This document shows positions 1 to 64,000 of a DNA stretch of 64,000 nt, in pieces. Within the stretch, counting starts at the first letter, position 1, and each line of letters opens with the position of its first letter. The stretch is from an uncultured Alphaproteobacteria bacterium (GTDB taxonomy: Bacteria; Pseudomonadota; Alphaproteobacteria; Methylaequorales; Methylaequoraceae), in contig CACBBU010000004.1 in the NCBI GenBank assembly GCA_902537615.1, forward strand, positions 1-64,000, written 5' to 3'. A model generated the notes under the pieces. That model was given only the letters and a program-made list of their open reading frames with translations. It made no database searches and had not been told where the DNA came from. Position numbers and translations under genes: made by a program.

Positions 1-335
1 TTATTTAAATTTTTATCATCTAGAATTTCATCTGACAAATTTTTTTTTCTCTTCATTCTTTTTTCAAAAACCATTTCATAAGAAATCAGCAATAAAAAAA
101 TACCACCAACTATTTGAAAGGAGTTGATTGATATTCCCATAAACATCAAAAAAATATTCCCAAAAAATAAAAAAAATGTTAACACAGATGATGATATTAG
201 AAAAACCATTACAGAAAGTTTTAGTGTTTTTTTTGAATCAATTTTAGACGTAAGAACCACGAACAAAGGAATTAAGGATAAAGGGTCTATAGCAACAAAT
301 GTTTTTAACAAATTTTGAAAAAAAATATCATGCAT
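1..335 (-). CDS. MarC family integral membrane protein (3' truncated at window edge)
   Basis: Reverse-strand open frame not in the ORF track: MHDIFFQNLLKTFVAIDPLSLIPLFVVLTSK...GISINSFQIVGGIFLLLISYEMVFEKRMKRKK; MarC-like 'DPxxxIPLF' and 'FQIVGGIFLLLISYEMV' segments. Confidence 0.8.
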   Translation of the reverse strand, partial: MHDIFFQNLLKTFVAIDPLSLIPLFVVLTSKIDSKKTLKLSVMVFLISSSVLTFFLFFGNIFLMFMGISINSFQIVGGIFLLLISYEMVFEKRMKRKKNLSDEILDDKNLN

Positions 336-1245
336 AAAAAAACAGAATTTCAAGTAATATCATTCTATGAATTTATTAATCTTAACAGGATTGAGCAACT
401 AAAATCTGAACTCATTAATTTTCTAAAAAAAACAAAAGCTAAAGGAACCATTCTTTTAGCTAAAGAGGGCCTTAATGGAACAGTATCAATAAAAAAAATC
501 TACAGTCTTAAATTTAAAAATTTTATAAATAAAATTTTGAATAAAAAAGTTTTTTTTTAAAACTCACAATTACTATGATCATGTCTTTTTAAGGCTAAAA
601 GTTAAAATCAAATCTGAAATAATAAGAATGGGACAAAAAAATATTTATCCTAATGAAGATACAGGGCTCCGAATTACTCCTCAAAAATGGGATGAATTAA
701 TATATGATAATAATACTCTATTAATTGATACCAGAAATACTTATGAATCAAAAATCGGTACATTTAAAGGTTCAATATTAGTAAACTCATCCAATTTCTC
801 AGAGTTTCCTGAGTGGGTTAAGAAAAATGAAAAAAAAATAAAGAACAAGAAAATTGCTATGTTCTGTACTGGAGGAGTAAGGTGTGAAAAAGCAAGCAGT
901 TATCTTAGAAAAATTGGTTTTAAAAATGTTTTTCAACTTGAGGGAGGTATAATTTCGTATTTTGAAAAAACAAAAAATAAAAGTAAAAATTGGGTAGGTG
1001 AATGTTTTGTTTTTGATGAAAGAGTATCTATTAACGAAAATTTGTCTAAAGGAAATTATGATCAGTGCTTTGCATGCCGAACACCAATAAATAATAAAGA
1101 AAAAAACTCTGTTATGTTTAGAAAAGGAGTTTCATGCCCAAATTGTTATGAAACGACTACAACAAAACAAAAAAAAGGATTTGAAGAAAGAAGTAAACAA
1201 ATTTCGTTAGCAAAGAAAAAAGGAATTATACATATAGGAGGCTAA
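330..1245 (+). pseudogene. trhO: tRNA uridine hydroxylase / rhodanese-like TrhO (YceA), interrupted by a +1 frameshift in a T9 tract (550-558)
   Basis: N-terminal half (315/330-560) and C-terminal half (628-1245) are both TrhO-like. Dropping one T restores VFFKTHNYYDHVFLRLKVKIKSEIIRMGQKN; rhodanese loop CTGGVRC is intact. Confidence 0.75.
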
Positions 1246-2318
1246 TCATTACCAACTCTTGGAATAGAATACTTTTTCATTTTTTCGATCAAGGTTGTAC
1301 GATTTATTTTTAGACTTTTTGATGCAGAGGTAACTGAACCATCATTTTTTTTTAGCGCACCTTCAATTAAAATGCATTCTACTTCACTTAGGTGCCTTCT
1401 AAGATCAATTTTTTCCAAGTAATCAAACCAGCTCTTATAGTTATTAGGGTGAGGTAGAGAATTGTTGTTTGTATCAGTTTCTTTTTTTAAATTTTCAGTA
1501 TTAGTTAATTCTGAGGTCATTTCCCAAACATAATTACTTTCCTCTTTAAAATCTGGTAAATTTATTCTAAGAAGATTTTCTCTGATATTTTTTGCATTAA
1601 TTTTTTTATTAGCAAAAATAATTGAAGCTCTTTCAATTAAATTTTTTAGTTCCCTTACATTTCCTGGCCAAATATATTCTTTAAGAGCAGACACTGCTGA
1701 ATCGTCAAATATCGGTAGATTGTTGTTATTATCTTTGCCTATTTCCTCAAGTATATAGTTTAATAACTCTGGTATATCATCCTTACGCTCTGCAAGTGTT
1801 GGTATTTCAATTGGAAAAACATTAATTCTATAAAATAAATCGGCTCGAAAAAGTCCATCCTCTATTTTTTTTTCAATATTTTGATGGGTGGCACAAATTA
1901 ATCTTAAATTCAATTTTATTTCTCCTTTACCACCGACCCTCTGAATTGTTTTTGTTTCAATAGCCCTGAGTAATTTTGCTTGAAGTGACATTGGCATATC
2001 TCCAATTTCATCTAAAAAAAGAGTTCCTTCATTTGATGCTTCAAATCTTCCTTCTTTTTTAGAATCAGCGCCTGTAAAGGCACCTTTTTCGTGGCCAAAC
2101 AACTCTGATTCTAATAGTTCAGATGGAATAGCAGCACAATTTACATTTATTAGTGCACCCTTTCGATTTGAAGTCGCATGAATCGCTCTTGCTACAACAT
2201 CTTTTCCACAGCCTGTTTCGCCCCGGAGTAAAACAGTAGAATTTGAAATAGAAACCATGTCTACTAACTTTTTAAGTTGTTGGGTTACCTCGCAATTTCC
2301 GATAATAAATTCACTCAT
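1242..2318 (-). CDS. Sigma-54-dependent activator, FleQ-like AAA+ plus Fis-type HTH, no N-terminal regulatory domain
   Basis: GETGCGKD Walker A, GAFTGA loop, C-terminal 'INRTTLIEKMKKY' FleQ-like HTH; AAA+ domain begins almost at residue 1. Confidence 0.85.
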   Translation of the reverse strand: MSEFIIGNCEVTQQLKKLVDMVSISNSTVLLRGETGCGKDVVARAIHATSNRKGALINVNCAAIPSELLESELFGHEKGAFTGADSKKEGRFEASNEGTLFLDEIGDMPMSLQAKLLRAIETKTIQRVGGKGEIKLNLRLICATHQNIEKKIEDGLFRADLFYRINVFPIEIPTLAERKDDIPELLNYILEEIGKDNNNNLPIFDDSAVSALKEYIWPGNVRELKNLIERASIIFANKKINAKNIRENLLRINLPDFKEESNYVWEMTSELTNTENLKKETDTNNNSLPHPNNYKSWFDYLEKIDLRRHLSEVECILIEGALKKNDGSVTSASKSLKINRTTLIEKMKKYSIPRVGND

Positions 2319-2335
2319 AATATCAATAGAAATAA

Positions 2336-2351
2336 TGTCAGAAAAATGACA
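2336..2351. promoter_or_regulatory. Candidate FleQ-box-like palindrome TGTCA-N6-TGACA
   Basis: TGTCAGAAAAATGACA; same GTCA-N6-TGAC architecture as the Pseudomonas FleQ box. Confidence 0.5.
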
Positions 2352-2445
2352 ATATTCAAATTGTAAAAAAAATAAAAAAAATAGGTATCTGTAAGTTATT
2401 GTATTTACTAATAAAAATAAAAATAAAAAAAAATCTTTTATGGTT

Positions 2446-2461
2446 TGGTAAGTTTCTTGCT
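2446..2461 (+). promoter_or_regulatory. Candidate sigma-54 promoter (-24/-12)
   Basis: TGGTAAGTTTCTTGCT; GG and GC separated by exactly 10 nt; 30 nt upstream of the 2491 CDS. Confidence 0.7.
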
Positions 2462-2490
2462 TTTGTTACTCCAAATACAATTAAAGGTTT

Positions 2491-3642
2491 ATGATGAAAG
2501 ATATATATATTATTAAAGATTTTTTTGAAAAGTCAGATGAGCTTTTTAAATTTTTAAAAAATAAGAGTTGTAATGTAAGTTTAATAGAAAAAAAAGAAAC
2601 TCTTAATTTAGAAAAAAATAAGTCCACTATTATTTGCTCAAAAAAATTTCAAGAGAATATTGGGGGGAAATCAGAAATTTTAAAAACCTCTAGAAAGATA
2701 GGTTGTACTAACGTAATCATCCTTGATAATTCTGATGTTAAATACTCAATTTTTAGCGAACTAGGTGGGGCTTATTTAATAATTTCTTTTTCACAATTTG
2801 ATAACGTAATCAACGAAATTATTTTTCAAGCTATTCAATCAGAAAAATATAGTTTTTCAGATCCAAAAACAGAAAATCTAATAAACCTGGCAAAAAAAGT
2901 TGCAGAAACAGATGTCACAGTTTTTATTCATGGCCCAACAGGAACAGGTAAAGAAGTTATATCTAGTTTTATACATCAAAACTCAAAAAGAGAAGAAAAA
3001 CCTTTTGTAGCAATTAACTGCGCTGCAATTCCTGAAAATATGTTAGAGGCTATGCTTTTTGGACACGAAAAAGGTGCATTCACCGGAGCTTCATCAGCTA
3101 ACAAAGGAATTTTTCGTGCAGCTGATAGTGGAACATTATTATTGGATGAAATCTCTGAAATGCCACTCTCACTTCAGGCAAAATTATTAAGGGTTCTTCA
3201 AGAAAAAAAAGTTACACCAATAGGTGGTCAAAGAGATATAGACGTTGACGTCAGAGTGATCGCAACCACTAACAGAGATATGATAACTGAAGTTAAAGAA
3301 AAAAAGTTTCGTGAAGACCTCTACTATAGGTTGAATGTTTTCCCATTAGAGACTTTAAATTTATCAGAGCGAGCTAATGATATTATTCCAATAAGTGTTG
3401 CATTGTTGAGGCGACATACTGATTTTGATAAAATTCCTTATATAACAAAAGGTGCCCAAAAAATTTTAACAGATTATGACTGGCCTGGAAATGTTCGTGA
3501 GCTAGAAAATGTTCTTCAAAGAGCTATAGTTTTATCAGAAAATAATATAGTTGAAGAAGGAGACATTATGATTGATTTAAATAAAAACAAAAACCTTTAC
3601 CAAAATTTTAATCAACATAATGAAAAGCAGGCAATAATTTAG
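2491..3642 (+). CDS. Sigma-54-dependent activator, FlbD-like, with N-terminal domain but no C-terminal HTH
   Basis: GPTGTGKE Walker A, GAFTGA, WPGNVRELENV; ends ...MIDLNKNKNLYQNFNQHNEKQAII without a Fis-type HTH. Confidence 0.8.
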   Translation: MMKDIYIIKDFFEKSDELFKFLKNKSCNVSLIEKKETLNLEKNKSTIICSKKFQENIGGKSEILKTSRKIGCTNVIILDNSDVKYSIFSELGGAYLIISFSQFDNVINEIIFQAIQSEKYSFSDPKTENLINLAKKVAETDVTVFIHGPTGTGKEVISSFIHQNSKREEKPFVAINCAAIPENMLEAMLFGHEKGAFTGASSANKGIFRAADSGTLLLDEISEMPLSLQAKLLRVLQEKKVTPIGGQRDIDVDVRVIATTNRDMITEVKEKKFREDLYYRLNVFPLETLNLSERANDIIPISVALLRRHTDFDKIPYITKGAQKILTDYDWPGNVRELENVLQRAIVLSENNIVEEGDIMIDLNKNKNLYQNFNQHNEKQAII

Positions 3643-3664
3643 TCTTCGTGAAAGGATACAACTT

Positions 3665-4009
3665 ATGAAACCAAATCTTAATACAGTATTTAAGCCAAAC
3701 CTAGTTAAGGCTAACAACAATCAAGAACAAATTAAAAATATTCAAGAGGGTGTAGCAAACTTAACACCCAAAATTGACGAGCAAAAAGATAATGATTTTT
3801 TAGAAAGTATTAAAAATGCAATTGGTGATGTTTCTGATGGACAACTGAAGAGTGCAGAATTGACAAAGAATTTTGAGTTGGGGTTAGAAAATGACTTAAC
3901 TAAGGTAATGATTAATCAACAATTAGCAAGTCTTGGGTTTCAAATGACACTTAACGTTAGAAATAAGGTGCTAACAGCATATAAAGATATTATGAATATG
4001 CCGGTTTAA
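3665..4009 (+). CDS. fliE: Flagellar hook-basal body protein FliE
   Basis: C-terminus NVRNKVLTAYKDIMNMPV typical of FliE; precedes fliF. Confidence 0.88.
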   Translation: MKPNLNTVFKPNLVKANNNQEQIKNIQEGVANLTPKIDEQKDNDFLESIKNAIGDVSDGQLKSAELTKNFELGLENDLTKVMINQQLASLGFQMTLNVRNKVLTAYKDIMNMPV

Positions 4010-4024
4010 TTAGTGAGGTAAAAA

Positions 4025-5761
4025 ATGGCAGAGCAAACACAAACTACAGAATTAGCAAGTAAACCCTCAACAAATTCAGGGGGAGGACTAATTTCAAATA
4101 TTGGTGACACTTTAGAAAGAATAAAAAGGTTTTCCAACGAACCTGCCGTTCAAAGATCAATTCCGGTAATGATAACTCTTTTTGTCATTTTTATTGGAAT
4201 GGTTTTTTTTATTTCTTTTAGAGAACCATCTAGAACAACTCTTTTTTCATCTCTTCCTGAACATGAAAAGTCTAGAGTAATTGATGTTTTAAGGTCAAAC
4301 GGAATAGATGTTTCAATTGATTCAACTACTGGTGAGGTGCTTGTTCCGTCACCAGAATATTACGAAGCAAAAATGAAGCTCGCTGCTGAAGGTCTTCCGA
4401 GTTCGGTCCCTCAAGGTTATGACTTGTTAGAAAAAATTCCAATGGGAACAAGTAGATCCGTTGAATTTATGAAAATGAAGCAAACACAAGAAATTGAATT
4501 AGCAAGATCAATTAATGAAATTTCTTATGTTCTTGGCGCGAGAGTCCATTTAGCTATACCTGAAAGATCAGTATTTGTTAGGGATGCAGGATCTCCAACT
4601 GCATCAGTATTTGTTAAATTGGCCGATGGAAGAGTTTTAAATAGAGAACAAGTTAGAGCCATAGTACATATAGTTTCTTCCTCAATTCCTAACATGTCAT
4701 CAGATAATGTTACTGTTGTAGATCAATATGGAAAACTTTTATCAAAACCAGAGGACGATCCAAACATTGCACTAACAGAAAAACAATTAAATCACAGAAT
4801 TAAAATTGAATCTCTTTACAGAGAGAGAATTTTATCCTTGGTTACACCAATGGTTGGAGCTGGTAATCTGACTGCCCAAGTTAATGTAGAAATGGATTTT
4901 GCCAATACACAGGTAACAGAAGAAACATTTGATCCAGAGAGTATTTCTACAAGAAGTGAGCAAAATAGTGCAGATGAATCAACTGATAGACCAGCAAGAG
5001 GTGTTCCAGGTGCTGTAGCAAACCAGGCGCCTTTAGCTGCAGATCTTCAAATTGACACGCCAACTGAGGGAACTGAACAAGAATTCAAACAAAGATCAAC
5101 ATCAAATGTTAGAAACTACGAGGTTAGTAAGAAACTGAGTACAACAATTGGACAGATCGGAAAAATTAGAAAAGTCAAAACGGCAGTACTGGTAAAAAAT
5201 AAAATTATTCAGACTCCTGAAGGAACTATTACTGAACCATTAAGCGATGAAGAAAAAGAAAAAATATCATCATTGGTAAAAGAGGCTGTTGGCTTTAACG
5301 GTGATAGAGGCGACAGCATAGTTGTCACCAGTGGAGAATTTATTGAAGAACTAGAAGTCATAGTAACAAAATGGTACGAACAAGCATGGTTTCAAAATAT
5401 AGCAGGACAAATTTCAACTGTTTTAATCTTAGCAATTATAACTTTTGGAGCTCTTAAACCTTTACTAAACAGAATCCTCGTGCCATCAGCTGGTGTCGCC
5501 GGAGCAGGTGGACCTGGTGGTGCAATCTCAGAGGCTGATTTAGAGGCTGAAGAAGAAGGAGAGGTTGAAGTTCAAGAAGGAGAGTCATTAGAAGATATTA
5601 AAGCTAAATTAAAGCCTAAAAAAGCTGCTATTTCTGCAGAGATGCTTGATACAGCTAATACTTATGATGATAAAGTTGCAGTTATAAGAATGATTGTCGG
5701 AGATGAGGCTGGAAAAGTTTCAAATGTATTTAGACAATTAATGAAAAAAGATGCACTATAA
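4025..5761 (+). CDS. fliF: Flagellar MS-ring protein FliF
   Basis: 578 aa; MS-ring domains (VPSPEYYEAKMKLAAEGLP; ARVHLAIPERSVFVRD), two TM segments. Confidence 0.95.
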   Translation: MAEQTQTTELASKPSTNSGGGLISNIGDTLERIKRFSNEPAVQRSIPVMITLFVIFIGMVFFISFREPSRTTLFSSLPEHEKSRVIDVLRSNGIDVSIDSTTGEVLVPSPEYYEAKMKLAAEGLPSSVPQGYDLLEKIPMGTSRSVEFMKMKQTQEIELARSINEISYVLGARVHLAIPERSVFVRDAGSPTASVFVKLADGRVLNREQVRAIVHIVSSSIPNMSSDNVTVVDQYGKLLSKPEDDPNIALTEKQLNHRIKIESLYRERILSLVTPMVGAGNLTAQVNVEMDFANTQVTEETFDPESISTRSEQNSADESTDRPARGVPGAVANQAPLAADLQIDTPTEGTEQEFKQRSTSNVRNYEVSKKLSTTIGQIGKIRKVKTAVLVKNKIIQTPEGTITEPLSDEEKEKISSLVKEAVGFNGDRGDSIVVTSGEFIEELEVIVTKWYEQAWFQNIAGQISTVLILAIITFGALKPLLNRILVPSAGVAGAGGPGGAISEADLEAEEEGEVEVQEGESLEDIKAKLKPKKAAISAEMLDTANTYDDKVAVIRMIVGDEAGKVSNVFRQLMKKDAL

Positions 5762-5784
5762 CATTACATATAAAGGAAAAGTTA

Positions 5785-6834
5785 ATGGCTGAAAAAGAAA
5801 AAAAAGACGCAAATAATGAAGAAGATTTGTCACCTTATGATAGACTTACAAGTACTCAAAAATGTGCAATCTTAATGATGCTTTTAGGTGAAGAAGAGGC
5901 ATCTGAGATACTAAAAAACCTTGGTCCCAAGGAAGTTCAACAGCTAGGAAAGGAAATGTACAATGTCCAAGGCCTAGACCAAGAAACAGTCAACAGAGTT
6001 TTAGACGAGTTTTTAGCAATTATAAAAACTCAAACTGATTTAGGTATGGGTTCATCTAATTATATTAGAAATGTAATGACAAAAGCTCTTGGTGAAAACA
6101 AAGCACAATCAGTTTTAGGAAGAATAACGCCTACAGAAAGCGATAAACCAATTGAAATTTTAGATTGGATGGATGCAAGGTCAGTTGCAGAATTAATTTC
6201 TGATGAACACCCACAAATCATGTCACTCATTATCTCATATTTGGAACCAGGAACAGCAGCAGATGTTCTGGTTCTTCTCCCTGAGGACGTTCAATCTGAC
6301 ATAATTCATAGAATTGCAACCTTAGAAACTGTTCAACCAGACGCTCTAGAAGAACTTGAAAAAGTAATGCAACTAAAATTCAAAACCAATACATCATTGA
6401 GAGCTTCATCTGTGGGAGGAGTAAAAGCGGCTGCTGGAATTATGAACTTTACAAAACAAAATATGGAGCAAAGAGTCATTAAAGCACTTGGAGAAAAAGA
6501 TAGACACTTGGCTAAAGAGATACAAGAAAGCATGTTTACTTTTGAAACTTTAATTTTAATGGACGACAGAAGTATGCAGACACTTCTGAGAAATGTCGAT
6601 CAAGAAATTCTTATTATTGCTTTAAAAGGAACAGACGATGAATTGAAGGAAAAGATATTTAACTGTATGTCTCAAAGGGCTGCAGCCAATATTAAAGACG
6701 AAATGGAGGTTTTAGGACCAATCAGATTAACAGAAGTTCAAGAAGCACAAAAAGCAGTTATAAATGTAGCGAGAACTATGTCTGATGAAGGTACCATCGT
6801 TCTTGCTGGTAGAGGTGGAGACGACTTTGTATGA
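5785..6834 (+). CDS. fliG: Flagellar motor switch protein FliG
   Basis: EHPQIMSLIISYLEP; MFTFETLILMDDRSMQTLLRNVD. Confidence 0.95.
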   Translation: MAEKEKKDANNEEDLSPYDRLTSTQKCAILMMLLGEEEASEILKNLGPKEVQQLGKEMYNVQGLDQETVNRVLDEFLAIIKTQTDLGMGSSNYIRNVMTKALGENKAQSVLGRITPTESDKPIEILDWMDARSVAELISDEHPQIMSLIISYLEPGTAADVLVLLPEDVQSDIIHRIATLETVQPDALEELEKVMQLKFKTNTSLRASSVGGVKAAAGIMNFTKQNMEQRVIKALGEKDRHLAKEIQESMFTFETLILMDDRSMQTLLRNVDQEILIIALKGTDDELKEKIFNCMSQRAAANIKDEMEVLGPIRLTEVQEAQKAVINVARTMSDEGTIVLAGRGGDDFV

Positions 6835-7784
6835 TGCCGCTAAAAGAACAATCAATAGAAAAAAAAATTCAAGAAAAAGAAGACTCCGAAGCTTTGAAAA
6901 CTGAGGAAATACTTAGTCTTTTAAGTAAAACAAGACAAGATTTTATTAAGGATCAAGAAATTCTGGAAAAGATACCAAACTTGTTTAAAAAAAAAACTTT
7001 AATTGAATTAGCTGATAGATCTGAAAGTAAAAAATTAGAAGGCCAGAACCAAGAAAAGCCAGAAATTCAAGGAAAAGATGAAAAAAAAAAACTTAACAAT
7101 GAATTAAGTGCAGATAAAGAAGAAGAATTAGAAAAAAAAGTTGATGAAAAAAAGTATACAGAAATTGAAGCAAAAAAAATGGCTAATGACCTAGCCAAAG
7201 AATACTACAATAAAGGTTATTATTTAGGTATAAAAAAAACCAAAGAAGAGTTAGAAATGGGTGAGAAAGCACTCGCTGTAACTTTAAAAAATATTACCGA
7301 TAATATTTTTTTGACTACACCTGAGTTTTCAGAAAAAATTACTAACAAATTGAATCAAAAGATTTCAAGAGTAATTAAGGAAATAATAGGTTATGAAATT
7401 GATACAAAAACAGATTTTTTTATAAAAAAAATCACAGAATTATGTCAAATTTTTGATGAAAATAATAAAATAAACATACTATTAAATGAAAATGACTATA
7501 GTTCTGTAAATAAGTTCTGTAGTGAAAATAAAATTGATTTGAATTTTAATCTGTTAGCTGACAAAAGTCTTCAACGTGGTGATCTAAAAATAAAATCTGG
7601 GTCAATTGAAGTTTCTGAAATTATAGATGATAAAATAAAGCTCTCTGAAAGTAGCAATATCAAAAAAGAACTCAACAATTTAGAAGATAAAATTAGTATT
7701 CCGAATAAAAAAGACGATAAAAGTCTTAAAATCAATCCGCTAGAAACTTCACCAAAAAAAAAAGAAGAAAATGCTAATAGCTGA
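6831..7784 (+). CDS. fliH: FliH-like flagellar assembly protein
   Basis: Charged coiled-coil protein between fliG and fliI; weak sequence similarity, call mainly positional. Confidence 0.65.
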   Translation: MMPLKEQSIEKKIQEKEDSEALKTEEILSLLSKTRQDFIKDQEILEKIPNLFKKKTLIELADRSESKKLEGQNQEKPEIQGKDEKKKLNNELSADKEEELEKKVDEKKYTEIEAKKMANDLAKEYYNKGYYLGIKKTKEELEMGEKALAVTLKNITDNIFLTTPEFSEKITNKLNQKISRVIKEIIGYEIDTKTDFFIKKITELCQIFDENNKINILLNENDYSSVNKFCSENKIDLNFNLLADKSLQRGDLKIKSGSIEVSEIIDDKIKLSESSNIKKELNNLEDKISIPNKKDDKSLKINPLETSPKKKEENANS

Positions 7785-9087
7785 CCAAATGCTATCTACT
7801 GTTGAAAAGCTTACCTTTTCTAACATAAAGTCTTTTAAAAGTAGAATTACAAAATTTGATGGGAAAATTGTTGAATGTGACTCTTTCCCCTCACCCATTG
7901 GTACTCTTTGTAAACTACACTGTAACAATGGAACTTTTGTTACAGGAGAAATTATTGGGTTTAGAGAAAAAAAAAATCTTATTGCTATTCACGATCAAAA
8001 TGCAAATTTGGTTTCTGGTTCCTTAATTGAAGCCTCTCAAGGAAGTACAGAGATAGAAGTTGGAAAAAATATATTAGGAAGAGTAATTGATGCATTTGGG
8101 CAACCAATTGATGATGATGGACAACTTTCACTCAACGAGACCTGGCCAATCAGTGGAAAAAATATTAATCCAATGAAAAAAAATCCAATTAAAGAAACGT
8201 TAGATGTTGGAATAAAGGCGATTAATACTCTTTTCACTGTGGGGCGAGGACAAAGACTTGGTATAATTGCTGGCTCAGGAGTTGGTAAATCAATACTATT
8301 AGGGATGATGACAAAATTTACAGAAGCAGATGTAGTAGTAGTTGCTCTTATTGGTGAAAGAGGAAGGGAATTAGGAAATTTTGTTTCTGAAGTACTAAAC
8401 GATGAAACAAAAAAAAGAACAACAATTGTTGCGGTACCAGCTGATAAATCCCCTTTATTAAGAATTAAAGGTGCTGAAAGGGCAACATCCATTGCAGAAT
8501 ATTTTAGATCAAAGGGGAAAAATGTTCTTCTAATAATGGACTCTTTGACAAGAATTGCTCATGCAAAAAGAGAAGTAGGTTTAGCACTTGGAGAACAACC
8601 AACATCTAAGGGTTATCCACCATCAGTAATTTCTATGATACCTAATTTAATAGAAAGAACTGGAACCGGCTCAGGAAAGGAAGGATCTATAACAAGTTTT
8701 TATACCATCCTAGCAGACTCCGACGATACAAATGATCCTGTTGTTGATTCCGCTAGAGCTATCCTGGATGGTCACATTGTTTTATCTAGAGAATTTGCTC
8801 AATTAGGCATCTTCCCAGCGATAGATGTGAACAACTCACTAAGTAGAGTTATGAACTCTATAATTACAAAAGAACACCAAAATAAAGTAGAATTAATTAA
8901 AAAAATGTTTTCTATTTACCAAGAAAATAAAGACCTTGTTCTCATGGGTGGATATAATCAAGGACAAAACGAACAAATTGACAAAGCGTTAGATCTTTGG
9001 CCTAAAATTTGCGAACTCATTAAACAAGACTACAGAAAAAAAACTAATTTTGATGAGTGTCTTGCTATTTTAAAGAGTTTCACTTAA
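7771..9087 (+). CDS. fliI: Flagellar export ATPase FliI
   Basis: GIIAGSGVGKSILLGM; LALGEQPTSKGYPPSVISMIPNLIERTG. Confidence 0.96.
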   Translation: MLIADQMLSTVEKLTFSNIKSFKSRITKFDGKIVECDSFPSPIGTLCKLHCNNGTFVTGEIIGFREKKNLIAIHDQNANLVSGSLIEASQGSTEIEVGKNILGRVIDAFGQPIDDDGQLSLNETWPISGKNINPMKKNPIKETLDVGIKAINTLFTVGRGQRLGIIAGSGVGKSILLGMMTKFTEADVVVVALIGERGRELGNFVSEVLNDETKKRTTIVAVPADKSPLLRIKGAERATSIAEYFRSKGKNVLLIMDSLTRIAHAKREVGLALGEQPTSKGYPPSVISMIPNLIERTGTGSGKEGSITSFYTILADSDDTNDPVVDSARAILDGHIVLSREFAQLGIFPAIDVNNSLSRVMNSIITKEHQNKVELIKKMFSIYQENKDLVLMGGYNQGQNEQIDKALDLWPKICELIKQDYRKKTNFDECLAILKSFT

Positions 9088-9492
9088 ATGAAAAAAAGAT
9101 ATAAATTATTAACGATTCTAAAAAAAATTAAAAAAAATAATTTGTTCAATTCTTTAGGAACACTAAACGACGAAAAAAATAAGTTAGAAAATGTAAGTTT
9201 AGAGCTTAAAAAACTACTGGATAAATCAAGTTTTAAAGAAGGTTCTGTTATAAATTCTGCGCAACTAAAAAATAATTCTTTTTTCAGGGAAGATATTAAC
9301 CAAAAAATGGAGATATCTAGAAATAGAAAGTTTCATATTGAAAAGGAAATTTCCGGCTATGTAAGTCAAATATCTAAAGTCAATAAGCAACAAGAAATTA
9401 TACAAAAAAAAATTCATGAGGATTTTATAATTAGACAAAATGAGAAGGATTTAAAAAATCATCAAAACTTTAAAGTAAAAAATATTTTGTAG
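9088..9492 (+). CDS. fliJ: FliJ-like flagellar export chaperone
   Basis: 134 aa coiled-coil directly after fliI; positional. Confidence 0.55.
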   Translation: MKKRYKLLTILKKIKKNNLFNSLGTLNDEKNKLENVSLELKKLLDKSSFKEGSVINSAQLKNNSFFREDINQKMEISRNRKFHIEKEISGYVSQISKVNKQQEIIQKKIHEDFIIRQNEKDLKNHQNFKVKNIL

Positions 9493-9500
9493 CAGTGTTA

Positions 9501-9516
9501 TGGCACTATTATTGCA
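9501..9516 (+). promoter_or_regulatory. Candidate sigma-54 promoter upstream of the fliK-like gene
   Basis: TGGCACTATTATTGCA; close match to TGGCAC-N5-TTGC. Confidence 0.8.
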
Positions 9517-9528
9517 GCCTAATTTATT

Positions 9529-10827
9529 ATGAAAATGGTTATAAATAATAAGTTTGAAGGTAACAACGAACTAGTTGGAATCAAGTCATCTGAAAAAAGT
9601 TCAGATATAGACGCACTTTTTGCTGAACTTTTTGCTTTAGTGAATTTAGATAGTATTGATTCAGAAGAAACCTCATTTAAAGATCTTGACGCAAATGAAA
9701 TTGACGAACAAGTTAATCTAGTCAACTCAAATAAAAATACAATTAATGTTGCAAAGTCACTTGCAGAGGTTTTTTACAAAGAGCTTGGTATTTACAATAA
9801 ATCGGTTGATAAAGAGACAATTAATATCAACAGTACTAAGAACACTGACTATAAGGAAACAGTTTTAAAAGAACTTAGAAATTCAAATTTGTTGGGTGAT
9901 TTGAAAAACAACACATTTTTGAAAGAGAATAAAAAAGGATTTCAATCTAAAAATAATATAGAATTAAATAAAGATATTAATGAACAAAAAGAATTTAAAA
10001 CACAGAGTTTAGAAATCAAAATAAAAAAAATTGAAAAAGGTAATTTTGAAAGTGATATTCAAAAAATTACCACACAAAATAAAACAAATAAAAACCCTGA
10101 AATTGTTCAACTTAAAAATTTAGACTCTCATTCAAATGTAAACAGGGTAAAGTCTTCAAAAGAAATAAACACTATACTTAAAGATAGAAAATTAAATAAA
10201 AAAAAAAGTGAAAGTATTAGTTTAAAAAATAATAATGAACAAGAAATTCCTCAAGGTAAAATAAATAAAGAAAGCAGTATAAAATTAATCAATAATTTTT
10301 CAAAAAATATTTCTAAAAAATCAAATGATGGAAGCTTTAATTTAAAAAGCTCTAATGGAAATAAAGTAAAATCTTCAGAAAAAAATCTTCTAAATAATCA
10401 GAGCTTTAATACCAGAGAAACACTTGACCTTCTTGAAAGTAGTTGGGGAGAAAAATTCTCAAAAATTATTAAAAATTCCATTGATAGAGGAATATCTAAA
10501 CTAAGTTTTGATTTGAAGCCAAAAAATCTGGGTAAAATTAGTTTAGAAATAACCGTTAAAGATAGTAAGACTAGTATACAAATTAACACAGAGAGTCAAG
10601 AAGCCGCAAATATGTTAAATGACAATTTACCAAAGTTAACAGATTTAATTGAAGAAAAAAATTCTAAACTTTCTATGTCTAACGATGCTGATAATCATGG
10701 TAACTATTTTAATCAGCAGAAACAAAAACAAAACGGTAAACAGGAAACCACGATTTTAAAAAAAAAGGAAGTAAACGAACTTAAAAAAATTAAAATGAAT
10801 AATTATAGTATTGACGTAAATGCTTAA
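9529..10827 (+). CDS. fliK: FliK-like flagellar hook-length control protein
   Basis: C-terminal hook-length domain: SFDLKPKNLGKISLEITVKDSKTSIQINTESQEAANMLNDNLPKL. Confidence 0.8.
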   Translation: MKMVINNKFEGNNELVGIKSSEKSSDIDALFAELFALVNLDSIDSEETSFKDLDANEIDEQVNLVNSNKNTINVAKSLAEVFYKELGIYNKSVDKETININSTKNTDYKETVLKELRNSNLLGDLKNNTFLKENKKGFQSKNNIELNKDINEQKEFKTQSLEIKIKKIEKGNFESDIQKITTQNKTNKNPEIVQLKNLDSHSNVNRVKSSKEINTILKDRKLNKKKSESISLKNNNEQEIPQGKINKESSIKLINNFSKNISKKSNDGSFNLKSSNGNKVKSSEKNLLNNQSFNTRETLDLLESSWGEKFSKIIKNSIDRGISKLSFDLKPKNLGKISLEITVKDSKTSIQINTESQEAANMLNDNLPKLTDLIEEKNSKLSMSNDADNHGNYFNQQKQKQNGKQETTILKKKEVNELKKIKMNNYSIDVNA

Positions 10828-10856
10828 TTAAAGTTTTATTTAGTTAGGAGTAAAAA

Positions 10857-11486
10857 ATGGCTGAAGATAATAATCAAGAAGAAGAAAAAAAGAGTCCAAT
10901 TAAATTGATCTTAATGATTGTTGGAGGCATTGTGTTACTTGGCGCTGGACTAGGTATAGGTATGTTTATCGGTGGGGATGATTCATCAGATCCTTCCACT
11001 GAAATCTCACAAATTATTGAAAAAAAAGAAAACCCAGAAGTTTCTGATGAGGAACAAAAAGAAGGTGAAGAAGTAGCTGAGGAATGTGCAGAAGAAGAAA
11101 AAGATGCAGATGGAAATTGCCCTGTTGGACCAAAAAAAATTCCAAAAATTACTCCAGAACAAGAAATTTTTGCAACGACTTATTATGAATTTCCAGGAAA
11201 TTTTACAACTAATTTGAAAGGTTCAAAAAAGTTTTTACAACTATCACTTGGTGTTTCAACTCAATATGACGAACAAGTTATGGCAAACGTTGACAGTCAT
11301 CAACTCGCATTAAGATCAGAAATTTTAACAATTATGTCAACTTTCTCTTCTGAAGATATTGCAGGTAGAGAAGGTAAACAAAAGTTAGCTGACGCTTTGA
11401 AAGAAGGAATTAACGAGGTGTTAGTTTTAGTTGAAGGGTTTGGTGGTGTTGAGAATGTACATTTCACATCATTTGTATTACAATAG
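10857..11486 (+). CDS. fliL: Flagellar basal body-associated protein FliL
   Basis: Single N-terminal TM, ...FTTNLKGSKKFLQLSLGVSTQYDE..., located before fliM. Confidence 0.85.
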   Translation: MAEDNNQEEEKKSPIKLILMIVGGIVLLGAGLGIGMFIGGDDSSDPSTEISQIIEKKENPEVSDEEQKEGEEVAEECAEEEKDADGNCPVGPKKIPKITPEQEIFATTYYEFPGNFTTNLKGSKKFLQLSLGVSTQYDEQVMANVDSHQLALRSEILTIMSTFSSEDIAGREGKQKLADALKEGINEVLVLVEGFGGVENVHFTSFVLQ

Positions 11487-11497
11487 AATTATGATTA

Positions 11498-12487
11498 TTG
11501 GATTTGACTATGTCTGAGCCATCAAGAAAATTATCAACTGAAGAAGTAAATGCGTTAATGGAAGGACTTAGGTCAGGTGATTTAAGTACATCTACGTCAA
11601 TAAAAGATTCTTCAACTATTGAGTATAAAACTTTTAACTTTGGCTCAGATGATTTAACCCTTCTTGGAGATTATTATGCATTAAGACTTATTAATGAGAG
11701 ATTTGCAAGAACAGTAAGAAGTGTTTTTCTACCTCTTCTTAGGGTTCAACCAAGGATAAGTTCTTTCCCACCAGAAGTTAAAACATTTGAAGAATATAGC
11801 TCCGGACTGGATGCTTTTATGAGTATGACTAATAACAGGATAGAAGAACTACGCGGATCAATGTTAACTGTTCTTCCACCAAATTTTGTGAGTCTATGTA
11901 CAAGTAGTAGATATGGTGGAAAACTTGAGGTACACGAAAACAGTAGAACTGAATTCACCTCAACCGAAGATAAAATCATTGAGGTAATAAATAACGGAAT
12001 AGGCCAAGTATTAGAAACATGTTGGAAAGATTTGACGCCTATAAAAATTCAGTTTCACAGTAGAGAACAAAATCCGCAATTTGCTGCATTTGTGGAGTCA
12101 TCAGATTTAGTAATTGTTTGCTCCTTTGTAATGCAACTCCCAAAAATAGATTCCTTATCATTTGATATCGTTTATCCTCTACAAACACTAAAACCCGTTT
12201 CATCGTTATTAAGATCAAGAGTTCAAGCAGATGTAGTTGAGTCAAGTTTATCTTGGAGAGATAAGTTAGAGAAAGCTATTCTAGAAATTCCACTAAAAGT
12301 AAGTAGTCATCTTGCAAGACCAATTGTATCTATGTCAAAATTACTTAGAATGAAAAAAGGTGATATTATGAATATAAATGTTGATGAATTAGTAGATTTT
12401 TTTGTGGATTCTCAAAATTATTTTAAAGCAGAAATGGGCGAGATTAAGGGAAATGCTTGTGTTAAATTAACAAAAAGATTAAATTAA
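11498..12487 (+). CDS. fliM: Flagellar motor switch protein FliM
   Basis: LSTEEVNALMEGL start; FARTVRSVFLPLLRVQPRI. Confidence 0.92.
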   Translation: MDLTMSEPSRKLSTEEVNALMEGLRSGDLSTSTSIKDSSTIEYKTFNFGSDDLTLLGDYYALRLINERFARTVRSVFLPLLRVQPRISSFPPEVKTFEEYSSGLDAFMSMTNNRIEELRGSMLTVLPPNFVSLCTSSRYGGKLEVHENSRTEFTSTEDKIIEVINNGIGQVLETCWKDLTPIKIQFHSREQNPQFAAFVESSDLVIVCSFVMQLPKIDSLSFDIVYPLQTLKPVSSLLRSRVQADVVESSLSWRDKLEKAILEIPLKVSSHLARPIVSMSKLLRMKKGDIMNINVDELVDFFVDSQNYFKAEMGEIKGNACVKLTKRLN

Positions 12488-12497
12488 GGAGTTAAAA

Positions 12498-12905
12498 ATG
12501 AACGCAGAAACTGTAAAGCAAGAAAATCAAGAAGGTTTAGATAAAAAAGAAGACCAGGAAGAAACCGTTGAAAAAAATACAACGGATCCTGTAAGTCAAG
12601 AAAAATCAGGTGGTAAACAAAAGGAAGCTGAACAGGGTGCTGCAGCCGTTAGTAATCTAAGAGTCTTAGAAAATATTGAGGTGAAACTTACGGTTGAGGT
12701 AGGAAATACTGAAATAAAGATTAAAGATTTACTTCGCCTAAATGAAGGTTCTGTAGTTGAGCTTGAACGCTTAGCAGGTGAACCTCTTGATATATTAGCA
12801 AACGGGACAAAAATAGCAAAAGGTGAAGTTGTAATGGTTGGGGAAAAATTTGGTATAAGATTTACTGAAGTCTCTGATCCTGAAGAGATGGTTCAAAATC
12901 TATAG
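12498..12905 (+). CDS. fliN: Flagellar motor switch protein FliN
   Basis: VKLTVEVGNTEIKIKDLLRLNEGSVVELERLAGEPLDILANGTKIAKGEVVMV. Confidence 0.95.
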   Translation: MNAETVKQENQEGLDKKEDQEETVEKNTTDPVSQEKSGGKQKEAEQGAAAVSNLRVLENIEVKLTVEVGNTEIKIKDLLRLNEGSVVELERLAGEPLDILANGTKIAKGEVVMVGEKFGIRFTEVSDPEEMVQNL

Positions 12906-12921
12906 TGCCATAAAATTGACA
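12906..12921. promoter_or_regulatory. Candidate FleQ-box-like palindrome (one mismatch)
   Basis: TGCCATAAAATTGACA versus TGTCA-N6-TGACA. Confidence 0.35.
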
Positions 12922-12984
12922 ACAATAAATAATTACTATTTTTTTATCAATAAATTCAACACCTTAGTAAAAAAAAAATAATTC

Positions 12985-13000
12985 TGGCAATATTCTTGCT
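12985..13000 (+). promoter_or_regulatory. Candidate sigma-54 promoter upstream of fliO/fliP
   Basis: TGGCAATATTCTTGCT; GG-N10-GC. Confidence 0.78.
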
Positions 13001-13024
13001 TCTATAATCTAAAGAGAGGTAAAA

Positions 13025-13354
13025 ATGCAAGAATACACTGGACCAGGCCTATATAATTATTTGTTAGTTTTAGGGTTCTTATTAGTAATGTTTATTGGCT
13101 TTTATTATCTAAAAAAAAATAAACATATTATTTCCAAAAAAATTAATTCAAAAAAAAGAATGACAGTATCCGAAGTAACTATCCTTGGTCAAGGTGATAG
13201 AGCTTTAATACTAAACCTTGACAATAAAGACTATTTATTTATTTCTGGAAAAAATTCAGGAGCACTTCTCACAGAAGTAAAAGACAATAATAATTTAAAA
13301 ACAAATAAACTTGAAAAAGTTTTTGAAAAAAGGTTATTAAATGAAAAAATTTAG
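13025..13354 (+). CDS. fliO: FliO-like flagellar protein
   Basis: 109 aa, one TM then a basic/short beta region, directly before fliP. Confidence 0.65.
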   Translation: MQEYTGPGLYNYLLVLGFLLVMFIGFYYLKKNKHIISKKINSKKRMTVSEVTILGQGDRALILNLDNKDYLFISGKNSGALLTEVKDNNNLKTNKLEKVFEKRLLNEKI

Positions 13355-14081
13355 CCTTACATTTGCCATTGTTCTTTTATTTCCTATCATCTGTTTTGCA
13401 GAACCGAGTGGGTTAGAGGCATTAACAATTACTGAGCTTGCAAACGGGGATAAAAAATACTCTGTTTCTTTAAAAATTCTTGCACTAATGACAGCCTTGA
13501 CTGTTTTACCATCATTAGTTTTAGGAATGACTGCGTTCACCAGAATAATAATTGTGATGTCAATATTAAGACAAGCACTTGGTACTCAACAAACACCTCC
13601 CAATCAAATTTTAATCGCTATTTCACTTTTTCTTACCTTTTTCGTAATGGCTCCTACATTTAATAAAATTTATTCAGATGTTTCTGGGCCTTATCAATCA
13701 GGAGAAATGGATTTAACCCAGGCAATAGAAAGTGGTGGTAGTGAATTAAAAAAGTTTATGATTAAAAATACTAGAAAAAATGATTTGGTTATGTTTTCAG
13801 ATATGGCAAAAGAAGGAAATTTTATGGATTCATCCGAAATACCATTTTATATAATTTTACCTGCTTATATGACTAGCGAACTAAAAACAGCATTTCAAAT
13901 TGGTTTTTTGCTATTTTTACCTTTTCTTGTAATTGACATGGTGATTGCATCGGTCTTAATGTCCTTAGGGATGATGATGTTGTCTCCAATGTTAATAGCT
14001 CTTCCTTTCAAACTTTTATTATTTGTATTAGTAGACGGTTGGTCAATGACAGTCGGATCATTAGTGGGAACATTTTCATAA
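13341..14081 (+). CDS. fliP: Flagellar export protein FliP
   Basis: LTVLPSLVLGMTAFTRIIIVMSILRQALGTQQTPPNQILIAISLFLTFFVMAP. Confidence 0.96.
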   Translation: MKKFSLTFAIVLLFPIICFAEPSGLEALTITELANGDKKYSVSLKILALMTALTVLPSLVLGMTAFTRIIIVMSILRQALGTQQTPPNQILIAISLFLTFFVMAPTFNKIYSDVSGPYQSGEMDLTQAIESGGSELKKFMIKNTRKNDLVMFSDMAKEGNFMDSSEIPFYIILPAYMTSELKTAFQIGFLLFLPFLVIDMVIASVLMSLGMMMLSPMLIALPFKLLLFVLVDGWSMTVGSLVGTFS

Positions 14082-14093
14082 AAGGATTGGTTA

Positions 14094-14360
14094 ATGGGTT
14101 TTGATGAAAATATTGAGATGGTAAGATTGGCTTTCTATCAAGTTTTAATTTCAAGTGGACCGTTTTTAGGAGCAGCTCTCGCAATTGGATTAATAATTGG
14201 GATAATTCAAGCTGCAACCTCAATTCAAGAAATGACATTAAGTTTTGTTCCAAAAATTGTTCTTGTTATTTTAGCGATGGGAATGATGGCAAACTTTTTT
14301 TTAGTCAGTCTCACTGATTATTTTCAGTTTATTTTTGAAACTATTTCAGGAATTAAATAA
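14094..14360 (+). CDS. fliQ: Flagellar export protein FliQ
   Basis: 88 aa; IGIIQAATSIQEMTLSFVPKI. Confidence 0.94.
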   Translation: MGFDENIEMVRLAFYQVLISSGPFLGAALAIGLIIGIIQAATSIQEMTLSFVPKIVLVILAMGMMANFFLVSLTDYFQFIFETISGIK

Positions 14361-15178
14361 TGTTTATTCCCCTTCCCTTTTATTCTCCAATGGATGCTGT
14401 TCCAGGTTTGGAGATAAATACTCTCTTAGACTATTTATTTAAGTTTTTTTTATCATCAATAAGGTTATCAGCTTTTCTAATATCAAGTCCTTTTTTGGGT
14501 TCAAGAAATATACCTCTTAACGTAAAAATAGTATTTTCAATGGTAATTTCTTTTTTTTATTTTGGTTATATTTCTGATACCGAAATAAACATTAATGAAC
14601 TTGAAAGTTTATTTGTAATTGTAATTATTGAGGCAATAATTGGTATTGCTCTGGGACTTTCTCTAAGTATATGGTTTAGTGCAGCAACATTAGCCGGCGA
14701 AAAAATGGCTTCCTCAACAGGTTTAGGTTTTTCAATGATGGTTGACCCACAAACTGGCGGTCAAACACCAGTCGTAAGTATGATTCTTGATTTATTTCTT
14801 ATTACTGTCTTCCTATCTTTGAATGGACATTTAATTGCTATTGATTTTTTAATAAGAAGCTTTGATATATACAACATTAGTACTGATTTACCTCCAATAG
14901 CCTTAGTTAGTTTAGGAATTGAAGCAGCAGGCGCAATGTTTTACACAGGTGGCTTAATTATGCTACCTGTTGTTGGAGCACTCTTACTGACAAATATAGC
15001 AATCGGGGTGATCACCAGATCATCCCCCCAATTAAATATGTTCTCTTTTGCATTTCCAGTTACATTACTCTTAGCTTTTTTTGTTCTTTACTTATCATCA
15101 AGAACTATAGGAAATGCATTTGCAGATTTAACAAAAAATTCGCTTGAATCAATTGATGTATTATTTTTAGGAAAATAA
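14360..15178 (+). CDS. fliR: Flagellar export protein FliR
   Basis: Polytopic; GEKMASSTGLGFSMMVDPQTGGQTPVVSM. Confidence 0.93.
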   Translation: MFIPLPFYSPMDAVPGLEINTLLDYLFKFFLSSIRLSAFLISSPFLGSRNIPLNVKIVFSMVISFFYFGYISDTEININELESLFVIVIIEAIIGIALGLSLSIWFSAATLAGEKMASSTGLGFSMMVDPQTGGQTPVVSMILDLFLITVFLSLNGHLIAIDFLIRSFDIYNISTDLPPIALVSLGIEAAGAMFYTGGLIMLPVVGALLLTNIAIGVITRSSPQLNMFSFAFPVTLLLAFFVLYLSSRTIGNAFADLTKNSLESIDVLFLGK

Positions 15179-16333
15179 ATGGCAGAAGATAAAGACGAGA
15201 GTCAAGAAAAGACCCAGGACCCCACCTCAAGGCGACTAGAAAAAGCAAGAGAAGATGGCAAAGTAGTTTCTTCAAAGGAAATGTTTGTGTTTACCATCCT
15301 TACCGTCGGTGTGATTTTAATGTACATTTTCCCACCTTTAATTGAGGATTTTTTAAAAATTTCTAGTTCATTTTTTAATTTTGGTCCTGAATTACTTCAT
15401 GGGAGATCACCTTTACAATCTATAAAAGAAGCAATTTATTTTTTTCTAAAAGTAACTATAATTTTCTCAACTCCACTTTTTTTAATATGTGTTCTGACCC
15501 AGTTCTTAGTTGGTGGTGGTCTTAATTTTTCATTTAAAGCCATGCATTGGAAACTTGAAAAAATAAATCCAATTAAAGGATTAAAAAGGATTTTTTCAAT
15601 GAAAGGGCTTGTTGAATTAGGAAAATCTATCCTAAAAGTAGTATTTTTAGGCGGCATCTCTTATTTTATTTTGTTACGTTATTTACCAGAGTTAGTTAAC
15701 ATTAGTGATTCAAATTTATTTTCGGCTGTAAACAGACTTGTGTCGCTATTTCCCATTCTTGTTATAGCATTACTTGTTGCATTGGGATTAATTGCGGCAA
15801 TAGATTTTGCATGGCAGAAATATGATTATATAAAATCCTTAAGAATGTCTCACCAGGATGTCAAAGACGAATATAAGGAAACAGATGGTCAACCTGAAGT
15901 AAAACAAAAAATAAGAAAGTTACAACTAGATGCAGCTTCAAAAAGCAGAAAAGAAGGTGCTTCAGTTGACAACTTAAGTGAAGCTACAGCTATTATTACT
16001 AACCCAACTCACTTCGCTGTTGCTTTAAAATATGAAGTTGGGGATTCAAAAGCTCCAATTGTAATTGCTAAAGGAAGAGGTAAAAATGCAGAAAAAATTA
16101 TAAATGAAGCTAAAAAACTAAATATTGGAAATATGCAAAGCCCTAAGCTTGCGAGAGCAATTTATTATACTTGTGAAATTGGTGAAGAAATTTTAAGTAA
16201 ATTGTATAATGCGGTAGCCATTGCATTAGCATATATATATAAATTAGATAAGGGTGAAAAAATTGATAAACCAGAAATTGAAATACCAAATGATTTAATT
16301 TTTGATGAATTCGGAAATAAAAATGCTTTATAG
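15179..16333 (+). CDS. flhB: Flagellar export protein FlhB
   Basis: KTQDPTSRRLEKAREDGKVVSSKE; autocleavage motif NPTH (TAIITNPTHFAVALKYE). Confidence 0.95.
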   Translation: MAEDKDESQEKTQDPTSRRLEKAREDGKVVSSKEMFVFTILTVGVILMYIFPPLIEDFLKISSSFFNFGPELLHGRSPLQSIKEAIYFFLKVTIIFSTPLFLICVLTQFLVGGGLNFSFKAMHWKLEKINPIKGLKRIFSMKGLVELGKSILKVVFLGGISYFILLRYLPELVNISDSNLFSAVNRLVSLFPILVIALLVALGLIAAIDFAWQKYDYIKSLRMSHQDVKDEYKETDGQPEVKQKIRKLQLDAASKSRKEGASVDNLSEATAIITNPTHFAVALKYEVGDSKAPIVIAKGRGKNAEKIINEAKKLNIGNMQSPKLARAIYYTCEIGEEILSKLYNAVAIALAYIYKLDKGEKIDKPEIEIPNDLIFDEFGNKNAL

Positions 16334-16532
16334 AAATATATCAAAACTGATCGTTACCTTTGCGTTTTTTTACAGTGCAATAATTTGTCACTTAAAAGCT
16401 ATTGAACTTTATGAAAAAAGAGAACTGTTGTTATCATACTTTTTATGGTTTTGTTCTTTAACATCATTTTTGGGAGCTTTAAGATTTCAAATTGCAAAAA
16501 TAGTTGAGAAGTTAAAAAGTTTAAACAAATGA
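16323..16532 (+). CDS. Small two-TM membrane protein, uncharacterised
   Basis: 69 aa MLYRNISKLIVTFAFFYSAIICHLKA...; start overlaps the end of flhB. Confidence 0.55.
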   Translation: MLYRNISKLIVTFAFFYSAIICHLKAIELYEKRELLLSYFLWFCSLTSFLGALRFQIAKIVEKLKSLNK

Positions 16533-16732
16533 AAAATCTTAATTGTAATAAATGTAAGCATTTTTACGTTACCTATAAACCTAAATTTCCTTACGGTTGC
16601 AAGGCCTTTAGAGTTATCTCAAAAAAATTACCTTATTTAGAAGTCAAGAATATTTCTGGCATAGATTGTGCACTATTTTCAAATAGAAATAAAAATGTTA
16701 TTATTAAGAATGAAAAAGGAAGACTTGCATGA
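16529..16732 (+). CDS. Small Cys-rich protein (CxxC...C...C), conserved uncharacterised family
   Basis: CNKCKHFYVTYKPKFPYGCKAFRVISKKLPYLEVKNISGIDCALF; 4-bp overlaps with both neighbours. Confidence 0.65.
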   Translation: MKNLNCNKCKHFYVTYKPKFPYGCKAFRVISKKLPYLEVKNISGIDCALFSNRNKNVIIKNEKGRLA

Positions 16733-17454
16733 ATCAACAAGTTAATGCAATGCAAGAAAGCATAAAGATAGCTTTAGACGCAGCAGATGCTGCGACTGAT
16801 GTAACATCAGAATATAAAAGAATAAAAAATGAATATCTTAAAGCGGAGCAAAAAGTGAAAGAAATACATAAATATACAACAATTGTTTTTTCAAGTTCAA
16901 TTGCGACAGCTATAATCGCTATAATTTTAACAGGACTTCTATATTTTAAATCTTTGTCTGAATTAGAAGAAATGACAAGTACTAGCAAGGAAGCACTTGT
17001 AGTTTTTGCCGAAAACGTTGAAAACGTGAATAAAGCAGTTGATGATATGAACTCAAGTCTTTCAAAACACACAGACTTAGTAAATGCTAACGAACAAATA
17101 CAGGTTGCTTTAGATAATCTTTCTGATGCAATTAAAGCTAACGACAAAAATCTTATGGTAAATTTATCAAAAGAAATATCAAATCTCTCTAATGGTCTTT
17201 CTAAATCCATTAAAGAAGAGTCCAATAAGTTGGGAAAATCAATAGCTGAAAACAACGTAGTTACATCAGCCAGCTTTAATAAAGAATTCAAAAAATTAAT
17301 GCAAGAAAGTAAAAAAAGTCAAAATACTAAGCTTTTAAAGGAATTATCTAATAGCACATCTTCGCTTAATGCTGCTCTTGAAGCAATCTCAAGTCAAAAC
17401 AAAATGCTTGTTAAAGAAATAAGAGATCAAAAGGAAAGCATCACTTTTCCGTAA
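16729..17454 (+). CDS. Membrane-anchored coiled-coil protein, uncharacterised
   Basis: One TM (TIVFSSSIATAIIAIILTGLLYF) followed by a long Ser/Asn/Glu/Lys coiled-coil region. Confidence 0.6.
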   Translation: MNQQVNAMQESIKIALDAADAATDVTSEYKRIKNEYLKAEQKVKEIHKYTTIVFSSSIATAIIAIILTGLLYFKSLSELEEMTSTSKEALVVFAENVENVNKAVDDMNSSLSKHTDLVNANEQIQVALDNLSDAIKANDKNLMVNLSKEISNLSNGLSKSIKEESNKLGKSIAENNVVTSASFNKEFKKLMQESKKSQNTKLLKELSNSTSSLNAALEAISSQNKMLVKEIRDQKESITFP

Positions 17455-17460
17455 AGTAAA

Positions 17461-18261
17461 ATGATGGCTGAAGCTGAAAAAAAAACACCTACATCTAATT
17501 TTCTAATTAAAATTGATAAAATTAGAAAAAGGTCATATGCAAGCTCTATATTCTTAAAACCAGATGATGTTATAGTTGCTTTAAATAATCAGTTTTATAC
17601 CTATGGAGAAAAAAAATTCATTGAAGAACTAAAAGATCTAAAAAAAACTAATGAACGTGCTGTTCTGACAATACTAAGAAACGATCTTTTTATTGATATA
17701 ATTGTAGAAAACAGTCTTGGGTGTGGTTTTATAACAACTGACAGTAATGAAACAGAAAAAATAAAAGACAGATTTTCAAAAAAGAATAACTATGATATTG
17801 ACGAACTTAACGAATACATCGCAATGAGAGATGTTTACAGAAGATATGATGTGTATGAAAATAGTAACTCACTATCTGCTGGTCTGTTTCCCCCTCTTTG
17901 GTTGGCGTATTCTAGAAAATGGTGGGTTTTGTTAGCATTTTCAATATTATTTTTTATGCTATTTTCTGTAAACTTCTTTTTATTCCTACTTGGGTGGGTC
18001 TTGACATCAGTTTATTGTTACAAAGCTCAATTAAATCTCTTATTTAGTTTTTCAATGCTTGAAGGAAAAGCTTTTAGTATGAAATTTGCTGCTAAATCTA
18101 TAGACGAGGCTCAAGGCTTAATAAGAAATATTGACCCAAAGTCACGCTTTATGTATACAAAGTTAGATGACCCACAAATAGATGAAGATTCCACTGAAAA
18201 TACTAAAAAAAATGAAGAAAAATCAAACATTATTGATGAAAAATCTGAAGCTTTAGTATAA
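17461..18261 (+). CDS. PDZ-like N-terminus plus TM domain protein, uncharacterised
   Basis: LKPDDVIVALNNQFY...VLTILRNDLFIDIIVENSLGCGF (PDZ-like), then GLFPPLWLAYSRKWWVLLAFSILFFMLF (DUF2628-like TM region). Confidence 0.55.
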   Translation: MMAEAEKKTPTSNFLIKIDKIRKRSYASSIFLKPDDVIVALNNQFYTYGEKKFIEELKDLKKTNERAVLTILRNDLFIDIIVENSLGCGFITTDSNETEKIKDRFSKKNNYDIDELNEYIAMRDVYRRYDVYENSNSLSAGLFPPLWLAYSRKWWVLLAFSILFFMLFSVNFFLFLLGWVLTSVYCYKAQLNLLFSFSMLEGKAFSMKFAAKSIDEAQGLIRNIDPKSRFMYTKLDDPQIDEDSTENTKKNEEKSNIIDEKSEALV

Positions 18262-18294
18262 AATAAACTATATTTAATCAATAGTTTTATAGAA

Positions 18295-18894
18295 ATGGCA
18301 GAGCAATATTCAGTTCAAGCAGAAAATTTAATGAAAACTGCCGTTGAGGAGTACGTTGATGCTTTGAAAGATATCAAGGCTACCGATGCAAACTTGACTG
18401 TTATCAGAAATATCAGAATTAGTATAAGTGGAAAACCAAGAAGGCTTGTAGATGTAGCTGACTTAAGAAAAACTGATGATCCTCACCTTCTAGAACTTTT
18501 AGTTTTTAACACTGAACACATTGACTTATTAGTAGAGAAGATTGATGAGGCTGGTTTTAGTAACGAAATTGATGGACAATTTATCAGAATAAATGTTCCG
18601 GATCCATCATATAAACAACTAATGGAAGTCGTTGATGATTTAAACAGAAAAAAAAATTCAGCTATGGGAAGACTTACTAAAGCTAAATCTGAAGCTACAA
18701 GTAGAGCAAGGACAGCTGTTGAAAATGAATTTATTGCCCAAGGAGTTGCTAGTGCTGCTTCCAAAAAATGTGAAGAGTATTATGAAAATTATGGCGATCA
18801 AATAAAGGATTTAACCATGGAAAAAATTGAGTCCATTCTTGGCGCAGAATATTTTGAAAAATATAAAACGGAAGAATTAGATCTTAATATTTAA
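18295..18894 (+). CDS. Divergent ribosome recycling factor (RRF)-like protein
   Basis: Collinear with RRF by eye: AENLMKTAVEEYVDALKDI / LLVFNTEHIDLLVEKIDEAGFSNEIDGQFIRINVPDP / ...KKCEEYYENYGDQIKDLTMEKIESIL. Confidence 0.55.
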   Translation: MAEQYSVQAENLMKTAVEEYVDALKDIKATDANLTVIRNIRISISGKPRRLVDVADLRKTDDPHLLELLVFNTEHIDLLVEKIDEAGFSNEIDGQFIRINVPDPSYKQLMEVVDDLNRKKNSAMGRLTKAKSEATSRARTAVENEFIAQGVASAASKKCEEYYENYGDQIKDLTMEKIESILGAEYFEKYKTEELDLNI

Positions 18895-19733
18895 ACATTA
18901 AGACTAAAAGAACTCTTTTTACCAATATTTTCAATGTCTAAATACTTTATTCTAGAGGATAGAGGTTTGTTTTCTAAAGATTTACTTTCATCTTCGCTTG
19001 GGCTCCACTGTGGGTAGGAAAAATTAATTTCCCTAAACTTTTCTTCATTATCAATTGATATTTTTTTAGTCTTCTTTTCTAAAAAATTCTCACGCTTTTT
19101 ATTGGAACTCTTCAAAATATTAGAATCAATTTCTTTGATTTTTTTGTTTTTAGGAATGTCTAATTGTTTATCTTTTCCAATAATATTTACATCAGGTGCA
19201 CTAGGTATTGAGTCTGCTTTTTTTTCGGTCACTATATTTGAGAGCGACTGCTTTTGAATATCATTTTTTTGATGAATTCCAGAATATTGAATATAGAGCT
19301 TTTTATTATCATTATTGGTTACATCATTTTTTTTTGAAATTTGTTTTAATTCCTCTTCATCATTTTTCCAAATATCACTGATACCTGTGGCGTCTAAAGC
19401 TAATTCAGTTGGAGTTTTATCAAAGATCTTGTTGAAAACCCAGTTTCCAAAACCGGCTATTGCACCAAAGGGTCCCCCATACAAGAATCCTCCTAAACTA
19501 TTTTGAATCAAGTCTCTATCAGATTCATTATTTTCTGAATTCACACTGGAATAAATTCCACTTATCAATGGAAGGTTTTGCAAAGGATTAACTAAACCCT
19601 TAAACCAACTCCAAAATGAAAATCTATCTTTTTCTGATTCTTGAGAAGATGAATTCTTTGTAACTAACTTATCAGAATTCTCACTGTTTAAATTAAGTTT
19701 TTTGTTATAAAATGGGCTTTTTTCAATAATCAT
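18891..19733 (-). CDS. Conserved hypothetical protein (PLQxxPxxxxxY ... GGxxYGGPxGA motif)
   Basis: VNPLQNLPLISGIYSSV...SLGGFLYGGPFGAIAGFGNWVF; downstream of motB on the same strand. Confidence 0.5.
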   Translation of the reverse strand: MIIEKSPFYNKKLNLNSENSDKLVTKNSSSQESEKDRFSFWSWFKGLVNPLQNLPLISGIYSSVNSENNESDRDLIQNSLGGFLYGGPFGAIAGFGNWVFNKIFDKTPTELALDATGISDIWKNDEEELKQISKKNDVTNNDNKKLYIQYSGIHQKNDIQKQSLSNIVTEKKADSIPSAPDVNIIGKDKQLDIPKNKKIKEIDSNILKSSNKKRENFLEKKTKKISIDNEEKFREINFSYPQWSPSEDESKSLENKPLSSRIKYLDIENIGKKSSFSLNV

Positions 19734-19741
19734 AAAAGTAA

Positions 19742-20920
19742 TCAGTAATTAATTTCAATTTCTATTCTTCTGTTTTTTTCACGACCCTTAACGTCCTCGT
19801 TACTTGCAACAGGTTGTGTTTCTCCATAACTTATAGCTTTCATTCTATCTGGCTTAAGTTTACCGGAACTTGCCAATTCTTGAACCACTGATGATGATCT
19901 AGCAGCAGCTAAGTCCCAGTTATCTCTATAAATAGATCCAAACGTTAATGGTTTATTGTCTGTGTGTCCTGAAACAAGTATTTCACTTCTTCCCTTTTCA
20001 TTCACTTCTGCAATTTTTGCCATTATTTTTTTTGCTTTACCTGTAAGTTCGGCAGAGCCGGATTTAAAGGCACCACCAGATCCAACGGTAATAATAACTT
20101 TGTCATCTTTTCTTTCAATATCTATTAAACCCTGACCAATTTCTTCTTTAAGAGCAACCTTAAATTTATCTTCAGCTAATTGAGCCTTTTTCTCCTCTTG
20201 CTTAGCAGTTTCCTCTGATTCACCACTATTAATTCCTTCCTGAGATTGAGCATCTTGTTTTCCTTTAGCTGATGAGGCTGTGGCCAACATCGCAAGCTGT
20301 TTATCCATTCCACCAATTAAAACTTCTGTTTCAGATTTTCCTGAGCCAGCTTTTGCTGATTCAATAGAATTCAATGTTTCCTGAAGAAGGTTTGGTAGTT
20401 CCCTTTCATCAGCCTTGGTAGGTGTAAAATTTACAACTACTTTATCTCCAAGAACTTCAACGTCAATATCACCTCTAGAAATTGCGTCTTTAATATTTTC
20501 AGCTAATTCTTTAGCATCCTCATTTTCTCCATCATCCTTTGTATTGTCTTGTTTTTTTGTTTGAAGCTCAACCTTTGGTTGATCTGTTTCTGTGGTTTGT
20601 TGTTTAAGGTTTTCTTGAACAGATGGTGTTGGATTAGGACTAAAGCTTAATGAAAGTACTGTAGTTCCTTTAGGCTGCTCTACAACGGGAACTACCCTTT
20701 GTATTCCAAATGCATTTTTTAAACTTCCACTTATTTGTTTGAACTTGGGAACATTAAATTCAGCAAAGGAAAGAATCAAAACAAAGAATGCCATAAGAAG
20801 CGTCGCCATGTCAGCAAAAGTAGCCATCCATGCAGGAGCTCCTTTAGGGGGACACTCTTCACATTCATGCTCCTCTTCCTCAGTCGTTTCCTTTTTTTTT
20901 TCTTTAGCCTCTTCTGCCAT
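19742..20920 (-). CDS. motB: Flagellar stator protein MotB/PomB-like, OmpA C-terminal domain
   Basis: CPPKGAPAWMATFADMATLLMAFFVLILSFAEFNVPKFKQISGSLKNAFG; VSGHTDNKPL...AAARSSSVVQELAS. Confidence 0.92.
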   Translation of the reverse strand: MAEEAKEKKKETTEEEEHECEECPPKGAPAWMATFADMATLLMAFFVLILSFAEFNVPKFKQISGSLKNAFGIQRVVPVVEQPKGTTVLSLSFSPNPTPSVQENLKQQTTETDQPKVELQTKKQDNTKDDGENEDAKELAENIKDAISRGDIDVEVLGDKVVVNFTPTKADERELPNLLQETLNSIESAKAGSGKSETEVLIGGMDKQLAMLATASSAKGKQDAQSQEGINSGESEETAKQEEKKAQLAEDKFKVALKEEIGQGLIDIERKDDKVIITVGSGGAFKSGSAELTGKAKKIMAKIAEVNEKGRSEILVSGHTDNKPLTFGSIYRDNWDLAAARSSSVVQELASSGKLKPDRMKAISYGETQPVASNEDVKGREKNRRIEIEINY

Positions 20921-20932
20921 TTGTTTCTATTC

Positions 20933-21703
20933 CTAAGCTGCGGCTGACTCAATTAGTTTTTGTTTTTCTTTAGGAGGGAGGTTTGCCACTAACTGATCTT
21001 GAATATTTCTTGGACTTTCGCCTCTAGAGATAAATTGCAAACCTGTAATTATCATTTCTCTGTAGGTAGTTTCATAAGCAGAGTATCCTTTTAATTTTAT
21101 AACTAAAGGCATGAATATTGTATTTGCGATCATTGCACCATAAAGTGTTGTCAAAAGGGCAACAGCCATTGCTGGACCGATGGCTTTTGGATCTGCCATA
21201 TTTCCTAGCATTGCTACTAAGCCTACAAGTGTTCCAATCATTCCCATAGCAGGAGCTATATCTACCCATGATTGACAAACACCTATATTTTTTTCATGTC
21301 TAGTTTGCATAGATTTTAATTCTTTCTTTAATTGAACCGTTAGCTTTTCTTCATCTGCTCCATCAACAAGCATTTGAAGTCCGCTATCAAAAAAAGCATC
21401 GGGAGTTTCTTGACCTTCTAAAGCCATCATACCATCTTTCCTGGCAATGCCCGCGAGTTCAACAATACGTGTTATTAATTCGTCCATTTTTTTTACAGGA
21501 GGTTTAAATGCTTTTGCCATAGCGCCATATGCACCAAAATATACAGGAAGTGGAGCCGTGTACATCACAGCAAAAAAAGAACCACCAAAAACTATCAAAA
21601 TTGAGGGAACATCTATATAGGAGCCTAAGCCACCTGCTGAAATCATCGCACCTGCGATCATTCCTAAAGTCCCTAAAAAACCTATTAAAGTTGCTAAATC
21701 CAT
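20933..21703 (-). CDS. motA: Flagellar stator protein MotA/PomA-like
   Basis: WVDIAPAMGMIGTLVGLVAMLGNMADPKAIGPAMAVALLTTLYGAMIAN. Confidence 0.94.
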   Translation of the reverse strand: MDLATLIGFLGTLGMIAGAMISAGGLGSYIDVPSILIVFGGSFFAVMYTAPLPVYFGAYGAMAKAFKPPVKKMDELITRIVELAGIARKDGMMALEGQETPDAFFDSGLQMLVDGADEEKLTVQLKKELKSMQTRHEKNIGVCQSWVDIAPAMGMIGTLVGLVAMLGNMADPKAIGPAMAVALLTTLYGAMIANTIFMPLVIKLKGYSAYETTYREMIITGLQFISRGESPRNIQDQLVANLPPKEKQKLIESAAA

Positions 21704-21747
21704 TTATAATCCATTAACGTTTATATATATATATAAAATAATATTTT

Positions 21748-21763
21748 GGTATAGAAACTGCAA
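21748..21763 (+). promoter_or_regulatory. Candidate sigma-54 promoter for the DUF1566 gene
   Basis: TGGTATAGAAACTGCA; GG 21749-50, GC 21761-62, spacing 10. Confidence 0.6.
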
Positions 21764-21775
21764 CTTTAATACCAA
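21760..21775 (-). promoter_or_regulatory. Candidate sigma-54 promoter for motAB
   Basis: Reverse strand TGGTATTAAAGTTGCA; GG-N10-GC. Confidence 0.72.
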
Positions 21776-21817
21776 AATTGATTTTTTTTTAAATTTAGGC
21801 AATATTAATATTAAATC

Positions 21818-22291
21818 ATGCAAATTATATTTTTTACAATAGTTTTTAGTTTTTTTTCATTCGGAAACTCAATTTCATCTGATTTCATGGACAAAGGTTT
21901 CTATGTTATTGACTTAAAGAACAAAATTGAATGGCTTAAATGCACAACTGGTCAACAATGGAGTGATGAAAAACAAGATTGTTTAGGTTCACCTGTTAAA
22001 CTTGATTTTGAAGAAATTACGCTTGCGTTGGACATACTAAATCAAGAGATTGAAGGTGCTTGGAGACTTCCCAACAGAAAGGAACTTGAAACCTTAGTTT
22101 GTAGAAACTGTGAAGGAGCAAAAATTGATTCAGTGTTGTTCCCTCAGACTCCAGCTCAACCTTTTTGGACATCTCAACGAAATTGGTGGTCGCCGAAATT
22201 TTTCTGGTCTGTAAATTTTTTCACAGGTCATAGTTATGGACGTTTTGTTCCAGAAAAAAAACTTTTTGTAAGGTTTGTCAGAGATCGTTAA
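21818..22291 (+). CDS. Secreted DUF1566 (Lcl C-terminal-like) domain protein
   Basis: Signal peptide; GAWRLPNRKELETLV...FWTSQ...FFWSVNFFTGHSYGRFVPEKKLFVRFVRD. Confidence 0.75.
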   Translation: MQIIFFTIVFSFFSFGNSISSDFMDKGFYVIDLKNKIEWLKCTTGQQWSDEKQDCLGSPVKLDFEEITLALDILNQEIEGAWRLPNRKELETLVCRNCEGAKIDSVLFPQTPAQPFWTSQRNWWSPKFFWSVNFFTGHSYGRFVPEKKLFVRFVRDR

Positions 22292-22488
22292 TTTTTAGAT
22301 TTAAAATATTCATAAACCTTGTATACAAAGACAAGTAACCCTAAAAAAAGCACAAAAATTGCTGCATTCCATGAGTTTACAAAGGAAAGGTAGTGTAACT
22401 TATCGTTCACAGTTAACGCTAAAATAATAATTAAGACAACTGCTACTAGGAAATATCTAATTATAGTGCATATTCTGCAATTTTTCAT
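22288..22488 (-). CDS. Small membrane protein, uncharacterised
   Basis: 66 aa, two hydrophobic segments; 4-bp overlap with the upstream SPOR gene. Confidence 0.5.
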   Translation of the reverse strand: MKNCRICTIIRYFLVAVVLIIILALTVNDKLHYLSFVNSWNAAIFVLFLGLLVFVYKVYEYFKSKN

Positions 22489-23081
22489 TGTTTCTTAAAA
22501 AGACAACTTGTTTTCATTTTTTTTAAAAAGTCACATACTTTTTTTGCGTTACCAATATCATTTGTTTGAGAAATTAGTTTATAAAGCTTTTTTTGTTCAT
22601 CAAAATCTAAGTTAATTAAAAAACCAGGAAATTTTGTGCTAATTTTTTCCATAACGGAATTTTTTAAATCCTCAGCATTCTTTTTCTTTGAAAAGGCTCC
22701 TAACTGAATAAGGTAAATATCTGTTTTTTCTTTAGTAACTGAGATATTGTTTGTTGATTTTTTACTTACATTGGAACTACTTGGTATTTTTCCAGTTTTT
22801 GCAGAAAGTTTTTTTTCAATATTTTTTTTTTCTGTGTTAACGGATTTTTCTTCTATTTCTTCGGTATTTATTATTTTTTTTTCTACATTGGTGTGTTCTT
22901 TGTAAGTTGCGGTTTTTAGTTCTATTTCTTCAATATCTTGATTATGTAAAGTAATTTCAGCTTTATCATTTTGATCAATGTTGTCTTTATCTAATGAGAA
23001 ATTTCCTGTCAAATTTTTAACACCTAAAAAAATTAGGAAAAAAGACAAAGGGAAAATTATTAATGGTATTAATTTTATCAC
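22485..23081 (-). CDS. SPOR-domain-like membrane protein
   Basis: N-terminal TM; DIYLIQLGAFSKKKNAEDLKNSVMEK...KLYKLISQTNDIGNAKKVCDFLKKMKTSCLF. Confidence 0.65.
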   Translation of the reverse strand: MIKLIPLIIFPLSFFLIFLGVKNLTGNFSLDKDNIDQNDKAEITLHNQDIEEIELKTATYKEHTNVEKKIINTEEIEEKSVNTEKKNIEKKLSAKTGKIPSSSNVSKKSTNNISVTKEKTDIYLIQLGAFSKKKNAEDLKNSVMEKISTKFPGFLINLDFDEQKKLYKLISQTNDIGNAKKVCDFLKKMKTSCLFKKQ

Positions 23082-23160
23082 GGTTTAATTTTATCAAATA
23101 TGTCACAAATCTCTTAGGATTACCAAACAAAAAAATAGTTATTAGTGTTTTACATGAAAA

Positions 23161-23176
23161 TGTCATGTTTCTGACA
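23161..23176. promoter_or_regulatory. Candidate FleQ-box-like palindrome upstream of rpoN
   Basis: TGTCATGTTTCTGACA = TGTCA-N6-TGACA; extra TGTCA half-sites nearby. Confidence 0.5.
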
Positions 23177-23250
23177 TAGCAGGTATGTCAAATTTAAATT
23201 TTGCATTCCTTTAAAAAAAGTTGTCAAATTAGAATGAAAGGAGAAAAAGA

Positions 23251-24702
23251 ATGCAAATATCTCAAAATTTAAAGTTGAAACAAAGTCAGTCGTTAGTAAT
23301 GACACCTCAACTTCAACAAGCAATAAAACTACTTCAATTAAATAATTTGGAGCTATCTAATTTAATAAATAAAGAATTAGAAGAAAATCCTTTCCTTGAA
23401 AATGAATCATCAGAGGAATTTAAAGAGGTCTCAGATGACAAAACAGAAGATTTGAGTGAATCCTTTTCATCTGGAGAATCCATTTCTGATGAACCAAAGA
23501 ATGATTATGAGAATAGATGGGATACAGATTCTTTTCAAACATATGAAAATAAAAATTCAAACTATGATTCCATTGATCCCGGGTCAGTTTTAGAACAAAC
23601 TCTTTCAGAAAAAGTATCTTTGAAGACTATTTTAAAAAGTCAGGCCCAGTTAGAGTTTTCAAACGATACTGAAAAAAAAATTTCTGAATTACTTATTGAC
23701 TACATTGAGCCAAGTGGTTGGTTTTTACAGTCTATCGAAGAATTAGAATCTTTTAGTGGTTACAATAAAAATCAAATTAAAGATGTATTATTTAGAATGC
23801 AAAAATTTGAACCAAGTGGAGTATTTGCTAGAAATCTTAAAGAATGCCTAATATTACAATTAGAAAACCAGGGAATTCTTACAGAAAAAAATAAAATAAT
23901 TATTGAGAATCTTGAAATGTTAGGTGAAGGTAATCTGAGAGAGCTTCAAAAACTATGTTCAATAAAAGAAGAAGAATTAAAAGAAATTATCCGGAAAATT
24001 AGATTATTGAATCCAAAGCCTGGTTTAAAATATTCAGAAGAAAACATTGATTTATTGAGTCCAGATGTCATAGTTTCAAAAAATAAAAACAATTGGTCGG
24101 TTGAACTTAATAATAGTACTCTTCCAAAAATTACAGTTAACCAAGAATACGTTGATGAAATTGAAAGTTTAAAATGTTCGGATGGAGATAAAAAATTCAT
24201 TTCTGAGAATATTAACTCTGCAAAGTGGTTGCTCAAAGCTATTGAACAAAGAAATATTACCACACTTAAAATTAGCTCGGAAATAGTAAACCAGCAAAAA
24301 GAGTTTTTTGAAAAAGGTAAGAAATTTTTAAAACCTATGATTTTAAAAGATGTAGCAAAAAAAATTAATATGCATGAAAGTACAGTTAGTAGAGTTACTT
24401 CTAATAAGCTTATACTAACACCAAGAGGAATATATGAAATGAAGATATTTTTTAGTGCATCTATCAATAGTGTTACAGAGGGTGAAAGTCACTCTGCCGC
24501 ATCAGTCAGAGAATCACTTAAGAAACTAATAAGTTCTGAGCCTGTCAATAACCCCCTCAGTGATGAAGCCTTAGTTAGTAAACTTCAACATGAGGGAATA
24601 AATCTGGCGAGAAGAACAGTTGCTAAATATAGGGAGTTATTGAATATTCCATCTTCGTCTATAAGAAGAAGAATGATGAAAATACAACATTTAAATATTT
24701 GA
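23251..24702 (+). CDS. rpoN: RNA polymerase sigma-54 factor RpoN
   Basis: MQISQNLKLKQSQSLVMTPQLQQAIKLLQL...; RpoN box ARRTVAKYRELLNIPSSSIRR. Confidence 0.97.
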   Translation: MQISQNLKLKQSQSLVMTPQLQQAIKLLQLNNLELSNLINKELEENPFLENESSEEFKEVSDDKTEDLSESFSSGESISDEPKNDYENRWDTDSFQTYENKNSNYDSIDPGSVLEQTLSEKVSLKTILKSQAQLEFSNDTEKKISELLIDYIEPSGWFLQSIEELESFSGYNKNQIKDVLFRMQKFEPSGVFARNLKECLILQLENQGILTEKNKIIIENLEMLGEGNLRELQKLCSIKEEELKEIIRKIRLLNPKPGLKYSEENIDLLSPDVIVSKNKNNWSVELNNSTLPKITVNQEYVDEIESLKCSDGDKKFISENINSAKWLLKAIEQRNITTLKISSEIVNQQKEFFEKGKKFLKPMILKDVAKKINMHESTVSRVTSNKLILTPRGIYEMKIFFSASINSVTEGESHSAASVRESLKKLISSEPVNNPLSDEALVSKLQHEGINLARRTVAKYRELLNIPSSSIRRRMMKIQHLNI

Positions 24703-24803
24703 TTTAATATCAAAATAAAAATTAATAATTTTTAAGGAATTGACTTTTTAAATTTTGTTATTTTTTTAAGATCAAAAAAATCTAATAATCAATTTTTGTA
24801 AAA

Positions 24804-24983
24804 TCAATTATACGTTACTTTTTTAAATTCACTTTCAAAAGCCTCAAGGAAATGAATCATTGGAAATGTTTCAGTCTTTTGGAGTTTGTCATCTTTGTAA
24901 TGCGATATTTTGATAAACATACTATTACAATTTAACTTTTCATCAACATTTACATTTTTCAAATTTTGTTTATTTAGACTCAT
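24804..24983 (-). CDS. Small ORF (59 aa), uncharacterised
   Basis: MSLNKQNLKNVNVDEKLNCNSMFIKISHYKDDKLQKTETFPMIHFLEAFESEFKKVTYN preceded by an AGGAG Shine-Dalgarno sequence; below the ORF-track size cutoff. Confidence 0.5.
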   Translation of the reverse strand: MSLNKQNLKNVNVDEKLNCNSMFIKISHYKDDKLQKTETFPMIHFLEAFESEFKKVTYN

Positions 24984-25028
24984 TTTATTCTCCTTGTTAG
25001 GTATATATGTGCAAATTTCCTGCCATAA

Positions 25029-25649
25029 TTAACTCTCTAAACGATTTAATTGATTACTTAGTTCTCTTTTAAAAAACTCAATCTTTTCTTTGGTTCTGTC
25101 ATTATCATTAAGATGTAAAATAATTTTTTTTTGCCTTACATCTGCCCAATAATTTTTAACTTTATTTAAATATTGTTTTTTTCTTTTTGGAATTGAAGAA
25201 TGATAGCGTGAAATTGCTTCGTTCCACCTTTTATGTTTTAAAAACAATTTTTTTAAAAATTTAGCTGCATATTTAACATTTTTATCGGGATCCAAAATAT
25301 TTTCAAGACTATCAAATTCATTTATATGGTATTTCAAACTTATTTGCATACATCCAACATCAATATTTTTATTTTTGTAATTTTTTTTCAAAAAATTCAA
25401 TGCATCATTTTTGTTGTCAAAAAACATTGATTTTCCTGCAACATTTAAAGTCCAAGGCCATGAAACAAAGTCATTATTTTTCTTTATTCCTGACTCAACC
25501 AGTGAAATTGATGTCAATAATTTATCTGGAATATTATATTGTTTACCGTATTTCTCAGTAAAATTAAAACAATTAGTTAAGGAATTTGAGTATGCAGGTT
25601 TAATATAGATTAAAAGGCATGCCAAAAATAAACTTTTAAATATTTTCAT
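25029..25649 (-). CDS. Lytic transglycosylase (SLT domain; flagellar SltF/PleA-type)
   Basis: Signal peptide; LLTSISLVESGIKK...DVGCMQISLKYH...NVKYAAKFLKKLFLKHKRWNEAISRYHS. Confidence 0.8.
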   Translation of the reverse strand: MKIFKSLFLACLLIYIKPAYSNSLTNCFNFTEKYGKQYNIPDKLLTSISLVESGIKKNNDFVSWPWTLNVAGKSMFFDNKNDALNFLKKNYKNKNIDVGCMQISLKYHINEFDSLENILDPDKNVKYAAKFLKKLFLKHKRWNEAISRYHSSIPKRKKQYLNKVKNYWADVRQKKIILHLNDNDRTKEKIEFFKRELSNQLNRLES

Positions 25650-25660
25650 GAAGGATAATC

Positions 25661-25676
25661 AGCAATATTAATGCCA
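25661..25676 (-). promoter_or_regulatory. Candidate sigma-54 promoter upstream of the lytic transglycosylase
   Basis: Reverse strand TGGCATTAATATTGCT; GG-N10-GC. Confidence 0.65.
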
Positions 25677-27005
25677 TTATCTTCTAAGTATTGAACTGCT
25701 TATTAATTCTCTTCCTATTGAAATGAAGTCATATGGATTTACAGGTTTGTCATTAACTTTAATTTCATAATGTAAATGAGCACCAACTGCTCTTCCTGTT
25801 GAACCCATCTTTCCAATTATATCACCCTCACTCACGAAACTACCTTTTTTTACTGCAAGTTTATGTAAGTGGCCATAAATAGTTGAAACACCGTGTTTAT
25901 GTAAAATTTTAATTGATTTTCCAAAAGAACCATTTCTTCCCGCTGAAACTATGTATCCATCAGCAGGTGCCCTCACCTCCTCTTGCCAAGTACCAGCCAT
26001 GTCAATCCCATAATGCATTTGTTTTAATTTTGTCTTTGGGTGGATCCTGTAACCATAAGGACTTGAAACGTAATAATATTGCATTGGTGGTTTAAGTGGA
26101 AGAAATACAATTGCATTTTTTAGTTCTTCAATGAACTGGAATCTTAAGGAAGTATGATCAATTAATTGATCATTATCTATACCAAAACTTTCAACCCCAG
26201 GTTTCAAAAATGACTCTATCTCAGTCAAATTAATTTCATCAGGTTTTAGCTTTAAAGTCCTAAAAACGCTTACTAATTGCAGAATTTCTTGATCTAATTT
26301 GTTGGTAAAGTTGATAATTTTTAACTTCTTTGTTCTTGGCGCAACATAAGGCACCACCGGTAAATAATTATATGAAAAAGAAGATCTTTTTTTATAGGGC
26401 TTTGCATCAGGTTTGTTTCTACTAATAGTATGTTCCATTGCTATCATTTCCGGACTAGCTAACCTTGAAAATTGGTCAAAAACAACTTCATCAGAATGAT
26501 TAATTTCATACTGAAAACTTCTTCCAAAATCTGAAACAAGATTTTTTATGTTATTCAATTTTTCTTTTAACTGTATTTTTGTATTTGGTATTTCTTCTGA
26601 AACTTTGATATCTGTAGATGGAAATTCTGCAATTATCTCGTCAGTACCTTCTATACTTTCATTATTAATTGCATTATTTGCTATACTTTTTAATGTTTGA
26701 ATTTCTGACTCAGTAAACTTTTTCTTTACGATTTCATCGTTTTTATATGATACATAGCTGAAAAAAGAAGAAACACCAAAGAATAATAATTGAAGCATTT
26801 TAATTATAAAAGCAACAGATATAACAAAAGCAGATATATAATGCTTTAAGTTAAAAACAATTTCTATAGGTCCTTTTTTTGTAAAATATAAAAATCTTCT
26901 TTCTCGAAAGATTTCTCTTATATTGTTTGGGTTTACTGGTAGTCTTCCGAATTTTGGGCTAGATTTAAAGTTTTGATCAAAAAATCTCTTTATTAAATGT
27001 TGCAT
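25677..27005 (-). CDS. M23 family metallopeptidase (membrane-anchored)
   Basis: SSPYGYRIHPKTKLKQMHYGIDMAGTWQEEVRAPADGYI...GAHLHYEIKVNDKPVNPYDFI. Confidence 0.92.
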   Translation of the reverse strand: MQHLIKRFFDQNFKSSPKFGRLPVNPNNIREIFRERRFLYFTKKGPIEIVFNLKHYISAFVISVAFIIKMLQLLFFGVSSFFSYVSYKNDEIVKKKFTESEIQTLKSIANNAINNESIEGTDEIIAEFPSTDIKVSEEIPNTKIQLKEKLNNIKNLVSDFGRSFQYEINHSDEVVFDQFSRLASPEMIAMEHTISRNKPDAKPYKKRSSFSYNYLPVVPYVAPRTKKLKIINFTNKLDQEILQLVSVFRTLKLKPDEINLTEIESFLKPGVESFGIDNDQLIDHTSLRFQFIEELKNAIVFLPLKPPMQYYYVSSPYGYRIHPKTKLKQMHYGIDMAGTWQEEVRAPADGYIVSAGRNGSFGKSIKILHKHGVSTIYGHLHKLAVKKGSFVSEGDIIGKMGSTGRAVGAHLHYEIKVNDKPVNPYDFISIGRELISSSILRR

Positions 27006-27011
27006 TTGTAA

Positions 27012-27512
27012 TTACTTAAGATACAAAACCACAACTAACATAATATTAGTTAGCAGTTGCATTAGCATAATTAAAAGCATTAATTTCCAAGAAATAGGAT
27101 TACTTACATTTAAATTGAATTGAGGGAAAGGCTTATCTTCATCCAACCTGACATTTTTTTTATTATCATCAATTATATTTTCATTTTGGTAATCTTTGTA
27201 AGTTTTTTTATTTGATGCTTCAGTGTTCATATTCATATTTGAAAAATTATATGCTTTTTTATAATTATCAATTTTTGCTTTTTCAGTTTTATTTAATGAA
27301 TTAATCTCATTTTTTGATGTTTGAGATTTTTCTTCATTAGCACTTTTAACAACTTCAGCCTTTTCCAATTTTTCTATTTTAATATTATTTTTAGAATAAT
27401 TTTTACTTTCTTCTTGTATTTTATTAGGATTTTTGACCTGGCCAGACGAGCCGGTCATTTGAGTTCTCATTTTTTCAATTCTATCTCTAATATCTATTAC
27501 TTGTTCTGTCAT
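27012..27512 (-). CDS. Low-complexity cytoplasmic protein with one C-terminal TM, uncharacterised
   Basis: Asn/Lys/Glu-rich 130 aa then ISWKLMLLIMLMQLLTNIMLVVVLYLK. Confidence 0.55.
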   Translation of the reverse strand: MTEQVIDIRDRIEKMRTQMTGSSGQVKNPNKIQEESKNYSKNNIKIEKLEKAEVVKSANEEKSQTSKNEINSLNKTEKAKIDNYKKAYNFSNMNMNTEASNKKTYKDYQNENIIDDNKKNVRLDEDKPFPQFNLNVSNPISWKLMLLIMLMQLLTNIMLVVVLYLK

Positions 27513-27545
27513 AGGTGTATTTTAAATTTTAAAGTATTATTTTTA

Positions 27546-27561
27546 TGCATTTCGTAAGCCA
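27546..27561 (-). promoter_or_regulatory. Possible sigma-54 promoter upstream of the 27012-27512 gene and M23 gene
   Basis: Reverse strand TGGCTTACGAAATGCA; GG-N10-GC, non-consensus base before TGC. Confidence 0.4.
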
Positions 27562-27634
27562 ATTATAAAATATTAATACTTTTTTTTTAAATATTTTTGT
27601 GATAAGCATTATAAATCTTTAAATATTTTAAGCA

Positions 27635-28033
27635 ATGTTTTCTAGAGATTCAGATAAAACAACCAAAGTCACTACTTCTTCAAGTGTGATAGGAGTTGAG
27701 ATGCAAATTAATGGGAATATAAAATGTAGTGGTAACCTAGTACTTAAAGGAAAAGTTAAAGGTAATATAGAATGCGATCATATAAGTATATCATCTGAGG
27801 GTTTTCTTAAGGGTAATATAAAGTCTCTAAACACAACTATTGGTGGAGATTTTGAAGGTGACGTTTTTGCTGATACCCTTGCAATTGAGTCTACCGCCAA
27901 AATTAAAGGTAACTTACATTATAATAATTTAAAAGCTCAAGGTGGTGCAACACTTGACGTTCAGTTGATAAAAGGCTTAGACAATGAAATTAAAGAAAAG
28001 CCTCAAAAACAAAAAAAGACGAAGAAAGGTTAA
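27635..28033 (+). CDS. Bactofilin family protein
   Basis: VIGVEMQINGNIKCSGNLVLKGKVKGNIECDHISISSEGFLKGNIKS; short repeated beta-strand pattern. Confidence 0.88.
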   Translation: MFSRDSDKTTKVTTSSSVIGVEMQINGNIKCSGNLVLKGKVKGNIECDHISISSEGFLKGNIKSLNTTIGGDFEGDVFADTLAIESTAKIKGNLHYNNLKAQGGATLDVQLIKGLDNEIKEKPQKQKKTKKG

Positions 28034-28036
28034 GTT

Positions 28037-28417
28037 ATGGCGGATAATCAATCTATTATAGGTAGAGGAGCAATATTTAAAGGCAAAATTTCTAATGCAT
28101 CAACTATAGAAATCAATGGAAGAGTAGATGCAGATATTAAATCTGACAAAGTCACTTTAGGAAAAAATGCCACACTTGAAGGTTCAATTACCTCAGAACT
28201 AGTCGTTATATCAGGTAACTATCAAGGAAAAATAAAGGCAGACTCAGTTTGGCTGACAGACAGTTCTGTAATTACTGGAGAGATAAACTATAAATCTTTG
28301 CAAATGGATAGAGGAGCTGCATTAAATTGTAAAATTATCCACAATTGGGACGAAAGAAAGCTAAAAGGTAAAAAAGCTGGAAATATTGATGATGAAATTG
28401 CAGAAGATGAAAGCTAG
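28037..28417 (+). CDS. Bactofilin family protein
   Basis: IIGRGAIFKGKISNASTIEINGRVDADIKSDKVTLGKNATLEGSITSE. Confidence 0.9.
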   Translation: MADNQSIIGRGAIFKGKISNASTIEINGRVDADIKSDKVTLGKNATLEGSITSELVVISGNYQGKIKADSVWLTDSSVITGEINYKSLQMDRGAALNCKIIHNWDERKLKGKKAGNIDDEIAEDES

Positions 28418-28439
28418 AAATTTAATTTGGAGAATATAA

Positions 28440-28754
28440 TTGAGTGACATTACCTACATAAATAAAGACCTTTTCATGGAGGGAACACTAGAGTCAAAAG
28501 AAGGTCAGGTAATAATTGCTGGAACCTTTAAAGGAAATATTACAGCTAAATCATTAATAATTGAAAATACTTGTAAGTTTAATGGAAACATTAACTCTGA
28601 ACATGTTCGTGTAGAGGGAAACGTTGTAGGGGACATTACTGCTGATCATTTAGAGGTATCTAATAGTGGAAATGTAGATGGTAAACTTAAAACAAATTCA
28701 CTTTCAGTTGATTCAGGAGCACAAATATCAGGAAATGTGTCAAGAATCGCTTAG
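28440..28754 (+). CDS. Bactofilin family protein (TTG start)
   Basis: YINKDLFMEGTLESKEGQVIIAGTFKGNITAKSLIIENTCKFNGNINSE. Confidence 0.88.
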   Translation: MSDITYINKDLFMEGTLESKEGQVIIAGTFKGNITAKSLIIENTCKFNGNINSEHVRVEGNVVGDITADHLEVSNSGNVDGKLKTNSLSVDSGAQISGNVSRIA

Positions 28755-29005
28755 TCTTTTAAACTTGACTTTTTTTGAGTTTCAACACAATTTTTAAAAA
28801 AATCCATTGCTTTTTCATCGCCGTCAATTTTTTGAAGGTTCATTGCAGCAAATCTTCCCGCTGCTAATGAAACAGCCCACAAATCTTTTTTGTTTAAGGC
28901 ATAATTGAATAACATAGATTCAACCTCATCTCGAATTTTTATGTATTTAGCTTTTTTGAAATTAATATTATTTGGGAACTTAATTATGTTTTGATTTTTT
29001 GACAT
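28751..29005 (-). CDS. Small conserved hypothetical protein
   Basis: 84 aa, 4-bp convergent overlap with the third bactofilin. Confidence 0.5.
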   Translation of the reverse strand: MSKNQNIIKFPNNINFKKAKYIKIRDEVESMLFNYALNKKDLWAVSLAAGRFAAMNLQKIDGDEKAMDFFKNCVETQKKSSLKD

Positions 29006-29085
29006 AATTGATTTAACGACTAATGTATTGTAAATTTTAATAAAATATTATTTATGAAAATTCTTAATTATAAAAATTTGAGATA

Positions 29086-29472
29086 ATGACTAAAAAGACA
29101 ACAAAAAATCTTCCTGTTAAAGCAAAATCTACTGAATTAATCACCGTTAATCAGGAAAAAATTAGTCCCTTAGATATAACTCAAAAACTGCATCATTTAA
29201 AAAGTAGGGCCGATGTAAGAAAATATTTACCAGACATTCTAGGACGAGTACTTGCCAGAATATGGATTGATTCAGGGTTTAAAGAGGAGTTTGCAAAGGA
29301 CCCACAAAAAACACTTGAATTTAATGGTGTTTATTTACCAGAAGATATGTCTATTGAGTTTCAAAAGCCCAATTCAGATAGACCAAGAATTGTTGTTTAT
29401 GAACAAAGACCTAACTCCAAATTTAAACTAAGAGTTTTATATTTACAACTGGTAATGATGGCTGGAAGGTGA
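29086..29472 (+). CDS. NHLP / nitrile hydratase alpha-like domain protein
   Basis: GRVLARIWIDSGFKEEFAKDPQKTLEFNGVYLPEDMSIEFQKPNSDRPRIVVYEQRP resembles NHLP leader / NHase alpha 'ARAWxDxxFxxxLLxDPxxALxExGixxPexxxxxVxEnTxd'. Confidence 0.55.
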   Translation: MTKKTTKNLPVKAKSTELITVNQEKISPLDITQKLHHLKSRADVRKYLPDILGRVLARIWIDSGFKEEFAKDPQKTLEFNGVYLPEDMSIEFQKPNSDRPRIVVYEQRPNSKFKLRVLYLQLVMMAGR

Positions 29473-30104
29473 TTTTTTTTAGAATAATAATTTGCTTCTT
29501 TTTTTTCAACAGTCTAAACGCTGATGAGATTTTAGGTGATGAAGAATTTTATGATAAAGGTGTTTCACTCTATGAAAAAGGTTCTTTTGACGAATCATTT
29601 ATAGTGTTTTTCAACTTAGCAGAAAAAGGCCATAACGACTCAATTTTCAACCTATCAAATATGTATTACGAAGGTATTGGAACTATACAAAATTATAAAC
29701 TATCTTTAAAATATTGCTGGTTATGTGCTCTTAACGGTAATAAAAGATGTATTGAAAAACTAGATAAAATAAAAAACAAATTAACTGAAAATGTTGTTCA
29801 AGAAATAGCTGATCAAATTCCACAACTTTTAGAAAAAAATTTCGTTGAATATAATAATTCAAAATCTGCCTTTAAGTTAGGCTTTTGGTTTGAGAATTTT
29901 TCTCCGGAAATTGATTATGAACAATCCTATTTATGGTATTCTGTATCTGTAAGTGGTGGTATTTATAGAGCTATGAAACTTAGGGATAGAGTTGGTGAGG
30001 AAATTGAAGCAGAAAAAATTGTTGAGTTACAGACTAAAGCTGAAGAGATTTTAACTAAAAACAAATATTTTAATCAAAGAGAAAAAACGGAAGGAAACAT
30101 ATGA
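29469..30104 (+). CDS. Sel1-repeat-like secreted protein
   Basis: N-terminal hydrophobic signal; EKGHNDSIFNLSNMYYEGIGTIQNYKLSLKYCWLCALNGNKRCIEKL; GTG start. Confidence 0.65.
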   Translation: MIFFRIIICFFFFNSLNADEILGDEEFYDKGVSLYEKGSFDESFIVFFNLAEKGHNDSIFNLSNMYYEGIGTIQNYKLSLKYCWLCALNGNKRCIEKLDKIKNKLTENVVQEIADQIPQLLEKNFVEYNNSKSAFKLGFWFENFSPEIDYEQSYLWYSVSVSGGIYRAMKLRDRVGEEIEAEKIVELQTKAEEILTKNKYFNQREKTEGNI

Positions 30105-30322
30105 AATTTAAAGTACATTGGATCATTGACGGAATAGCTGAGATTGAAGGAGAATCAAAAGAAGATGCAGAAAAAAAACTTCAAGAGTCTTTGGAGGAAT
30201 ATGTTAAAAATTCTGAAGACTTGATGAACAAATTTATTGCAAAATCTATTCAAGGCACCGCTTATTTAGAAGGAGAGAAAAATAACGAAAAAGAAGATGA
30301 AAATGAAAAAAAAGAAGACTAG
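30101..30322 (+). CDS. Small hypothetical protein
   Basis: 73 aa, 4-bp overlap with the upstream gene. Confidence 0.45.
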   Translation: MKFKVHWIIDGIAEIEGESKEDAEKKLQESLEEYVKNSEDLMNKFIAKSIQGTAYLEGEKNNEKEDENEKKED

Positions 30323-30581
30323 CTTTCTACTGCTTTTTGTTTTTTTTTTACCGCTTGAAGTTGATTCTGTCGGTAGAAAGTATGAACCAGAAGAAGGCAC
30401 ATTTGATAGAAGAAAAAGAATAGAAATAAGACCGCTTTGTAGATTAGTAAAAGAAACAATAGTTCCTGACGACGTTATTTGCGAGTACCAATCCCAAAAG
30501 AGAGGAGATAAAAATAAGGAAATCTATCTTGGTGCACCCGGAAATACATGTCAAAAACAAATTGTTTGTCCAAAAAAATGA
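30303..30581 (+). CDS. Small secreted hypothetical protein
   Basis: Signal-peptide-like N-terminus (KKKTSFLLLFVFFLPLEVDS), four Cys in the mature part. Confidence 0.4.
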   Translation: MKKKKTSFLLLFVFFLPLEVDSVGRKYEPEEGTFDRRKRIEIRPLCRLVKETIVPDDVICEYQSQKRGDKNKEIYLGAPGNTCQKQIVCPKK

Positions 30582-31504
30582 CAGTCTTAAAAAATTTAAA
30601 TCTTACTAGAAATAGAGTTTGGAAGCTTTTAGAACCTGCTGAAGATAACGATAATTTTTCAAAGTTTATTGATATTTTTTTAGTTAATTTAATTTTTTTC
30701 AATATTTTAGTGGTTATTTTAGAAACAGTTGAAACACTTTATTTAAAATATAAATTATGGTTTATATACTTTGAGTTATTTTCCGTAACAATTTTCTCAC
30801 TAGAGTATATTAGCAGATTTTGGTCATGTGTTGAAAATAAAAAAAAAAATGAGACAAATGGAAAAGCTAGGCTCAGATATATTTTTAGTTTCGCAGCCAT
30901 AATTGACCTAATTGCTATTCTTCCCAGTCTTTTAGCTTTTTTATTTCCAACTGTAGATCTTAGATTTGTAAGAGCCCTAAGAATTTTTAGATTACTTAAA
31001 TTTTCAAGATACTCTAACTCAATAAATACACTGCTTGTAGTTTTATGGGATCAGCGAAAATCCCTTGGCGCAGCATTTTTTATACTATTCATAGTCCTAA
31101 TCATATCATCAAGTGGGATGTATATTGTAGAAAAGGATGTACAACCTGAAAAATTTGGGAGCATTCCTCAGTCAATGTGGTGGTCAATAGTTACTTTAAC
31201 AACTGTAGGATATGGAGATGTTTATCCGCTTACTTCAATGGGTAAGTTTTTTGGATCAATTATCATTATACTTGGAATTGGAACAGTAGCTCTTCCATCC
31301 GGTATTTTAGCCTCAGCATTTACTGAATATACTAGAAGAAACCAAAAAAAATACGAAGATAAATTAAAGTTTATGTTATCCGATAACATTATTGACGATA
31401 ATGAAAGAAAAGAATTAGATGAACTGTCAGAAAAACTTAACCTTTCGGACGAAGATATTGCCGCAATTGAGGCGCATTATAAAAATAAAAAAAAGAAGCC
31501 TTAA
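30578..31504 (+). CDS. Voltage-gated K+ channel-like ion transporter
   Basis: S4-like RFVRALRIFRLLKFSRYS and selectivity filter TLTTVGYGDVYP. Confidence 0.92.
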   Translation: MTVLKNLNLTRNRVWKLLEPAEDNDNFSKFIDIFLVNLIFFNILVVILETVETLYLKYKLWFIYFELFSVTIFSLEYISRFWSCVENKKKNETNGKARLRYIFSFAAIIDLIAILPSLLAFLFPTVDLRFVRALRIFRLLKFSRYSNSINTLLVVLWDQRKSLGAAFFILFIVLIISSSGMYIVEKDVQPEKFGSIPQSMWWSIVTLTTVGYGDVYPLTSMGKFFGSIIIILGIGTVALPSGILASAFTEYTRRNQKKYEDKLKFMLSDNIIDDNERKELDELSEKLNLSDEDIAAIEAHYKNKKKKP

Positions 31505-34500
31505 CCTACAGCACCAATAAAATGCGAAATACCTGTACTGACTCTTCTCGCACATTCGTAAAGAGCCTCTAGTTGTCTGAAGATATTTTTTTCCTCTTTT
31601 GAATAATCTATATTCTGCTCACTTAAGTAATTTGAGGGTTCGCCAAAACCGGAGTATGAAGTACTAACTTTTTTTACTGGAAAGATTTTTCTTAAAGTTT
31701 CTACAGCATCTAACACATCAAATCTTATTAACTTAGCGATTATTTCATCTCTAGATGTACCCGCTTGATCACTAAATTTTGGAACTCTTACAGATAATAG
31801 AAAAATTTCATGAATTATAGATACTCTTATGCCATGCATAAGTAAGAGTTCATCTCTAATTTCTTTCTCAACAACTCTCCCCCTACCAACTGCGATTCTC
31901 CCTCTATTTTTTCTTCCTAATATCCAATTTCTAATTTCCATATATTCTTGGTGCAATGTTCTATAGACTTTGTTAAATCGCCAATGAACATCAAACTTTT
32001 CAAGAAGATTTGCAACTTCTTTCATGTTCTCGCTTCTGTTAGAATCTGCTGTTCTTGTAGACCAAGATAACCACATACCTGGATCGTAACAATCAACGTA
32101 AGCTTTAAGAACCTCAATGTCACTAAAAGCAAATGCATATTTTATCATATCCATGATTCTTCTAAATCTGCTTGAAGTTTTATAGTATTTATTAAATTGC
32201 TCAGGGTTTTTTCTCAAAAATTTACCCACCCCTCCAAGAGTGTTAGCTAACATACCAAGTTGTTGTAAAATATTATTCTGAGGAATAGCTCTAGTTTGAC
32301 TGGGATGGTAAACAAGTGTTTTTGAAGATCCATCCACAAATCTTTTTACAGCTCTTGAACCTGTAGAATGTGTTAGATTCACACTGAAATTATTTAATAA
32401 TGCTGCATAGTTCGGATCGTCCATTATGTCAGTATTAAATTGTTTAATAGTATTTACAAATTCAATTCCAAAGTCTGCTGATTCGTAAAGTGAATCATGT
32501 GTTTCTAAATCATTATTGTTAAAACAAAAATCTAAAATTCTTGCTATAGAGGCAAAAGCTAAATCATGATTCATAAAATATTGATAACCATCACCACCTT
32601 GAAAGCTAATTTCCTGTACTAAATTAATGTTCCATTCCCTTAATTTTTTTCTTGTGTAAGAGCAACTTACATAACCTAGCCTATCAAGAAGAGATACGGG
32701 GTGCCCCCCTCTTCCAATTGATTCACCGTGCGTGTTAAAAATTAAAAGCTTTACATTAGACAAATTATTAACTGATAAAACTTTAGCAATTTTTCTTTGA
32801 AGATTTTCAATTGACAGGACTGCTGCTGACTGACCTAAATATCTTCCTGCATCAGAATACCCAGTTTGAACACTGAGTTTTTGCCTTTTTATAACATATT
32901 TTTTATAGTGAATATTTTTCAACAATGATGAGATTACTTCATGGCCAGTTGAAAGTCCCTTTTCTGTTTCAAATAAAGGTGATATATCAATTTTTTCATC
33001 AACACCAAAAAGTTTTGAAAAATACAAAGCTGTCATAACTGTCAAAGCATAATCACATTCAGCAATAAGAAATCTGATGGTTTGGTTTTCATCAATATAT
33101 TTAAACATTTGTTTAATAATCATGAAGTACCTTCTAGCATTCATATTTTCCTCAAGTATGCTCCCAAAATTAATTTTGACTGGCGTTACATTTTCAATCA
33201 ATCTTGAAATTACTTGAAGATAAGTTCTTTTATTTGATGGATCATCAGGATCACCTTTTAAATCAATTTCTTTAGAAATTGCGTTGTTCAATTGATTAGC
33301 ATTCAACCTAACTTGGGTTCTACCTAGTCCTAAGCCAAAATTTTTAATCTCAATTTTAAAAATGATTAAATTATCTAGCAATTTTTGGTAGTTTTTATTT
33401 TTTTTTAATTTTACAGAATCAATAATATCATTAATTCTTTCAACCAATGATTTTTCATCTGTAATTAATTTATTTTTATTTTGGAATAAAAAATTTGAAA
33501 TATATTTAACATCGTCAATATTATCTAAAAGTTTAGGGTTTGAAAAATACTCAAGAATTTTTTTGTTAATTGATATTGATTCAGAAATTAATTTATTAAA
33601 ACTTTGTATTTGCTTTCTTAGGGCTTTGTCTTTAGAAATTTTTAAAATTGCTTTAATACTTTTTTCATATTCAAGTAGTTGCTCTAACTTTACTTTAAGC
33701 CTTTTAGAAAAGGTGTTACTCCATGAAATATCGCCTCTTCCATCAACATCATAACCTACCCAAGTATGTAATCTGAAAATTTGAGGCATAACCTCATAAT
33801 ATTCATTTGGAAAAATCTCTTTTGTTACATTTACGACAATCTTAAAAAAGCTACTTAAAGCCCGTTGTAAGTTTTTTAAAGCGATGATTGATAATTCATG
33901 CTCAAAATCCAAAGATATATTTTTTTCAGGTTTTTGTTCAGTTTTAAAAATATCTTTTATAATTGATTTTAGTTCTGAATCACTAATTTTTTTTCCTTTT
34001 TCATTCTTATTTGTTGCAAGCTTAGCCAAATTTATCATTATTTGGTGTGTCATTCCAAAAGTAGGGTGAGCCGTAAGTACAATGCCAAAAGTCTCTTTTT
34101 GTAATTTTTTATTAAACTCGTAGAATGAAATTTTTTGATTTTTTTTGAAGGCAAGGGATTTGATAATCTTATGTATAGATTTGCTATTTTCCTCTTTACT
34201 TACACTTCCCATATAATTCTTTAAACGATCCGCTCTAAAGCCAAGCGAGCCAACTGCTAATCTTTGGATTAAAGCTTCTAAGGCTGAATAGTTTAATAAA
34301 TTTTTTTCTAATCTTCTGGAAATATCTAAAGCTAACATTGTAATAGAATTTGAAAAAGGATCTTTTTCAGCACCAGACCTAATTTTATCAAGATCTTTTT
34401 GTAATATTTTTCTTAACATTTGTGTATCAATATCTTTGTCTACTGGAAAACAACTCCAAGTTTTTGGTAGGAGTGGTTTTCTATATAAATCCATTTCTGA

Positions 34501-34533
34501 ATGAGAAAGTTTTCTAATATTTATACTTGTCAT
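31501..34533 (-). CDS. ppc: Phosphoenolpyruvate carboxylase (divergent)
   Basis: 1010 aa; VLTAHPTFG, RLHTWVGYDVDGRGD, NTHGESIGRGGHP, TGSRAVKRF, RAIPQNNILQQLGMLANTLGGVGKFL. Confidence 0.85.
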   Translation of the reverse strand: MTSINIRKLSHSEMDLYRKPLLPKTWSCFPVDKDIDTQMLRKILQKDLDKIRSGAEKDPFSNSITMLALDISRRLEKNLLNYSALEALIQRLAVGSLGFRADRLKNYMGSVSKEENSKSIHKIIKSLAFKKNQKISFYEFNKKLQKETFGIVLTAHPTFGMTHQIMINLAKLATNKNEKGKKISDSELKSIIKDIFKTEQKPEKNISLDFEHELSIIALKNLQRALSSFFKIVVNVTKEIFPNEYYEVMPQIFRLHTWVGYDVDGRGDISWSNTFSKRLKVKLEQLLEYEKSIKAILKISKDKALRKQIQSFNKLISESISINKKILEYFSNPKLLDNIDDVKYISNFLFQNKNKLITDEKSLVERINDIIDSVKLKKNKNYQKLLDNLIIFKIEIKNFGLGLGRTQVRLNANQLNNAISKEIDLKGDPDDPSNKRTYLQVISRLIENVTPVKINFGSILEENMNARRYFMIIKQMFKYIDENQTIRFLIAECDYALTVMTALYFSKLFGVDEKIDISPLFETEKGLSTGHEVISSLLKNIHYKKYVIKRQKLSVQTGYSDAGRYLGQSAAVLSIENLQRKIAKVLSVNNLSNVKLLIFNTHGESIGRGGHPVSLLDRLGYVSCSYTRKKLREWNINLVQEISFQGGDGYQYFMNHDLAFASIARILDFCFNNNDLETHDSLYESADFGIEFVNTIKQFNTDIMDDPNYAALLNNFSVNLTHSTGSRAVKRFVDGSSKTLVYHPSQTRAIPQNNILQQLGMLANTLGGVGKFLRKNPEQFNKYYKTSSRFRRIMDMIKYAFAFSDIEVLKAYVDCYDPGMWLSWSTRTADSNRSENMKEVANLLEKFDVHWRFNKVYRTLHQEYMEIRNWILGRKNRGRIAVGRGRVVEKEIRDELLLMHGIRVSIIHEIFLLSVRVPKFSDQAGTSRDEIIAKLIRFDVLDAVETLRKIFPVKKVSTSYSGFGEPSNYLSEQNIDYSKEEKNIFRQLEALYECARRVSTGISHFIGAVG

Positions 34534-34608
34534 TGTTTAAAAAATCCTATAGATAAATGTTTATATCATAGTTTCAATCCTTATGAAGTTTTTTTAAAAA
34601 ATCAATCT

Positions 34609-35376
34609 ATGGCATTATTAAAAGAAAAAGTCTTAAGTGTTCATCATTGGACAGACAAAACATTTAGCTTCAAAACCACAAGAAATATGGGTTTTAGATT
34701 CAAAAATGGTGAATTTGCTATGATAGGGTTGGAAATTAATGGTAAGCCTCTTTTAAGAGCCTACTCGGTGGTAAGCCCTAATCATGAAGATCATCTTGAG
34801 TTTTTATCAATAAAAGTTCCAAACGGTCCTTTAACAAGTAGACTTCAACATATTAAAGTTGATGATCAAATTTTGATTAATTCAAAACCAACTGGGACAT
34901 TAGTTTGTGATTATTTGCTTCCAGGTAGAAATCTTTTCATGTTATCAACTGGAACAGGACTTGCCCCATTTATGAGTATTTCCAGAGATCCTGAAACCTA
35001 TGAAAAATTCAAAAAAGTAGTACTAGTTCATGGAGTGAGAACAGCCGAAGAACTTGCTTATAAGGATACATTAAATAATCTGAACAATGATCATGTATAT
35101 TCGGAAGTTACAAAAGGAAATTTTATCTACTTTAATACTGTTACAAGAGATGAGTGGCCTCGTAAGGGTAGAATAACAAAATGGTTGTATGAAAAAACAT
35201 TATGGGCTGCTCTCAAAATTGATGAGTTTAACCCTGAAGAAGATAGAGTTATGATTTGTGGTTCAGAGGAAATGACATTTGAAATTAAAGACATATTTGA
35301 AAAACTTGGTTCGTTAGAGGGTTCAACTAAGGTTCAAGGTGGATTTGTAATTGAAAAAGCTTTTGCAGAGAAATAA
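34609..35376 (+). CDS. fpr: Ferredoxin-NADP+ reductase
   Basis: MALLKEKVLSVHHWTDKTFSFKTTR...LLRAYSVVSPN...LSTGTGLAPFMSISRDPE; start revised from the track's 34501. Confidence 0.92.
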   Translation: MALLKEKVLSVHHWTDKTFSFKTTRNMGFRFKNGEFAMIGLEINGKPLLRAYSVVSPNHEDHLEFLSIKVPNGPLTSRLQHIKVDDQILINSKPTGTLVCDYLLPGRNLFMLSTGTGLAPFMSISRDPETYEKFKKVVLVHGVRTAEELAYKDTLNNLNNDHVYSEVTKGNFIYFNTVTRDEWPRKGRITKWLYEKTLWAALKIDEFNPEEDRVMICGSEEMTFEIKDIFEKLGSLEGSTKVQGGFVIEKAFAEK

Positions 35377-35384
35377 GAATAATT

Positions 35385-36020
35385 ATGATTAAGCTTGTAT
35401 ATTTTGATTTCAATTTTTGGCGTGTAGATATTTTAAGACTCAGTCTTGGATATTCTGGCATTCCCTATGAATATAAAAGAATTAAAAGGCAAGAATGGCC
35501 AAAAGAAAAACAAAACTTTCCATTCGGACAATTGCCAATCATTATTTATGATGATAAGCAATATGCCCAAACCCATTCTATTGCAAGACTTTGTGCAATA
35601 GAATCAGGGCTCTATGCAAATGATAAACTTAAAGCAATTGTTATTGATCAAGTTCTAGATTGGGCCAACGAAATTACAAACAAAATTGCACCATCAATAA
35701 GAGCGGCTATCAGAGATAAGGATTTAGAAAAATCAAAAAGACTAAGGGAGGAGTTTATAAAAAATGATCTTTTAGTTTGGTTTTCTTATTTGGAAAAACT
35801 TTTTGATAAAAATTCTTCAAAAAAAATATTTTTTAATGATAAATTTAGTATGGCTGATATTGTGGCGTGGAGAGTCACGTATTGGTTTTATTGTGGTAGA
35901 CTTGATCAAATAGATAATATGTTTTTAAATGAGTTTCCTTTAATTCAAAACTTTTTTAAGCAAATGAACACCTTTAAACCCTTCATCAAACTTAGTGAGT
36001 ATAAAGATATTATTAATTAG
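35385..36020 (+). CDS. Glutathione S-transferase-like protein
   Basis: FPFGQLPIIIYDDKQYAQTHSIARLCAIESGLY...KFSMADIVAWR. Confidence 0.85.
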   Translation: MIKLVYFDFNFWRVDILRLSLGYSGIPYEYKRIKRQEWPKEKQNFPFGQLPIIIYDDKQYAQTHSIARLCAIESGLYANDKLKAIVIDQVLDWANEITNKIAPSIRAAIRDKDLEKSKRLREEFIKNDLLVWFSYLEKLFDKNSSKKIFFNDKFSMADIVAWRVTYWFYCGRLDQIDNMFLNEFPLIQNFFKQMNTFKPFIKLSEYKDIIN

Positions 36021-37269
36021 ACTTTTGCATTTCTAATTGAAAGTTTTTTTTCATCCAAAATAAAACAAAAATTGCTGGTATACCTAAAAATATTGATAAA
36101 ACAAAAAAGTTAGTCCAACCAAAAGATTCAACTAAAAAACCAGAGGGTGATGATAAAACTGTCCTCGCTAACCCCATAATTGATGATAAAAGAGCATATT
36201 GCGTTCCAGTATAGTTTTTATTACATAGGGCTGATAAATACGCAACAAAAGCTGCCGATCCCAAACCACCAGAAAAATTTTCACCTGCAATAGTAAGATA
36301 AAGATACGAAATCTCAGGTCCAACTAAATTTAGCAAAACGTACATAAGGTTTGATATTGCCTGAAAAAAGCCTGAAGTAATTAAAGCATTTATTATTCCA
36401 ATTTTCTTAACTAAGTATCCACCTAAAAATACACCAATAATAGTCATCAATACGCCAAAAACCTTGCTTGCATTTGCAATGTCAATATTTGAAAATCCTA
36501 ATTTTACATAAAATGGGTTTGCCATAACCCCAGCAATTACATCACCAAATTTAAAAGAAAATATTAAAATTAATATTAGAAAAATTTTAATAGCCGAGTG
36601 TCGGAACAAAAACTCGTAAAAAGGTTTTAGTAAATTTTTTTCACTTTCTTTTTTAAAAGAATAATCTTTCTTAATAGGAATAAATAAGATCAATAATGCC
36701 AAAAATAAAATTATTAAACCAACAATTGTAAAAACTATACTCCAATTAAAGTAATATTTTAGGTAAAGTGAACCAGCTCCAGCTAATATTCCACCTATTC
36801 TGTAACCGAATTGTGTGACTGCAGCCCCTGCGCCCTGAGAACTATCATCTAATATTTCTATCCTATAACCATCTATAACGATGTCTTGCGAAGCCGAAAA
36901 AAATGAAACTAATAATGCAAAAAAAGCAGTTAATTCAATATTTTTAGTTGGACTACTTAAACCCAGTAAAAAAATAGAGAAAATTAGGAAAAATTGGATT
37001 ACAAAAAGCCATGATTTCCTATGACCAACAATCTTATGCAAAATTGGTATTTTAAAACTGTCAATGAAAGGAGCCCATAAAAATTTAATAGTCCATGGAA
37101 TTTGAGTTAATGCGAATAAACCTATTGTTGAAATATCTATGTTTTCTCTCGTTAGCCAGATAAACAAAGTAGATAAAATTAAATAAAGTGGAATACCACT
37201 TGATATCCCCATCAAAAAAATTAAAAACTGATTTTTATTTAAATATAAAGATGAAAAATTTTGAATCAT
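36013..37269 (-). CDS. AmpG-like MFS transporter
   Basis: MGISSGIPLYLILSTLFIWLTRENIDISTIGLFALTQIPWTIKFLWAPFID; start revised from the track's 37500. Confidence 0.85.
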   Translation of the reverse strand: MIQNFSSLYLNKNQFLIFLMGISSGIPLYLILSTLFIWLTRENIDISTIGLFALTQIPWTIKFLWAPFIDSFKIPILHKIVGHRKSWLFVIQFFLIFSIFLLGLSSPTKNIELTAFFALLVSFFSASQDIVIDGYRIEILDDSSQGAGAAVTQFGYRIGGILAGAGSLYLKYYFNWSIVFTIVGLIILFLALLILFIPIKKDYSFKKESEKNLLKPFYEFLFRHSAIKIFLILILIFSFKFGDVIAGVMANPFYVKLGFSNIDIANASKVFGVLMTIIGVFLGGYLVKKIGIINALITSGFFQAISNLMYVLLNLVGPEISYLYLTIAGENFSGGLGSAAFVAYLSALCNKNYTGTQYALLSSIMGLARTVLSSPSGFLVESFGWTNFFVLSIFLGIPAIFVLFWMKKNFQLEMQKSN

Positions 37270-37306
37270 ACATTGAAATTTTATAATAAAATACAATAAT
37301 AATAAT

Positions 37307-37693
37307 ATGAAATTTTTAATCCATATAATATTTACCGTTTTATTTTTTTCTAGCTCACACACTATAGCAAGTAACGATATACCCAATCTAGTCGGAACGT
37401 GGATAGGAATTAATAAAACCATCTCAGAACAACGTGGATATAGATCCTGGGAAAAGAAAGTTGAAATTCTTGAACAGGATGAAAGACGTTTTAAAGGCAC
37501 CTTCTCCTACACTGATGGAACTAAGAACTTCTTCGGTGTAATTCATCCTGATAACAAAACTATTACCTGGGTTGCATCTAACAGTCGAGGATATAACATG
37601 GGAAAACTACTTACCAAAAATAAGATTAGCGCATGCTATGTAGAATCAGGTATTGACGCAACTGCCGGATGTGCGGAATTAGTAAGAGAATAG
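37307..37693 (+). CDS. Secreted hypothetical protein
   Basis: Signal peptide, NLVGTWIGINKTISEQRGYRSW... Confidence 0.55.
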   Translation: MKFLIHIIFTVLFFSSSHTIASNDIPNLVGTWIGINKTISEQRGYRSWEKKVEILEQDERRFKGTFSYTDGTKNFFGVIHPDNKTITWVASNSRGYNMGKLLTKNKISACYVESGIDATAGCAELVRE

Positions 37694-37695
37694 CC

Positions 37696-38406
37696 TCACA
37701 ATAGTTCCCTAATTAATGAAGTTGGTTTCTTCATAAACTCTTTCCTTGAGCCTTGCCAGTGCACTCTAGCCCTATCTATTACTATAAATTCTTTAAAATA
37801 CTTCAATGCACTTTTAATATCAGAGGATACTGCTAACATTGTAATGTTAAACTCTTCACAAAGATTTGAAATAATGTTAAAAATCATATTTGTTTTTATC
37901 GGGTCTAAACCTGCTGTAGGTTCATCTAATAAAAGAAATTTAGGTTCGTGAGAAATCGCTCTTGCTATTGCAACTCTTTTTCTCATCCCACCTGATAATT
38001 CTGAAGGATACAAAAAAGCATCATTAACATTCAAACCCACTTTTTTAAGTAACTTTTGTGATTTCTTTATCAAAGCAGATTTTTTATTATTTAAGCTTTT
38101 AAACATTATATTTTCCCATACCTTCATACTGTCAAAAAGTGCATCTTTTTCAAAAACCATTCCTATTGAATTCACTACAGCATTAAATTCAATTCTATCC
38201 TCAACTGATATATTATTTATTTTTATTTCTCCACTAGAAATCTTAGTTAGGCCTATTATTGATTTAAGTATGGTGCTCTTACCTGACAAACCTTTGCCTA
38301 CTATGCATTTAGGAGCATTCGGTCTTACCTCAAAAGAAATATCATTTAAAATTTTTTTTTCTTCAAAATGAAGATTAACTTTATCTAAATAAATTGTATT
38401 ATACAT
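37696..38406 (-). CDS. ABC transporter ATP-binding protein (MlaF-like)
   Basis: VGKGLSGKSTILKSIIGL; LSGGMRKRVAIARAISHEPKFLLLDEPTAGLDP. Confidence 0.85.
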   Translation of the reverse strand: MYNTIYLDKVNLHFEEKKILNDISFEVRPNAPKCIVGKGLSGKSTILKSIIGLTKISSGEIKINNISVEDRIEFNAVVNSIGMVFEKDALFDSMKVWENIMFKSLNNKKSALIKKSQKLLKKVGLNVNDAFLYPSELSGGMRKRVAIARAISHEPKFLLLDEPTAGLDPIKTNMIFNIISNLCEEFNITMLAVSSDIKSALKYFKEFIVIDRARVHWQGSRKEFMKKPTSLIRELL

Positions 38407-38429
38407 AAAAAACCTAATTCAATTTTATT

Positions 38430-39164
38430 GTGAATATTAACTTTAATCAATCCAACATTAAATTTAAAAAAGGGACAGTCATTTTTGCAAGCGCTGGACC
38501 AGGAGAACCAAGTTTAATAACACTCAAACTAAAATATATTCTAAGTCTTGCAGATGTAGTGATTTTTGATGCACTTGTAAATAAAAAAATTCTTGAGTTA
38601 TGTAAGCCAAATGTAAAACTAATTTTTGCAGGAAAAATAAAAGAAAAAAAATCGTGCACTCAATCAGAAATAAATGAATGGCTTCTTGAAAATTCAAAAA
38701 AAAATAGAAAAGTTTTAAGACTTAAAGGGGGCGATGTTAGTTTTTTCAGCAGAATAAGTCAGGAAATTAGTTTTTTAAAAAAAAATAAAATTAAAAATGA
38801 AGTATTTTCAGGAATCACATCCTCTCAAGCTTCTTTAAAAATAGCTAAAGCTAGTTTTTTTAATGAAAGCAGTTTTTGTAACCTAATTACAGGTCATAAA
38901 ATCATTATAAAAAAAAATCGCGAAGTTAATTACAGTGAAATTTCTAAAAATGAGGGTAAAATTATTATTTACATGGGAGTAGGTCAAATAAGCTCAATTG
39001 TAACAAAACTTATTTCTAATGGAGTTAATGAAAATGAAAAGGTCACTGTAATTGAAAATGCATCCATGAAATCAGAGAAATTATTTTTTACGTCTTTAAA
39101 AAAATGTCCAATGTTTATAAAAAAGAATAATATTACTTCACCATCAATAATTATCGTAAGATAA
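38430..39164 (+). CDS. cobA: Uroporphyrinogen-III C-methyltransferase (SUMT/CobA-like)
   Basis: FASAGPGEPSLITLKLKYILSLADVVIFDALVNKKIL; LRLKGGDVSFFSR. Confidence 0.88.
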   Translation: MNINFNQSNIKFKKGTVIFASAGPGEPSLITLKLKYILSLADVVIFDALVNKKILELCKPNVKLIFAGKIKEKKSCTQSEINEWLLENSKKNRKVLRLKGGDVSFFSRISQEISFLKKNKIKNEVFSGITSSQASLKIAKASFFNESSFCNLITGHKIIIKKNREVNYSEISKNEGKIIIYMGVGQISSIVTKLISNGVNENEKVTVIENASMKSEKLFFTSLKKCPMFIKKNNITSPSIIIVR

Positions 39165-39191
39165 TAGAATTTATTATCATAAGCAGCATTA

Positions 39192-40049
39192 ATGAAAAAT
39201 AAAATTGAGTTTTTTTTACTATTATTTTTTTATTTGATTTCTCTTTTAATCGGAATAAATCTCTCATCACGTTTAGGAGGAGTTTTAGCATGGACCTATG
39301 GATTTTTCTCCAATAGAAATCTTATTGGTATGAAGAACCTAAATTTAGTTTTTCCCGAAAAAACTTACACTGATAAAAAAAAAATTTTAAGAAAAATGTG
39401 GTTTCATTTTGGAAGAGTTATTGGTGAATATCCTCACCTTCATAAGATAAAGATTAAAAAAAACAAAAACATAAAGATAGTTGGAATTAACAATTTACTG
39501 GGTCCACTCAAAAATGAAAAAAATTGCATTTACTTTTCGGCACATATTGGAAACTGGGAATTATCCTCTCATCCTTTAACACAAAATGGGTATAAAATAA
39601 ATTTTGTATATAGAGCATTTAATAACAAATATATTGATGATCTACTTAAAAAAATTAGATTTAGATATGGAGTAAATCTTATTAAAAAGGGGCCTGAGGG
39701 AGCAAAGGAGTGTATAAAAGCATTGAAAAATAAAGAAAATTTAGGAATGCTTATAGATCAAAAAATGAATGATGGACTTCCTGTTAATTTTTTTAATAAA
39801 CTTGCAATGACAGCACCAGCAATTGCAAAATTTGCTCTCAAGTTTAAATGTCAAATTGTACCAGCATTATGCATAAGAGAAAAAGGTGTAAAGTATAGGA
39901 TAGAGTATTTTAAACCAATTAAACATTCGCACTTAAAAAAACTAGGTTCGGAAGAAAAAATAATGTTGTATTTAAACAGAATTATTGAAAAGTGGATAAA
40001 AGAATTTCCCGAACAATGGATTTGGGTTCATGATAGATGGAAAAATTAA
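39192..40049 (+). CDS. Lipid A biosynthesis acyltransferase (LpxL/HtrB family)
   Basis: FSAHIGNWELSSHPL; DQKMNDGLPVNFFNKLAMTAPAIAKFAL; EQWIWVHDRWK. Confidence 0.9.
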   Translation: MKNKIEFFLLLFFYLISLLIGINLSSRLGGVLAWTYGFFSNRNLIGMKNLNLVFPEKTYTDKKKILRKMWFHFGRVIGEYPHLHKIKIKKNKNIKIVGINNLLGPLKNEKNCIYFSAHIGNWELSSHPLTQNGYKINFVYRAFNNKYIDDLLKKIRFRYGVNLIKKGPEGAKECIKALKNKENLGMLIDQKMNDGLPVNFFNKLAMTAPAIAKFALKFKCQIVPALCIREKGVKYRIEYFKPIKHSHLKKLGSEEKIMLYLNRIIEKWIKEFPEQWIWVHDRWKN

Positions 40050-40981
40050 AGTTGTAGAGTTTTTATCAATTTTTTACAAACCTTTTTTGTTTCTTCAAGT
40101 TTTTTATATTTCCAATTTTCAAGCTTACCACTAAATATTTTTGCCATTTTTTTTTCTAATATTATTTCTATGAAGTTTTTTATTTTTGTTTTTATTTTTT
40201 TTATAGGCACAATATAAACCTTCTTTCCAGTTGAAAGAGAATCTGAAATCATACTTATTGAATCAGATGTCACAAAAATGTATTCAGAAATATTAAGTAA
40301 AACCCAGTAAGGGTTTATTTTTGGCTGTGGAAAAAAATAGTTATTTTTAGATGCTTTTTGCCTTATGATATTTTTAATATAGCTTGGAGTTCTTCTTGAA
40401 AAACAATAAATAACTTCAAATTTATTAGATAACAAGTTTAGTTCTTTTATTGTATTTTCAAGTTCTTTGAACATAATTTTGGAACTTTTACCATCTCCTC
40501 CAACAAAAAATGATATTTTTTTTTTTTTTGAATTAAAATATTTGCGAGTTATATTTCTTTCTGTTTTAATTTTAGTCAAGTCAACCAAAGTTCCAAATGT
40601 CGTAATAACATTTTTATCTATTTCTTTTTTAACATCATGTTTAGGAATTATAATTTTATTAAATTCACTTTTTTTAAAATAGGGATTTAAAATATGACAA
40701 TTTTTTGCAGAATTAATTTTTTTAAATACCAAATTAAATGGAGCAGATATTCTCCCACATGAAATTATAAAATCAATTTTTTGAGATGAATAAAAAAGAT
40801 ACCTAACCCTTAAAAAGAAATAAATTAAAATATTTGGCAAATGACGAGTTAAACCAAGGTTAATCTCCATATATTTAACAGTTATTTTTTTTTTAGAAAT
40901 TCTTTTTAATTCATTAAGAATAGAATTACATTGGTTAAGGCTGCTCAGTTTATTATCAGTAATAGCTAAAATACTAAACAT
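40046..40981 (-). CDS. ELM1/DUF1022-like protein (putative nucleoside-diphosphate-sugar transferase fold)
   Basis: IISCGRISAPFNL...CHILNPYF...FFVGGDGKSSKI...FVTSDSISMISDSLSTGKKVYIVPI. Confidence 0.7.
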   Translation of the reverse strand: MFSILAITDNKLSSLNQCNSILNELKRISKKKITVKYMEINLGLTRHLPNILIYFFLRVRYLFYSSQKIDFIISCGRISAPFNLVFKKINSAKNCHILNPYFKKSEFNKIIIPKHDVKKEIDKNVITTFGTLVDLTKIKTERNITRKYFNSKKKKISFFVGGDGKSSKIMFKELENTIKELNLLSNKFEVIYCFSRRTPSYIKNIIRQKASKNNYFFPQPKINPYWVLLNISEYIFVTSDSISMISDSLSTGKKVYIVPIKKIKTKIKNFIEIILEKKMAKIFSGKLENWKYKKLEETKKVCKKLIKTLQL

Positions 40982-40984
40982 TTT

Positions 40985-41671
40985 TTAATTATATTTTTTT
41001 CTTTTCTTAATTACTAAATATTTAAAGGCTATTGCAAGATAAACCATAAAAAAAAGGGCAAATAGATTATCACTTAAAAAGTGACCACCCATTGAAATTC
41101 TGCAAAAACTCACAACAATGCCGAAAATAAGATTAATAACAAAGAATAAAGGGTTTTTTAATATTAACGTTCCAACAAAAAAAGAAAAAGCTGCTGATGA
41201 TTCTCCACTTATCCAAGAACAATTTCTTTCGCATTGATCTGACCTCACAAAAGCCTGCGTAAAATATTTATCTCCCCCAAACTCACTGATATGAACTGGT
41301 CTTGCCCTACCCCACTGATCTTTAAAATACCAATTAGCTATTATTCCTGATCCTACAATGGGACCAATTATCAGACCTATTAAAGTTAACTTCATTCTTA
41401 TACTTAAAAATGTTTTAGATTTTTTTAGTTTTTTAACATGATTAACTAGTAAAATAAAAAGTGAAAGTATTGGAATTAAAACCATTAAATCCTTTAAAAA
41501 AGATCTAAGAGTTTTTATAAAAATAATTCTCTCAGAGATAAATTTGTTATTTTCATAGAAAAGTTGAGAAAAAGAAATATCAAAATTTGGAAAAACTGAA
41601 AAAAAAATTAAAAAAAAAAAAAAAAAAGAAGTATTTAAAATTAATAAATTTTTAAGCTTTAAATAATTCAT
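40985..41671 (-). CDS. PAP2-family phosphatase
   Basis: KDQWGRARPVHIS ... SGESSAAFSFFVG ... CRISMGGHFLSDNLFA (three PAP2 motifs). Confidence 0.88.
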   Translation of the reverse strand: MNYLKLKNLLILNTSFFFFFLIFFSVFPNFDISFSQLFYENNKFISERIIFIKTLRSFLKDLMVLIPILSLFILLVNHVKKLKKSKTFLSIRMKLTLIGLIIGPIVGSGIIANWYFKDQWGRARPVHISEFGGDKYFTQAFVRSDQCERNCSWISGESSAAFSFFVGTLILKNPLFFVINLIFGIVVSFCRISMGGHFLSDNLFALFFMVYLAIAFKYLVIKKRKKYN

Positions 41672-41677
41672 AAAATA

Positions 41678-42061
41678 TTATTTTGAGCCTCTTTTTGGTT
41701 TAAGAACATTTAGATATCTAAGCCTCAAGACGATTATAGCTAAAGCTAGAATTAAAATAGCTAATGACTCATAAATTAAAATTGCAGGATCTAAATCTTT
41801 TTTTTGAAGAATTATTAAACGTGAAATTGCTGTTATGGCTATTATTAACGGATAAGTGATTCTTATTTCTTCTTGAAGTAAATAAACTCTGATCATTCCC
41901 ATAACTTCAACATAAATAAATAGTAATAATAAATCTGCTAACTCAACTTTTTTAATATTAATCATATTAAAAACCTCAATTCCAAATCCTATTAAAGCAC
42001 CAAAGAAAATTAAAAGAACTGCTGATACTTGAACATTTCTAATTATTTTATTTATTTCCAT
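41678..42061 (-). CDS. PsiE-like phosphate-starvation-inducible membrane protein
   Basis: EVFNMINIKKVELADLLLLFIYVEVMGMIRVYLLQEEIRITYPLIIAITAISRLIIL. Confidence 0.8.
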   Translation of the reverse strand: MEINKIIRNVQVSAVLLIFFGALIGFGIEVFNMINIKKVELADLLLLFIYVEVMGMIRVYLLQEEIRITYPLIIAITAISRLIILQKKDLDPAILIYESLAILILALAIIVLRLRYLNVLKPKRGSK

Positions 42062-42235
42062 AATCTAATAATCTTACTTATTTGTTTGTAAGTCAATGAA
42101 ACAATTTCTCAATTTTAAAAACGAAACAATAAGACTTATAAATAAGATTTATTACTAAAATTTTCTTATAATATGAGATTCAAGTGTTTTAGTAAAAATT
42201 TAATGATATAATGTATTTTTAAATTTTGAAATTAG

Positions 42236-43675
42236 ATGAAAGATAAAATTTATCCCGTCATAATGTGTGGTGGTTACGGAACAAGACTTTGGCCAGCATC
42301 AAGAAAAAGTTATCCTAAACAATTTATGAGTATTAACTCTAGTGATCCTTTATTTATTAATACTGTAAAAAGATTTTTGAATAAAAATTTTTATGATTGC
42401 ACGTTAATTGGAAATTACGAGCATCGTTTTCTTTTAAAAAACTACCTCAATAATTATAAGGTTAAATATCAATCAATAATTTTAGAACCATTTTCTAAGA
42501 ATACACTTATATCAGCAATATTAAGTGTACTAGAAATTAAAAATTTGAATAAAAACCCAAAAATACTTCTTGTTCCGGCTGATCAAATAATTGAAAATAG
42601 TGAGAAATTAATAGATAGTATTTTAGAATCCTATTCATTGGTAGATAGCGGTTACATAAATACATTTGGAATTACACCATCACATCCATCCACACAATTT
42701 GGATACATAAAACCAGGAAGAAAAAAAATTTTAAAAAACTCAAGTTTAATTCAAAGGTTTCTTGAAAAACCAAATCAACAAAAAGCAAATACCTTTTTTA
42801 AATCTAAATCCTATTATTGGAATTCTGGAATTTTTTTTTTTTCAGCAGAAGTTTTTTTAAAGGAAATTAAAATATATGCTCCTAAAACATATCAACAAGT
42901 AAAAGAAATATTTTTTAAAAAAAAAAAAATTTTTGAATTCGTCTCATTTCCGGAAAAAAAATTCAAATTACTTCCTAGTCAGTCAATAGATAAAGGATTA
43001 ATGGAAAAAACAAAAAATGGTACAATAACCATCACAAATATTAAATGGAGTGATATAGGTTCTTGGGAAGGAGTGTGGGACAACTCAATTAAAGATAAAA
43101 AAAATAATTATTCAAATCATAAAAATCTTATTCTAAAGAATGTATGTAACTCATTAATTTGGTCATCAAAACCTGAAAAAAAAATTGTAGGCATTAATCT
43201 TAATGATCTCATAATAATTGAAGAGGGTGACATAAGTTTAATAATGAATAAAAATAAGAACAATAATAATGAAATCAAAAAGATTATAACTGAATTAAAG
43301 AAAAAAAATGATCCATCTACTGAAATCCATAAACATGTTTTTAGACCTTGGGGAGAATTTAAGAATATTCATACCGAAAAGGGTTTTCAAATAAAGATTT
43401 TAATAATTTATCCAAAAAATAAAATTTCTTTGCAGTATCATAATAAGAGATCAGAACATTGGATTGTTGTGGAAGGCAAGGCAACTGTTACAAAAGGAAA
43501 AAAGACCTTTGATTTAAAAACAAACCAATCAACTTTTATTGATGTTGAGGAAGTTCACCGCCTTGAAAATAAAACTGACAAGATTCTAAAATTAGTTGAA
43601 ATTCAAACAGGAAAATATCTAGGTGAGGATGATATAATAAGAATAGAAGATAAATATGGTAGAAAAAAGAATTAA
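42236..43675 (+). CDS. manC: Mannose-1-phosphate guanylyltransferase / mannose-6-phosphate isomerase
   Basis: PVIMCGGYGTRLWPASRKSYPKQF; FRPWGEFKNIHTEKGFQIKILIIYPKNKISLQYHNKRSEHWIVVEGKA. Confidence 0.95.
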   Translation: MKDKIYPVIMCGGYGTRLWPASRKSYPKQFMSINSSDPLFINTVKRFLNKNFYDCTLIGNYEHRFLLKNYLNNYKVKYQSIILEPFSKNTLISAILSVLEIKNLNKNPKILLVPADQIIENSEKLIDSILESYSLVDSGYINTFGITPSHPSTQFGYIKPGRKKILKNSSLIQRFLEKPNQQKANTFFKSKSYYWNSGIFFFSAEVFLKEIKIYAPKTYQQVKEIFFKKKKIFEFVSFPEKKFKLLPSQSIDKGLMEKTKNGTITITNIKWSDIGSWEGVWDNSIKDKKNNYSNHKNLILKNVCNSLIWSSKPEKKIVGINLNDLIIIEEGDISLIMNKNKNNNNEIKKIITELKKKNDPSTEIHKHVFRPWGEFKNIHTEKGFQIKILIIYPKNKISLQYHNKRSEHWIVVEGKATVTKGKKTFDLKTNQSTFIDVEEVHRLENKTDKILKLVEIQTGKYLGEDDIIRIEDKYGRKKN

Positions 43676-44618
43676 TTACTCGCTTAAAAACAAGCGTATT
43701 TGGATTGTTGGTCACAATGGAATGGTTGGAAGTGCAATTTTAAGAAAATTAAAAAGATTGAATTGCCAAATACAAATATGCCAAAGAAAAGATGTTGACT
43801 TGAGATCTCAACCAGATGTTTTAAATTGGATGAAAAAAAAAAAACCCGAGGTAATTTTTTTAGCCGCAGCGAAAGTTGGAGGTATCTTTGCTAACATGAA
43901 TTATCCTCAAGATTTCTTATACGATAATATTATGATTTCTTTTAACATAATTAACAGTGCAAAATTAGTTGATGTTGAAAAACTTATATATCTTGGCTCC
44001 TCGTGTATTTACCCAAGAAAGGCTAAACAACCCTTCTGTGAAAGCTCACTTTTAACCGGCGAACTTGAGAGTACAAATCAATGGTATTCGCTCGCAAAAA
44101 TATCAGGAATTAAGCTTTGTCAAGCATTTAGAATTCAACATAACTGCAACTTCATTTCAATTATGCCAACTAATTTATTTGGTCCAATGGATAATTTTGA
44201 CGAGAAAAATGGTCACGTTCCTGCAGCATTACTGAATAGATTCCATAAAGCAAAAATTAAAGAAGTTCCGAGTGTTGAAGTTTGGGGAAGCGGAAATCCA
44301 CTTAGAGAATTTATGTATGTAGATGATTTAGCGGATGCATGTGTATTTTTAGCAAAAAATTACGACTCTATAGAGCCAATAAATGTAGGTTCAGGGCTTG
44401 AAATCTCAATAAAAAATTTTGCTTTTCTTATCAAACAAATAGTTGGTTACAAAGGAAAAGTTATTTTTGATAAGTCAAAACCAGATGGGCCAAAAAGAAA
44501 ACTATTAGACTCCACTAAAATAAAGAAATTAGGGTGGAGTCCAAAATATAATTTAAAAAAAGGTTTAAAACTTTACTATAAATGGTATCTAGATAATATT
44601 ACTCTTTTACGAAAATAA
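43656..44618 (+). CDS. fcl: GDP-L-fucose synthase
   Basis: RIWIVGHNGMVGSAILRKL; LGSSCIYPRKAKQPFCESSLLTGELESTNQWYSLAKISGIKLC. Confidence 0.95.
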   Translation: MVEKRINYSLKNKRIWIVGHNGMVGSAILRKLKRLNCQIQICQRKDVDLRSQPDVLNWMKKKKPEVIFLAAAKVGGIFANMNYPQDFLYDNIMISFNIINSAKLVDVEKLIYLGSSCIYPRKAKQPFCESSLLTGELESTNQWYSLAKISGIKLCQAFRIQHNCNFISIMPTNLFGPMDNFDEKNGHVPAALLNRFHKAKIKEVPSVEVWGSGNPLREFMYVDDLADACVFLAKNYDSIEPINVGSGLEISIKNFAFLIKQIVGYKGKVIFDKSKPDGPKRKLLDSTKIKKLGWSPKYNLKKGLKLYYKWYLDNITLLRK

Positions 44619-44630
44619 AGCAGGTCTCAA

Positions 44631-45677
44631 TTGAAAAAAACAGCTCTCATAACAGGTGTTACCGGTCAAGATGGCGCTTTTTTATCTGAATTTTTATTAG
44701 AAAAAAACTACGAAGTTCACGGAATTAAAAGAAGATCTTCATCATTTAATACAGGAAGGGTTGATCATTTATATAAAGATCCGAAAGAATCAAAGACTAA
44801 TTTTTTTCTTCATTATGGTGATATGACTGATGCCACAAACCTCATTCGACTTTTAAAAGAAATCAAGCCCGATGAAATTTATAATTTAGCAGCCCAAAGC
44901 CATGTGCATGTTAGTTTTGAAACACCAGAGTATACTGCAAATGCCGATGCTCTTGGCACGTTAAGGTTGTTAGAAGGAATAAGATTACTGGGATTAGAAA
45001 ATAATGTTAAATTCTATCAAGCATCAACGTCAGAATTATACGGTAAAGTTCAAGAAGAATTCCAAAATGAAAAGACACCATTTTATCCCAGAAGCCCTTA
45101 TGGTGTTGCTAAATTATATTCTTATTGGATAACGAAGAATTATAGAGAGGCTTATGAAATGTTTGCTTCAAATGGAATTCTCTTTAACCATGAAAGTTCT
45201 ATCAGAGGAGAAACTTTTGTTTCAAGAAAAATAGCAAGAGCTGTTGCAGGAATTGTTCATAAAAAACAAAAGTTCCTACATTTAGGGAACTTAAATGCTA
45301 AAAGAGATTGGGGACACGCTAAAGATTTTGTTGAGGGTATGTGGTTAATCTTACAACATAAAAAACCAGACGATTTTGTTCTTGCTACTAGTAAAACATA
45401 CTCAGTTAAAGATTTTGTCGAACTAGCCTTTTCTTTTGTAGATATAGAAATTTTTTGGAGTGGTGAAGGAAAAAAAGAAGTTGGAAAAAATAGAAAAAGT
45501 GGTGAAATAATTGTTAAGATAGACGATAGATACTTTCGCCCAGCCGAAGTTGATTATTTAAGAGGAGATTTTTCAAAAGCAAAAAAGGAACTAGGTTGGA
45601 CACCAAAAATTCCTTTCAAAAAACTTGTTGAAGAGATGGTTAACTCTGAATTAGAGACTTACAAAAAAACTAAATAA
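44631..45677 (+). CDS. gmd: GDP-mannose 4,6-dehydratase (TTG start)
   Basis: [53 protein letters not shown]. Confidence 0.96.
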
Positions 45678-46752
45678 TTGAATAAATTTTTTTATATTTT
45701 TTAGCAGTCAATTCAATACTAAAATTTTTATTAATTTGCTTATTCCCATTTCTACCAAATTTAATTCTCAAATTGTAACTATTAAGAAGAAGATTTAATC
45801 TATTAGCTAATTCATCTATGTCATTTTTCTTAACTAAAAAACCATTAATATTGTCATTGACTACATCTGAATTACCACCAACATCAGTTACAACTACAGG
45901 AAGAGAAAAACTCATATATTCTAATAATGAATTTGAGAACCCTTCTTCATTTGAAGTAAGAACACCTATATCTGCATTTTTAACATAAAAATTTACATCA
46001 TTTTTTTGGCCTAAAAAAAAGATTTTCTTAGTTAATTTCAAACTAGAAACTAGTGACTTTAAGTATCTAACTAAATTTTTATCTGTAAAATTTCCGACAA
46101 AATCTAATTCCCAACTTATAGATTTATTAATTAATAAACATGCTTTTATGAGCATTTCATGATTTTTATATGATATAAAATTTGCTACCATGATTATTTT
46201 TATTTTTTTTTTCTTCTTTCTTTTGAAGAAATTTTTTTTTTCAACACCATTATGTATTAAATGACACTTATTTTTATTTACTAATTCGCTCTCAATCAAT
46301 TGATCAACAACTTTTCTAGAATTACCGATTATAAGATCCATTCTTTTATGTAAAGTTATTTCAAAAAACTTTAATAAAAAGAATTTTTTTTGGTAATAAT
46401 TCATAGATCTTCTTGACATTAAAAATTTTGTTTTTCCTTTAAAAAAGGATAAAAAACCTCCGATTAAATATGCGTGTGGAAGTATATAATGGACAATTTG
46501 AGGTTTTAAGATTTTTTTAATTTTAGTGAGAGTATAAATTATTCCCAATATTTTGTTTCCTAAAAATTTTGTTTTGTAAAATTCATGAATTTTTAAATTT
46601 AGTTCTTTAAATTTGGAAAATAAAGAACCTCTTTTCCAAATAAGAGCGATGTGAATTTCATAAGAATTATTTAGTCTCTGCAATATTTTTAATAATTGCT
46701 TTTCTGTACCTCCTAAATCTAAGGAGCCAATAACTATCAATATTTTTTTCAT
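45670..46752 (-). CDS. Glycosyltransferase family 4
   Basis: [47 protein letters not shown]. Confidence 0.9.
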
Positions 46753-46754
46753 AA

Positions 46755-47150
46755 CTAATAAAACAACATAACTACAAAAGTAACCACAAAATTCTGGTCA
46801 TGACTAATTGACAAAGATATTTTATGATTTTTATAATTTTCCTTTTTTTTTTTAAGCAATTTTAACGTGCTATTACTTAAAGAAATATATGGTTTTCCTA
46901 AACTATCTTTAAAAACTTGAATATCCTTAAATTTTACCTCATCATAAATTCCTTTACCAAGTGCTTTACTCATGGATTCCTTAGAGGAAAAAATTCCGGC
47001 TAATGTTCTTATATATTGATTTTTTTTATTTTTTAGAAAAATAATTTCTTGGTTTGATAATATTTTACTTTCAAATCTACCACCAAATTTCTTATAAATT
47101 TTCTCTATTCTTCTTATGTCTAGAATGTCAATTCCATTAAAAATCTCCAT
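46755..47150 (-). CDS. acpS: Holo-[acyl-carrier-protein] synthase (AcpS-like)
   Basis: GIDILDIRRIEKI; AGIFSSKESMSKALGKGI; ISLSISHDQNFVVTFVV. Confidence 0.88.
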   Translation of the reverse strand: MEIFNGIDILDIRRIEKIYKKFGGRFESKILSNQEIIFLKNKKNQYIRTLAGIFSSKESMSKALGKGIYDEVKFKDIQVFKDSLGKPYISLSNSTLKLLKKKKENYKNHKISLSISHDQNFVVTFVVMLFY

Positions 47151-47152
47151 AC

Positions 47153-49036
47153 TTATGCCTTTTCGTTAATCCATAATCCTACCATATAAAAATTCCAAAT
47201 GACCGATGCGGTACAAAATTTATATTTTTTATATCTTTCCCAATAGTTTATAATTTCTTGTTTTTCAATGTTACATTTTTCCCAATCACAATTATAAATT
47301 ACATTATTGACTTGCTCTTTTATTTTACTGTCGTTTATCCAGTCACTTAGTGGAATTGCAAAACCCATTTTTGGTCTATTAAACAACTTTTCCGGCAAAT
47401 AGTTTTTTAAGTTATTTTTAAGAATACATTTTAAACTATTTTTTTTCATTTTTTCTTCAACTGTTATTTTTGACACCTGTTCATATAGTTTATGATCAAG
47501 AAAAGGAGATCTTACTTCAAGGGAACTTTTCATACTGGCTCTATCAACTTTTACTAAAATATCATTTGGTAAATAATACTCTAAATCAAAATATTGTATA
47601 ACTTCAACAAAATCTTTTTTGGCTATTTCATTCTCAAATCTATCCAAATTACTTTCTAAAAAATTCAAAAATCTGTTATCTACTAAATTTAGTCTACAAT
47701 AAAAATCTGAATAATCTTTAGAATCAATTATATTCATTATTTTTTGCATTTTATGAGAAAATGCTTGAAGGCCAAAAGCTTTAGAAAATGGTTTGCTTAT
47801 TAAGTCGTAAAAAAATGGAGGAAAAAAGTTTATTAGATTGTATAATATTTTTTTTCGGTAATATGACTTAGAAAAAATTAAGCTTTCAAAATTTTTTGCA
47901 AATTTATATCTATTATAACCAAGAAAAACCTCATCCCCACCATCTCCAGAAAGTGCAACTTTAACATGCTTGCTAGCAAACTCACTTAAAACTAATGTAG
48001 GGAGACATGAGGAATCTCCAAAGGGTTCATCATAAATTTTTGGTATTTCAGATATTCTATTTAACATTTCATCAATTGATAAAATTAATTCATGATGATC
48101 AGTTGACAAATAATTAGCTATTTTTTTTGCATAAGTGGATTCATCAAATTCTTTTTCCTTAAAGCCTACTGAAAAAGTTTTTATTTTTCTTTCAGATTTC
48201 TTTTGCATTATGCTAGCTACCAAAGATGAATCAATACCGCCTGATAAGAAACATCCTACTTCAACATCAGCAACCATCATTTTTTCAACCGACTTTTCTA
48301 TTGCTTTTTCCACAGAAGTAATTGAGGAACTTTTATTATTAGAAAGGGCATTTTTTTTCCAATATTTTTGTCTTTTTTGTACTTTGAAATCTTTAATCGT
48401 TAAAATTTCTGATGGAAGGACTTTGTAAAGATTTTTATAGATGGTTTTGGGGGCAGGAATATAACCTAAAGAGAAAAAATAATTAAATGAGTCGTTATCA
48501 ACTTCAACTTTAGAGGGATTAAAAAATTCAGTTATTACTTTAATTTCAGAGCCAAAAATAAAATTATTTTTATTTAAAAAATAAAATAATGGTTTTTCAC
48601 CAAACCTATCTCTTATAAGAAAAAATTTTTTTTCTTCTCTGTCCCACAGACAGAATGCAAACATTCCATCAACTTTATTTAATGTTTTTTCTAAACCAAA
48701 AATTGAAATTAATTCTAAAAGTAATCTGGTATCAGACTTAATATTTTTTTCTTTAATTTTTAAAGAATATTTTTTTATTAATTGTTTATAATTGTAAATT
48801 TCACCATTAAAAGTAATTACGTATCTTTTATCATAGGATTGCATAGGTTGAGAGGCATTTGCTGATAAATCAATTATAGATAAACGACTATGTCCTAAAA
48901 AAACATTTTCTTTTTCAGAGCACCAATATGCTCTACTATCGGGCCCTCGATGAAAAATTTTCTCAGTAATTTTTCTGATGTTTTGTTTTTGATTACCCAA
49001 AGAACAATTTACTTGGAATCCAGAAATACCACACAT
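47153..49036 (-). CDS. asnB: Asparagine synthase (glutamine-hydrolysing)
   Basis: MCGISGFQ (Cys-2 GATase), SRLSIIDLS, GCFLSGGIDSSLVASIM; start revised from the track's 49075. Confidence 0.92.
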   Translation of the reverse strand: MCGISGFQVNCSLGNQKQNIRKITEKIFHRGPDSRAYWCSEKENVFLGHSRLSIIDLSANASQPMQSYDKRYVITFNGEIYNYKQLIKKYSLKIKEKNIKSDTRLLLELISIFGLEKTLNKVDGMFAFCLWDREEKKFFLIRDRFGEKPLFYFLNKNNFIFGSEIKVITEFFNPSKVEVDNDSFNYFFSLGYIPAPKTIYKNLYKVLPSEILTIKDFKVQKRQKYWKKNALSNNKSSSITSVEKAIEKSVEKMMVADVEVGCFLSGGIDSSLVASIMQKKSERKIKTFSVGFKEKEFDESTYAKKIANYLSTDHHELILSIDEMLNRISEIPKIYDEPFGDSSCLPTLVLSEFASKHVKVALSGDGGDEVFLGYNRYKFAKNFESLIFSKSYYRKKILYNLINFFPPFFYDLISKPFSKAFGLQAFSHKMQKIMNIIDSKDYSDFYCRLNLVDNRFLNFLESNLDRFENEIAKKDFVEVIQYFDLEYYLPNDILVKVDRASMKSSLEVRSPFLDHKLYEQVSKITVEEKMKKNSLKCILKNNLKNYLPEKLFNRPKMGFAIPLSDWINDSKIKEQVNNVIYNCDWEKCNIEKQEIINYWERYKKYKFCTASVIWNFYMVGLWINEKA

Positions 49037-49037
49037 T

Positions 49038-50369
49038 TTAGGTTGAGCTCTTTCTAAAAAGTCTATCAAAAACAATGAGCAATAAAAAAATTATGATTGG
49101 ATAAACAGGCATCAAATATCTAATCGTTGCAATATTTGCGAATGCGACAGTTATTAAATATAAATTTGAAAGTATTGAAAAAAAAGATATTAAATTCATT
49201 TTTCTTAAATTTATAATTGATATTAAAAAAAAAATATTAAGAGAAATTAATAAAATAATAAAAAAGATTTGGCTACACAAAAGAATTACTTTTGAGTTAA
49301 GTTTTACATAACCAGAAACCTCACCTAAACCTTTTTTAAGTGGATAGTCGTTTATATTATCTACTATTAATCTCATTCCTGTTGACCACTGACCGATATA
49401 GTTAAACATTGATAAATGAAGATAATCCATATAATTATTTTTTAAAAAATTAAAAAAAAGTGAAATATGTTTTTCTTGTAATTTTTTTTTTTCATAATTA
49501 CTGATTTGTATTTCATTTAAAAAAATATATTGAGCATGCGCCTCATAATCAGCTGAAAACTCCGACCTCAACATTGGATTTTTAATATTTATTAAAAAAT
49601 TATCTACATCCTTGTAATATGATTTTGATAATTTAAAAATATTTTGAAATTCTTGCGGATAATTTTCAATTTTAAAACTTTGTTTTCCGGAAGTTAAAAA
49701 AACTTTGCCAATTACAATATTGTAAAAAACACTTTGCCTTTGATCATGATGCTTAAAGAAAAGAAAATTTTCAAGTATTATCACAGCCAATAAAGGAAAA
49801 AACAGTGAAATAATATTTTTTATATTAAGTTTTGGTTTTTTAACTAAACAAATGTAAACCAACGTTATAATAGAGATAACAGGCCCAATTGATTTAAGAG
49901 AACATATAATCCCAAGTATCAAGCTTAAGAAAATCAATAATAGGTTGCTTCTGTTTTTATTCAATATCATTAGTCCTGCGAGAAAATTCACAGCACTAAA
50001 AAACAGTGACTCTGTCAATACTGTATTTGCATAGGATATATAATATAAATTTGAAAAAATTAGGCTTAAAAAGACGAAGGATAAAAGGATATTTAGTCCA
50101 TAATTCACTAAACAAAAAAAAAGAAAAACTATACTTAGAGAAAGAATTAATTTTTGTACTATAAATAAATCATAATTTAAAAAATCTATAATTTTTATGA
50201 AATAGGGATAAAATGATTTTCTGTAAGGATTGAATTCAATATATCCTGAAGAATCTGGTTGAAAACTATCTAGTATAGATGGTAAGTTGTTCAACAAAGT
50301 TAATGAAACAATTGTTAGTAATACAAATGAAAAAAAGTTCAGAATATTATTATTAAAAATCTTTGGCAT
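49038..50369 (-). CDS. Polytopic membrane protein, putative glycosyltransferase
   Basis: About 10 hydrophobic segments; glycan-cluster context; family not identified. Confidence 0.5.
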   Translation of the reverse strand: MPKIFNNNILNFFSFVLLTIVSLTLLNNLPSILDSFQPDSSGYIEFNPYRKSFYPYFIKIIDFLNYDLFIVQKLILSLSIVFLFFCLVNYGLNILLSFVFLSLIFSNLYYISYANTVLTESLFFSAVNFLAGLMILNKNRSNLLLIFLSLILGIICSLKSIGPVISIITLVYICLVKKPKLNIKNIISLFFPLLAVIILENFLFFKHHDQRQSVFYNIVIGKVFLTSGKQSFKIENYPQEFQNIFKLSKSYYKDVDNFLINIKNPMLRSEFSADYEAHAQYIFLNEIQISNYEKKKLQEKHISLFFNFLKNNYMDYLHLSMFNYIGQWSTGMRLIVDNINDYPLKKGLGEVSGYVKLNSKVILLCSQIFFIILLISLNIFFLISIINLRKMNLISFFSILSNLYLITVAFANIATIRYLMPVYPIIIFLLLIVFDRLFRKSST

Positions 50370-50436
50370 TTAATTTAAATTTTAATATTAATTATAAACA
50401 ATATGAACTTTAATAATACAGAAGTATTCAATAAAA

Positions 50437-52125
50437 ATGATACTTAAAGACGTATTCAATCTTTTAAATACTAATCTTAAGAGTAAATTAATTATATATT
50501 TATTAATTGTAATTGTCTTTGGAATTGTTGAATTAATTGGAATAGGCTCATTAGTATTGTTTTTTAACTTATTGCTTTCTGAAAATATTGAAAACTCAAC
50601 CCCAGCTCTAAAAAAAATATATTATTTTTTTCAATTTACAAACTTTAGAGATTTTTTATTTTTTATGGGTATATTTACAATTTCATCTGTAATTTTAAGA
50701 AACTTATTATTAATTTTAGACAGCTATTACAGAACAAAATTTGCATATACGTTGCAAGCACACTTAATGAATAAAATTTTTAAAAACTATCTTACTCAAA
50801 ATTATTCCTTTTTTTTAAATTACACCAGTAATCAGCTTAGTAAAAATATAATAGAAGAAATACCTGCATTAACTGGTAGATCAATTATTACAATGTTATC
50901 AATTATATGTGATAGCATAATTATCTTTTTTTTAATTTCTCTTATTTTTATATTTGAAACAAAAATAATTATTCTCTCACTACTTTTAGTGTCTATTTAT
51001 TATTTTGTTTTTTTCCAAAATATAAAAAAAAAAATTAATTTTATTGGAACAAAGAGGTTTGATGCAACAGAAAAAATATTTGAAATTGTAAGAGAATCAA
51101 TAGATGGCTACAAGGAAGTAAAAGTTTACAACTTTCTAAATTTACTGGAGTCTCGGTTAAGTTCTTTTCTTAAAACCTACACTAAAATATTTGTAAAATT
51201 TAACCTTTATAGAATTTTACCTAAACAATTTTTAGAAATTGGGATAGTTTTTTTTGTAATTATTTTTATTTTGACATTCTACGATATAGGTGTAAGCACA
51301 ATAACATCAACATTGTCTATACTAGTTCTTACTCTTTACAGAATACTCCCGAGATTAGATAGTTGCATGCATAATTTTTTATCACTCAAGTTTGACAAAA
51401 AAACTTTCAAAGTAATAATTTCACATTTAAACCTTCAAAATAAAGACACTAATTATCATGTAAAGTTAATTAAGGATATAAAAATTAAAAATGTGGAATT
51501 TAATTATAAAAATGAAAGAAAGCTTTTTGGACCGGTTAATCTTAATATAAAAAAAGGTGAAATAATTGGCATTACTGGAAAAAATGGATCAGGTAAGTCA
51601 ACTCTTATAGAAATAATATGTGGTTTTTTAAAACCTCAAAAGGGACGTATTTTTGTAGATGGACAGCCTTTAAAACATAACCTCTATCCGATCATTTCTT
51701 ATGTCACCCAAAAACCATTTTTTTTTAATTCTTCAATACAAGAAAACATTACCTTTTGTAAATCCAAAAAAGAAATTAGGTTAGATGATTACAAGGTTGC
51801 AATTTCTGTATCAGGTACAAAAAAATTAATAAGTCAAAAAAAAGGGAAAGAAAAGTTTTTAATATTAGACAATGCAAAAAATTTAAGTGGTGGTCAGAGA
51901 CAAAAAATAGCAATTGCAAGAGCACTTTACAAAAAATCCGATATAATTATTTTTGATGAAGCTACAAATGCATTAGACAAAAAAGCAGAAACAGAACTTT
52001 TTTCCAATTTACGAAAAATTAATTTAAATAAAGTTTTTCTAATTATTTCACATAGTAAAAATGTTTTAAATTTTTGTGATAAGAAATTTATTTTGAACAA
52101 TGGTAGGTTAGAAGAAACAAAATGA
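50437..52125 (+). CDS. ABC transporter with fused permease/ATPase (PglK-type lipid-linked glycan flippase-like)
   Basis: ITGKNGSGKSTLIEIICGFLKP; NLSGGQRQKIAIARALYKKSDIIIFDEATNALD. Confidence 0.85.
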   Translation: MILKDVFNLLNTNLKSKLIIYLLIVIVFGIVELIGIGSLVLFFNLLLSENIENSTPALKKIYYFFQFTNFRDFLFFMGIFTISSVILRNLLLILDSYYRTKFAYTLQAHLMNKIFKNYLTQNYSFFLNYTSNQLSKNIIEEIPALTGRSIITMLSIICDSIIIFFLISLIFIFETKIIILSLLLVSIYYFVFFQNIKKKINFIGTKRFDATEKIFEIVRESIDGYKEVKVYNFLNLLESRLSSFLKTYTKIFVKFNLYRILPKQFLEIGIVFFVIIFILTFYDIGVSTITSTLSILVLTLYRILPRLDSCMHNFLSLKFDKKTFKVIISHLNLQNKDTNYHVKLIKDIKIKNVEFNYKNERKLFGPVNLNIKKGEIIGITGKNGSGKSTLIEIICGFLKPQKGRIFVDGQPLKHNLYPIISYVTQKPFFFNSSIQENITFCKSKKEIRLDDYKVAISVSGTKKLISQKKGKEKFLILDNAKNLSGGQRQKIAIARALYKKSDIIIFDEATNALDKKAETELFSNLRKINLNKVFLIISHSKNVLNFCDKKFILNNGRLEETK

Positions 52126-53108
52126 ACAAAGTGTTGATAACAGGCGGATGCGGTTTTATAGGCTTTCATATGATAAACAAGCTTATAAAAAAAAATAATA
52201 TTATTTTAAATTTAGACTTTCTTGGTTACGCTTCATCAAAAAAAGATCTAAATTATAAAAAAAATTATAGTTTTATAAATGCAGATATCAAAAATTTTGC
52301 AAAACTAAAAAAAATAATTTTTGAATTTTCACCAAATTATATTTTAAATTTTGCAGCGGAGTCTCATGTTGATAATTCCATAGTAAACGCCAATCCTTTC
52401 ATAAATTCAAACATTATTGGTACTTTTAATTTATTACAAATAGCTAAAAATCTGCCGAATACATTCAAAATGTTTTTACATATTTCAACAGATGAAGTTT
52501 TTGGGTCTTTGAGTTTAAATCAAAAAAAAAGATTTAGCGAAAAAACACCATATGATCCAAGCTCACCTTATTCAGCATCAAAAGCAGCATCTGATCACCT
52601 AGTCAAAGCATGGGGAAGGACATACAATGTACCATACATTATAACTAATTGTAGTAATAATTTTGGGCCACGACAATTTCACGAAAAACTTATTCCCGTT
52701 ATCATTTTATCATGTATTAATAAAAGATTTATTCCAGTTTATGGTAATGGAAAAAATATAAGAGACTGGATCTTTGTTGAAGATCATTGCAATGCATTAG
52801 AATCCATAATGTTAAAGGGAAAAGTTTTTTCACAATATTTAATTGGTGCAAGAAATAACTATTCTAATATAAAGTTAGTAAAAAAAATATGTAAATTACT
52901 TGATAAAATAAAACCAAATAAATCAGGACTTAATTCTTATTCAGATTTAATTAAATTTGTAAGTGACAGACCTGGTCACGATGTAAAATACTCTATTGAT
53001 CCCACCAAAATTGAAAATGAATTGAAATGGAAGCCTAAATATAATTTTGAATCAGCTTTAAAATTAACAATTAAATGGTATTTAAATAACGTTAATTATT
53101 GGAATTAG
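52122..53108 (+). CDS. rfbB: dTDP-glucose 4,6-dehydratase-like (RmlB/RfbB family)
   Basis: ITGGCGFIGFHMI; LHISTDEVFGSL; TPYDPSSPYSASKAASDHLVKAWGRTYNVPYIITNCSNNFGPRQF. Confidence 0.88.
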   Translation: MNKVLITGGCGFIGFHMINKLIKKNNIILNLDFLGYASSKKDLNYKKNYSFINADIKNFAKLKKIIFEFSPNYILNFAAESHVDNSIVNANPFINSNIIGTFNLLQIAKNLPNTFKMFLHISTDEVFGSLSLNQKKRFSEKTPYDPSSPYSASKAASDHLVKAWGRTYNVPYIITNCSNNFGPRQFHEKLIPVIILSCINKRFIPVYGNGKNIRDWIFVEDHCNALESIMLKGKVFSQYLIGARNNYSNIKLVKKICKLLDKIKPNKSGLNSYSDLIKFVSDRPGHDVKYSIDPTKIENELKWKPKYNFESALKLTIKWYLNNVNYWN

Positions 53109-53992
53109 TTATGAAAAAAGGAATATTACTATCTGGTGGTTATGGAACAAGATTGTATCCTACAACCTTGGCCATGAACAAGCACTTTCTAAACATATAC
53201 AGTAAACCAATGATATTTTACTCAATAAGTATTTTAATGTTAGCTAACATAAAAGAAATATTAATCATTGCCTTGTCAAAAGATATTCTATTATACAAGA
53301 ATTTATTTGGAAATGGACAACGTTTAGGAATTAAAATTAAATATGAGACCCAAGACTTTCCCGGGGGAATTGCGGAATCTATAAAAATTGCAGATAAATT
53401 TATTGGTAATGACGATTTTGCCTTGATGTTAGGAGATAATTTTTTTTATAGCGAAAATTTAACAAAAATTCTTTCTGCTGCAGTTAAAAAGCTGGAAGGA
53501 GCTGTTGTTTTTGCTTATTATGTAAAAAATGCATCCGAATATGGAATCATTGAATTTGATAAAAAGAAAAAAGTGAAATCTATTAAAGAAAAACCAAAGA
53601 ATTCAAATTCAAACTTTGCTATAACTGGCTTATATTTTTACAAAAATGTTGCAAAAAAAATGGTAAGTAAAATTAAACCATCAAAAAGAGGAGAACTTGA
53701 AATAAGTTCACTTAACAATCTTTTTCTTAAAAATAATAAACTTGATGTTGAGATACTTGGAAGGGGAGTTGCTTGGCTTGATACTGGCTCCTACGAAGGA
53801 CTTCTTGAAGCTAGTAATTTTGTGTACTCAATTGAAAAGCGTCAGACACTTTTAATCAACTGTCCCGAGGAAATAGCATATAGAAAAAAATGGATAGATA
53901 AAAAAATGTTATTAAAAAGTGCTAATAATTACAAAAACTCCTCTTATGGTAAATATTTGCTAAGAATTTCAAAAGAAAGTTTATATTATTAA
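53105..53992 (+). CDS. rfbA: Glucose-1-phosphate thymidylyltransferase-like (RmlA/RfbA family)
   Basis: GILLSGGYGTRLYPTTLAMNKHFLNIYSKPMIFYS; GNDDFALMLGDNFFY; track start 53099, likely start 53105 or 53111. Confidence 0.85.
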   Translation, partial: LVMKKGILLSGGYGTRLYPTTLAMNKHFLNIYSKPMIFYSISILMLANIKEILIIALSKDILLYKNLFGNGQRLGIKIKYETQDFPGGIAESIKIADKFIGNDDFALMLGDNFFYSENLTKILSAAVKKLEGAVVFAYYVKNASEYGIIEFDKKKKVKSIKEKPKNSNSNFAITGLYFYKNVAKKMVSKIKPSKRGELEISSLNNLFLKNNKLDVEILGRGVAWLDTGSYEGLLEASNFVYSIEKRQTLLINCPEEIAYRKKWIDKKMLLKSANNYKNSSYGKYLLRISKESLYY

Positions 53993-53994
53993 AA

Positions 53995-55155
53995 ATGAGA
54001 AAAAAATTTTTAGTTTTTAGTAAACCAGAAATTACTAAAGACGATATTATTTCAGCATCTAAAGTTTTAAAATCTGGTTGGGTTGGAACCGGACCAATAG
54101 TTAAAGAGTTTGAAAAAAAGTTTGCAAGTTTCAAAAATATCAATCAATCTAATGTAATAGCCCTCAACTCCTGTACTTCTGCATTAACTTTAGCTTTGAA
54201 AGCTCTTAATTTTGAACCAAATAGTGAAATAATTACCACTCCAATGACATTTTGTTCAACAATTAACTCTATAGTGAATGCAAGACTAAAACCGGTATTT
54301 GTTGACATTAATATTGAAACAAGAAACATAGACGTGGATAAAATTGAAGAAAAAATTACTAAGAAAACAAAAGCTTTATTAATCGTTCACTTTGCTGGAC
54401 TACCATGCGAAATGGATAAAATTATGTCTATTGTCAAAAAATATAAACTAAAATTAATTGAGGATTGTGCCCACGCAATTGAATCTGAATTTAATGGAAA
54501 GAAAACTGGAACGTTTGGCGATTTTTCCTGTTTTAGTTTTTATGCAACAAAGAATTTAACTACAGGTGGAGAAGGTGGAATTCTCATAAGTAAAAAAAAA
54601 AAAGATTCTTCATACTGCAGAAATTTATCTCTTCACGGAATGTCAAAGGATGCATGGAATAGATTTAACAAAAAAGGTTTTTTTCATTATGATGTTGTTT
54701 ATAGTGGATTTAAATTTAACCTTACTGACCTCTCAGCATCCATTGGAATAGGAGGACTTAGTAGAATAGAAAAAAATTTATCAAAAAGACAAATTATTTG
54801 TAAGTTTTATTCAGACAATTTAAAAAAACTTCCTCTAATACTACCAAATTTTTTTTATGAAAAAAAAATTAAGCATGCACATCATCTTTATAATATTTTA
54901 ATATCAAAAAAGTCTAAAATAAATAGGGACCAACTAGCTGAGAAATTAAACCAATTTAATATTGGAATTGGTATTCATTACAGAAGTATCGGTGAGTTTT
55001 CTTTTTACAAAAACAAATATAATTTAGCAAAAAATAAATATCCCGTTTCAGAGTTAGTAGGTAGTACTAACATAAGCCTTCCACTCTCTGCAAGTATGAC
55101 AAAGTATGATATGATAAGTGTAGTAAAGGCAATAAAGAAAATTTTTCATGAATAA
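53995..55155 (+). CDS. DegT/DnrJ/EryC1/StrS aminotransferase
   Basis: KSGWVGTGPIVKEFEKKFA; IEDCAHAIESEFNGKKTGTFGDFSCFSFYATKNLTTGGEGG. Confidence 0.93.
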   Translation: MRKKFLVFSKPEITKDDIISASKVLKSGWVGTGPIVKEFEKKFASFKNINQSNVIALNSCTSALTLALKALNFEPNSEIITTPMTFCSTINSIVNARLKPVFVDINIETRNIDVDKIEEKITKKTKALLIVHFAGLPCEMDKIMSIVKKYKLKLIEDCAHAIESEFNGKKTGTFGDFSCFSFYATKNLTTGGEGGILISKKKKDSSYCRNLSLHGMSKDAWNRFNKKGFFHYDVVYSGFKFNLTDLSASIGIGGLSRIEKNLSKRQIICKFYSDNLKKLPLILPNFFYEKKIKHAHHLYNILISKKSKINRDQLAEKLNQFNIGIGIHYRSIGEFSFYKNKYNLAKNKYPVSELVGSTNISLPLSASMTKYDMISVVKAIKKIFHE

Positions 55156-55933
55156 AAATTATACTTTAAAAAATTTATTTGACATAAGTTATCATAAAGT
55201 TCTGTTGACCGGTGCTAACGGTCAGCTAGGCATGGAAATATGTGAAGCTTTGTTAGATTTAGGAGCAGAAGTTTATGCGATTGATAAGACTTTAAGTAAT
55301 ATAGAAAAAATTGAAACAAGAAAATTAAAAAAATTTAAACTTGATATAACCAATAAAGGAGAATTAGAAGGACTGTTTACATTTCTAAAAAAAAAAAATA
55401 TGAACCTTACGGCCTTAATTAATAATGCAGCAGTAAGTTTTTTTTCCCCATTTAAAAAGAGAACTGATTACGAACTTGATAATACCTACAATGTTAATAT
55501 TAAAGCGCCCATTAAACTTATTCAAAACTTTTTAAAATTAAAAAATCAACTCAAAGAACACAGAAAAATTATCAATATTGCATCAATTTACGGTAATGTT
55601 TCTCCAAATTTTTCAATTTATGAAAAACACGATAGAAGAAACTCAGAAATTTATGGTGCGTCTAAGGCTGCCTTAATTCAATTAACAAAGTATTTTTCAA
55701 CAATGTCTAAAAAAGAGAAAATTCTAGTTAATGCTATAGCGCCAGGAGGAATTTTTAATATAAAATCACCACAATCAAAAAGCTTTATAAAAAAATATTC
55801 TTCACTTTGTCCATTAAAAAGGCTAGCAAATACTAGAGAGATGATTGGTATAATAATTTATTTACTATCTGAATCTTCGTCATATACTAATGGTCAAACA
55901 ATAATGATTGATGGTGGTTATTCATCTTGGTAA
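55148..55933 (+). CDS. SDR family oxidoreductase (PtmA-like context)
   Basis: VLLTGANGQLGMEI; ALINNAAVS; YGASKAALIQL; GQTIMIDGGYS. Confidence 0.88.
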   Translation: MNKNYTLKNLFDISYHKVLLTGANGQLGMEICEALLDLGAEVYAIDKTLSNIEKIETRKLKKFKLDITNKGELEGLFTFLKKKNMNLTALINNAAVSFFSPFKKRTDYELDNTYNVNIKAPIKLIQNFLKLKNQLKEHRKIINIASIYGNVSPNFSIYEKHDRRNSEIYGASKAALIQLTKYFSTMSKKEKILVNAIAPGGIFNIKSPQSKSFIKKYSSLCPLKRLANTREMIGIIIYLLSESSSYTNGQTIMIDGGYSSW

Positions 55934-55934
55934 T

Positions 55935-56741
55935 ATGCAAAAAGTTAAAATCATTGCAGAAATTGGAATTAATCATAGCGGAAAACTAGAAAATGCTAAA
56001 AAGCTGATTCAAGCTGCTAAAGATTCGGGTTGTGACTATGGTAAACTTCAGACTTACATTACTGAAAAAAGAGTAAAATCAGATTCTCCGATTTTTGATA
56101 TATTAAAAAAATGTGAGTTATCATTTTCAGAACAGGAAAAGCTATTCAAGTTTTCTAAAGAGATTGATTTTGAAATTTTCAGCACGCCCTTTGATTATGA
56201 GTCAGTGAATTTTTTAGAGTCAGTAGGTTGTCAAATTTTAAAAATAGCAAGTTTTGATTCAATTAATAAAGAATTACTTACAAAAGTATCGGAAACAAAA
56301 AAACAATCAATCATCTCCACTGGAATGACAAATGAGTCAGAATTAAATGAAGCAATATCAATTCTTGAAAATTCTAATTTTAAACCAATAATTCTTCACT
56401 GTATCTCCTCATATCCACTGCATGAAAATAATGCATTACTGTCAAATATAAGTTATTTAAAAAAAAAGTATCCAAAGAATTCTATTGGATTTTCTGATCA
56501 CTCAGTAGGAATTAAGGTACCAATTCTTGCTGCAGCCGCTGGTGCAGAGATCATTGAAAAGCACTTTACAATTGATGACATTGATGAGGGTCCTGATAAT
56601 AGTATTTCACTCAATAAAATAGGTATGACTGAATTAGTTAATGAAATTAAAAAACTTGAAACTATTTTTGGAAACCCTGCTCTTGGAATAAGAGGTTCAG
56701 AAAATGAAATTGTTCAGTATAGAAGAAACAGAATTTTATGA
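55935..56741 (+). CDS. NeuB/PseI-family nonulosonate synthase lacking the C-terminal SAF domain
   Basis: KIIAEIGINHSGKLENAKKLIQAAKDSGCDYGKLQTY; IISTGMTNESEL; IGFSDHSVGI; EKHFTIDD; ends GIRGSENEIVQYRRNRIL. Confidence 0.88.
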   Translation: MQKVKIIAEIGINHSGKLENAKKLIQAAKDSGCDYGKLQTYITEKRVKSDSPIFDILKKCELSFSEQEKLFKFSKEIDFEIFSTPFDYESVNFLESVGCQILKIASFDSINKELLTKVSETKKQSIISTGMTNESELNEAISILENSNFKPIILHCISSYPLHENNALLSNISYLKKKYPKNSIGFSDHSVGIKVPILAAAAGAEIIEKHFTIDDIDEGPDNSISLNKIGMTELVNEIKKLETIFGNPALGIRGSENEIVQYRRNRIL

Positions 56742-57709
56742 GACTTATCATTAGAACAGATGCTAGTGAGTCATCTGATTTTGGTACAGGTCATGTTCAA
56801 AGAATGACACTGTTTGCTGAAAATATTAAAAATTATGGAAATATTTTTTTTTTAATGAGAAGTAAAAATCAATTTTCCGTGTCAAAAACTATTCAAACCA
56901 AATTCAAAGTCGTCAAAATTAATTCAGATAGAGACTTAGAACAAAATACTAAAGAGGAGCTATTTTCTATTCTTAAACTTAAACCAGATATAGTTTTTTT
57001 TGATAGGCTTAATACAAAGTACAATTTGATTCATATTTTGAAAAAAAAGAATGTAAAGGTTGTAAGTTTTGATGATTCTGGATTCGGAAGTAAACTCACT
57101 AACTTAACATTTAATTCACTTGTCTCAAGTAAATTAGAAGAGGCAAATATACTTAATGGATATAAATATTTAATACTCAACAAAAATATAAAAAATAAGA
57201 AAGTAAGAAAAAATCAAATCTTTATTTCTTTTGGAGGTTTTGATAAAAAAAAACTTTGCCAAAAAATTTTACAAAAAATAGATTTCAACAAATTTAATAA
57301 TTATAAATTTATTTTAGTTTGTGGGTCTAACAGCTACAAACGACAACTAGAAAAATTCATAAAAATTACAGGAATCAATAATGTAAAAATTTTAGCGAGA
57401 ACTGATAATTTTTTAGAAATTTTATCAAATAGTAAGCTATCAATTACGGCAGGAGGAATAACTCTTTTTGAATCAATAAGACTCAAAACACCCTCTTTAT
57501 GCTACCCACAATTTCATCATCAAATACGAAATATTAATCAATTAGAAGACTTAGGTTTGACAATTAAGATAAGAATGAATCAATGTTTGACTAAACAAAT
57601 TTTAAAAACACTAAATCAATTAAACCATAAAAAAACTAATATTATAGACGGTTTGGGTGTTGACAGAGTAGTTAAAGAATTAAAACAACGGAAAATTTTA
57701 TGGACGTGA
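56738..57709 (+). CDS. PseG-like UDP-sugar hydrolase
   Basis: MRLIIRTDASESSDFGTGHVQRMTLFAENI; TAGGITLFESIRLKTPSLCYPQFHHQ. Confidence 0.78.
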   Translation: MRLIIRTDASESSDFGTGHVQRMTLFAENIKNYGNIFFLMRSKNQFSVSKTIQTKFKVVKINSDRDLEQNTKEELFSILKLKPDIVFFDRLNTKYNLIHILKKKNVKVVSFDDSGFGSKLTNLTFNSLVSSKLEEANILNGYKYLILNKNIKNKKVRKNQIFISFGGFDKKKLCQKILQKIDFNKFNNYKFILVCGSNSYKRQLEKFIKITGINNVKILARTDNFLEILSNSKLSITAGGITLFESIRLKTPSLCYPQFHHQIRNINQLEDLGLTIKIRMNQCLTKQILKTLNQLNHKKTNIIDGLGVDRVVKELKQRKILWT

Positions 57710-58407
57710 CAAGACTTGACTGGGATTCTAATTTCTTTGGTTTCAATGTGGCAAAAATTAAAGGTAGTTCAATTAATGAAAATCAGCTTAGAAATGTTCT
57801 TGAATACTGTAGGTTAAATGAAATTTCACTATTACAATTTAAGTCAAATCTTTATCAAAAAAAGAATATTAATTTAGCTGAAAAATATAAGTTTAACTTT
57901 GTGGATTTGAGAATAACCTATTTAAAAGAAATATCACAAATTAAAGGAAAAATATTCAAAATTAAGTTAGCAAATGAGAAGGATATTCCAGAACTTAAAA
58001 ATATTTGTAATAATCTTTTTAAATATAGTAGATATTATTATGATTCCAATTTTGACAAAACTCTTATCAATAATTTCTACAAAAACTGGATTGAAAAATC
58101 AGTTATTGGTAACTTTGATCATGGAGTTTATGTATATAAAAAATTCAAAAAAATTATGGGATTTTTAAGTTTTCGTACAAACAAGTCATTCGGAGAGATA
58201 AGTTTAATTGGTACTGCAAAAAAATATCAAAGAATAGGAGTAGCTCACGAACTGTTAAAATTTTTTGAACACCAACTTTTGAAAAATAAAATAAATAAAA
58301 TTAAGGTTACTACACAAGGAAGAAACATATCAGCCCAAAACTTCTATCAAAAAAATGATTTCTTAACACAAAAATTAGAGGCATACTATCATTTATGGAT
58401 AATTTAA
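57700..58407 (+). CDS. GNAT acetyltransferase (WecD/RffC-like)
   Basis: LDWDSNFFGFNVAKI start; GEISLIGTAKKYQRIGVAHELLKFFE...NISAQNFYQKNDF. Confidence 0.78.
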   Translation: MDVTRLDWDSNFFGFNVAKIKGSSINENQLRNVLEYCRLNEISLLQFKSNLYQKKNINLAEKYKFNFVDLRITYLKEISQIKGKIFKIKLANEKDIPELKNICNNLFKYSRYYYDSNFDKTLINNFYKNWIEKSVIGNFDHGVYVYKKFKKIMGFLSFRTNKSFGEISLIGTAKKYQRIGVAHELLKFFEHQLLKNKINKIKVTTQGRNISAQNFYQKNDFLTQKLEAYYHLWII

Positions 58408-59087
58408 AAAATCTTGCAATTATTCCGGCAAGGTCGGGTTCCAAAAGGATTCCAAAAAAAAATATTAAAGATTTTTTGGGGAAACCAATAATTGAATATA
58501 CAATCAAACATGCTATTGATTCAGGTGTGTTTGATGAAATTCACATCTCTACTGACTCTGAGGAAATCGCAAACTATGGAAAAAAATTTGATCTTGTACC
58601 AAATTTTTTAAGAAAAAAAAATATTTCATGTGACAACTCAAGCCTAAATGATGTAATAAAATTTGTGCTTGAGAAATTTAATAATCAGAAAAAGAAATTT
58701 GAAAATATCTGTTTATTATGGGCAACTAGCCCTCTGAGAAAATCCGAAGATATAATAGATTCATTAAAATTATTAAATTCTGGAAAAATGAATGCGGTAG
58801 TAGCTGTGTCAAGTTATGATTTACCTGTTCAATGTTCAATGATTAAAAAAAGAAATAATTATCTTAAACCATTATTTCCTAAAGACTTTTGGAAAACTTC
58901 TAGCGAATTTCCAAAAGTGTTTTGCGATATAGGTTCCTTAGCCTGGGTAAAGACAAAAGCTTTCAATAAGTACGAAAATTGGTTCCCTCCTAAAACTTCT
59001 CCCTTTTATATTGAAAAAGAGAGAGCAGTTGATATTGATAATTTAAACGATTGGAAATTAGCTGAATACTATTTTAAAAAAAAATGA
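58395..59087 (+). CDS. CMP-nonulosonate cytidylyltransferase (NeuA/PtmB family)
   Basis: LAIIPARSGSKRIPKKNIKDFLGKPIIEYTIKHAIDSGVFDEIHISTDSEEIA. Confidence 0.92.
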   Translation: MDNLKNLAIIPARSGSKRIPKKNIKDFLGKPIIEYTIKHAIDSGVFDEIHISTDSEEIANYGKKFDLVPNFLRKKNISCDNSSLNDVIKFVLEKFNNQKKKFENICLLWATSPLRKSEDIIDSLKLLNSGKMNAVVAVSSYDLPVQCSMIKKRNNYLKPLFPKDFWKTSSEFPKVFCDIGSLAWVKTKAFNKYENWFPPKTSPFYIEKERAVDIDNLNDWKLAEYYFKKK

Positions 59088-60190
59088 AAAAAATAATTAC
59101 AATTAACCTTGTGGTATTTATAAGTATTTTATTATTAACTAATCTGTTGTCTTTAGTTCTCATTTCACTTAACAGGACATATCAATCAACAAAATCAAAT
59201 ATTCCAAATGTATATAAGTCAAATCCAGCCTTTCACGATAAGGATTATGCCATTGGTTATGCGAAAGATTACCAAAATATCAATTATTCATACCACCCTT
59301 ATGTTGGTTGGATTATTGATGAATTTAAATCTGATTTTATTAATATAGATAAAAATGGAAGAAGAATTGTAAAGTCAAATAATGTTAATAATTCTAATTC
59401 CATAAACTTCTTCGGTGGTTCCTCAATTTGGGGAGTTGGAAGTTCAGACTATGATTCTATTCCTTCAATTATTGGAGAAAAATTTAAAAAATTTAATGTG
59501 AATGTTTATGCTACCCCCGGTTATACAGTTAGACAAAACCTAAGTCTTTTAATAAATAAAATTAACAATAAAAAATATAGTAATGGAGATATTATTATTT
59601 TTTTTGATGGCGTTAATGACTATTCTGTTTCTTGTAAAGATTCGCTAATATTAAATAGCAATGGTGTCAAAGACAAAATTTCCTTAGCCTTAAAAGACTA
59701 TCAATACAAACAAAATATGACTGGCTTAGATACCTTTGTAGAGTTTTTAGATGTTGTTTTTTTAAAATATTCAAAAAGAATTTTAAATAGAATTAGAACA
59801 AATGATTCAATTAATGAAAAAAAAAATATTTGTTTTAAAGATGAAATAAAAAAAAAGGAACTTTCTGATTATATGATAAAAAATTGGAGAATTGCAAAAG
59901 AAATTTCTGACGCATATGGTCTTAAGTTTTATTCATTTATTCAACCTGTAGCTAGCACTCAAACAAATATAAAGCATTTAAAACTGAATGAAAGCCTATA
60001 TGATCTTCAAAGTTTTTTAAGTATTTTATCATCTACATCAGCAGAAAATAGCAATAATTATATAGTAGATTTTACAAATATTTTTCTTAAAAAAGAAAAT
60101 TTAAAAGTTTTCATTGATGAATATCATTTTAATAGAATTGGAAATAAAATTATTGCTGACGCTATTTCTGAAAAAATTTTTAATAATTAG
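59084..60190 (+). CDS. SGNH-hydrolase-like membrane-anchored protein
   Basis: N-terminal TM; FFGGSSIWGVGSSD; IIFFDGVNDYS; FIDEYHFNRIGNKIIADAI. Confidence 0.72.
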   Translation: MKKIITINLVVFISILLLTNLLSLVLISLNRTYQSTKSNIPNVYKSNPAFHDKDYAIGYAKDYQNINYSYHPYVGWIIDEFKSDFINIDKNGRRIVKSNNVNNSNSINFFGGSSIWGVGSSDYDSIPSIIGEKFKKFNVNVYATPGYTVRQNLSLLINKINNKKYSNGDIIIFFDGVNDYSVSCKDSLILNSNGVKDKISLALKDYQYKQNMTGLDTFVEFLDVVFLKYSKRILNRIRTNDSINEKKNICFKDEIKKKELSDYMIKNWRIAKEISDAYGLKFYSFIQPVASTQTNIKHLKLNESLYDLQSFLSILSSTSAENSNNYIVDFTNIFLKKENLKVFIDEYHFNRIGNKIIADAISEKIFNN

Positions 60191-60205
60191 TAGTCAGAAA
60201 ATGCT

Positions 60206-61354
60206 CTAGCCAATAAGATTTATATAGTCTTTAAAAACAAAAGATAAATAATTTTTCTTCTTAATTTCATCAATTTTTAAAAAACCGAAATCATAAATTC
60301 TATACTTGCTTGACAAATAATTAAAAACTTTAATCAAAAAAAATCTTACTCTTGTTCCAAATGAATTATTTTTAACAATAAAAATTAACATGTAAAATAA
60401 CAATGCATTAAAAAAGTTAAAGTTTTGTTCTGTTTTTTCTACGGTTCTATTGAGAGGCAAAATATTAAGCTTAAATTTTAAATCATTATTTATTTTTTTT
60501 TTTAAAATTTTTGGAAGATTTACTGTTTTCTTAAAAAAATAAAAATCATTGACTTTGAAATTTGAAAATTTTTTCTTTGAGAGTATTACTGAAATCTCAT
60601 CATGATAATTACTTTTCCAGAAAAAAATGTTCATTTTATATTTTTGAGAAAGATAAAAAAATGTGTGTTTTGAAAATGAAAATAAATGTGAAATAAAGAA
60701 AATTTGTTCCATTGTTGGTTCAAATACAGCGTTGGGAACATTAATAATGATTAAACCGTTCTTTTTAAGTTGTTTTATTTTCCACTCTAAAAAATTCACA
60801 GGATCTATAACATGCTCCATTACATGATTAGAATAAACAATATCAAATTTTTTTTTGAAATTAATTTTTTTATAATCCCCAAACTTTATAAGTAATCCTT
60901 TTTTTTTGGCCTCTAAATAACTACTCTTATTTGGTTCACAACCTTCTATGTTAGTGAATCCTTTTTGCTTAAGTCCAGTTATCATTGATCCATTTCCTGT
61001 TCCAACATCAAGAATACTCATATTTTTTTTTTGATGAAAAAGTAACTCTAATATAGTTGCAATTTTAAAGTTAGCTTTAGGTGTGTTTCTCTTTTTTTTC
61101 CATTTATTTTCATAATATTCTTTAAAAAAACCTTCACTTGGAATAGATCTGTAAAAAAGTGTACAACAGCTTTTACATAAACCAACTTTTAGTGAAAAAG
61201 AAGTTTTTTGACCTTCTAGGCTAACTACATCATCTATATCATCTGACTTACAGATGGGGCATTTATTAAAGTTTATAAGTTTTTCTTTTATGGGCCAAAA
61301 CTTCTGATCAAAGCCATGAAAAGAATTTTCTAAATCAATTTGAAATTCATTCAT
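60206..61354 (-). CDS. SAM-dependent methyltransferase with N-terminal Cys pairs
   Basis: CPICKSDD...CKSC; SILDVGTGNGSMITGLKQKGF; SNHVMEHVIDP. Confidence 0.82.
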   Translation of the reverse strand: MNEFQIDLENSFHGFDQKFWPIKEKLINFNKCPICKSDDIDDVVSLEGQKTSFSLKVGLCKSCCTLFYRSIPSEGFFKEYYENKWKKKRNTPKANFKIATILELLFHQKKNMSILDVGTGNGSMITGLKQKGFTNIEGCEPNKSSYLEAKKKGLLIKFGDYKKINFKKKFDIVYSNHVMEHVIDPVNFLEWKIKQLKKNGLIIINVPNAVFEPTMEQIFFISHLFSFSKHTFFYLSQKYKMNIFFWKSNYHDEISVILSKKKFSNFKVNDFYFFKKTVNLPKILKKKINNDLKFKLNILPLNRTVEKTEQNFNFFNALLFYMLIFIVKNNSFGTRVRFFLIKVFNYLSSKYRIYDFGFLKIDEIKKKNYLSFVFKDYINLIG

Positions 61355-62396
61355 TTTTCGGGGTAAATTTTTGAACTTTTTTATTTACGTATTTTTTTTG
61401 ACTATCATAAAATTTTTCATAATCAATTTTGTGTGCAAATTTGTTTTTAAGTGGTTTTATTTTATCATTTCGATTATACCAACAATTACCACACAACGTT
61501 CCTGAAAGATCAGAATTTAAATGTTTTTTTCTCATTTTTTCAAAAGTGCTTGAATACCAGGCTTTTTCTAAACTAATATTATTTAAGTCAGAAATTGCCA
61601 GATAATTATGATAATCAACACAACACATAGTCAAATAACCTTCGGCTGATATATGAAACCTGTTAAAAGGCATTGTACATACGTTTGATTGAGCTTTAGG
61701 AGTTTTCAATGAAAAGTCGTTATCAACCGAAAGAATTTTTTGTGCTTCATTCATTTGCCCCCCCTGCGTATCACAATTATGAAACATAATTTCATCAAAA
61801 ATATTCTCAAATTTTTTTAAAAAAACTTTCTTTTCATGTATATTCTGTTTCATCACAACGTAAGAGGCATACAACTTCAAATTGATTTTTTTTGTTAAAA
61901 TATATTTTTTTATAAAATTTAAATTTTTAATAACTTTGGTCCAATCATCTTTTTGATGAATAAGCTTATACGTTTTTCTTGTAGCTGCATTTATGGAAAA
62001 CTTAATACTATCTAACCCTGCATTAATTACAGGTACAACTTTATCCGGAGTTGCCATTGCACCGTTTGATGAAATGAATATATATTCAAATTTTAGTTTT
62101 TTACAATGTGAAATAATTTTATCTAATTCTTTAAAAATAAAGGGCTCTCCAGTTGAATATAATCCAACTTCTTTAACTCCGATATCCCTCGCTTCATTTA
62201 AAACTTTATAAACAAGTTTATCATCAGCTATTTTTTTTTTTCTTTGCATTAAAGGGTTAGAACAGAAAAGACAAGCATGATTACATGCATTAGAGAGTTC
62301 AATGTGCATTAGCTTTGGAATTGGAGGAGACTCTTTTAAGTATTTTTTATTACTTAAATTTTCAAGTTGTTTTTTGAATCTTTTTTTTACTGACAC
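61347..62396 (-). CDS. Radical SAM/SPASM domain protein
   Basis: IELSNACNHACLFCSNPLM (CxxxCxxC); C-terminal CTMP...CCVDY...CGNCW. Confidence 0.9.
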   Translation of the reverse strand: MSVKKRFKKQLENLSNKKYLKESPPIPKLMHIELSNACNHACLFCSNPLMQRKKKIADDKLVYKVLNEARDIGVKEVGLYSTGEPFIFKELDKIISHCKKLKFEYIFISSNGAMATPDKVVPVINAGLDSIKFSINAATRKTYKLIHQKDDWTKVIKNLNFIKKYILTKKINLKLYASYVVMKQNIHEKKVFLKKFENIFDEIMFHNCDTQGGQMNEAQKILSVDNDFSLKTPKAQSNVCTMPFNRFHISAEGYLTMCCVDYHNYLAISDLNNISLEKAWYSSTFEKMRKKHLNSDLSGTLCGNCWYNRNDKIKPLKNKFAHKIDYEKFYDSQKKYVNKKVQKFTPKNE

Positions 62397-63536
62397 TTAT
62401 TTTCTTTTAAAAATTGAAAGATTTGTAAATTCATTAATATTTTTATAGTTTGTTTTTATTTTTTTACTCATTAGCATCTTTAGCTTTTTGTGCAAATCTT
62501 CTTCTGTTTGAATTAACTTAACACCAAAATAATTAAAATGTGACTCTTTTTTCCAATATTTTTTCCAAGCCTTGGTGATTTTTTGATAATGTATGACTGG
62601 TGTTTTAAATGCAAAAGTATCTATTATGGCCTGAGTGTGATGCGTTACAACTAAATCTGAAATATTTGCTAAAACAGCAGTGTTCAAATTTGAGTGAATA
62701 ATTCTAAAATCACTTCTAGAAAATGTTTCAATAATTTTTAGAATTTTCATTAAAAACTTTTTGTTCTGAAGGGGATGAGGTTTAACAATTATAATGCTTT
62801 TTTGGGGTAACAACTTTTTAAAATTTAAAGCTATGGTTTTTGACCATTCCTCTACCTCACTCTCTTCAGTAATTCCTTTGACTACAGAAGGCATAAATAA
62901 CGAAATAATTTTTTCATTTCCTTTTCTAAATTTTATATATTTTTTTGTATAATCGCTAACATAATTAATCCACGATTTGTAAAGTCTTGTGTAGCCTATC
63001 ATGATGTTTGACTTTCTTTGGGTATATTTTAAAAAACCATGGTCATTTATACTTGAGTACAAAAAAAAATCTCCGTCTTCTTTAAATTGATTTTTTATAA
63101 TTGGTGAATGTTCAGTTGGATTATTTTTCTCTCTTAGAACGATACTATGTTCACATCTTAAAATTAAACATTTTTTTCTTCTTAAAAAAAAACTAATAAT
63201 CTTCAAGATATTACTTTTTTTTAAATTACTTGAATGAATAAAATAAGTATTTTTTTTTATACCCATTAAGTAAAAACATATTCGAAAGTAAAAAATAAAT
63301 TTGTTAAAAAAATTAATTAGTAAGAATTTTGTTTTTTTATTATTAACAATAACCTGAGAAATTAAATTTTCTGTTAGGGATTTATTAAAATTATCAAGGA
63401 GAATTGTCTTTAAAACATCCTCATTAACAATTATGTCAATTTCAACATTCTTATTTATTGATTTCAACTCTTTAAATAAGGGAAAAAGATAATCAAAACC
63501 GGAATATCTTAATGGCATCCAACAAAAAATTTTCAT
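62397..63536 (-). CDS. Putative surface-glycan transferase (capsule/CDP-glycerol-like)
   Basis: VKPHPLQNKKFL...LVVTHHTQAIIDTFAFKTPVIHYQ. Confidence 0.5.
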   Translation of the reverse strand: MKIFCWMPLRYSGFDYLFPLFKELKSINKNVEIDIIVNEDVLKTILLDNFNKSLTENLISQVIVNNKKTKFLLINFFNKFIFYFRICFYLMGIKKNTYFIHSSNLKKSNILKIISFFLRRKKCLILRCEHSIVLREKNNPTEHSPIIKNQFKEDGDFFLYSSINDHGFLKYTQRKSNIMIGYTRLYKSWINYVSDYTKKYIKFRKGNEKIISLFMPSVVKGITEESEVEEWSKTIALNFKKLLPQKSIIIVKPHPLQNKKFLMKILKIIETFSRSDFRIIHSNLNTAVLANISDLVVTHHTQAIIDTFAFKTPVIHYQKITKAWKKYWKKESHFNYFGVKLIQTEEDLHKKLKMLMSKKIKTNYKNINEFTNLSIFKRK

Positions 63537-63773
63537 ACTTACAAATTATATCTCTATATAATATCTAAAGAAATTGAAGAAATTAAACAAATCTTAAAAA
63601 AATAACATTAATAAATTTAAATTTTATATTAGATAAATATTTTAATTAATTAAAAATATAATCATTATTAACTAAAATTATAAATAACGAACTTTTATTA
63701 TAAAATTTATTTTGCTAAATTAAACTTTTCTTATTGAGTTAAGCTTAAAAAATAAGTATTCATTTAATTAATA

Positions 63774-64000
63774 ATGTTAAAAGATAATATTTCTTATAAA
63801 AAATCTAAGCTAGACAGTATTTATTCTTTATCTAGTAAAATTAGCTGCGCTGATTTCGCAAAGAAGTTTCCTAATTATAAAGAAGACATTTATAAAATTA
63901 ATGGACAATTATTGGAAAATATAGACTTACATACATTTAAACCATTGGATGACCAAATAAAATATAGAAAAGAATGTCCACTTTGTTCAAGCAAAAAATT
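63774..64000 (+). CDS. N-terminal fragment with a Cys-pair motif, truncated by window end
   Basis: MLKDNISYKKSKLDSIYSLSSKISCADFAKKFPNYKEDIYKINGQLLENIDLHTFKPLDDQIKYRKECPLCSSKK; open to window end; possible methyltransferase-type N-terminus. Confidence 0.5.
   Translation, partial: MLKDNISYKKSKLDSIYSLSSKISCADFAKKFPNYKEDIYKINGQLLENIDLHTFKPLDDQIKYRKECPLCSSKK

Follow-up and report, generated by a model that had tools for sequence, protein, structure and literature searches.

A ribosome recycling factor-like paralog family in Alphaproteobacteria with members encoded beside flagellar stator genes

The window analyzed here, a stretch of 64,000 nt from the draft genome of an uncultured alphaproteobacterium (G000; 78.7% complete, 1.23 Mb), carries a flagellar locus that includes a gene for a ribosome recycling factor (RRF)-like protein. 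This gene, termed RRFL A, occupies positions 18295..18894 of the plus strand (ATG start, 199 aa). Upstream on the same strand lie the flagellar export gene flhB (15179..16333; Pfam, 343 bits), the conserved neighbor X1 (16729..17454), which encodes an uncharacterized membrane coiled-coil protein, and X2 (17461..18261), which encodes an uncharacterized membrane protein with a putative PDZ-like N-terminal domain and is located 33 nt upstream of RRFL A. On the minus strand, X3 (18891..19733), the gene of a fast-evolving uncharacterized protein, converges on RRFL A with a 4-nt overlap and is followed by the stator genes motB (19742..20920; Pfam MotB_plug and OmpA) and motA (20933..21703; Pfam MotA_ExbB). 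The gene thus sits between flhB and motB/motA, within the flagellar locus, as a sequence-only reading of this DNA had described. Beside motA lies a gene for an Lcl_C-domain protein (lclC; 21818-22291), an arrangement seen in nearly all compared flagellar loci, distant families included.

The proteins flanking RRFL A are conserved to different degrees. X1 is 71–98% identical in genomes of the same order and 36–37% identical in family f109, and X3, which has no Pfam match, is 38–75% identical in order-mates. For X2, a low-confidence structural model has PDZ folds as its best Foldseek matches, and Pfam PDZ_6 is weakly matched in an X2 relative. The C-terminal hydrophobic tail of X2, EALV or TVIV, is kept in most of the window's order and differs in families f109 and f18; it looks like a PDZ ligand, while the N-terminal domain of X2 itself appears PDZ-like.

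RRF (PF01765) is the sole Pfam family matched above cut-off by the 199-aa product (E = 4.4e-12; 46.6 bits, gathering score 29.7 bits), with the match spanning residues 23–182 and profile positions 4–164 of 164, i.e., the whole profile. A profile–profile comparison of the RRFL family with frr returned a probability of 97.3% (E 1.8e-11; 180 columns). In an AlphaFold model calculated from 14 sequences of the window's group (pLDDT 89.6, pTM 0.74), the elements follow the order found in RRF, namely an N-terminal helix, an alpha/beta domain and two long helices, and 26 out of 26 PDB matches at E ≤ 0.001 are RRFs. The predicted structure has the two-domain RRF fold, consisting of a three-helix bundle and the mixed alpha/beta domain II, which was placed at approximately residues 31–104 (18385..18606, plus strand) by model secondary structure and its match to solved RRF domain II. 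Full-length TM-scores against RRF structures are 0.4–0.6 (best 0.57–0.60), and domain II superimposes on a solved RRF domain II (rank 27) with an rmsd of 1.9 Å and a TM-score of 0.71 by target. Low full-length scores combined with a good superposition of domain II fit a model in which the RRF domains stand at a different or uncertain angle. The full-length likeness to RRF, noted earlier from alignment by eye, is upheld by these comparisons, as is the proposal of an RRF-fold paralog with a length similar to that of Frr. One detail departs from the sequence-only reading: beyond 'KIESILGAEY', given there as the end of the C-terminal helix, the protein continues for about 14 residues, and this tail, FEKYKTEELDLNI, is kept in part among relatives. 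Pairwise dN/dS values of 0.015–0.074 among close relatives indicate that the gene is functional and constrained, and together with 58–93% identity across order-mates they rule out a pseudogene or chance open reading frame.

As a rule, RRF is an essential protein encoded by one gene per genome, and it is nearly universal. A canonical frr is present in G000 on contig C2 (209.7 bits) in the order rpsB-tsf-pyrH-frr-uppS. This copy between pyrH and uppS is separate from RRFL A and rules the latter out as the only frr of the genome. It scores 212.1 bits against the NCBIfam frr equivalog (TIGR00496), whereas RRFL A, at 31.1 bits, stays far below the cut-off of 149.1, and the two proteins are 19% identical. 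The pyrH-adjacent position in the rpsB-tsf-pyrH operon is thus taken by canonical frr, and the RRFL A gene lies near motB instead.

To compare the two groups residue by residue, we counted alignment columns over 36 RRFL and 14 frr sequences, with 11 sequences representing the window's branch. Seven arginines are invariant in the 14 sampled frr, and the window's branch has other residues at all seven positions (K/Q for R26, D/N for R29, Q for R107, L for R108, T for R127, K for R130 and S for R131), so that RRFL A lacks the invariant arginines of frr, including those of the RTGRA, EERR and VRN[VI]RRD segments. Residues of these Arg-bearing segments contact 23S rRNA in frr. The alignment of frr RN[VI]RRD with TKAKSE in RRFL A agrees with the loss of the Arg-rich VRNVRRD segment recognized earlier. 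Across the whole RRFL family (n = 36), R130 corresponds to K in 35 sequences, R29 mostly to D, R107 mostly to Q and R108 mostly to L. The exchange of R130 for K131 is the only one that yields a constantly basic residue, and K131 may still provide some RNA contact. Among the structures matched by the model are also arginine mutants, namely E. coli RRF R132G and M. tuberculosis RRF R31A and R109A.

In place of frr VRN[VI]RRD, the column counts delineate a family-specific domain I tip (residues 126–147, RLTKAKSEATSRARTAVENEFI; 18670..18735, plus strand), in which K131, R137, E145, F/Y146 and I147 are conserved across the RRFL family. This tip is the most conserved new surface of the family and lies where frr meets rRNA, with other residues. 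RRFL A carries the complete family motif (YS, R49, K131, R137, E145-F/Y146-I147 and G183), of which YS near the N-terminus, R49, K131-x5-R137 and E145-F/Y-I are new relative to Frr. Besides missing the seven arginines and possessing a C-terminal tail, RRFL A differs from Frr in being acidic, with a net charge of -11 and a pI of 4.8; some family members are very acidic (net charge -22 to -25). Judged by these sequence features, RRFL A is very probably a non-recycling RRF paralog.

In our phylogeny, all RRFLs form one clade apart from frr (36 RRFL versus 14 frr; support 100/100). The window's order was represented by 32 genomes, all of family f1, and copy A was found in 22 of the 24 that are flhB-positive, the contigs of the other two stopping inside flhB or X1. 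Copy A is absent from all eight flhB-less genomes of the order, drafts in which the region may be missing; because linked genes in draft genomes are concerned, absences of copy A carry little weight. A second and more divergent paralog, B, was identified in at least 14 genomes of the order, including the window's own (G000:C2:9159-9746; L033:6166-6786; minus strand), and branches from within A in the tree. Paralog B goes undetected by the Pfam RRF profile, and its link to the RRFL family is clear. Its neighbors in most relatives are genes for DnaJ-domain, TerB-domain and coiled-coil proteins.

Using a profile of A and B, we matched a 233-aa protein in genome G408, which as a query yielded relatives in families f109, f174 and f176 (29 of 61 genomes), and a combined RRFL profile added genome G179 of family f18. 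These relatives in four further alphaproteobacterial families rule out a single-lineage oddity. All nine f176 genomes searched have an RRFL; none was found in five f175 genomes, of which three carry flhB. Altogether, RRFLs were seen only in five alphaproteobacterial families, made up of the window's own group, of SAR116-type lineages and of one more family. No RRFL outside Alphaproteobacteria was found in a phylum sample of 399 genomes, a statement on the sample only, and the weak extra matches inspected there were canonical frr. The grouping of A and B with the f176 branch (f1-f176) has a support of only 91/62, and two motB-linked f109 proteins fall outside it, so the tree does not unite the motB-linked RRFLs in a single lineage. 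Further RRFLs are orphans, encoded outside flagellar loci, and RRFLs unlinked to motB occur in near-complete genomes without detected flhB (G416, G418 and G420). At L110:8683-9144 and L115:8551-9000, two SAR116-type orphan RRFL genes each adjoin a gene for a small, apparently exported protein with no Pfam match, the two products looking alike.

The order flhB-X1-X2-RRFL(+)-X3-motB-motA(-)-lclC-rpoN is kept in the window's order wherever assembled, and our survey of flhB–motB neighborhoods recovered RRFL A wherever the assembled locus reaches it. The adjacency of RRFL to motB recurs in three families, with the genes on opposite strands in the window's order and as motA-motB-RRFL in the other two. 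Genus g289 of family f109 has motA-motB-RRFL after flhB-X1-X2, encoded on the other strand. In family f176, motA-motB-RRFL lies on one strand with lclC nearby, as well as rpoN where the contig reaches it, and no flhB, X1 or X2 was found in the 9–18 kb covered around these genes. Genomes G242 (family f109) and G179 contain the same flhB-X1-X2 and motB-motA-lclC-rpoN blocks with no RRFL adjoining motB. The linkage of RRFL to motB is thus recurrent and not universal. X1 and X2 recur between flhB and motB across several alphaproteobacterial families, even where no RRFL lies beside them.

One of the genomes without a motB-adjacent RRFL, G242, belongs to the cultivated Ca. Puniceispirillum marinum IMCC1322 (genome of 2,753,527 bp; PMC3368413). 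It encodes two RRFLs, one of which is fused to a BLUF domain in a 411-aa protein (L109:7069-8301, minus strand; Pfam BLUF 85.5 bits, RRF 32.8 bits), with BLUF at the C-terminus. A malonyl-CoA decarboxylase gene adjoins the fusion gene. This distant relative connects the family to the BLUF photoreceptor proteins (PF04940), from which RRFL A differs in having no BLUF domain, and the fusion shows an RRFL serving as a domain of a predicted signaling protein.

We tentatively favor, at close to even confidence, an explanation in which RRFL A is a repurposed RRF fold that no longer acts in recycling and regulates the flagellar stator by binding proteins. An ancient frr copy would have given rise to a distinct RRFL family that coexists with true frr and has lost recycling, its retained rod-plus-sandwich shape having become a module for binding proteins. 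Among the motB-linked members, this module would serve as a cytoplasmic accessory regulator or adaptor of MotA/MotB, with the neighboring membrane proteins X1 and X2 as probable partners, and would dock through the new tip motif K131...R137...E145-F/Y146-I147 in place of rRNA. Elsewhere in the RRFL family the module would be paired with other partners, for example under the control of a BLUF light sensor. A stator-linked adaptor or regulator is our best guess because motA/motB are the shared neighbors in three families and X1 and X2 in two. Such gene neighborhoods make a stator or motor role of RRFL A possible, at somewhat less than an even chance; the G242 and G179 loci without an adjacent RRFL count against it, as does the position of the window's RRFL A on the strand opposite to motAB. 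YcgR, FliL and similar proteins are flagellar motor accessory regulators. RRFL A would resemble them as an accessory protein tied to the motor, with its gene close to those of the stator, but it has no Pfam match to their domains and has the RRF fold instead.

Since the family has non-flagellar members, as seen in the flhB-less genomes, the BLUF fusion and paralog B, a flagellar role would apply at most to the motB-linked RRFLs. Recruitment to flagellar assembly or its translational coupling, as envisaged in the sequence-only reading, stands in part: gene position next to motB in three families argues for a flagellar association of these members, the wider family includes members that do not share it, and no sign of translational coupling was found at the X2–RRFL junctions of the window and its relatives, where 4–36 nt separate X2 from the RRFL start in the relatives.

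The same distribution bears on a rather unlikely alternative, in which RRFLs serve some general function unrelated to motility, in stress, light or envelope signaling, and the flagellar address is merely a stable chromosomal position. Orphan RRFLs encoded away from flagellar loci, and those of genomes in which flhB was not detected, would agree with it, as would the location of copy B elsewhere in G000 and near DnaJ- and TerB-domain genes in relatives, and the strand of RRFL relative to motB varies between families. However, motB adjacency is found in three families in differing arrangements, twice as motA-motB-RRFL on one strand, and copy A occurs in zero of eight flhB-less genomes of the window's order, drafts that may miss the region.

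It is unlikely that RRFL A is still directed at the ribosome as an altered RRF with another binding mode, such as a competitor of Frr or a modulator of termination and reinitiation on flagellar mRNAs. Both RRF domains and the full length are retained, and the conserved tip stands at the place of frr–rRNA contact and is locally basic (K129, K131, R137 and R139), yet the replacements of the seven invariant arginines are mostly non-basic, the protein has a low pI, the family includes very acidic members and a BLUF fusion, and the junction with X2 bears no sign of coupling. It appears improbable that RRFL A serves the flagellar export apparatus, on the FlhB side and not at the stator, as a factor in assembly, export or chaperoning: in the window's order RRFL comes after flhB-X1-X2, all on one strand, and the X1/X2/RRFL gaps are short, but the f176 RRFL follows motA-motB in regions of 9–18 kb where flhB, X1 and X2 were not found. 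A redundant, functional second frr is highly improbable, as the Pfam RRF match above cut-off is set against a long separate branch, a score below the frr equivalog cut-off, the lost arginines and the presence of canonical frr.

We found no relevant paper on RRF paralogs, RRF-like proteins or RRF with MotA/MotB in the open literature, subscription journals being mostly outside the search; neither a conserved bacterial RRF paralog family with another job nor an RRF–BLUF combination was found in the literature searched. Our stator-linked reading belongs to a broader scenario, which we consider plausible at rather under even confidence: the RRF fold would have been duplicated in an ancestor of some marine Alphaproteobacteria and become a versatile signaling or adaptor module that binds proteins, with one branch in stator control and another on a blue-light sensor, which would give the RRF fold its first described non-ribosomal role. 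For genome annotation, a Pfam RRF match alone is no proof of a recycling factor. An RRFL family under selection in marine bacteria, SAR116-type lineages and Ca. P. marinum among them, would be a clear takeover of a translation factor for another task, and it offers a well-defined candidate, open to testing, for a new component of the motor or of light signaling.
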